Shown here one piece after another: positions 1 through 28,445 of a stretch of 28,445 nt of DNA. This stretch comes from a virus: positions 1-28,445 of IMG/VR virus record IMGVR_UViG_3300020183_002263; one strand, given 5' to 3'. Numbering within the stretch: position 1 is the first letter of the stretch; the number at the start of each line of letters is the position of its first letter. The notes under the pieces were generated by a model. The model saw nothing but the letters and a program-made list of their open reading frames with translations. It was not told the origin of the DNA and ran no database searches. The translations under genes were made by a program, and so were the position numbers.

Positions 1-60
1 TCCCTTTGCCTTTTGGGTCCCTATGGGTCCCTTTGGGTCCCTAGACCGTTGCGGGTCCCT
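1..60. repeat. GGGTCCCT decamer tandem repeat
   Basis: The octamer GGGTCCCT occurs at 15-22, 25-32, 35-42 and 53-60. The first three copies are exactly 10 bases apart, about one helical turn. GGGTCCC is an odd-length dyad (GGG-T-CCC), so each copy reads almost the same on both strands. The window begins with TCCCT, which could be the tail of another copy cut off by the edge. The array lies just upstream of the first gene. It could be a protein-binding array, a terminal or packaging repeat, or a repeat at which assembly stopped. The repeat is seen directly; its function is unknown. Confidence 0.75.
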
Positions 61-88
61 TGACCTCCCCCGCGAAGTATGCTCAACT

Positions 89-111
89 CTCCATGCTTGT
101 AGCATATGGAG
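89..111 (+). promoter_or_regulatory. Hairpin overlapping the first ribosome binding site
   Basis: CTCCAT (89-94) pairs with ATGGAG (106-111), and G95-C96 can pair with G102-C103 across an AT bulge, leaving a short loop around TTGTA. The 3' arm contains the GGAG of the Shine-Dalgarno GGAGGG (108-113) that serves the ATG at 122. The folded RNA would hide that site. The pairing is visible; a regulatory role is inferred. Confidence 0.4.
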
Positions 112-121
112 GGCAAGTCTG

Positions 122-361
122 ATGGCGAAGTATGTGGTGAGGTATGGTCAATCGTTTGAGGTTGAGTTGGGGGAGCTTGGTGAGATTGTGGGTCATTTGC
201 GTGCGCGTCATTTAGCTCCGGGGACGAGTGAGGATGTGTTTAGGCGTAGGGTAGCGATGGAGATGTGTGAGTGGAATGGTGGTGTTTATTATTTTGGGAG
301 CAATGAGATGTTGGGTTTGAGCATGATTGAGTATGGGTTATTGGAGAAGTTGTCAGCGTGA
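122..361 (+). CDS. Small unknown protein (79 aa)
   Basis: I do not recognise this family. The ATG at 122 is chosen because GGAGGG lies at 108-113 with an 8-base spacer. An upstream in-frame ATG at 23 would translate the GGGTCCCT repeat and has no ribosome binding site. The product is a mixed alpha/beta-looking small protein beginning MAKYVVRYGQ, with an acidic helix-like middle (GELGEIVGHLRARH) and a C-terminal segment WNGGVYYFGSNEM. No signal peptide or membrane helix is visible. It is the first gene of the run leading into the putative internal virion proteins, so a virion or packaging-related role is possible. I see nothing specific to support a small-terminase assignment. Confidence 0.65.
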   Translation: MAKYVVRYGQSFEVELGELGEIVGHLRARHLAPGTSEDVFRRRVAMEMCEWNGGVYYFGSNEMLGLSMIEYGLLEKLSA

Positions 362-414
362 GGTGTGTGTGGTAGGGTTTGCGGTGTGGTGTCTTGCTGT
401 AGCGGGGTTTTGGT

Positions 415-1857
415 ATGGCTGTGAGGACTGGACCGCAACCGATGCCGGGGATGTTTCCTCAGATGCCGGGGATTATGGGGGCTCCGATGGGTCCTCCTGC
501 TGGGATGCCGGGGATGGGTGGTATGCCGGGTATGCCGCCTATGCAGCAGCCGATGCTGATGCCGATGTCGATGGGTGGGCCGCTGGGTGGACCTGCTCCG
601 GGTTCTCAGGGTGGTCGTCCTGCGAGTTTAGGAACGTTGCCTGCTCCGAGCACGGCTGAGCAGCGTGCTGGTTTTGGCGCTGCGGTTGGCGCTGTTGTGG
701 GTAGTCCTGTTATGGGGGCTTTGCCTTCGGATGTATTTGCGGGTGGTATTCCCGGTGGGATGATGGATGGTTCGATACCGCGTCCTGTAGCGCGGATGCG
801 TGAGGGTGGTGTTGCGTACATGCAGGCTGGTGGTCTTGTAGTTCAGAAGAACGCTGATGGCACTGCGAGCATTTTGTTTCCGGGTGGTGGGATACACACG
901 GTGAGGCCGACGCAGGGGGTTGATCCTGTTCAGGCGTTGCAGAGTGCGTATGGCAACCGGATTTCGAGTATAACGTCGAGTGGCAAGACTGCTGGTGAGC
1001 TTGCTGCGCAACAGCGGGAGGTTCGCGCTGCGGACGAGTTAGCGACTGTATCTGCGACTTTGGCTAATCAGCCGAAATATGCGGGTGGTGCTGCTACTGG
1101 TTATGATCCTTCGCAGGTAAGCCGTTATTTAGGCAGCATGGCGGGTCAGGCTGCTGTTCCTGATACGCCTGCTGATCGTTATGTTGCTGATGCTGCTGCT
1201 CAGGGTGCGAGTTATCTTTCGAGGTATTTAGCCCCGGATCAGATTGTTGGAATGAGCCAGCGTCAATTGCTCGCTGCCAATGAGTTGATGACGCAGGGCG
1301 GCGGCGTGAAGGAGAACAACTACCTTAGCAATGAGGACTTAGATTTTATTTTGAACAAGGCCAATGATTTTCAGGGTGCTGTTTGGAGCCCTGTTGGTCA
1401 GGCGATTAGTTTGGGTGCGGGAAGTGGCGAGGCGGCTAGGTATGTTGGCCCTCAAGTTTCTGGCTCTACGGTAGCTTCTGGTGTGTCTGCGTCTGGGGCG
1501 GGCGGTGGCGGAGGTGGTGGGATGAGCGGTGGTGGCGGTCAGCAGGGGTATGTTGCTGGTCCTGTTCCTGTGAGTCAGCCGGGTGGTGGGATTATGAATG
1601 CGTTGCCGGGGGAGGTTTTGCAGACTTCTGCTGGTCCTGTGATGGGCAGTGTGTATCAGCCGACTGTGAGCAGCATTCCGACGTTTGTTGGTGGTGTGAG
1701 TGATGTGTTTGGGACACGTCCTGTGACGTATGTTGGGAGTCCTCAGGCGACGATACGGAGTCGGATTGGTGAGATTGACTTGCCTGCTCGTCCGCAGAGT
1801 ATCAACGTTTTTGACTTCTTGGCTTCGCCTGTAGCTGGATATGGGGGATTGCGGTGA
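415..1857 (+). CDS. Met/Pro/Gly-rich virion-type protein (480 aa)
   Basis: I do not recognise a named family. The first ~70 residues are a low-complexity Met-Pro-Gly tract with repeats such as GMPGMGGMPGMPP, probably disordered. The middle (~100-330) is Ala/Gly/Gln-rich and looks partly helical, including ADRYVADAAAQGASYLSRYL. A polyglycine linker follows at ~365-380, then a Ser/Val/Pro-rich tail. No membrane segment or enzyme motif is evident. It abuts the next gene (stop overlaps ATG at 1857), which carries a lytic transglycosylase domain. Position and composition fit a podovirus internal or ejection protein; this is inference from context. The ribosome binding site is weak (AGCGGGG upstream of 415). 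G and T strongly dominate the coding strand. Confidence 0.7.
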   Translation: MAVRTGPQPMPGMFPQMPGIMGAPMGPPAGMPGMGGMPGMPPMQQPMLMPMSMGGPLGGPAPGSQGGRPASLGTLPAPSTAEQRAGFGAAVGAVVGSPVMGALPSDVFAGGIPGGMMDGSIPRPVARMREGGVAYMQAGGLVVQKNADGTASILFPGGGIHTVRPTQGVDPVQALQSAYGNRISSITSSGKTAGELAAQQREVRAADELATVSATLANQPKYAGGAATGYDPSQVSRYLGSMAGQAAVPDTPADRYVADAAAQGASYLSRYLAPDQIVGMSQRQLLAANELMTQGGGVKENNYLSNEDLDFILNKANDFQGAVWSPVGQAISLGAGSGEAARYVGPQVSGSTVASGVSASGAGGGGGGGMSGGGGQQGYVAGPVPVSQPGGGIMNALPGEVLQTSAGPVMGSVYQPTVSSIPTFVGGVSDVFGTRPVTYVGSPQATIRSRIGEIDLPARPQSINVFDFLASPVAGYGGLR

Positions 1858-3683
1858 TGATGAACCGTGGCTTGGGTGAGATGTTTTACGGTCGTCGGCC
1901 TGTTCAGTATATGCGGAACGGTGGTATTAGCAGTGGTCGTGGGAGTTATGCTGGATATGACCCTGTAGCTGCTGCGACTGGGAGGGCGACGAGTTCGCAA
2001 CCTGCTCAGGTGACTAGGGAGCCTGTGGCTTATACATCTACGCGGACTGCTGCTGTCACTCCTGCTCGTGAGGCTGCGCAGGTTACGCGGGAGCCTGTTG
2101 CGTTTGATTTTGGCAATGACGACGACACGCCCAATCTTGCTCGTGAGATAGAGCGTTCGCGTGCTGCTGAGGCGATGGCTAATGCGGCGTTGGGTCGTGT
2201 GACTCCGGGTGGTATTGTGCCGAATGAGGCTGCGATCAGGTCTGCGATTCAAGGTGCTACTGGATCTGCTGTGATGAGTCGTCCTGACGGTGGTTTTGTG
2301 GGTGGTAGTTTGCCTGCTGCGCCGTATGTGAGCCCTGTGATGAGTCGTCCTGACGGTGGCTTTGCGGGTGGTAGTTTGCCTGCTGCGCCTGTGCCTGCTC
2401 AGGTGTTTAGGGAGCCTGTGGCTTATACATCTACGCAGACTGCTGCTGCCACTCCTGCTCGTGAGGCTGCACAAGTAACGCGTGAGCCTGCGCCGTACAC
2501 TCCTCCTCCTCCTCCGGCACAAGTAACGCGTGAGCCTGTGCCTTATACATCTACGCGGACTGCTGCCGCTCCTCCCGCTCCTGCGCCTGCTGCGCCTACT
2601 GAGACCGGTTTCTTTGGCGGTCTTGGCCGGTTTTTCAGTGGCATGTACAATGACTTGGAGATGGGTCTGTACTTGATGACGCAGGGTGAGGAGGCGTTTA
2701 TTGAGAAGTACGGCGCTGATGCGTTGGCTGATTACCGTCGTCGCACTGCGGAGACGGCTGCTCGGACTGCGGCTGAGGATGCGGCTCGTGGTGATGACAG
2801 TGATGTTTTCGAGGCGTGCCCTGAGGGTTATGAGCGCGATCCTGTGACGCAGATGTGTGTTCCTGTTCCTGTGAAGTTGGAGGAGGAAGAGGAGGAAGAG
2901 GAGACGACGACGACTGGTCCGACGCCGGGTTCTGGCGAGACGATACAGGAGGTGATTGACCGGATTACTGTGACGCCGAGTGGCAGTTCGTTGCCGAACG
3001 TTGACTTCTTTGGTTTGCAGCGTGGTCCGCGTCGGATGGCTGATGGTGGTGCGGTTGACTATCGTGCTGCGGCTCGTGCTGAGGCGGCGAAGTTTGGTTT
3101 GCGGCCTGAGATGTTTGAGCGGATGATTTTGCGTGAGAGCAACTTTAATCCGGCTGCGCGGAGTCCGAAGGGTGCGTTAGGTTTGTCTCAGGTGATGCCT
3201 GCGACGGCTCGTAATCCGGGTTTTGGTGTTGCGCCGTTGGCGAATCCGATGGATCCGAATGAGAGTTTGCGGTTTGGCGCTGAGTATCTGAGTGCGTTGA
3301 TCCGTGAGTTTGGCGGCGACGAGGAGCGGGCTTTGGCTGCGTACAACGCTGGTGTTGGGCGTGTGAGGGCTGCGGGTAGTGTTCCTGACATAGCGGAGAC
3401 GCGGGACTATGTGGACTTCATTCTTAGGGGCCGTGGGCCTGTTGAGGCACCACCTTCGCGTCCTGCGGATCTTGGCAAGAAAGCGGGGCCTAGCAAAGCT
3501 GCTGTATCGCGTGCTGTAGCTGCATTGACGCCTGAGCGTCGTGCTTCTGTTCCTGTTCCTCCGATGCCGTCTCGTCCGTCGATGAGCCGTGAGGAGAGGA
3601 TGGCTCAGTTGCAGGGTGGCATGGGTGGTGGTGACAGTTTGAGCCGTGCTGTTGACAATGTGTTGTTCAGCTTGATGCGATGA
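1857..3683 (+). CDS. Repeat-rich virion protein with lytic transglycosylase (SLT) domain
   Basis: The C-terminal part (~residues 400-520) is a soluble lytic transglycosylase/lysozyme-like domain. The catalytic Glu is E427 in ILRESNFNPAA, followed by the family motifs GALGLSQVMPATA and ALAAYNAGVGRV. Such domains cleave peptidoglycan glycan strands, here probably during genome entry. The N-terminal half is disordered-looking: three copies of a unit containing QVTREP...YTSTRTAA or close variants, two tandem 22-residue copies starting MSRPDGGF, proline tracts and a run of eight Glu followed by Thr. Start: ATG 1857 has GGGGGA at 1843-1848; GTG 1854 is an alternative. It overlaps the upstream stop, and its own stop overlaps the terminase ATG, so the three genes look translationally coupled. 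An internal/ejection protein with muralytic activity is the best reading. Confidence 0.85.
   Translation: MMNRGLGEMFYGRRPVQYMRNGGISSGRGSYAGYDPVAAATGRATSSQPAQVTREPVAYTSTRTAAVTPAREAAQVTREPVAFDFGNDDDTPNLAREIERSRAAEAMANAALGRVTPGGIVPNEAAIRSAIQGATGSAVMSRPDGGFVGGSLPAAPYVSPVMSRPDGGFAGGSLPAAPVPAQVFREPVAYTSTQTAAATPAREAAQVTREPAPYTPPPPPAQVTREPVPYTSTRTAAAPPAPAPAAPTETGFFGGLGRFFSGMYNDLEMGLYLMTQGEEAFIEKYGADALADYRRRTAETAARTAAEDAARGDDSDVFEACPEGYERDPVTQMCVPVPVKLEEEEEEEETTTTGPTPGSGETIQEVIDRITVTPSGSSLPNVDFFGLQRGPRRMADGGAVDYRAAARAEAAKFGLRPEMFERMILRESNFNPAARSPKGALGLSQVMPATARNPGFGVAPLANPMDPNESLRFGAEYLSALIREFGGDEERALAAYNAGVGRVRAAGSVPDIAETRDYVDFILRGRGPVEAPPSRPADLGKKAGPSKAAVSRAVAALTPERRASVPVPPMPSRPSMSREERMAQLQGGMGGGDSLSRAVDNVLFSLMR
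2274..2405 (+). repeat. 66-bp tandem duplication in the SLT gene
   Basis: Two near-identical 66-bp units start at 2274 and 2340. Each encodes 22 residues beginning MSRPDGGF and containing GGSLPAAP. They differ at only a few bases near the end of each unit. The copy number is a whole number of codons, so the frame is kept. The segment lies in the low-complexity half upstream of the enzyme domain. Confidence 0.8.
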
Positions 3684-5161
3684 ATGAGCTTAGTGATTTA
3701 GGGAAACTTTTGAGTGCGGAGGAGCTACAGTCTGTAGCTCCTATGTTGGAGCGTTTGCAGGCTCTTGAGAGTCAGGAGGTCAAGCAGAAGGACTTCATGA
3801 CTTTTGTGAAGCATGTTTGGCCGGGTTTTATTGGGGGCGAGCATCACCGGATTTACGCGAAGAAGTTGCAGGAGGTTGCTGATGGAAAGCTGAAGCGACT
3901 GATTGTGTGTATGCCGCCGAGACACACGAAGTCTGAGTTTGCGAGTTTCTTGTTTCCTGCGTGGTTGATGGGTCGTGATCCGACGAAGAAGATCATTCAG
4001 GCGACGCACACTGCGGAGTTGGCTGTTGGCTTTGGTCGCAAGGTCAAGGGTTTGATTGAGAGCGAAGAGTTTAGGGAGGTATTTCCGGGTGTCAAGTTGG
4101 CGTCGGATGCTAAGGCGAGTGGGCGTTGGAGCACTAATAAGAGAGGCGAGTATTATGCGGTCGGTGTTGGGGGCGCGTTGGCTGGTCGCGGTGCTGACTT
4201 GGCGATTATCGATGATCCGATTTCTGAACAGATGGCGTTGAGCCCGAGTGAGTTAGACCGGGTTTACGAGTGGTACACTTCTGGTCCGAGGCAGCGTTTG
4301 CAGCCGGGCGGGTCGATTATCATTGTGATGACGCGCTGGTCGATCAAGGACTTGGTGTCGCGTGTGTTGCAGAAGCAGGCGGAGCGTGGGGCTGACAAGT
4401 GGGAGGTTGTTGAGTTTCCTGCGATTTTGCCGAGTGGCAGGCCTTTGTGGCCTGAGTATTGGAAGTTGGAGGAGTTGGAGGCGGTCAAGGCCACGATTCC
4501 TTTGGCGAAGTGGAATGCTCAGTACATGCAGAATCCGACCTCGGAAGAGGGCGCGATTATCAAGCGTGAGTGGTGGCGCAAGTGGGAGGGTGATGAGCCT
4601 CCTGTGTGTCAGTATGTGATCCAGAGTTATGACACGGCGTTCAGTGTGAGCGAGCGTTCGGACATGAGCGCGATATCGACGTGGGGTGTGTTTCAGCCTG
4701 CGGACGATGAGATTGGGGTAATTTTGTTGGATGCTGTGAACGGGCGCTGGGAGTTTCCGGAGTTGAAGTCTGTTGCTCGTGAGCTTTACGACACTTACCG
4801 GCCTGACATGGTTTTGATTGAGCAGAAGGCGAGTGGTGCGCCATTGACGCAGGAGTTGCGTCGTATGGGGATACCTGTGACGCCGTTCACGCCGAGCCGT
4901 GGGGCTGACAAGATGACGCGGATGAATGCGTGTGCTCCGATGTTTGAGGGTGGCTTGGTTTGGGCACCTGATGCGAACTTTGCGGAGGAGATGATTGAGG
5001 AGTGTGCTGCGTTTCCGAATGGGGACCATGATGACTTGGCTGACACGATGACACAGGCTATACTGAGGTTTCGGCAGGGTGGCTTTGTCATTGCGCCGAA
5101 CGACTATCGTGACGACGAGGAAGAAATGATGTATCGTCGTCGCAAGCGTGTCTACTACTGA
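3680..5161 (+). CDS. terL: Terminase large subunit
   Basis: This is the ATPase/nuclease motor that packages phage DNA through the portal and cuts it. Walker A is MPPRHTKS (residues 78-85), a variant of the usual PPRHGKS. Walker B is LAIIDDP (174-180), followed by a coupling motif near IIIVMTRW (213-220). The C-terminal RNase H-like nuclease shows SYDTAF (Asp318), VLIEQKASG (Glu381) and GDHDDLADT (Asp449/451/452). At 493 residues the length is typical and both halves are intact. The ATG overlaps the upstream stop by four bases (ATGA) and no strong ribosome binding site is visible, so coupling is likely. No small terminase gene is recognisable nearby. The order, downstream of putative ejection proteins and upstream of the portal, is consistent with a podovirus late operon. 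Confidence 0.96.
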   Translation: MNELSDLGKLLSAEELQSVAPMLERLQALESQEVKQKDFMTFVKHVWPGFIGGEHHRIYAKKLQEVADGKLKRLIVCMPPRHTKSEFASFLFPAWLMGRDPTKKIIQATHTAELAVGFGRKVKGLIESEEFREVFPGVKLASDAKASGRWSTNKRGEYYAVGVGGALAGRGADLAIIDDPISEQMALSPSELDRVYEWYTSGPRQRLQPGGSIIIVMTRWSIKDLVSRVLQKQAERGADKWEVVEFPAILPSGRPLWPEYWKLEELEAVKATIPLAKWNAQYMQNPTSEEGAIIKREWWRKWEGDEPPVCQYVIQSYDTAFSVSERSDMSAISTWGVFQPADDEIGVILLDAVNGRWEFPELKSVARELYDTYRPDMVLIEQKASGAPLTQELRRMGIPVTPFTPSRGADKMTRMNACAPMFEGGLVWAPDANFAEEMIEECAAFPNGDHDDLADTMTQAILRFRQGGFVIAPNDYRDDEEEMMYRRRKRVYY

Positions 5162-5173
5162 AGGAGTAGTGGG

Positions 5174-5317
5174 ATGAAGCCTCCAAAGAAGTTATCGAAG
5201 CCGAAGGCTGCGATTGCGCGATATAATGCGCGCAAGGAGGAGATGGCTGCTACTGCTGAGAAGCGGGGCGAGATCAACATGCACAAGGTTCTGGCCATGA
5301 AAGGGATCAGGAAATGA
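5174..5317 (+). CDS. Very small basic protein (47 aa)
   Basis: This short ORF begins at ATG 5174 behind AAGGAG (5161-5166) with a 7-base spacer, and its stop overlaps the next start (ATGA). The product, starting MKPPKKLSKPKAAIARY, is Lys/Arg-rich and probably helical, with no Cys and no membrane segment. I do not recognise a family. The tight spacing on both sides and the strong ribosome binding site support a real gene. It is the first of three consecutive small basic proteins between terminase and portal, which may be minor virion components; function is unknown. Confidence 0.6.
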   Translation: MKPPKKLSKPKAAIARYNARKEEMAATAEKRGEINMHKVLAMKGIRK

Positions 5318-5499
5318 TGAAGAGCTCTGGAAAGACCATCTCTGACGCCGACAAGACTAAGATGAAGAACATGCTGGGCGAGTCTGGCAGGACCATCTCT
5401 GACGCCGACAAGGCTAAGATGAAGAACAAGATGGGCTACGAGAAGGGCGGCAAGGTTATGGCTAAGAAGATGGCTATCAAGAAGGGAATGAAGAAATGA
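5314..5499 (+). CDS. Small lysine-rich protein with internal duplication (61 aa)
   Basis: The gene lies between ATGA overlaps at both ends. ATG 5314 is the track start and ATG 5317 is an equally good alternative. The protein contains two copies of a 19-residue unit, SGKTISDADKTKMKN and SGRTISDADKAKMKN. At the DNA level this is a 57-bp tandem duplication (ACCATCTCTGACGCCGACAAG at 5335 and 5392, one base longer than quoted limits would allow if extended). The C-terminus is GGKVMAKKMAIKKGMKK, very basic. No enzyme motif is visible. Similar Lys/Met-rich small proteins are common next to structural genes in marine phages as I remember them; function is unknown. Confidence 0.6.
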   Translation: MMKSSGKTISDADKTKMKNMLGESGRTISDADKAKMKNKMGYEKGGKVMAKKMAIKKGMKK

Positions 5500-5750
5500 A
5501 GGACAAGAAGAAGACGCCATCTTCTGCGAGCCGTCGTGGCCATGGCGCTTACGGTCGTGAGTTGAGTAGGCAGCGTCAGCTTGACGATGCTGTAATGCGG
5601 ATGCAGGGCAGCGACCTTGAGGCTGGCCGCTACGCTGAGGAAATGATGGGCGGCGGCATGGTGAAGGGCTACGAGATGGGCGGCAAGGTCGGCGCGTGCC
5701 GTGGCGGTGGCGCTGCTCTTCGCGGGACCAAGTTCCGTGGTGTGAAATAA
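5496..5750 (+). CDS. Small conserved phage protein with GGGAALRGTKFRG tail
   Basis: The 84-residue product starts MKDKKKTPSSASRRGHGAYG, has a charged helical middle, and ends in a Gly-rich tail CRGGGAALRGTKFRGVK. I recall this type of C-terminal motif from many small proteins of marine podoviruses and myoviruses, where no function is established. The start overlaps the upstream stop (ATGA at 5496). A Met/Gly-rich stretch (EEMMGGGMVKGYEMGGK) precedes the tail. There is one Cys and no membrane helix. It probably belongs to the same translational unit as the two small basic genes before it. Confidence 0.65.
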   Translation: MKDKKKTPSSASRRGHGAYGRELSRQRQLDDAVMRMQGSDLEAGRYAEEMMGGGMVKGYEMGGKVGACRGGGAALRGTKFRGVK

Positions 5751-5752
5751 CC

Positions 5753-6238
5753 ATGAAGATTGTCGTTGAGATAGACACCTCTGAGCTTTCGACTGGCATC
5801 AATCAGGTCTCCTTTGGCGAGGGGGCCTTGATTGACGTGCCTGACGAAGATGAGATTGAGGATCTTCTTGAGGGCGAGGATGAGGAAGAAGAGGAGGACG
5901 AGGAATCTTGTCCTCCTGCCACTCAGGATCCTGCTCTGAACGCCGACAATCGCCAGTATGCGATTGACGAGTACAGCTACGGCCCTGTGGTAAAGGGCTG
6001 GGAGCAGAAGAACGCGAAGTGCGGCATTTGCGAGTACTTCAACGTCAAGGCTTCGATGATGTCGTGCATTTCTGAGGGTCTTGGCCTTCAGGGTGATGTT
6101 GGCTACTGCGAGCGTCTTGCGTTTGTGTGCTCTGCGAAGAACATTTGCACCGCCTACGAGCCCGGCGGGCCCATTACGGACTATGACGACATGGACGATA
6201 ATGAGCCTATTGAGGGTGGTATGAAGGATGTTTTCTGA
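5753..6238 (+). CDS. Conserved Cys-rich phage protein (161 aa)
   Basis: The start is ATG 5753 (MKIVVEIDTSE), two bases after the upstream stop; an in-frame ATG at 5696 would overlap the previous gene and is less likely. The N-terminal ~50 residues are very acidic, with a run of Glu/Asp. Then comes CPPATQDPALNADNRQYAI and a C-terminal half with spaced cysteines: KCGICEYF, MMSCISEG, GYCERLAFVCSAKNIC, ending in a GGP turn. I recall a marine-phage family with the CPPATQD and CG.C...GYCE...C...C arrangement, located near terminase and portal. The cysteines suggest a metal or iron-sulfur site, but no function is established to my knowledge. It sits directly before the portal. Confidence 0.75.
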   Translation: MKIVVEIDTSELSTGINQVSFGEGALIDVPDEDEIEDLLEGEDEEEEEDEESCPPATQDPALNADNRQYAIDEYSYGPVVKGWEQKNAKCGICEYFNVKASMMSCISEGLGLQGDVGYCERLAFVCSAKNICTAYEPGGPITDYDDMDDNEPIEGGMKDVF

Positions 6239-6389
6239 CGTGTTCAGAAAAAACGAGGTTGGGGCAGGGATGTTTGACTGCTGTCAGGCTCCCCCTCCCA
6301 GAACTGGCGGTGGTCGTGTTCCTCTATGCCTCCCCGAGTTGAACACCCCCTGCCCCAACACCCTTTGGGAGATGATCTATGGCGATTGA
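6228..6389 (+). CDS. Possible 53-aa ORF between Cys-rich gene and portal
   Basis: An open frame runs from ATG 6228 to TGA 6387-6389. It overlaps the preceding gene and the portal by 11 bases each, filling what would otherwise be a 140-base gap in a very compact region. The product starts MFSDVFRKNEVGAG and contains MFDCC, a proline run and LNTPCPNTLWE. There is a GAGGG 11 bases before the ATG; an internal ATG at 6270 has GGGCAGGG close by. I do not recognise a family. The same bases contain a strong long-range inverted repeat, so the stretch may be RNA structure instead of, or as well as, coding sequence. Confidence 0.45.
   Translation: MFSDVFRKNEVGAGMFDCCQAPPPRTGGGRVPLCLPELNTPCPNTLWEMIYGD
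6258..6359 (+). repeat. 12-bp perfect inverted repeat upstream of portal
   Basis: GTTGGGGCAGGG (6258-6269) is exactly complementary to CCCTGCCCCAAC (6348-6359). After a small internal loop, TGTT can pair with AACA, extending the stem. The 78-base interior could fold further. The 3' arm ends 7 bases before GGGAG (6367-6371), the portal ribosome binding site. It could tune portal translation or stabilise mRNA. The pairing is visible; the role is inferred. It lacks a U-tract, so it is not a standard terminator. Confidence 0.6.
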
Positions 6390-8823
6390 ACCTGATGTTG
6401 GCCCCGGTGGCCTGCCTATAGAAGTGGTGCAGCGCCTTGTAGCTGAGGCGCAAAACACGCCTGTGGATCTCATTGATCTGCCTGACAACCCTAACGTGCT
6501 CCAGATGGAAGACGGGAGTGCGATTGTGGGTGATATCATGGACGAAGGTCCCATGATTGACGTGCCGTTTGACGGCAACTTGGCTGATGTGATCGACGAT
6601 GGCGACCTTGGGCGCATTGCGTCTGAGTTGGTTGGCCGGATTGAGGACGATTTGGCGTCTCGTGAGGAGTGGGAAGAGACGTATCGCGAAGGTCTGAACT
6701 ATTTGGGCATGAAGTATGAAGAGCGCACGGAGCCTTTTGAGGGGTCGAGTGGCGTTGTTCACCCTGTTCTGGCCGAGTCTGTGACGCAGTTTCAGGCTCA
6801 GGCATACAGGGAGTTGCTTCCTGCTGGCGGTCCCGTGCGTGTGGACGTGGTAGGGGCTCAAAACGAGCAGCTTATGAAGCAGGCTGAGCGCGTCAAGGAG
6901 TACATGAACTACCAGATCACCTACGAGATGGAGGAGTATGATCCTGAGATGGATCAGATGCTCTTTTATCTGCCGATTGTGGGATCGACGTTCAAAAAAG
7001 TATACTTCGACCCGCTCAAGAACCGCGCGATGAGCAAGTTTGTCCACGCGGAAGACCTGATCGTGCCCTATGGCGCGACGGATTTGGTCACTGCGTCGCG
7101 GATTACGCACCGTATCGTGATGGATGCGAACGAAATCCGCAAACTTCAGCTTGCCGGGTTCTATAAGGACGTGGATCTGCCGACTTCGACCTATCCTGAT
7201 GTGGATATGACGGGGGTAAAGGAGGCTGTGGACGACATTCAGGGCGTTTTGCCGGGTAATGCGTCCACTGACCTTACTATTTACGAGGTTCACACCGATC
7301 TAGATCTCCCCGGCTTCGAAGATATTGACGAAAATGGTGAAGAAACAGGCCTGAAGCTACCTTACATCATCACGATCCTGAAGGAGACCAACAAGGTCCT
7401 CGCGGTGAGGCGGAATTACGAGGAAACTGACCCTCTGCGGCGTCAGAACCAGTATTTCGTCCACTACAAGTTCCTTCCCGGCCTTGGTTTCTACGGCTTG
7501 GGCCTGACGCACATGATTGGTGGCCTTGCAAAGGCCTCCACGTCGCTTCTGAGGCAGCTTATCGACGCTGGAACGCTGTCTAACCTTCCCGGCGGCTTCA
7601 AGGCGAAGGGTGCTCGCATTGCGCAGGACGACTCGCCGATCCAACCCGGTGAGTTCAGGGATATCGACATCCCGAGCGGCGATCTGCGTGGCGCTCTGAT
7701 GCCTCTGCCGTTCAAGGAGCCCTCTGCGACGCTCTATAATCTGCTTGGCACGCTTGTAGATGCTGGGCGGCGCTTTGCGGCCATGGCTGACATGAAGATC
7801 GGCGAAATGGGCGGCGAGACGCCTGTCGGCACGACCATGGCGATCATGGAGCGTGGCACGAAGGTGATGTCGGCCATCCACAAGCGCCTGCATTACTCGC
7901 AGAAGATCGAGTTCAAGCTGCTTGCCCGAATCTTCTCGAAGACGCTTGAGCCCTATCCCTACATACCTTCGACGGAAGTGGGACCGGAGATCAAGGCGTC
8001 CGACTTTGACGGCAGGGTTGATGTTCTGCCGGTCAGCGACCCGAACATCTTTTCGATGGCGCAACGGATCGCTCTGGCGCAAACGCAGTTGCAGCTTGTG
8101 CAGTCCAATCCGCAGATTCATGGGGGTCCGCAGGGCCTCTACATGGCCTACAGGAAGATGTACGAGGCGCTTGGCGTCAGCAACATCGACTCGATCCTTC
8201 CGCCTCCTCCGAGGCCGCAGCCGATGAACCCGGCGAAGGAGAATCAGATGGCGCTTCAGGGTGGGATGCTTCAAGCGTTCCCGCAACAGGACCATCAGGC
8301 CCACATGGCGGCGCATTTGGCGATGATGTCCACGCCTGCCGCTCAGATTAACCCGGCTGTGGTCGCGTCTTTGCAGGGGCACATTCAGGAGCACATTGGG
8401 ATGCTTGCCGAGGGCATCGCGCAACAGCAGGTTCTGTCGAAGTTGCCGCCTGAGATGGCTCAGAACCAGCAGGCTATGCCTATAATCCAAGCCGAGATTG
8501 AGCGCGCTGCGGCAAAGATCATTGCGCAGCTTACGGAGCAGTTCACGCAGTCTGTGACGCCTGCCCAGCAGCAGGATCCGCTTGTGATGATCCGCCAGCA
8601 GGAACTGGCGATCAAGGAACAGCAGATCCAGCAGAATGCGCAGACAGAAGCGATGAAGATGGCCGCGAACGCGGACAAGGAGCGCAACAAGGTGCTCATT
8701 GCTCAGCAGCGCATTGACCAGCAAGATGAGGCGACGCAGGAAAGAGCTAGTGTCGCCCGTGAGCGCATTGACGCGCAGAGGGACATTGCGATGATGAACG
8801 CAAGGATGAGGGGGACACGCTGA
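6379..8823 (+). CDS. Portal protein
   Basis: This 814-residue protein is the dodecameric ring at the capsid vertex through which DNA is packaged and ejected. It resembles the long (P22-like) podovirus portal group. The N-terminal region has REEWEETYREGLNYLG and a GSSGVVHPVLAESVTQFQ segment typical of the family. The stem/wing core spans roughly residues 90-600, with SEYVIPS-like positions replaced by HAEDLIVPYGATD and the conserved PVGTTMAIME helix. The last ~180 residues are Gln/Ala/Met-rich and predicted coiled coil, fitting a helical barrel pointing into the capsid. GGGAG at 6367-6371 supports ATG 6379. It lies downstream of TerL and upstream of the scaffold and capsid genes. I am confident of the function, less so of the exact subfamily. 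Confidence 0.92.
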   Translation: MAIEPDVGPGGLPIEVVQRLVAEAQNTPVDLIDLPDNPNVLQMEDGSAIVGDIMDEGPMIDVPFDGNLADVIDDGDLGRIASELVGRIEDDLASREEWEETYREGLNYLGMKYEERTEPFEGSSGVVHPVLAESVTQFQAQAYRELLPAGGPVRVDVVGAQNEQLMKQAERVKEYMNYQITYEMEEYDPEMDQMLFYLPIVGSTFKKVYFDPLKNRAMSKFVHAEDLIVPYGATDLVTASRITHRIVMDANEIRKLQLAGFYKDVDLPTSTYPDVDMTGVKEAVDDIQGVLPGNASTDLTIYEVHTDLDLPGFEDIDENGEETGLKLPYIITILKETNKVLAVRRNYEETDPLRRQNQYFVHYKFLPGLGFYGLGLTHMIGGLAKASTSLLRQLIDAGTLSNLPGGFKAKGARIAQDDSPIQPGEFRDIDIPSGDLRGALMPLPFKEPSATLYNLLGTLVDAGRRFAAMADMKIGEMGGETPVGTTMAIMERGTKVMSAIHKRLHYSQKIEFKLLARIFSKTLEPYPYIPSTEVGPEIKASDFDGRVDVLPVSDPNIFSMAQRIALAQTQLQLVQSNPQIHGGPQGLYMAYRKMYEALGVSNIDSILPPPPRPQPMNPAKENQMALQGGMLQAFPQQDHQAHMAAHLAMMSTPAAQINPAVVASLQGHIQEHIGMLAEGIAQQQVLSKLPPEMAQNQQAMPIIQAEIERAAAKIIAQLTEQFTQSVTPAQQQDPLVMIRQQELAIKEQQIQQNAQTEAMKMAANADKERNKVLIAQQRIDQQDEATQERASVARERIDAQRDIAMMNARMRGTR

Positions 8824-8883
8824 TGGTTTCATCTGTACGGGCGCAAATGATTTCCGCCATTCAACAGGAGAAAATGGAAAGAA

Positions 8884-9165
8884 ATGCCACTGAAGAAGGG
8901 ATCAAGTCAGAAGACGATCAGCAGCAACATCAGCAAGCTGAAGTCGGAGGGGTATCCGCAGGAGCAGTCAGTAGCGATAGCTCTGTCGAAGGCGGGGAAG
9001 TCAAAGTCAGATCGCGCGGGCTCAAAGGCGAGTTCATCAGAGACGACCCGGCAACCCCCGAAAATGAAGCGTGGACGACCAAACCCGCAAAAGATAATGG
9101 GCGGCGGGATCGTAAAAAGGTTTAGTAAAATCGCCAAACCGCAAAGGTTTGAGGGCGTATTGTAA
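8884..9165 (+). CDS. Small DUF6496-like protein (93 aa)
   Basis: The N-terminus, starting [19 protein letters not shown] and followed by [17 protein letters not shown], matches a short family I remember as DUF6496, common in bacteria and aquatic phages, with no known function. The C-terminus ends [21 protein letters not shown]-like, another tail common in marine phage small proteins. The protein is strongly basic with a Ser/Lys linker between. A competing frame (ATG 8823, 100 aa, TGATG overlap with the portal) covers the same DNA but its sequence resembles nothing. The start at 8884 is preceded by GGAAAG at close spacing. The 60 bases between portal stop and this start hold no other convincing gene. 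Confidence 0.75.
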
Positions 9166-9190
9166 AACGCTCCATACCTTCTTGCATTCT

Positions 9191-9217
9191 CCGCAAGTTT
9201 GTATAGTTTGCTTGCGG
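9191..9217 (+). repeat. Small hairpin in a 62-base intergenic gap
   Basis: CCGCAAG (9191-9197) pairs with CTTGCGG (9211-9217) around a 13-base loop containing TATAGT. The 3' arm runs directly into GGGGGA, the ribosome binding site of the gene at 9228. There is no U-tract, so it is unlikely to be a terminator. It could modulate translation of the next gene. Pairing is seen; function is not known. Confidence 0.4.
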
Positions 9218-9227
9218 GGGATGTATC

Positions 9228-9425
9228 ATGGATGCCGTAAATCTTGCTCAACACTTGCTCAAGTCCTTGCGTGAGCGCAAGGAGCGCATGGGCGAAGCTC
9301 TTCTGAACGGGAGCATCGCGACCATGGATGAATATCGTTTCGTAGTGGGTCAAATACGCGGCATGACCTACGCGGAGGATGAAATACGGGCCGCGATGAA
9401 AGGCATGGAAGAGAACGATGACTAA
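9228..9425 (+). CDS. Small helical conserved phage protein (65 aa)
   Basis: The product is short, charged and predicted all-helical, with segments LAQHLLKSLRERKERMGEAL and DEYRFVVGQIRGMTYAEDEI. I recall similar ~65-90-residue proteins between portal and scaffold in marine podoviruses, without known function. GGGGGA lies about 6 bases upstream of ATG 9228, a strong ribosome binding site. Its stop lies inside the start of the co-chaperonin gene (8-base overlap). No Cys and no membrane segment are present. Confidence 0.75.
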   Translation: MDAVNLAQHLLKSLRERKERMGEALLNGSIATMDEYRFVVGQIRGMTYAEDEIRAAMKGMEENDD

Positions 9426-9903
9426 GAAGCTCTTCGTTCCGGATCACGTTGCGCGGGAGATGGCAAAGCGTGAAGCAGGGGTAAGCAGACCGTTAAATCT
9501 TGCCCTTGGCATTGAAGAAGAAGAAGAAAACAAGAATGAAAGCGACCCGTCCAAGTTTGATGGGTCGGTGATCGACCGCCTTCCGCAGCCTACGGGATAC
9601 CGGCTGCTCATCATTCCGTACTATCCGCCAGAGAAGACCAAGGGGGGTGTTTATCTTCCTGACGCTACGCGCGAGCGAGAAGCCTTTGCGACTGTAGCAG
9701 CCTATGTCATCCGCCTTGGCCCTGATGCGTACACTGATCAGAAGAAGTTTCCATCTGGCCCATGGTGTAGGGAGAAATCGTGGATACTTATAGGAAGATA
9801 TGCCGGAAATCGGTTCAAAGTTGATGGATTAGAGGTTAGAATCATAAATGATGATAACGTCATCGCAACAATCCTTGACCCGACCGACATTTCTTATGTA
9901 TAA
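9418..9903 (+). CDS. GroES-like (Cpn10) co-chaperonin
   Basis: From about residue 55 the sequence follows the Cpn10 fold: PQPTGYRLLIIPYYPPEKTK, a mobile-loop position KTKGGVYLPDATRERE (73-88) like the bacterial GGIxLP loop, then AYVIRLGPDAY, and GNRFKVDGLEVRIINDDNVIA. Cpn10 caps the GroEL chamber. Phage versions (e.g. T4 gp31, by analogy) replace host GroES to fold capsid protein. Residues 1-50 form an acidic extension not usual in bacterial GroES. The ~20-residue insertion around KKFPSGPWCREK lies in the core, as in other phage homologues. It sits just upstream of the scaffold and capsid genes, consistent with a capsid-folding role. It overlaps the previous gene by 8 bases. Confidence 0.88.
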   Translation: MTKKLFVPDHVAREMAKREAGVSRPLNLALGIEEEEENKNESDPSKFDGSVIDRLPQPTGYRLLIIPYYPPEKTKGGVYLPDATREREAFATVAAYVIRLGPDAYTDQKKFPSGPWCREKSWILIGRYAGNRFKVDGLEVRIINDDNVIATILDPTDISYV

Positions 9904-9923
9904 CGTCAACCATGGAGATGAGC

Positions 9924-10814
9924 ATGGCTACTGAAGCTCAAAAATACGAAGAAGAAGAAGACGACGATACCATCGTCGAGATTGAGGATGGCGATGAAAT
10001 CGCTGGTCCCAAATCTGTTCTTGATGATGACGACAGCGAAAACGAGGTTGAACGCTATAGCCGCAAGGTTCAGAAGCGCATCAAAAACCTGACGCAGAAG
10101 CGTCGTCAGGCGATTGATGAAGCGCAAGCTGCTTACCAGTATGCCCAGCAAGTCGCCGCTGAGAACGAGGCAATCAAACGCAAGCTGGCGCAACTCGATC
10201 AAGGCTATGTGACTGAGTATGAGACGCGCGTGACATCGCAGGAGGCTCAAGCCAAGCGCGCGCTTCAGGAGGCCCACGAGGCTAGTGACTATCAGAAGGT
10301 AGCTGATGCTCAATCTGCGCTTGCGCAGATTGCCATCGAGAAAGAGCGCGTGCGGCTTCAGAAAGCTCGCTCAGAGCAGGAGCGTTCGCAGGCCGAGGCT
10401 TATGCTCAACAACAGGTTCAGCGCCAACAGCAGCCGCAGCAACAACAGCCCGCTGCTGACCCGCGCCTTCAGAAATGGCTGGCCAAGAATACTTGGTTCA
10501 ATCAGGATCGTGTGATGACTTCGGCAGCGAAGACCATCCATGAGGACGTTGTGATGGAGGGGTTCGACCCCAACAGCGACGAGTATTATTCGGAAATCGA
10601 CCGGAGACTGCGGAAAGAGATGCCGAATAAGTTTCAGGATCAGCGTAAGCCTGTTTCTTACGTTGCGCCTGCCATCAATGGGCGAACAAATGTTCGCTCC
10701 AAGAATCAACAGATCGAGCTTACGCCGGGGCAAGTTGCGTTTGCCAACAAGATGAGAATACCTCTTGAAAAGTACGCTCAGGAAGTTGCCAAAATCCAGA
10801 ATAGGAAGGACTGA
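9924..10814 (+). CDS. Capsid scaffolding protein
   Basis: The N-terminus is highly acidic (KYEEEEDDDTIVEIEDGDE). A long coiled-coil, Gln/Ala/Glu-rich middle follows (~50-180), then a polyglutamine stretch, then a globular C-terminal part containing KWLAKNTWFNQDRVM and DEYYSEIDRRLRKEMPNKF. This order is typical of podovirus scaffold/capsid-assembly proteins, which fill the procapsid and leave before maturation. It lies between portal and major capsid genes, as expected. Start: ATG 9924 has GGAG at 9914-9917; in-frame ATGs at 9912 and 9918 are alternatives adding up to four residues. Acidic N-terminal domains are also seen on scaffolds of related marine phages. Assignment rests on composition and position. 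Confidence 0.85.
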   Translation: MATEAQKYEEEEDDDTIVEIEDGDEIAGPKSVLDDDDSENEVERYSRKVQKRIKNLTQKRRQAIDEAQAAYQYAQQVAAENEAIKRKLAQLDQGYVTEYETRVTSQEAQAKRALQEAHEASDYQKVADAQSALAQIAIEKERVRLQKARSEQERSQAEAYAQQQVQRQQQPQQQQPAADPRLQKWLAKNTWFNQDRVMTSAAKTIHEDVVMEGFDPNSDEYYSEIDRRLRKEMPNKFQDQRKPVSYVAPAINGRTNVRSKNQQIELTPGQVAFANKMRIPLEKYAQEVAKIQNRKD

Positions 10815-10815
10815 G

Positions 10816-11277
10816 ATGGACCGGACACCACGCGACTCAACTACGCGAGAGCGCCAAGAGCGCAAGATGGAATGGCGTCCCGGCTCTGCTCTGGAAGCAC
10901 CTCCTGCTCCCGTCGGTTTCAAACATCGTTGGATTCGCGAATCGACGATGCAGTTCGACGACAGGACAAACGTTCACAAGAAGCGGCAAGAAGGTTGGGA
11001 ACTGGTGCGCGCAGAAGAATATCCCGACTATATCGGCCCTGTTGTGGATGAAGGACGCAACGCTGGTATCATCGGCGTCGGCGGTTTGGTTCTTGCACGG
11101 ATGCCCGTGGAAATGATCGAACAGCGCAAGCGGCATTATGCCCGTGTCACTCAAAACCAGATGGACGCGGTCGATAATGACTGGATGCGGGACAACAACC
11201 CTCTCATGAAAAAGACAACCCAGCGCAAGTCGAGCGTCTCGTTTGGCTCGCGCCGACCTTCTGATGGAGAAACCTAA
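10816..11277 (+). CDS. Conserved capsid-neighbour protein, unknown function (153 aa)
   Basis: The start is ATG 10816 with AGGAAGGA just upstream. The motif block KHRWIRESTMQFDDRTNV, GWELVRAEEYPDY and GIIGVGGLVLARMPVEM is one I remember from many marine phages, always near the scaffold and capsid genes; no function is established to my knowledge. The C-terminus is basic (KKTTQRKSSVSFGSRRP). The stop overlaps the next ATG (TAATG at 11277). Plausible roles are head completion or minor capsid protein; this is inference from position only. Confidence 0.8.
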   Translation: MDRTPRDSTTRERQERKMEWRPGSALEAPPAPVGFKHRWIRESTMQFDDRTNVHKKRQEGWELVRAEEYPDYIGPVVDEGRNAGIIGVGGLVLARMPVEMIEQRKRHYARVTQNQMDAVDNDWMRDNNPLMKKTTQRKSSVSFGSRRPSDGET

Positions 11278-11867
11278 TGGCTAACCAAGATGCTGCCTTT
11301 GGTCTTCGTCCTGTCCGTATGCTGAACGGCTCGCCGTTCTCGAATGCTCAGAACCGCTATCGGATCGCTGCCAACTACAGCACTGCTATTTTTCAGGGTG
11401 ATCTTGTTCGCCTTGTGACTGGCGGTACTGTGGAGCGTTTCACTGCAACCAGCACCGCTGGTTTCATTGCTGGCGTGTTCAACGGGTGCTTCTACACGGA
11501 CCCGACGACCCAAAAACCGACTTTCAGGAACTCGTATCCGGGCACTATCAACGCGAGCGATATCATTGCTTACGTTATTGATGCTCCGGAAACTGTTTTT
11601 GAGATTCAAGCGGATGAAGCCTTCCCGGTCGCTGACCTGTTTGGCAACTTCCAAATCATCGATCAGAACCCTGTTGGCGACACCAACAGCGGCATTTCGC
11701 GTGTTGAACTCGATGTCTCGACTGGCGCATCGACCATCACGCTGCCGATCAAGGCTATCGACATCTCGCAAGATCCTGAAAACAACGATGTTGCGTCGTC
11801 GAATACCAATGTTCTGGTCATCATCAACAACCATGCGTACCGCGCCGGTACGAATGGCTTCGTTTAA
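11277..11867 (+). CDS. Capsid-associated structural protein (196 aa)
   Basis: It begins MANQDAAFGLRPVRMLNGSP, a start I recall from a family found directly before the major capsid gene in marine phages. The remainder is beta-rich: YSTAIFQGDLVRLVTGGTVE, a TSTAGFIAGVFNGCFYTD segment, and a C-terminal VLVIINNHAYR. This looks like a head-decoration or minor capsid protein. It is joined to the upstream gene by TAATG and followed by the capsid gene after 13 bases. No enzyme motif is visible. Confidence that it is virion structural is good; the exact role is not determined. Confidence 0.8.
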   Translation: MANQDAAFGLRPVRMLNGSPFSNAQNRYRIAANYSTAIFQGDLVRLVTGGTVERFTATSTAGFIAGVFNGCFYTDPTTQKPTFRNSYPGTINASDIIAYVIDAPETVFEIQADEAFPVADLFGNFQIIDQNPVGDTNSGISRVELDVSTGASTITLPIKAIDISQDPENNDVASSNTNVLVIINNHAYRAGTNGFV

Positions 11868-11880
11868 GGAGGGCTGAACT

Positions 11881-12792
11881 ATGGCGATTTCTCGCTCTCA
11901 ACTCCAAAAAGAGCTTGAGCCCGGCCTAAACGCCCTCTTTGGGATGGAGTATGCCCGTTACGAGAACGAGCATGCCGAAATCTTCGAAACCGAGTCGTCA
12001 GACCGTGCATTCGAAGAAGAGGTTATGCTCGTCGGTTTCGGCAATGCTTCGACCAAGCAGGAAGGCGCTGGCGTCCAGTTTGATACGGCTAACGAAGCCT
12101 ACACGGCTCGTTATACGCATGAGACTATCGCTCTCGCCTTCGCGCTTACCGAAGAGGCCGTTGAGGATAACCTCTATGATCGCCTTGGCGCTCGCTATAC
12201 CCGTGCTCTCGCGCGGTCCATGGCGCACACCAAGCAGATCAAGGCGGCTGCTGTTCTCAACAATGGCTTCTCGTCCAGCTTCCCGGGCGGTGACGGCAAA
12301 GCTCTGCTGACCACCGATCACCCGCTTGCTGGCGGAGGCACATTCGCGAACGAGCCCACCACTGCTGCTGACCTCAACGAAACGTCGCTTGAGAATGCTC
12401 TCATCGACATCTCGACCTTCGTTGACGAGCGTAACATGATCCTTGCCCTCCGTGGCATGAAGCTCATTGTTCCGCCGCAGCTTCAGTTTGTGGCTGATCG
12501 CCTTCTGGAATCGACCCTGCGTGTGGGTACCGCTGACAATGATGTCAACGCAATCCGCAACATGGGGATGCTTCCGCAGGGCTATACGGTCAACCACTTC
12601 CTGACCGATCCGGACGCGTTCTTCATCAAGACCGACGCGCCGAACGGCTTCAAGCACTTCGAGCGCGCTCCGCTCCGAACTGCAATGGAAGCGGATTTTG
12701 ACACGGGGAACATGCGCTACAAGGCGCGTGAACGTTACAGCTTCGGGTTTTCAGATCCCCGTTGCGTCTACGGCTCCGAAGGCGCTGCGTAA
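11881..12792 (+). CDS. Major capsid protein
   Basis: The 303-residue product has the features of an HK97-fold shell protein of the Mu-gpT/N4-like head subunit type. An N-terminal helical arm (SRSQLQKELEPGLNALFG) is followed by an E-loop region with TARYTHETIALAFALTEEA. Then come DHPLAGGGTFANEP and the A-domain stretch MKLIVPPQLQFVADRLLEST, and a C-terminal RYKARERYSFGFSDPR. It has the best ribosome binding site in the window (AAGGAGGG, 11867-11874) and is immediately followed by a rho-independent terminator, as expected for the most highly expressed gene. It is preceded by the scaffold and capsid-associated genes. Low Cys content and length are normal. Confidence 0.92.
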   Translation: MAISRSQLQKELEPGLNALFGMEYARYENEHAEIFETESSDRAFEEEVMLVGFGNASTKQEGAGVQFDTANEAYTARYTHETIALAFALTEEAVEDNLYDRLGARYTRALARSMAHTKQIKAAAVLNNGFSSSFPGGDGKALLTTDHPLAGGGTFANEPTTAADLNETSLENALIDISTFVDERNMILALRGMKLIVPPQLQFVADRLLESTLRVGTADNDVNAIRNMGMLPQGYTVNHFLTDPDAFFIKTDAPNGFKHFERAPLRTAMEADFDTGNMRYKARERYSFGFSDPRCVYGSEGAA

Positions 12793-12810
12793 GCGTTGTC
12801 AAATTAAGGG

Positions 12811-12840
12811 AAGGGGCCGCTCTGCGGCCCTTTCTTTTTT
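12811..12840 (+). terminator. Rho-independent terminator after capsid gene
   Basis: GGGCCGC (12814-12820), loop TCT, GCGGCCC (12824-12830) form a perfect 7-bp GC stem. It is extended by a G-T wobble and two A-T pairs, and is followed by TTTCTTTTTT. This is the clearest terminator in the window. It lies 18 bases after the capsid stop and probably limits readthrough into the tail genes or sets the capsid mRNA end. Confidence 0.9.
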
Positions 12841-12917
12841 GCCATTTGTTCTGTATGCTTCCAGCATCCTGACAGACCGCATGGTGCGGCTGACATTGGC
12901 CACGACAGGAGACACAC
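12841..12917 (+). other. 77-base intergenic leader after the terminator
   Basis: The stretch between the terminator and the next gene holds a small hairpin CCGCA-TGG-TGCGG (12877-12889) and a TATGCT hexamer (12854-12859) that could be a -10 element. No -35 hexamer at normal spacing is convincing. It ends in CAGGAG (12908-12913), the ribosome binding site of the gene at 12918. A promoter restarting transcription here would make sense but is not demonstrated. Confidence 0.35.
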
Positions 12918-13385
12918 ATGGCTACTACAACCTTTCAGGGTGTTGTCCGCTCGTATAGCGGCAAGCCCAAGGGGACCGTTGTCCCCGGCGTGATGATCCA
13001 ATCCGTTCGTTTCTCATGCAGCCCGACCGCGACTGCTGCTACAAATGTTCGCATTGGCGCTTCCGCCACGAGCGGCAAGACACTTGTTCTGCCTGCCGGA
13101 TGCGTTCCCATTGAAATTATCAGCATCGGCACGACTTCGACCACGAGCGGTACGGTTGACATCGGCGGCACCCCTGTTGGAACGTCGAACGACGCTGACG
13201 GCCTCTTCAATGAGGTTTCCGCTGGCACCAAAGGTTCGATCAAGGGCGCGAACGGCGCTCTCGTACTTGCTGCTGGTCTTGCGGCTGACACTACTGTCAC
13301 CGCAAGCCGTGGTGCAGTGACGCCTGCCGCTGGTACGTTCACAGGCATCCTCGTCTATGCAATGCCGGATAATGGTGAAGAATAA
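12918..13385 (+). CDS. Small virion structural protein (155 aa)
   Basis: The product is Gly/Ala/Ser/Thr/Val-rich and predicted nearly all-beta, starting MATTTFQGVVRSYSGKPKG. Notable segments are NVRIGASATSGKTLVLPAGC and FTGILVYAMPDNGEE. I recall similar proteins right after the capsid gene in marine podoviruses; a capsid decoration or spike role is plausible but unproven. CAGGAG precedes the ATG at good spacing. It is joined to the next gene by TAATG (13383-13387). No signal peptide. Confidence 0.75.
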   Translation: MATTTFQGVVRSYSGKPKGTVVPGVMIQSVRFSCSPTATAATNVRIGASATSGKTLVLPAGCVPIEIISIGTTSTTSGTVDIGGTPVGTSNDADGLFNEVSAGTKGSIKGANGALVLAAGLAADTTVTASRGAVTPAAGTFTGILVYAMPDNGEE

Positions 13386-13663
13386 TGTCAACGCCCGTCT
13401 TTACTAAGACGGCCACAGGTGACGGGACTGTCTATGATAGCCCCGTCCGTGTGCGGCAGATCTACGTCCACACGGCAACGAGTGGCAGTCCTGCGCTGAC
13501 GTTGCACGATAGTTCATCTGCAACCACGGTGTCGCTGCTGACGCTTTCGTTCACTGCGAATGAAACGTCGAACATCAACATCCCTGACAACGGGATTCGC
13601 TTTACGCAGAAGCTCTATGCCGATCTTACGAGCATGAAGCGCGTAACGTTTTTCCTGTCATAG
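13385..13663 (+). CDS. Small virion structural protein (92 aa)
   Basis: This is a short beta-rich protein: MSTPVFTKTATGDGTVYDSP, then QIYVHTATSGSPALTLHDSS, ending MKRVTFFLS. It looks like a single compact beta-sandwich, as found in phage head or neck accessory proteins. I do not recognise a named family. It overlaps the previous stop (TAATG). Bases 13393-13489 of this gene (codons ~4-35) are repeated 333 bases downstream inside the following broken gene, so this copy is probably the donor. Confidence 0.75.
   Translation: MSTPVFTKTATGDGTVYDSPVRVRQIYVHTATSGSPALTLHDSSSATTVSLLTLSFTANETSNINIPDNGIRFTQKLYADLTSMKRVTFFLS
13393..13489 (+). repeat. 97-bp duplicated segment, copy 1 (intact gene)
   Basis: Bases 13393-13489 match 13726-13822 with three substitutions in 97 positions: T to C in the TTTAC-TAAG region, and two G to A changes that would alter Val to Ile and Val to Met. 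The copy is in frame with the gene at 13385. Confidence 0.92.
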
Positions 13664-13670
13664 GTGTTGC

Positions 13671-13871
13671 ATGTCGTCAGGCTCTGTCATCCGTTCCATC
13701 ACGCAAGTAGGAACGTCGGAGCCTTGCCCGTCTTTACCAAGACGGCCACAGGTGACGGGACTATCTATGATAGCCCCGTCCGTATGCGGCAGATCTACGT
13801 CCACACGGCAACGAGTGGCAGTTGCCGCTACCTTTGAAGGTGTGTTGGTGCAAAACCAAGGGAGCCTGTGA
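13671..13871 (+). pseudogene. Broken gene with out-of-frame insertion of neighbour sequence
   Basis: A 66-residue frame starts MSSGSVIRSITQVGTSEP, which resembles the N-terminus of a longer phage structural protein as I remember it, and ends VAVAATFEGVLVQNQGSL, which also looks like a genuine beta-rich C-terminus. Between them (13726-13822) lies a 97-bp near-copy of the previous gene, read here in a frame different from the donor's. 97 is not a multiple of three. The donor frame is open within the copy (PVFTKTATGDGTIYDSP) but stops at 13835-13837 and has no normal start. The simplest reading is that recombination replaced the middle of a third structural gene. A short novel peptide could still be made: there is an ATG at 13671 but only weak ribosome binding. 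Confidence 0.55.
13726..13822 (+). repeat. 97-bp duplicated segment, copy 2 (broken gene)
   Basis: This is the second copy of 13393-13489, at an offset of 333 bases with three mismatches. Its low divergence suggests a recent event or continued gene conversion. Both ends fall abruptly in unrelated sequence. Confidence 0.92.
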
Positions 13872-14146
13872 TGTCTAAAGGTGAGATGCCGCCGCGCAAC
13901 AAGAGGAACTTCCGCTCTACCAAGGCTGGAGCGGGGATGACTGAAGCTGGCGTCAAGGCTTACCGGCGCAAGAACCCCGGTAGCAAATTGCAGACTGCGG
14001 TGACTGAGGATAACCCGACTGGCAAGCGCGCAGCGCGCCGAAAGAGCTACTGCGCCCGCTCTGCCGGTCAGATGAAAGATTTCCCTGAAGCAGCGAAAGA
14101 CCCCAATAGTCGCTTGCGTCAGGCCCGTCGCAGATGGAAGTGCTAG
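13871..14146 (+). CDS. Small basic DUF6321-like protein (91 aa)
   Basis: The segment MTEAGVKAYRRKNPGSKLQT, followed by AVTEDNPTGKRAARRKSYCARSAGQ and a C-terminal LRQARRRWKC, matches a family I remember as DUF6321, found in aquatic phages and large viruses, of unknown function. The protein is Arg/Lys-rich with two cysteines near the C-terminal half. ATG 13871 is chosen over GTG 13868 because GGGAG (13860-13864) is 6 bases upstream. The start overlaps the stop of the broken gene. It heads a run of four small basic proteins. Confidence 0.82.
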   Translation: MSKGEMPPRNKRNFRSTKAGAGMTEAGVKAYRRKNPGSKLQTAVTEDNPTGKRAARRKSYCARSAGQMKDFPEAAKDPNSRLRQARRRWKC

Positions 14147-14147
14147 G

Positions 14148-14309
14148 ATGCCAGTCGGACGCTCGCAGATGGAGTTTCAGATCTCCAAACCTCCTATGAA
14201 AAAAGGAACTGGAAAAAATGCCAAAGGACGCATGTTACCAAAAGGTAAAGGCTCGCTACAAAGTCTTCCCAAGCGCCTACGCAAGCGGAGCAATCGCGAA
14301 ATGTCGTAA
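14148..14309 (+). CDS. Possible small basic protein (53 aa)
   Basis: An open frame from ATG 14148 (one base after the previous stop) to TAA 14307-14309 encodes MPVGRSQMEFQISKPPMKKG followed by a Lys/Arg-rich tail. It overlaps the next small gene (14218-14367) by 92 bases in another frame. The N-terminal 25 residues look protein-like and resemble leaders of small marine-phage proteins; the rest may simply be the shadow of the next gene. The ribosome binding site is weak (CTAGG). It fills a 70-base gap in otherwise gapless sequence. Confidence 0.4.
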   Translation: MPVGRSQMEFQISKPPMKKGTGKNAKGRMLPKGKGSLQSLPKRLRKRSNREMS

Positions 14310-14367
14310 GGTCGGCGCAAAAAGCTGGGGCACCAAGTCTTCTGCAAAGAAGAAGGGGTCAAAGTGA
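14218..14367 (+). CDS. Small 'DACY..VKxRYKVxPSAYASGA' protein (49 aa)
   Basis: The product MPKDACYQKVKARYKVFPSA followed by YASGAIAKCRKVGAKSWG matches a tiny family I recall in marine phages and giant viruses, often next to or fused with the domain encoded by the next gene. Two conserved cysteines and many Lys/Arg residues suggest nucleic-acid or metal binding, but no function is known to me. GGAA is 5-8 bases upstream of ATG 14218. The stop overlaps the next start (TGATG at 14365-14369). Confidence 0.78.
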   Translation: MPKDACYQKVKARYKVFPSAYASGAIAKCRKVGAKSWGTKSSAKKKGSK

Positions 14368-14639
14368 TGGTCCGAAAGACCAAGGAAGGCGCGGCGCTCA
14401 AGCGTTGGTTCCAAGAGGATTGGAAAGACGTTCGCACTGGCAAAGCGTGCGGTCGTCAAGAAGGCGAAAAGCGCGGTACGCCCTATTGCCGTCCGACCAA
14501 GCGTGTGAGCAGTCAAACACCGAAAACCGCTTCCGAGATGACAACTGCCGAAAAGCGCAGTAGGGTGGCTCAGAAGAAGAGCCTTGGCCAACCTGCTGGC
14601 AAGCCTCGCAGTGTTCAGCCGCTAAAAAGGAAAAAGTGA
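14367..14639 (+). CDS. Small DUF5872-like basic protein (90 aa)
   Basis: The conserved block is ALKRWFQEDWKDVRTGKACG, then RGTPYCRPTKRVSSQTPKTA and MTTAEKRSRVAQKK. I associate this with DUF5872, seen in aquatic phages and in large eukaryotic viruses together with the DACY motif of the preceding gene; the DUF number is from memory. Function is unknown. The protein is very basic with two conserved cysteines. ATG 14367 overlaps the previous stop, and its own stop overlaps the next ATG at 14639. AAGAAGGGG lies upstream. Confidence 0.8.
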   Translation: MVRKTKEGAALKRWFQEDWKDVRTGKACGRQEGEKRGTPYCRPTKRVSSQTPKTASEMTTAEKRSRVAQKKSLGQPAGKPRSVQPLKRKK

Positions 14640-15307
14640 TGGCTGTATCCGGTTCGACCGACTTTGAACTCGATGTCGCAGATTACATCGAAGAAGCCTA
14701 CGAGCGTTGCGGCTTGGAGGTCAGGACCGGATACGACCTGAAGAGCGCCAAGCGTTCACTCAACCTCATGCTTGCCGACTGGGCCAACCGTGGCATCAAC
14801 CAGTGGACGATCAAGCAGCGCAGCTTCACGGTAACGTATAACGATGGCGAGTATAACCTCGGCACGGATGTCATCGACATTTTGTCGCTGGTGATCCGTC
14901 GCAGCGGAACTGATTACTCACTCGACCGCATCAGCCGCGACAGCTATCTGACCATCCCGACGAAATCGACGATTGGTCGCCCGTCGCAATACTTCCTCGA
15001 CCGCCAGATCACGCCGAACCTAAAGCTGTGGCCTGTGCCGGAAAACAGCACTGACACGATTATCTATGACTGCCTGACGCGGATGGATGACGCGGACAAC
15101 TACGTCAACACGATGGCTATGCCGTTCCGCTTCTATCCCGCGCTTGCCGCTGGCCTTGCCTACCACATCGCGATGAAGCGCGCGCCGGATCGCATTGCGC
15201 TACTCAAGCAGATCTACGATGATGAGATGAACCGCGCGATGACGGAAGATCGTGAGCGCGCATCATTCTCTGTTGCCCCCGACCTGCGGAGTTACAGGTA
15301 TGCCTAA
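14639..15307 (+). CDS. Head-tail adaptor (P22 gp4-like)
   Basis: The protein has an N-terminal helical domain, DVADYIEEAYERCGLEVRTG, then SAKRSLNLMLADWANRGINQ. This is followed by a beta domain (SFTVTYNDGEYNLGTDVIDI), a PSQYFLDRQITPNLKLWPVP segment and a C-terminal helix. This arrangement matches the P22 tail accessory factor gp4 type, which binds beneath the portal and closes the DNA channel. Length (222) is somewhat longer than gp4. ATG 14639 has AAGGAAAA upstream and overlaps the previous stop. It is followed by another conserved small gene and a second adaptor, forming a connector module. Confidence 0.8.
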   Translation: MAVSGSTDFELDVADYIEEAYERCGLEVRTGYDLKSAKRSLNLMLADWANRGINQWTIKQRSFTVTYNDGEYNLGTDVIDILSLVIRRSGTDYSLDRISRDSYLTIPTKSTIGRPSQYFLDRQITPNLKLWPVPENSTDTIIYDCLTRMDDADNYVNTMAMPFRFYPALAAGLAYHIAMKRAPDRIALLKQIYDDEMNRAMTEDRERASFSVAPDLRSYRYA

Positions 15308-15629
15308 GTTCGCCTCTGGCAGATGGGCCTATGGTATCTCTGACCGCTCTGGTCAGCGTTATCGCCTGCGCGACATGCGCAAGGAATGGAATGGCCTGCT
15401 TGTTGGTAAGGATGAATGGGAAGAAAAGCACCCTCAACTTGAGCCTCTGCGCGTTCCTCCAGACCCGCAAGCTCTGCGTAATCCGCGCCCTGAACAGGAT
15501 CTTGCTGAGCAGCGTGATATCCAGTGGAGTTGGAATCCTGTTGGCGGGCCTCCGACTACATCTTATAATCCCCCCAACAACCTTGAGGCCAAAGGGTTTG
15601 TTGGCACAGTAACGGTGGTAACGTCATGA
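15300..15629 (+). CDS. Conserved phage connector-region protein (109 aa)
   Basis: The product starts MPKFASGRWAYGISDRSGQR and continues MRKEWNGLLVGKDEWEEKHPQLEP, a very conserved block in phages of many tail types as I remember them; no function is established. The C-terminal half is proline-rich and probably extended. The start at ATG 15300 overlaps the previous gene by 8 bases; an in-frame ATG at 15252 would add 16 residues inside the upstream gene and is unlikely. Position between two adaptor genes suggests a structural role in the neck. Confidence 0.82.
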   Translation: MPKFASGRWAYGISDRSGQRYRLRDMRKEWNGLLVGKDEWEEKHPQLEPLRVPPDPQALRNPRPEQDLAEQRDIQWSWNPVGGPPTTSYNPPNNLEAKGFVGTVTVVTS

Positions 15630-16273
15630 GCTTTACCTACAACCAGTTGAAGCAGGCGTTGCAAGACTACACTGAAAACACCGAAACGACCTTCGTCAAC
15701 AACCTCAACATCTTCATTCAGAACGCCGAAGAGCGCATTCTGAAGACTGCTCAGCTTGAGGTGTTTCGCAAAAACCAGACCGCTGCGGCGACCTCTGGGA
15801 ACAAGTATCTTGCCGTTCCGAGTGACTATCTTGCGACGTTTAGCCTCTCCTATGAGGCGAACAACGCCAAGGAGTTCCTACTCTACAAAGATGTGAACTT
15901 TGTGCAGTCGTTCAACCCCAACGAGACAACTACTGGAACACCGCGTTACTATGCGCAGTTCGACATCGACAACTTCATCTTGGGGCCGACCCCGGCATCA
16001 AACTACACAATGGAATTGCATTACTTCTATCGGCCAAGCAGTCTCGTGAACGCAGGCGGTTCTGGAACAACTTGGCTGAGTGAGAATGCAAGCGTGGCTC
16101 TCCTTTATGGGTCGTTGATCGAGGCATATACGTTCATGAAGGGGGAAGTGGACCTCATCCAAAACTACACTGCGCGGTTTACGGAGGCGTTGGCGCGCGT
16201 GAAGAACTTTGGTGAGGCCCAAGAGGTGACCGACGCATATCGCACAGGTCTAATTCTACGGGAGAAAACATGA
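15626..16273 (+). CDS. Tail adaptor protein (SU10-adaptor-like)
   Basis: The protein starts MSFTYNQLKQALQDYTENTE and has FVNNLNIFIQNAEERILKTA. These are followed by a beta section (KYLAVPSDYLATFSLSYE), PRYYAQFDIDNFILGPTPAS, and a C-terminal helical segment VALLYGSLIEAYTFMKGEVD. I recall this as the adaptor family of SU10-like podoviruses, forming a ring between portal and tail. Length of 215 is typical. The start overlaps the upstream stop (ATGA), and the same happens at its own end (16270-16273). Confidence 0.8.
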   Translation: MSFTYNQLKQALQDYTENTETTFVNNLNIFIQNAEERILKTAQLEVFRKNQTAAATSGNKYLAVPSDYLATFSLSYEANNAKEFLLYKDVNFVQSFNPNETTTGTPRYYAQFDIDNFILGPTPASNYTMELHYFYRPSSLVNAGGSGTTWLSENASVALLYGSLIEAYTFMKGEVDLIQNYTARFTEALARVKNFGEAQEVTDAYRTGLILREKT

Positions 16274-16974
16274 AGCACGAACATCTGAAGGGTGCGAAAG
16301 TAGCCCTTGTCGCCATGGGGCGTTCGCACCTGAACTATTCCATGTCGCTCTGCAATTCGTTCGAATACGATGAAGTCTGGGGCATCAATGCCATGGCGAT
16401 TCCGTTCAAGGTGGATCGTCTGTTCATGATGGATCCCGTGACGCGCTTTCTCGACACGGATGTGACGGGCAAGATGACTGGCGCGATGCGCAAGATTCTG
16501 ACCCAAAAGCAAGACTATCCGATCTACAGTTCAACCACTGACGAACGATGTCCTTCTGTCGTTGAATACCCTCTTGAAGAAGTCATCAGTTCAACCGGGC
16601 TGTGTTACTTCAACAACACGGTTCCTTACGCCTTGGGTTACGCGCTCTATCAGGAGGTTGGCGAACTCTTCATCTATGGCGCTGACTATTCTTACAGCGA
16701 TGTCCGCGTGGCTGAACCCGGACGTGCTTGTACTGAGTTCTGGTGCGCGATCTTGGCGAAGTCAGGTGTAAAGCTGCAAATCGCTCCTGAGTCGTCGCTG
16801 CTCGACACCAATGTTGCGCCCACCAAGAAGATGTACGGATACCATCTTCTGCCTGATCCCATTCATGTGGATTTCTCCAAGAACGATGAAGTGGTCATCG
16901 GTCGCCTGTCGAACATCATGCGACCGCCTACGCCCGACGACAACGAAGATCTCCCTGAGATAGGAAAGGCTTGA
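16270..16974 (+). CDS. Rossmann-like enzyme of glycosyltransferase/DUF115 type
   Basis: The N-terminus VALVAMGRSHLNYSMSLCNS looks like a GxG nucleotide-binding start. Then come YDEVWGINAMAIPFKVDRLF, MMDPVTRF, LCYFNNTVPYALGYALYQE and ELFIYGADYSYS. The series G-x-S, WGIN, MMD, N-T-x-x-x-A, GxDY resembles phage homologues of the DUF115/MptE-like and GT42-like sialyltransferase families. The expected activity would be transfer or activation of a sugar or pyrophosphate; this is inference. It is unusual to find such an enzyme inside a neck-gene block, but I recall marine phages with the same arrangement. The C-terminal 30 residues are acidic and Pro-rich. Confidence 0.55.
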   Translation: MKHEHLKGAKVALVAMGRSHLNYSMSLCNSFEYDEVWGINAMAIPFKVDRLFMMDPVTRFLDTDVTGKMTGAMRKILTQKQDYPIYSSTTDERCPSVVEYPLEEVISSTGLCYFNNTVPYALGYALYQEVGELFIYGADYSYSDVRVAEPGRACTEFWCAILAKSGVKLQIAPESSLLDTNVAPTKKMYGYHLLPDPIHVDFSKNDEVVIGRLSNIMRPPTPDDNEDLPEIGKA

Positions 16975-16975
16975 G

Positions 16976-17260
16976 ATGTTTACTGCTCAAGGCCTCATAG
17001 GTTCGCCCTTCGTCGTCACTTCGAACAACGGTGGCCACTCGCCTGAGACCATTGCTGAATTGTGCGTCAACCGACTCATTGAGATCTCTGACAAGGCTCA
17101 TCCTGCTCTTCGCGATCAGGCTCATGCGTTCAGGGACCAAATGTTGAAAGTCGTCGTGCATTACGTTAAGATGGCGATGGAAGAAGACCGCGCGACGATG
17201 TGCGTTAAGATCCGCGAGGCCGGATTCGCGGATTTGGCCTCTAACCTAAGGAGACTGTAA
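16976..17260 (+). CDS. Small helical conserved phage protein (94 aa)
   Basis: After a short N-terminal strand, the product is mainly helical: GGHSPETIAELCVNRLIEIS, HPALRDQAHAFRDQMLKVVV, MAMEEDRATMCVKIREAG, ending LASNLRRL. I recall closely similar ~90-residue proteins in marine phages of several tail types, without known function. ATG 16976 follows the upstream stop after one base, with AGGAAAGG about 8 bases before. It precedes the tail-type genes. Confidence 0.78.
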   Translation: MFTAQGLIGSPFVVTSNNGGHSPETIAELCVNRLIEISDKAHPALRDQAHAFRDQMLKVVVHYVKMAMEEDRATMCVKIREAGFADLASNLRRL

Positions 17261-17261
17261 A

Positions 17262-17696
17262 GTGGCGTTCACGGGCAACTACATGCCGACATCGTTCAAG
17301 AGTCAAATCCTGCGCGGTGTCCACAACTTCGCAACTGGTGGCAACACCTTCAAGCTGGCGCTTTACACCAATAGCGCCAGTTTCACGGCTGCGACGACTG
17401 CCTACACGGCGTCGAACGAAGTCGGCAACTCTGGAGCATATTCCGCTGGTGGCGGCACACTGACGAAAGCTGGTGTTTCTACCTCTGGCACGACGGCCTT
17501 TACGGACTTTTCGGATATCTCGTTCGCGAGCGCGACAATCACCGCTCGTGGCGCGCTGATCTACAATGACACTGCGACCGGAGATCCGGCTTGTGCTGTC
17601 CTTGATTTCGGATCCGACAAGACCTCTACGGCTGGCACTTTTACTGTCCAGTTCCCGACGCCCGGCGCTACGACCGCTATTCTTCGCATCGCCTGA
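17262..17696 (+). CDS. Virion structural (tail-type) protein, GTG start (144 aa)
   Basis: The GTG at 17262 is preceded by AAGGAG (17248-17253) at good spacing. The product starts MAFTGNYMPTSFKSQILRGV and is a beta-rich, Gly/Ser/Thr-rich protein with FKLALYTNSASFTAATTAYT and TVQFPTPGATTAILRIA. I recall this family in marine phages as a virion protein of tail or neck. The 'H-N-F...F-K-L-A-L-Y-T' opening is characteristic. It is 16 bases from the next gene, whose leader shares the TAGGGGTCTAC motif found again at 19666. Confidence 0.78.
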   Translation: MAFTGNYMPTSFKSQILRGVHNFATGGNTFKLALYTNSASFTAATTAYTASNEVGNSGAYSAGGGTLTKAGVSTSGTTAFTDFSDISFASATITARGALIYNDTATGDPACAVLDFGSDKTSTAGTFTVQFPTPGATTAILRIA

Positions 17697-17712
17697 ATAG
17701 GGGTCTACAGCG

Positions 17713-18444
17713 GTGGGCCTCATATCAGGATGGGGCCGAGGCACTTGGTCCGAAGGCGCGTGGGGGAGCCCGATACCTGTTGAGGTAACGGGCGTCTCTG
17801 CGTCTGGGCAAATTGGAGATGTAATTGTTGTTGGAACTGCAAACGTCTTTCCTGATGGCGTTGCTGGAACGGGTTTCATCAACGATGCAGTTGTCAGCAC
17901 ATCTGTAATATCTGTCGTCTCAGGTGTAACTGCATCTGGACAAATTGGTCAGGTTCTAGCGTTTCCAGAAGAAAGAGTTTTCGTTACAGGCGTTTCTGCT
18001 GTTGGTGCTGTTGGCGATGTTACTGTCATTGCATCTGCCGTTCTTAATGTCACTGGCTTGTCTGCTTCTGGAAGCATTGGCGATGTTATCGTTACAGGAA
18101 CATCAGTGGCGCAACCCACTGGTGTATCTGCGACAGGTCAAATTGGCGATGTCGTTGTCATTCAAAACATCAGCGTTTCTGTCACAGGCATAGACGCTAT
18201 CGGCGCTGTAGGGACTGCTGTTGCTTCAATAAGCATAGTGGCAACAACAACTGGCGTCAGTGCAGCCGCCTCTGTCGGCTCCGTTGTTGCTACTGGCGGG
18301 GCAAATGTTGTCGTCAACGGAGTTAGTGCCACTGGCGCTATCAGCAACGTCACAGTGTGGGGAAGGATTGTTCCAGCGCCCGGAACAAGTTATACTCCCA
18401 TCACGCCGAGTGCCGGAACCATCTGGACTGAGATCGCAGCGTAG
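17713..18444 (+). CDS. Tail protein of 22-residue beta repeats, GTG start (243 aa)
   Basis: After a Trp/Gly-rich N-terminus (GLISGWGRGTWSEGAWGSP), probably the virion attachment, the body is built of about eight units of the form (V)TGVSASGQIGDVIVVGTA. Five consecutive units are exactly 22 residues apart: VTGVSAVG, VTGLSASG, PTGVSATG, VTGIDAIG, TTGVSAAA. Such repeats form a stacked beta structure, as in fibres. The C-terminus PAPGTSYTPITPSAGTIWTEI resembles tails seen on other marine phage fibre proteins. The start is GTG 17713 with AGGGG (17699-17703). No enzyme motif is present. A fibre or fibre-connecting role is inferred. Confidence 0.78.
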   Translation: MGLISGWGRGTWSEGAWGSPIPVEVTGVSASGQIGDVIVVGTANVFPDGVAGTGFINDAVVSTSVISVVSGVTASGQIGQVLAFPEERVFVTGVSAVGAVGDVTVIASAVLNVTGLSASGSIGDVIVTGTSVAQPTGVSATGQIGDVVVIQNISVSVTGIDAIGAVGTAVASISIVATTTGVSAAASVGSVVATGGANVVVNGVSATGAISNVTVWGRIVPAPGTSYTPITPSAGTIWTEIAA

Positions 18445-18453
18445 GGTCACGAC

Positions 18454-19275
18454 ATGCCGAGTACTTACACGACGAATGGTGGTATCGAGCTTATCGCGAC
18501 AGGCGAACAGTCTGGAACGTGGGGCGATACGACCAACGACAACCTGAACATTATCGACCGCCTTACGAACGGCGTTGGTGCCATCACTCTGTCTGGCACG
18601 ACGCACACGCTAACGACCAGCGATGGCACGCTGTCCGATGGCCAGTATGCGGTGCTCGTGTTTGGTGGAAGCCCGAGTGGCACGAACACAGTCACGATCT
18701 CGCCGAACACAGGTCAGCATCTTTACTTCGTGAAGAACGGGTCAGGTCAGAGCGTGGTTCTGACGCAAGGTTCTGGCGGTAACGTTACTGTCGCAAACGG
18801 CAAGAGTGCGATTGTCTACTCGGACGGCGCTGGGGCTGGCGCTGCTGTCGTTGATGTGACGAACACCTTCAACTTCCAGCCTTTGACGGCCACGCTTACG
18901 GCGATTGGCGCACTGGCTGTGACCGACAGCAACATCATCGTCGGCAATGGCTCGACGTGGGTTGCGGAAAGCGGTACGACGGCACGGACTTCCTTGGGGC
19001 TTGGCACTGGCGACAGTCCGACCTTCACGGCTGTGACGGCTGGTCAGGTCGATATCACGGGAACCGGCGACCTCCGCCTTCAGGACACGACGGGCGGTCA
19101 GTATGTCGCGCTTCAGGCTCCGGGCACTGTCTCTGCCAGCTACACGCTGACGCTGCCTGCTGCGGATGGGACGAGCGGGCAGGCAATCGTGACGGATGGC
19201 GCAGGGGCTTTGAGTTTTGCTGCTGCCGGTATCTCTACAGGTAAAGCTATCGCAATGGCCATCGTTTTCGGGTAA
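18454..19275 (+). CDS. Tail fibre-type protein (273 aa)
   Basis: It starts MPSTYTTNGGIELIATGEQS followed by GTWGDTTNDNLNIIDRLTNG, an N-terminus I recall on many marine phage tail fibre proteins. The middle is beta-rich with HLYFVKNGSGQSVVLTQGSG and VANGKSAIVYSDG. The C-terminal half has GDLRLQDTTGGQYVALQAPG and YTLTLPAADGTSGQAIVTDG, typical of trimeric fibre shafts. It ends in a short hydrophobic tail. A TAGGGTC box precedes the start. It is followed by a small accessory gene and the RCC1 genes, so it probably belongs to the host-recognition apparatus. Confidence 0.82.
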   Translation: MPSTYTTNGGIELIATGEQSGTWGDTTNDNLNIIDRLTNGVGAITLSGTTHTLTTSDGTLSDGQYAVLVFGGSPSGTNTVTISPNTGQHLYFVKNGSGQSVVLTQGSGGNVTVANGKSAIVYSDGAGAGAAVVDVTNTFNFQPLTATLTAIGALAVTDSNIIVGNGSTWVAESGTTARTSLGLGTGDSPTFTAVTAGQVDITGTGDLRLQDTTGGQYVALQAPGTVSASYTLTLPAADGTSGQAIVTDGAGALSFAAAGISTGKAIAMAIVFG

Positions 19276-19287
19276 GGAGAAACAGAG

Positions 19288-19662
19288 ATGTCGGCCCCGA
19301 ACATAGTGAACGTCACTACCATCACCGGCAAGTCGGCGGTGGTTAACCTGACCACCACGAGCGCAACGCTGGTCGTTGAGAACGCGGCGGCGAGCAACAA
19401 GGTCTTCAAGATCAACTCGCTGGTTGTGTCGAACGTGGACGGCACGAACGCTGCCGATATCACGATCTCGCTCTACAGCGAGGACAACATCGGCGGCACG
19501 GCGACCCAGATCGTCAGTACGGTGAGCGTGCCTGCCGACGCCTCGCTGATTGTGATCGACAAGAACACCTCGATCTACCTTGAGGAGGATCGGTCGATTG
19601 GTGCGACGGCGGGCGCTGCGAACGACCTCAAGGTCGTGGTGAGTTACGAAGAAATCTCGTGA
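19288..19662 (+). CDS. Tail/neck accessory protein (124 aa)
   Basis: The beta-rich product contains ATLVVENAAASNKVFKINSL, DITISLYSEDNIGGTATQIV and PADASLIVIDKNTSIYLEED. I recall proteins of this pattern as virion components in marine podo- and myoviruses. AAGGAG (19275-19280) lies 7 bases before the ATG. No signal peptide or catalytic motif. It is a plausible structural partner of the fibre gene before it. Confidence 0.75.
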   Translation: MSAPNIVNVTTITGKSAVVNLTTTSATLVVENAAASNKVFKINSLVVSNVDGTNAADITISLYSEDNIGGTATQIVSTVSVPADASLIVIDKNTSIYLEEDRSIGATAGAANDLKVVVSYEEIS

Positions 19663-19677
19663 CCGTAGGGGGTCTAC

Positions 19678-21108
19678 ATGGCTCGCACACCCGGCGGGAC
19701 GCTCAGTGCCTTCACGCTTCTCAGCACTCCTGACGAACCGACGATCACGTCTGTCACGACGAGCATAGGCTCGGCGTCCGTTGCCTTTACTGCGCCGACT
19801 GATGTTGGCGATGCGGCTGTGTCGTCCTATGTGGTGACGGCTGTTGACGAGAGCAGCGGCGCTTCGACGGGGGCTACGGGGTCTGCTTCGCCGATCACGG
19901 TGACGCCTCCTGCTGGCGGCACGTTCAAGATCAGGATGCAGGCGCTGAACGCCTACGGGCCGGGGCGGCTGACGGAGTATGATACGGGGAACGAGATTTA
20001 CTCTGGGGCGCAGTTGTGGGCTTGGGGTGACAACAAAGATTTTGGCGTGCTCGGCGATAATACGGTCATCAACAGATCAAGCCCAGTTCAGATTGGGGCT
20101 CTTACTACTTGGAAGCAAACAACGTCTGGCCCTAGGGCTGCCGCAGCCATAAAAACTGACGGCACTATGTGGGTGTGGGGAATAAACTCTCAAGGCCAAG
20201 TGGGTGATGGCACTGTCGTCCATCGCTCCAGCCCAGTTCAGATTGGGGCTCTTACTACTTGGTCTCAAGTTTCTGCTGGCCTTAATTTTTGTTCAGCAGT
20301 AAAAACAGATAGTTCTTTGTGGTCTTGGGGAGGGAACCAAGCTGGCCAACTCGGCACCGGCACTGTCGTCTACCGCTCCAGCCCAGTTCAGATTGGGGCT
20401 CTTACTACTTGGTCTCAAGTAGCAACTGGATTTCATTGTGCCGCCGTAAAAATTGATGGAACACTTTGGACATGGGGTTTCAACGACAAAGGGCAACTTG
20501 GAAGCAACACAATTGTTGCACGCTCAAGCCCAGTTCAAGTAGGTTCTTTAACTACATGGGCCAGAGTGGCGTGTGGCAACTATCATACCATAGCCGTTAA
20601 AAATGATGGAACCATGTGGTCTTGGGGTCAAAATAATTACGGGCAACTAGCCGATAATACAGCGATAAACAGATCAAGTCCTGTTCAAGTTGGGGCATTA
20701 ACAAGTTGGTACAAGATAGCTTCCGGAGAGAGGCACAATGCGTCTGTCAAAACAGATGGAACTTTGTGGATGTGGGGAAGCAACAGTAGGGGTCAAATTG
20801 GTGTTTTAACTGTTTCTGTTGGAGCCAAGGTCTCAAGCCCTGTTCAGGTTGGTAGCCTCACCGATTGGCTGCAAGGCGCTTGTGCTGGATCTTTTTCAGC
20901 AGCAATTAGAACAAACGGCACTTTGTGGACATGGGGCTACAACAACAGAGGCCAACTTGGTCAAAACGATATATCTATTGGTGGAGATGGAGCACTTCGG
21001 TCTAGCCCCGTACAAGTTGGCGCGCTTACTGAGTGGGCTTTTGTTGCGATTGGTTCCGAATCTGCAACATCTGGGGGTCAAGTTTTTGCCCTCTACGGAG
21101 TAGTCTAG
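19678..21108 (+). CDS. FN3 plus seven-bladed RCC1 propeller protein A (476 aa)
   Basis: Residues ~17-105 form a fibronectin type III-like domain (TSIGSASVAFTAPTDVGDAA, then FKIRMQALNAYGPG). From ~112 to the end there are exactly seven RCC1-like repeats, each with a (L/M)W.WG...GQLG core and a SSPVQ(I/V)G.LT.W strand. Blade starts include nt 20014, 20167 and 20317; most units are 150 bp, one is 153. Seven blades make one closed beta-propeller. Three consecutive units share an identical 33-bp block (20080, 20230, 20380). It follows fibre genes and precedes a second RCC1 gene, so a virion surface or receptor-binding role is likely. RCC1 propellers elsewhere bind proteins or chromatin; that activity is not implied here. 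Confidence 0.88.
   Translation: MARTPGGTLSAFTLLSTPDEPTITSVTTSIGSASVAFTAPTDVGDAAVSSYVVTAVDESSGASTGATGSASPITVTPPAGGTFKIRMQALNAYGPGRLTEYDTGNEIYSGAQLWAWGDNKDFGVLGDNTVINRSSPVQIGALTTWKQTTSGPRAAAAIKTDGTMWVWGINSQGQVGDGTVVHRSSPVQIGALTTWSQVSAGLNFCSAVKTDSSLWSWGGNQAGQLGTGTVVYRSSPVQIGALTTWSQVATGFHCAAVKIDGTLWTWGFNDKGQLGSNTIVARSSPVQVGSLTTWARVACGNYHTIAVKNDGTMWSWGQNNYGQLADNTAINRSSPVQVGALTSWYKIASGERHNASVKTDGTLWMWGSNSRGQIGVLTVSVGAKVSSPVQVGSLTDWLQGACAGSFSAAIRTNGTLWTWGYNNRGQLGQNDISIGGDGALRSSPVQVGALTEWAFVAIGSESATSGGQVFALYGVV
20080..20412 (+). repeat. Identical 33-bp block in three successive RCC1 units
   Basis: The block beginning AGCCCAGTTCAGATTGGGGC and ending in TACTTGG is identical at 20080-20112, 20230-20262 and 20380-20412, exactly 150 bases apart. 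Between the second and third copies identity extends further on both sides. Conserved bases, not just residues, suggest recent unit duplication or gene conversion. Confidence 0.88.
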
Positions 21109-21109
21109 A

Positions 21110-22261
21110 ATGCCTAACTTCAGCGGGGTATGGAATCTGAAGGATCAGGTGCAGGCCATCGCTGCGGGGCGGTGGACGGGGGTGCCGCTGTATGAGCTGT
21201 ATGCGTGGGGCCGCAACAGTGAAGGACAACTTGGTCAAAATAACGTGGTTGTTCGCTCAAGTCCGGTACAGGTTGGCGAGCTGACCAATTGGTCTGAAAT
21301 AGCGGCGGGTGTCGCGCATACGGCTGCCGTTAAAACGGATGGAACTCTTTGGGCGTGGGGCCGTGGCAACAGTGGTCAAATTGGCGACAACACTGTTATT
21401 CCTAGATCTAGTCCAGTACAGATTGGCGCACTGACGAGCTGGTATGAAGTAGCGGCAGGCAACGATCACACTGCGGCAATTAAAACCGACGGCACAATGT
21501 GGACTTGGGGCTTAAACAACAGAGGTCAACTCGGCGACGGCACTCGCGTCTACCGCTCCAGCCCTGTCCAGATTGGCGCTTTGACCAACTGGTCGCAAGT
21601 TTCGGCGGGCGACGTGTTCACTGCGGCAGTTAAAACTGACGGCACTCTGTGGACTTGGGGCGATAACGGCTTCGGCCAACTCGGCGACGGCACTGTTGTC
21701 AACCGCTCCAGCCCTGTTCAAGTCGGCGCGTTAACGACATGGTCTCAGGTATCTAGCGGAGGAGAACACTGCGCCGCGTTTAAGGCCAACGGAACAATTT
21801 GGGCATGGGGCAAAAACGGAGATGGCCAAGTCGGCGATGGTACGGCCATCAACCGTTCCAGCCCCGTTCAAGTCGGCGCGTTAACGACATGGTCTGAAAT
21901 ATCCACTGGTAATGTTCACACCGTTGCTAGGAAAACAACAGGTGAGCTTTACGCTTGGGGCGACAATAGCCCTCACGGCCAACTCGGCGACGGCACAATC
22001 GTTAACAAATCAAGCCCTGTCCAAGTCGGCGCGCTGACGACATGGGCTCAGGTTTCAGCGGGATTTATTCAAACCGCTGCACTCAAGGCCGACGGAACGA
22101 TGTGGGTGTGGGGCTACAATGGAAACGGGCAGATTGGTGACGGCACTACTGTAAGTAAATCCAGTCCCGTGCAAGTCGGCGCTCTGACAAGTTGGTCTAG
22201 TATTGCTCGCGGGTCAAGAGCCCTTCATCTTGTCGCCATCCTCCAAGAAACAACCAACTAA
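21110..22261 (+). CDS. Seven-bladed RCC1 propeller protein B (383 aa)
   Basis: A ~25-residue N-terminal segment (SGVWNLKDQVQAIAAGRWTG) resembles the start of propeller C and is probably a virion anchor. Seven RCC1-like units follow, with cores at nt 21197, 21347, 21497, 21647, 21797, 21947 and 22100: a 150-bp period with one 153-bp step. All seven carry (R/K)SSPVQ. There is no FN3 domain. GGAG lies ~9 bases before ATG 21110, which starts one base after the previous stop. Its stop overlaps the ATG of the sulfotransferase-GT9 gene, so the two are probably co-translated. It is a likely virion receptor or decoration protein. Confidence 0.87.
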   Translation: MPNFSGVWNLKDQVQAIAAGRWTGVPLYELYAWGRNSEGQLGQNNVVVRSSPVQVGELTNWSEIAAGVAHTAAVKTDGTLWAWGRGNSGQIGDNTVIPRSSPVQIGALTSWYEVAAGNDHTAAIKTDGTMWTWGLNNRGQLGDGTRVYRSSPVQIGALTNWSQVSAGDVFTAAVKTDGTLWTWGDNGFGQLGDGTVVNRSSPVQVGALTTWSQVSSGGEHCAAFKANGTIWAWGKNGDGQVGDGTAINRSSPVQVGALTTWSEISTGNVHTVARKTTGELYAWGDNSPHGQLGDGTIVNKSSPVQVGALTTWAQVSAGFIQTAALKADGTMWVWGYNGNGQIGDGTTVSKSSPVQVGALTSWSSIARGSRALHLVAILQETTN

Positions 22262-24078
22262 TGCCCAAAACCTTCCACTTCCTCGCAGGTCTCCCTCGTT
22301 CCGGCAGCACCGTGCTGGCCGCCCTGCTGAACCAGCACCCCGACGTTCACGCCAGCCCCACGAGCGGCATGGGCGAGGTGATGTTCAACACGTTCAAGGC
22401 GTGGCAGGGCAGCAGCGCGGAGCAGGCAGCACCCGACGGCGAGCAGATCAAGCGCGTTCTCCGCAGCATCATGGAGGCGAAGTACGCCCACATCGAGAAG
22501 CCTGTCATCATCGACAAGGCGCGCAACTGGGCAGAGGCTTCCTCGCTGGCCGTGCTGAACGACCTGCTGGGCCGCAAGCCGAAGATCATCGCCACCGTCC
22601 GCAACGTCGAGGACTGCACTTCGTCCTTCGTGCGGATCGTGAAGCCGAATGATCTGGAGACCTTCCTGCGGACGAGCGACCTGATCGACCACCTGAAGAA
22701 GTCGTATCAGGTGCTGAACAGCGGCTACAACGCCGACAAGTCGTGCTTCCTGTTTGTGGAGTATGAAGACCTGCTGGCAGAGCCTGAGAAGCAGATGCGT
22801 CGGATCGAGGAGTTCCTCGGCCTGCCTGCGTTTGAGTATGACCTGCACCACCTCGACGAGACTGCGCCGAAGGAGCGGGACGAGGAAATCTGGCAGGTGC
22901 CGGGGCTGCACGATGTGAAGCCTGAGTTGAAGAAGCAGCACAACCAAGACAGCCGCGACGTTCTGGAGCACATGTACCAGACCTTCGTGCAGCCCTGCTT
23001 CTGGCGCGAGAAGCCGCTGACGACCGAGATGATCCACCCGCTGGACATGCAGTTGGCTGCGGGCATTATTGGCGACTTCGACAGGGGCGAGAAAATTGCT
23101 CAAGAATTAGCAATAAAGGAGCCGAAGAACCACCGCGCGGCGTTCAACCGTGGCTGGTATGAGATGCGCAAGGGCCACCTGCTCGACGGCATGATCCTGC
23201 TGAACAGAGGCCGCATCGAGAAGGTCTTCGGCAACGAGGCACCGAGTGTGCCGACGCCGATCTGGGACGGGGTGAGCACGGGCACGGCGCTCTTGAACCT
23301 TGAGGCTGGCCTCGGCGACCAGATCCACGGTGCGCGGTTCGCGAGGGAACTGAAGAGGCGCGGCAATCAGGTGATCGTGGCGTGTTCTGGGCCGCTGGCG
23401 ATGGTCATGCGGAACACCGAGGGCGTGGACATGGTGATCCAGCACGAGGCTGCCTTTGGCGTCGTGCATGACTTCTGGCTGCCGAGCATGACGGCGAGCA
23501 TTCCGTTTCGGTGGCAGTACCGGGATGTTGACGGCTCGCCCTATGTGCGTCGGCCTGATGTAGCCAAGGGCGACAAGATCCGCATCGGCCTGCGCTGGCA
23601 GGGCAACCCGCAGTTTGAGCACGAGCAGCATCGGCTGTTCCCGCCGCAGTTCATGTTCAACGCGGTGAAGGGGCTTGATGTGGAGTATGTGAGCCTGCAA
23701 CGTGATGCTGGGTCTGAGCAGCGTCCGTCGTGGGTGCGGGAGGTCGATCTTTCGCATTGGGCTGCGACTGCGATGGCTGTTGCATCCTGCGATCTTGTGA
23801 TAACGTCATGCACATCGGTGGCGCACTTGGCTGGTGCGATGGGCGTGCCGACGTGGATCGTGGTTCCGGTTCTGCCGTACTATCTGTGGGCCAAGCCGGG
23901 TAACTTGACTGAGTGGTACGACAGCGTCAGGCTGTTCCGGCAGAAGGGACATGGAGACTGGGCATCGGTCTTCAGTGAGGTGAAAAAGGAGTTGCACCAT
24001 GCCTACGAAAGCGGGCTTCTGGATTCGGGTCAAGAATGGTCAGGTCACCGACGTGTGGGACTACAGGCCGTCGGATGA
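22261..24078 (+). CDS. Sulfotransferase-GT9 (heptosyltransferase-like) fusion (605 aa)
   Basis: Residues 1-~250 are a PAPS-dependent sulfotransferase: 5'-PSB loop GLPRSGST (10-17), a 3'-phosphate region RNVEDCTSSF (114-123), and a typical VEYEDLLAEPEKQMRRIEEF tail. Residues ~260-325 look like TPR helices. Residues ~340-575 are a GT-B glycosyltransferase of the GT9/heptosyltransferase kind: GLGDQIHGARFARELKRRG, RIGLRWQGNP, and the nucleotide-sugar motif SCTSVAHLAGAMGVPTWIVV. The gene would transfer sulfate and a heptose-like sugar to an unknown acceptor. Residues 580-605 are out-of-frame readthrough of the next gene, so the domain probably ended near 578 originally. It overlaps the RCC1-B stop. 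GC and C-ending codons rise from here on. Confidence 0.85.
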   Translation: MPKTFHFLAGLPRSGSTVLAALLNQHPDVHASPTSGMGEVMFNTFKAWQGSSAEQAAPDGEQIKRVLRSIMEAKYAHIEKPVIIDKARNWAEASSLAVLNDLLGRKPKIIATVRNVEDCTSSFVRIVKPNDLETFLRTSDLIDHLKKSYQVLNSGYNADKSCFLFVEYEDLLAEPEKQMRRIEEFLGLPAFEYDLHHLDETAPKERDEEIWQVPGLHDVKPELKKQHNQDSRDVLEHMYQTFVQPCFWREKPLTTEMIHPLDMQLAAGIIGDFDRGEKIAQELAIKEPKNHRAAFNRGWYEMRKGHLLDGMILLNRGRIEKVFGNEAPSVPTPIWDGVSTGTALLNLEAGLGDQIHGARFARELKRRGNQVIVACSGPLAMVMRNTEGVDMVIQHEAAFGVVHDFWLPSMTASIPFRWQYRDVDGSPYVRRPDVAKGDKIRIGLRWQGNPQFEHEQHRLFPPQFMFNAVKGLDVEYVSLQRDAGSEQRPSWVREVDLSHWAATAMAVASCDLVITSCTSVAHLAGAMGVPTWIVVPVLPYYLWAKPGNLTEWYDSVRLFRQKGHGDWASVFSEVKKELHHAYESGLLDSGQEWSGHRRVGLQAVG

Positions 24079-24424
24079 CAAGCTGGCTAAGGAGCCGGGT
24101 TGGCGCGAGGCCGTCGAGGTCATGCCGGATCTGGTGCCGAACCGCGAGATCGTGACGGCGCATCACTTCGACATTGACGTGACGCCTGCCAAGATTGTGT
24201 GGGGCAAGCGGGCGGTGGAGCCTGAAGAGCGCAAGGACGGTCTGCGGGCGCAGGCCAAGGCGGCGTTCAAGGCTGTGGTTGATGCTGAGGTGGCCAAGGA
24301 GACCGACCAGTATCCCGACACGCAGTACGACGCTGCGGTGGTCGATGCTGCTCGTGTTGTCTTCGAGGATCGCATGGACGCCATCGACGCCGCCGTGACG
24401 CACGAGGACGTAGACGCGCTCTGA
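23999..24424 (+). CDS. Unknown protein, possible fibre-assembly partner (141 aa)
   Basis: AAGGAG (23985-23990) lies 8 bases before ATG 23999. The product begins MPTKAGFWIRVKNGQVTDVW with WREAVEVMPDLVPNREIVTA, a pattern I associate with proteins near phage fibre genes, and ends in an Ala/Asp/Glu-rich helical half. Its first 80 bases overlap the end of the sulfotransferase-GT9 gene. It sits directly before RCC1-C, where tail-fibre chaperones are often placed. I do not recognise a definite family. Confidence 0.7.
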   Translation: MPTKAGFWIRVKNGQVTDVWDYRPSDDKLAKEPGWREAVEVMPDLVPNREIVTAHHFDIDVTPAKIVWGKRAVEPEERKDGLRAQAKAAFKAVVDAEVAKETDQYPDTQYDAAVVDAARVVFEDRMDAIDAAVTHEDVDAL

Positions 24425-24438
24425 CGGAGTAGACTCCT

Positions 24439-25647
24439 ATGGCCGAACGCTACCCCGGCGGGGTCATCAGCAAGACGCCTCCGACTGTGACGCCTCCCGT
24501 TGACGGCGAGGGCGGCTCTGCGTCTGGTGTGTGGACGCTCGACACCGTGCTGGAGTACGAGAAGGCGGGGGCTTGGCCGAAAGCGCCGCTGCCGAGGGAG
24601 TTGTATGCGTGGGGTAGCAACGGCAACGGCCAACTTGGCATCGGCACTACCGTCAACCGCTCCAGCCCTGTTCAGGTTGGCGCGCTGGTCAACTGGTCTC
24701 AAGTTTCTGGGGGTAATGCGTTTAGCGCGGCTATTAAGACTGACGGCACGATGTGGGCATGGGGCCGTAACGGCAACGGCGAAATCGGGGACAACACTCG
24801 CGTCGACCGCTCTAGCCCTGTCCAGATTGGCGCTTTGACTAATTGGTATGAGGTTGCGGGGGGCAACGAACACACCGCCGCCATCAAGACCGACGGCACT
24901 CTGTGGGCTTGGGGCGAAAACGGCGCGGGCCGCCTCGGCGACGGCACTGTCGTCAACCGTTCCAGCCCTGTTCAGATCGGCGCATTGACTAATTGGTCGC
25001 AGGTTGCGGCGGGCGAAAACCACACCGCCTCTATCAAGACCGATGGCACTCTGTGGGCTTGGGGTTCCAACACCGTTGGCCAACTTGGCGACAACACTCG
25101 CGTCAGCCGCTCCAGCCCTGTCCAGATAGGTGCTCTTACTAACTGGGCGCAGGTTTCTGCCGAGATTCTTGTCAACGCTGCTGTTAAAACGGATGGAACT
25201 CTTTGGGCTTGGGGTTATAATAGCTACGGCCAACTCGGCGACGGCACTCAAGTCAACCGCTCCAGCCCTGTCCAGATTGGCGCATTGACAAATTGGTCGC
25301 AGGTTGCGGCGGGCCGCTTCCACACAGCCTCCATCAAGACCGACGGCACGATGTGGGCTTGGGGCGGCAACGCAGAAGGCCAACTCGGCACCGGCACAGC
25401 CGTTAACCGCTCCAGCCCTGTTCAGATTGGTGCTCTAACTAACTGGTCTCAGGTTGCGGGGGGCAACAAATTCACCACCTCCATCAAAACCGACGGCACG
25501 ATGTGGGCTTGGGGCGACAACACCCAAGGCGAACTCGGCGACGGCACTGTCGTCCGCCGCTCAAGCCCTGTCCAGATCGGCGCTCTAACTACTTGGTCGC
25601 AGGTTGCGGCGGGCAGTGCTTTCACCGCCGCCATCACCAAAGGCTAA
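24439..25647 (+). CDS. Seven-bladed RCC1 propeller protein C (402 aa)
   Basis: An N-terminal region (MAERYPGGVISKTPPTVTPP, then SGVWTLDTVLEYEKAGAWP) precedes seven RCC1-like units. Unit cores begin at 24601, 24751, 24901, 25051, 25201, 25351 and 25501, exactly 150 bases apart with no exceptions. Every unit has (N/D/S/R)RSSPVQ(I/V)GAL. The SGVW-L...PL-ELYAWG anchor is shared with protein B, so B and C are paralogues. GGAG lies 9 bases upstream of ATG 24439. The very regular DNA period, with many identical codons between blades, suggests homogenisation by recombination. As for A and B, a virion surface role is inferred. Confidence 0.88.
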   Translation: MAERYPGGVISKTPPTVTPPVDGEGGSASGVWTLDTVLEYEKAGAWPKAPLPRELYAWGSNGNGQLGIGTTVNRSSPVQVGALVNWSQVSGGNAFSAAIKTDGTMWAWGRNGNGEIGDNTRVDRSSPVQIGALTNWYEVAGGNEHTAAIKTDGTLWAWGENGAGRLGDGTVVNRSSPVQIGALTNWSQVAAGENHTASIKTDGTLWAWGSNTVGQLGDNTRVSRSSPVQIGALTNWAQVSAEILVNAAVKTDGTLWAWGYNSYGQLGDGTQVNRSSPVQIGALTNWSQVAAGRFHTASIKTDGTMWAWGGNAEGQLGTGTAVNRSSPVQIGALTNWSQVAGGNKFTTSIKTDGTMWAWGDNTQGELGDGTVVRRSSPVQIGALTTWSQVAAGSAFTAAITKG

Positions 25648-25650
25648 CCC
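24601..25650 (+). repeat. Seven 150-bp RCC1 units in gene C
   Basis: Seven units start at 24601, 24751, 24901, 25051, 25201, 25351 and 25501, each 150 bp, each beginning with a Leu or Met codon followed by TGG or TAT. Blocks such as CGCTCCAGCCCTGT and GGCGCATTGAC recur with few changes. The last unit ends at the stop codon (25645-25647). Confidence 0.9.
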
Positions 25651-26352
25651 GTGCATTCCCTCAACTACAGCTACAACCAGACCGTTTCCAAAGCCTACAT
25701 CATCCGCATCCCCGACCACGAGAGGTCAGCACAGAAGGCCAAGAGAGCAGCCGACAGTTGCGATCTGGCGGGGATGGGGTGGGAATATTGGGACGCCTAC
25801 GACGGCATCCAGAACCCGATCAAGCCGCCTAGCCACCATAATGGCATCCCCGCGATGGTCAAGGTGACCGACCACTACCTGACGCGCGGGGAGGTGGCCT
25901 GCGCTCTGAGCCACATCAGCCTGTGGCAGAAGTGTGTGCTCGACGATCAGCCGCTGGTGGTGCTGGAGCATGACGCGATTATGGTGCAAGCCTACACGCA
26001 CCACGCGGTGTTCAACTCGATCTGCTACCTCGGCAGCAACGAACAGGTGAACCAAGGTTGGCAAGTCTTGCCCACACCTCCTCATGCCAGCGAGGGCCCG
26101 AACTACCACTTCATCTGCCGAGCACACAGCTACGCCATCGACCCGGCGGTGGCCAAGAACATGCTTGCCCATGTGCTCAAGTACGGCATCAGCGCGCCGC
26201 TCGACATCATGCTGCGGGCTGACATTTTCCCCATCCACCAGATGGGCATCTACGCCTACAACGGCTGGGAAGGCGACATGAAGGACACGACGATCCTCGG
26301 TCGCCCGCTCGAAGGACGCACGACGAAGCGCAACGACGACCTCTCATGCTAG
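25651..26352 (+). CDS. GT25-family glycosyltransferase, GTG start (233 aa)
   Basis: The start is GTG 25651 with AAAGG (25639-25643) upstream; there is no in-frame ATG nearby. The motifs are [30 protein letters not shown], the family signature [20 protein letters not shown], and [10 protein letters not shown] where other GT25 enzymes have LEDDA. The acidic-residue motif is thus EHD instead of EDD, which could alter metal binding. [15 protein letters not shown] segment and an [10 protein letters not shown] segment complete the fold. GT25 enzymes usually add hexoses to LPS core or capsular glycans. It overlaps the next gene by 7 bases and belongs to the sugar cassette. Confidence 0.82.
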
Positions 26353-26798
26353 TCTTCACCAACGGGTGCTTCGACATCCTGCACGCGGGCCATGTCGCGT
26401 ACCTTGAACAGTCCCGCGCGTTAGGAAAGTATCTGGTCGTTGGCTTGAATAGCGATGCCTCCGTGCGTCGACTGAAGGGGGGCACCCGCCCCATCAACAG
26501 CCAAGAGGATCGCAAGCGCGTACTGCTCGCCCTGCGCGCCGTGGACGCGGTCTACATTTTCGACGAGGACACGCCATACGGGCTTATCAAGCGCGTGAAG
26601 CCTGATATTATCACGAAGGGGGGAGACTACAGGGAGCAGGAGGTCGTGGGGCACGATCTCGCGAAGGTCGTCATCCTCCCCTATGTCGATGGCAAATCAA
26701 CAACGGGAGTCATCAATGCGTGTGGTGGAGAAGGGCTGGGGCCACGAGCTGATCTGGTCGGACGAGGACGAGTACTGTGGGAAGGACTTGGTCTTTAA
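26346..26798 (+). CDS. hldE (C-terminal domain): HldE adenylyltransferase domain (heptose-1-P nucleotidyltransferase)
   Basis: The cytidylyltransferase-like signature is [20 protein letters not shown], with the HxGH motif at 13-16. Later motifs are [58 protein letters not shown] and DGKSTTGVI. This is the RfaE2/HldE C-terminal domain, which adenylates D-glycero-D-manno-heptose 1-phosphate to ADP-heptose. The family normally ends a few residues after STTxII; here the frame runs 83 bases into the next gene, adding ~30 unrelated residues ([13 protein letters not shown] onward). No ribosome binding site is obvious; coupling to the GT25 stop is likely. The kinase half is a separate gene downstream. 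Confidence 0.88.
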
Positions 26799-27060
26799 GA
26801 AGGGCGGCAGGTGCTCGATGCACTTCCACGCCAAGAAGACCGAGACGTGGATAGTGAGATCGGGTGCCTTCGAGGTGCGCTGGATCGAGACCAAGACGGC
26901 AAAGATCCAGACCATGAGCCTGATGCCGGGTGCCGTGTGGCACAACCCGCGCTTCTCGCCGCACCAGTTGATCTGTCTGGAGGCTGGCACGGTGTCCGAG
27001 GTCTCGACCCACGACGACCCGACCGACAACTACCGCGTCCTGCCGGGTGATGGGCAATGA
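26716..27060 (+). CDS. Cupin-fold sugar-phosphate isomerase-like protein (114 aa)
   Basis: The start is ATG 26716 with GGGAG (26705-26709) 6 bases before; an upstream in-frame ATG at 26683 has no such site. Motifs are [59 protein letters not shown] and [16 protein letters not shown]. These match the small cupin domain of mannose-6-phosphate isomerase type II and related dTDP-sugar enzymes; the metal ligands would be the His pair of HFH, the nearby Glu and the later His. It lies between the two HldE halves, so it may adjust a heptose or related sugar; the substrate is unknown. It overlaps the upstream gene by 83 bases and the downstream one by 4. Confidence 0.75.
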
Positions 27061-27797
27061 GGTTTCTGGTCATCGGGGACGCCTGCCACGATGTCTACAA
27101 GTACGGCACCATCAAGCGGCTGAACCCCGAGGCGTCGGCCCCGCTGCTGTCGATGCACAGCACGGAGATCCGCGCCGGCATGGCGCTGAACGTGGCTGCT
27201 AACCTCAAGGCCTTCAACGTGGACATAATGACCGAGGTGCCGAAGAACGGAGCCTCGTTCAAGACCCGCTACATTGACGAGAAGAGCGGGCAGCAACTGC
27301 TGCGGGTGGACGAAGACAACGTGCCCGACAAGGTATGGAAGGACGTGCAATCCTACAACCCGGACGACTTCGACGCGGTGGTCGTCTCGGACTACAACAA
27401 GGGCTTCCTGACCGACAACGACATCGCCCAACTGTCGCGCTTCAAGCACTGCTACATTGACACGAAGAAGCGGAACCTAGGCGGTCTGGGGCCTGCGTGG
27501 TTCAAGATCAACGCTGCGGAAGAGGCGGCGCTTTTGTCGCAGCCTGACAACCTCGTCGTAACGCTGGGGGCTGACGGTGCGCGGCACAACGGCAAGATTG
27601 TTTCGCCGTTCATGTCTCCCGTTGATGTGGTGGATGTCTGCGGCGCGGGCGACACGTTCCTCGCGGCCTTTGCCTTTGCCATGACGAGCGGGTGCCGTGT
27701 GTCGCGCTCAATGGCCTACGCCAACAGTTGTGCCGCGATCACCTGCACGAAGATCGGGACATACGCTCTACATCCGCAAGAAGTGCCGACGCTATGA
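27057..27797 (+). CDS. hldE (N-terminal domain): HldE-type kinase domain (PfkB family)
   Basis: The protein follows the RfaE1/HldE kinase domain: RLNPEASAPLLSMHSTEIRA in place of LNPEAPVPV...EIRLGGAANVA, VVVSDYNKGFL, YIDTKKRNLG, VVTLGADGARHNG and the PfkB C-terminal signature DVCGAGDTFLAAFAFA with catalytic Asp199. It would phosphorylate heptose 7-phosphate at C1, making the bisphosphate. At 246 residues it is clearly shorter than the ~300+ residues of bacterial kinase domains; the lid region around residue 55-80 is compact. It overlaps the cupin gene and the epimerase gene by four bases each (ATGA). Confidence 0.86.
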   Translation: MRFLVIGDACHDVYKYGTIKRLNPEASAPLLSMHSTEIRAGMALNVAANLKAFNVDIMTEVPKNGASFKTRYIDEKSGQQLLRVDEDNVPDKVWKDVQSYNPDDFDAVVVSDYNKGFLTDNDIAQLSRFKHCYIDTKKRNLGGLGPAWFKINAAEEAALLSQPDNLVVTLGADGARHNGKIVSPFMSPVDVVDVCGAGDTFLAAFAFAMTSGCRVSRSMAYANSCAAITCTKIGTYALHPQEVPTL

Positions 27798-28445
27798 TCC
27801 TCATAACCGGGCATCGCGGCTTCATTGGCGGCAACATGATGCGCGCGTTCTCGGACACACGGGGCTACGAGTGGGGCGACGGCAAGGTCGATCTCACCGA
27901 CATCTCGCGCGTCATCCACCTCGGTGCGATCACCGACACCCAATGTACCGACTGGAAGCGGCTGGCCGAGCAGAACATCAACTTCACCAAGGAACTCCTA
28001 CACGAGTGCGCCTTGTGTAGGATTCCGATCCAGATCGCATCGACGGCGGCGGTATATGGCACGGGCTCCATATTCCGCGAGGACGCCGCCGTCTTCCCGG
28101 AGAACGACTACGCCGTCTCTAAGCGGATCATCGAACTCTACGCCCTCGACCGCGACTGGCCCATGCCGGTGCAATTGTTCCGCTACTTCAACGTCTACGG
28201 CCCGCACGAGGACAACAAGTCGCAGCCGTCGCCCCACACGCGCTTCCGGCGACAGGCAACAACGTTTGGTCGCATCGAAGTCTTTGAAGGCAGCGAGGAC
28301 ATCAAGCGGGACTTCGTTCCTGTCGAGGAGGTGATCCGCATCCACCGCCGCTTCTTTGACTTACCCCTCACTGGCGTGTATAACCTAGGGACGGGTAAGG
28401 CGACTTCCTTCATGGATGTAGCTAGAGACGTGGCGCAAGAAACCG
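27794..28445 (+). CDS. hldD-like: HldD-like NAD(P)-dependent sugar epimerase, 3'-truncated by window end
   Basis: The frame is open from ATG 27794 to the window edge (217 residues visible). It has the Rossmann start LITGHRGFIGGNM, IHLGAITDT, the SDR catalytic set STAAVYG (Ser/Thr), YAVSK (Tyr106, Lys110), RYFNVYGPHED, IKRDFVPVEEV and GVYNLGTGKATSF. These match ADP-glyceromanno-heptose 6-epimerase (HldD) and related nucleotide-sugar epimerases. The part between the GFIG turn and VIHLGA is short (~30 residues against ~60 in bacterial HldD), so this is a compact form. With the HldE halves upstream it would complete the last step to ADP-L-glycero-D-manno-heptose. The C-terminus is outside the window. 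Confidence 0.84.
   Translation, partial: MILITGHRGFIGGNMMRAFSDTRGYEWGDGKVDLTDISRVIHLGAITDTQCTDWKRLAEQNINFTKELLHECALCRIPIQIASTAAVYGTGSIFREDAAVFPENDYAVSKRIIELYALDRDWPMPVQLFRYFNVYGPHEDNKSQPSPHTRFRRQATTFGRIEVFEGSEDIKRDFVPVEEVIRIHRRFFDLPLTGVYNLGTGKATSFMDVARDVAQET

Follow-up and report, generated by a model that had tools for sequence, protein, structure and literature searches.

What does a phage modify with a protein that joins a sulfotransferase to a glycosyltransferase? Such a protein is encoded by an uninterrupted frame of 605 codons in a 28.4 kb virus fragment (hereafter the window, the whole stretch of DNA that was analyzed; Table 1). A sequence-only reading had described the protein as a sulfotransferase connected through a TPR-like linker to a GT9-type glycosyltransferase, and had suggested a sulfated heptose or glycan product on the virion or in LPS. 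The motifs on which it relied are all located in the frame: GLPRSGST at residues 10–17, GLGD at 350–353, and SCTSVAHLAGAMG at 516–528. The pairing of the two domains is also real, as shown by the Pfam Sulfotransfer_3 match, by the GT-B fold recognized with Foldseek in a confident AlphaFold model (49 aligned relatives, mean pLDDT 88.5, pTM 0.74), and by the recurrence of the fusion in other viruses and prophages.

Table 1. Positions of the fusion gene, its parts, and its neighbors in the window.
Feature	Position (nt)	Strand	Basis
RCC1-repeat propeller protein	19678..21108	+	RCC1 E=8e-64
RCC1-repeat propeller protein, candidate substrate	21110..22261	+	RCC1 E=2.2e-79; adjacency conserved
Sulfotransferase–TPR–GT-B glycosyltransferase fusion gene	22261..24078	+	Single open frame, 605 aa
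Sulfotransferase domain, residues 7–191	22279..22833	+	Sulfotransfer_3 (PF13469) E=8.5e-22; fold nearest TPST2
PAPS 5'-phosphosulfate loop GLPRSGST, residues 10–17	22288..22311	+	P12–T17 identical in 61/61 unique members
PAPS 3'-phosphate pair R114 and S122	22600..22626	+	Identical in 61/61; aligned with TPST Arg/Ser
TPR-like helical pairs, residues ~260–318	23038..23214	+	Model helices; TPR profile matches
GT-B glycosyltransferase domain, residues ~342–583	23284..24009	+	AlphaFold model, Foldseek, alignment with bacterial TPR-glycosyltransferases
GLGD motif; D353 candidate catalytic base (WaaC/TibC Asp position)	23308..23319	+	D353 in 61/61
SCTSVAHLAGAMG motif; C517 at GT9 DTG/DSG Asp position	23806..23844	+	Alignment, conservation
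Small 141-aa gene overlapping fusion 3' end	23999..24424	+	Kept beside fusion in 39/47 loci
Third RCC1-repeat propeller protein	24439..25647	+	RCC1 E=9e-87
GT25-family glycosyltransferase	25651..26352	+	Glyco_transf_25 E=4.7e-15; 24/27 loci
HldE C-domain-like heptose-1-phosphate adenylyltransferase	26346..26798	+	TIGR02199 173 bits (cut-off 181.5); PHROG 7878 E=9.2e-34
HldE N-domain-like heptose kinase, short form	27057..27797	+	TIGR02198 E=1.7e-33, below cut-off
NAD-dependent epimerase, HldD-like by eye, cut by window end	27794..28445	+	Open frame MILITGHRGFIGG...GVYNLGTGKATSFMDV

IMG/VR was searched with the protein (73 loci) and with a profile (230 candidate relatives, 80 kept). Together with prophages and genome hits, the searches gave 81 near-full-length fusions, 61 of them unique, with identities down to 41%; the fusion is therefore not the product of chance or misassembly, and an artefactual open frame was rejected. 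None of the cultured-phage and plasmid records searched covers 80% of the fusion protein, and the BFVD viral structure library contained matches to one part only (best query TM 0.51). Among 615 bacterial genomes (369 of the same class as a Methylocucumis genome, 246 of the same phylum as a Phycisphaerales bin), there was no match across both domains except the known phage or prophage copies. Whole capture of a bacterial gene was likewise rejected, as the both-domain matches lie only in the phage or prophage copies of the Methylocucumis and Phycisphaerales genomes themselves. Four matches came from genome collections (L075–L078): phage tail or RCC1 genes are present at L077 and L078, L076 is a 3 kb contig carrying RCC1 and the fusion, and L075 repeats the phage gene order of the window, which identifies it as phage sequence binned with a bacterium. 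The fusion thus defines a family of phage proteins, frequent in environmental sequences but missing from every cultured phage searched. A literature search that took in few subscription journals found no relevant paper for RCC1 or glycosyltransferase combined with phage and sulfotransferase; as far as could be searched, this common fusion is uncharacterized. Of the refutation named by the sequence-only reading, a fusion both common and characterized, only the first half thus applies, and that in environmental phages.

The sulfotransferase half scores 78.9 bits against Sulfotransfer_3 (curated cut-off 27), a profile also matched by 19 of 19 relatives, and matches Sulfotransfer_1 at E=4.1e-14. 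Foldseek with the first part of the model retrieved tyrosylprotein sulfotransferases (best 3ap1, E=3e-8), and TPST1/2, the best solved-structure match, has the PAPS loop and the Arg/Ser pair in common with the fusion. P12-R13-S14-G15-S16-T17, R114, and S122 are without change across the 61 unique sequences (98–41% identity), and K86 has a single change. At locus L021 the domain is shortened and K86 is replaced by Glu, which suggests that sulfation may be dispensable. The fusion differs from TPST1/2 at the catalytic Glu (Glu99 in TPST2): this residue aligns with P33, which varies among Ala, Pro, Ser, and Thr in the 61 unique sequences, whereas the adjacent T34 is invariant. Since this position is not conserved, tyrosine cannot be named as the sulfate acceptor, and nothing points to it.

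The TPR-like linker is borne out by the model helices and by profile matches in relatives. The signal is weak in the fusion alone (TPR_16 E=0.15) but improves to E=0.0048 among relatives, and designed TPR proteins in the PDB are matched (HMMER) by a profile built from the glycosyltransferase part with its N-terminal segment. The last part of the model retrieved WaaC, WaaF, a GT9 enzyme, TibC, and the TPR-bearing OGT and SPY with Foldseek, including 2h1h, 3tov, and 1psw at E values of 5e-5 to 2e-4 and a TM of ~0.5 on the target. The fold matches rest on Foldseek, because HMMER searches of the PDB with the glycosyltransferase-part profile gave mostly TPR repeats and not a glycosyltransferase. 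The designation GT9-type thus holds for the fold but not for the family. Pfam GT9 (PF01075) had no match in the fusion and matched one of 19 relatives (E=0.024); the Pfam cut-off was not reached, and membership was rejected. Moreover, the Asp of the GT9 D-T/S-G-x-x-H motif is replaced by C517, which is invariant (61/61 unique sequences); hhalign sets C517 opposite the GT9 Asp, but the local alignment spans just 30 columns, at 27% probability. The Cys form is shared with an Azospirillum TPR-glycosyltransferase, and the Asp is kept in other bacterial TPR-glycosyltransferases. With an invariant Cys in place of the motif Asp, the donor is not predictable as ADP-heptose.

E348, G350, G352, D353, Q354, H356, E453, and H522 are invariant in the 61 unique sequences. 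D353 is also invariant in bacterial TPR-glycosyltransferases and, by analogy with Asp-110 of TibC (PMC4358343), is a candidate catalytic base. The lack of catalytic residues in one domain, which the sequence-only reading had named as a possible refutation, is therefore not seen for PAPS binding or for the GT-B Asp.

Comparison with known enzymes helps to name the C-terminal half, whose closest sequence relatives are TPR-containing glycosyltransferases. It resembles WaaC and WaaF (GT9) in overall fold and in a GD-type Asp close to the domain N-terminus, but it falls below Pfam detection, carries Cys for the DTG/DSG Asp, and is joined to TPR and sulfotransferase segments. TibC and Aah are fold-related GT-B enzymes; TibC modifies a repetitive surface protein, and enzymes of this group, the bacterial autotransporter heptosyltransferases (BAHT), have a four-Cys iron finger (PMC4358343). 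The fusion, in contrast, lacks the N-terminal β-barrel and also the iron finger (only C375, C510, and C517 are present in residues 330–605); the missing finger led us to reject BAHT membership. In Caulobacter FlmG, a TPR domain binds flagellin, which the enzyme O-glycosylates (PMC7591256). The fusion shares this architecture, a TPR segment followed in the same chain by a C-terminal GT-B domain, but has an extra N-terminal sulfotransferase and a very short TPR segment, is phage-encoded, and is paired with RCC1 rather than flagellin. The half is better called a TPR-glycosyltransferase of FlmG-like architecture and GT9-like fold. Membership in the TPST, GT9, or TibC families is not claimed, since the defining features that were tested fail.

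The genes around the fusion were compared over 47 non-redundant loci, 46 with upstream sequence and 27 with at least 5 kb downstream. A gene for an RCC1-repeat protein is immediately upstream on the same strand in 40 of the 46 (gap −4 to 114 bp); in the window its stop overlaps the fusion start by one base. The exceptions are L016, L020, L021, L022, L060, and L084. The first four have instead an upstream protein resembling the product of window gene 18454–19275, with RCC1 two genes downstream in three of them and the contig end in the fourth; L083, a close relative of L084, has RCC1 directly before a second TPR-glycosyltransferase. Among the 27 loci with longer downstream sequence, RCC1 is present in 26, the small downstream gene in 25, GT25 in 24, an APS-kinase-like gene in 18, and hldE-C and hldE-N in 4 each; a sulfated heptose is thus not supported as a general product. 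The APS-kinase-like protein passes PF01583 (28.9 bits, cut-off 21.1), finds APS kinases as the best matches in profile searches (E down to 1e-10), and usually has a second, NMN-adenylyltransferase-like domain. The small 141-aa protein has no Pfam or PHROG match and is tail-chaperone-like by position only; a different gene in the same region of L022 is Phage_tail_APC. In the window a cupin gene lies between the HldE-C-like and HldE-N-like genes, and an L011 gene similar to the window epimerase matches PF01370 at E=1.9e-27.

The association was also followed from the RCC1 side. Close RCC1 relatives with sequence past the last RCC1 gene have a sulfotransferase or glycosyltransferase next in 11 of 11 cases, as against 0 of 6 distant RCC1 loci; a reverse search with the planctomycete RCC1 protein found nothing. 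Only 36 of 50,697 phage records contain RCC1, yet these include four of the five with a homologue of the glycosyltransferase half (hypergeometric p=1e-12; 1.3e-9 after merging duplicates). A crude look for motifs in the RCC1 repeats found SSP-Q in the paired proteins, which is not interpretable as acceptor sites.

Unfused enzymes are paired with RCC1 as well. Glycosyltransferase-only relatives at L062–L064 begin directly behind RCC1. The cultured cyanophage S-SRM01 has the order long tail fiber, RCC1, hypothetical, RCC1, TPR-glycosyltransferase and, further on, an RCC1–sulfotransferase pair; such a pair is also found in AG-345-E08, which has RCC1 genes near a TPR-glycosyltransferase. In BUCT-ZZ01 an RCC1/'BNR' gene precedes a TPR-glycosyltransferase joined to a methyltransferase-like C-terminus, and two genomes of a planctomycete sample have RCC1 followed by an overlapping TPR-glycosyltransferase in a phage-like region. 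The standalone sulfotransferases of S-SKS1 and AG-345-O18 adjoin kelch-like repeat genes instead of RCC1, that of S-SCSM1 has no propeller nearby, and a TPR-glycosyltransferase in MW202512 lies beside capsid genes, its record having no RCC1 match. The S-SKS1, S-SRM01, and AG-345 proteins, from cyanophages and single-cell phages of marine origin, have homologous domains and lie mostly beside propeller or tail genes, but are encoded by separate genes rather than as one protein.

Phage RCC1 proteins are virion components in at least two cases: mass spectrometry detected three in W70 virions (PMC11370258) and one in the GAP32 virion (reported in PMC5259590). By comparison with eukaryotic RCC1, such proteins have been suggested to organize DNA (PMC7247149), and PHROGs places the 'chromosome condensation' RCC1 genes in nucleic-acid metabolism. 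Their tail-region positions in S-SRM01 and other phages favor a surface role instead, and the RCC1 β-propeller is probably displayed at the tail.

Because the fusion gene lies almost always directly behind genes for propeller-shaped, probable tail-surface proteins, we suggest that it decorates them: a two-headed phage enzyme, dedicated to modifying a virion protein, that glycosylates and sulfates the neighboring tail propeller. By analogy with FlmG (PMC7591256), the TPR segment would hold the RCC1 β-propeller made by the upstream gene. The GT-B domain would then attach a first sugar to the propeller, most likely at Ser or Thr, and the sulfotransferase, with PAPS as donor, would sulfate either that sugar or the protein itself. 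The glycan could be extended by the products of linked genes for GT25, sugar-nucleotide, and methyltransferase enzymes, and the APS-kinase-like protein of many relatives could keep PAPS supplied. We infer, rather than show, enzymatic activity, the RCC1 protein as substrate, and glycosylation before sulfation, and likewise a benefit, be it in receptor binding, shielding, or stability. The sugar used as donor probably differs between phages. Persistence of the RCC1 pairing through changes of architecture (glycosyltransferase-only, split, or with a methyltransferase-like C-terminus) counts for propeller decoration, as does the predicted sulfotransferase fold, nearest to a tyrosylprotein sulfotransferase. 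Counting against it are the six of 46 loci without an adjacent upstream RCC1, the S-SCSM1 and MW202512 counter-examples, the short TPR segment, and the LPS-type sugar genes of the cassette, which also fit a host-surface role. Our confidence is evenly balanced because adjacency argues strongly for a functional link but does not identify an enzyme and its substrate.

The leading alternative, which we consider unlikely, is that the enzyme acts on the envelope of the infected cell, adding sugar and sulfate to its LPS or a different glycan, e.g., as a barrier to superinfection. The window cassette does contain LPS-type genes (HldE-C, HldE-N, an HldD-like epimerase, and GT25), some relatives have UDP-galactopyranose mutase and further glycosyltransferases nearby, and the glycosyltransferase fold is like that of WaaC and WaaF. 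However, heptose genes occur at only 4 of 27 loci as against 26 of 27 for RCC1, usually directly adjacent, and the RCC1–glycosyltransferase pair survives loss of the sulfotransferase. The window terminase is nearest to those of phage 023Pt_psg01, Pelagibacter phage HTVC027P, and similar phages (59–63% identity); the nearest cultured relatives thus include Pelagibacter and other aquatic phages, which, if lytic, would gain less from remodeling a host cell close to lysis. Of the two locations in the sequence-only reading, virion or LPS, the tight linkage to the RCC1 genes of the tail region favors the virion.

Adjacency can also reflect a shared host-range cassette. The enzyme might merely travel in a mobile late-region set of surface and sugar genes, its proximity to RCC1 having no enzyme–substrate meaning, and the region is indeed gene-rich and variable, with glycosyltransferases, methyltransferases, and oxygenases that differ between phages. 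We regard this as somewhat less probable again, since podovirus-like phages, cyanomyoviruses, Methylococcales prophages, and planctomycete phage-like regions all show the exact order of RCC1 followed by TPR-glycosyltransferase or sulfotransferase, and distant RCC1 genes are not followed by either enzyme.

There is little likelihood that the protein is a GT9 heptosyltransferase making a sulfated heptose from the ADP-heptose of neighboring hld genes, as the sequence-only reading had it. The hldE-C, hldE-N, and hldD-like genes do lie 2–4 kb downstream in the window, and the fold is like that of WaaC and the autotransporter heptosyltransferase TibC. Nevertheless, the Pfam GT9 result and the Cys at the motif Asp both argue against it, most fusion loci lack hld genes, and the hld products could serve the GT25 enzyme or the host instead. 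Least probable, by a small step, is that one half is a remnant and the protein works as a glycosyltransferase only or a sulfotransferase only: glycosyltransferase-only relatives also pair with RCC1 and the L021 sulfotransferase domain is shortened, but P12–T17, R114, S122, E348, G350, G352, and D353 are constant in 61/61 sequences of 98–41% identity.

Propeller decoration may extend beyond this phage. More tentatively than for the single enzyme, we propose that unrelated phage groups share a dedicated virion-decoration module, in which an RCC1 tail propeller together with its own TPR-glycosyltransferase and sulfotransferase, sometimes fused in a single protein and often accompanied by an APS-kinase-like gene to supply PAPS, would yield sulfated glycoprotein tails. 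To our knowledge, sulfated glycoproteins have not been reported on phage virions, and such tails, if real, would be a type of phage surface without description in the literature found. Sulfotransferase genes in viruses have previously been classed as auxiliary metabolic genes (e.g., PMC8290583); the context of the fusion points to virion modification rather than auxiliary metabolism, a lesson for annotation. The split forms in cultured S-SRM01 put the question within experimental reach. If the enzyme modifies RCC1 propellers, this would account for phage 'chromosome condensation' genes and orphan sulfotransferases, and would provide a route for tail proteins to acquire charge and sugars, with possible effects on adsorption.

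The C-terminus of the BUCT-ZZ01 TPR-GT, a TPR-containing glycosyltransferase homologous to the corresponding half of the fusion, matched a methyltransferase PHROG, and the protein is a further domain combination of the same glycosyltransferase. It is close in length to the TPR-GT of L083. TPR-GT and RCC1 genes overlap within phage-like regions of two genomes (L141 and L142) from the same phylum as the Phycisphaerales bin. A contig in that bin (L075) has the gene order of the window phage and a fusion at 92% identity, and is likely a mis-binned phage sequence.

Genes discussed in the text, by locus (L numbers denote loci with relatives of the fusion or its parts)
Feature	Position	Context
TPR-GT, BUCT-ZZ01	L115:5857-7572	immediately after RCC1 gene
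TPR-GT, 579 aa	L083:3492-5228	immediately after RCC1 gene
RCC1 gene overlapping TPR-GT gene	L141 ~6307-8517	phage-like region
RCC1 gene overlapping TPR-GT gene	L142 ~6325-8366	phage-like region
RCC1	window 21110-22261	
Standalone sulfotransferase	L053:9728-10534	immediately after fusion gene
Fusion	L021:6468-8186	
APS-kinase-like	L016:11969-12793	downstream of fusion

PHROGs assigns the phage RCC1 proteins (window copy at 21110-22261; PHROGs 7220, 4219 and 16766) to its category of DNA, RNA and nucleotide metabolism; for propellers of the virion this placement appears to be mistaken. Kelch-like YGYFGGG-type repeat proteins, found on the flanks of standalone sulfotransferases in S-SKS1 (L117) and AG-345-O18 (L118), are perhaps a second propeller type with the role of RCC1. 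An HldE-N-like kinase is also encoded close to the AG-345-O18 sulfotransferase.

At L053 the fusion is accompanied by a second sulfotransferase gene. The L021 fusion has a shortened sulfotransferase domain in which the lysine at position 86 (window numbering) is changed, and its sulfotransferase activity may be on the way to loss. The gene with an APS-kinase-like P-loop domain in L016 recurs downstream of the fusion in 17 other loci, mostly fused to an NMN-adenylyltransferase-like domain, and possibly serves PAPS supply.

On a Paraburkholderia plasmid (L123), a TPR-GT homologue adjoins a hemagglutinin-repeat adhesin gene, which suggests a comparable enzyme-adhesin pairing in bacteria.
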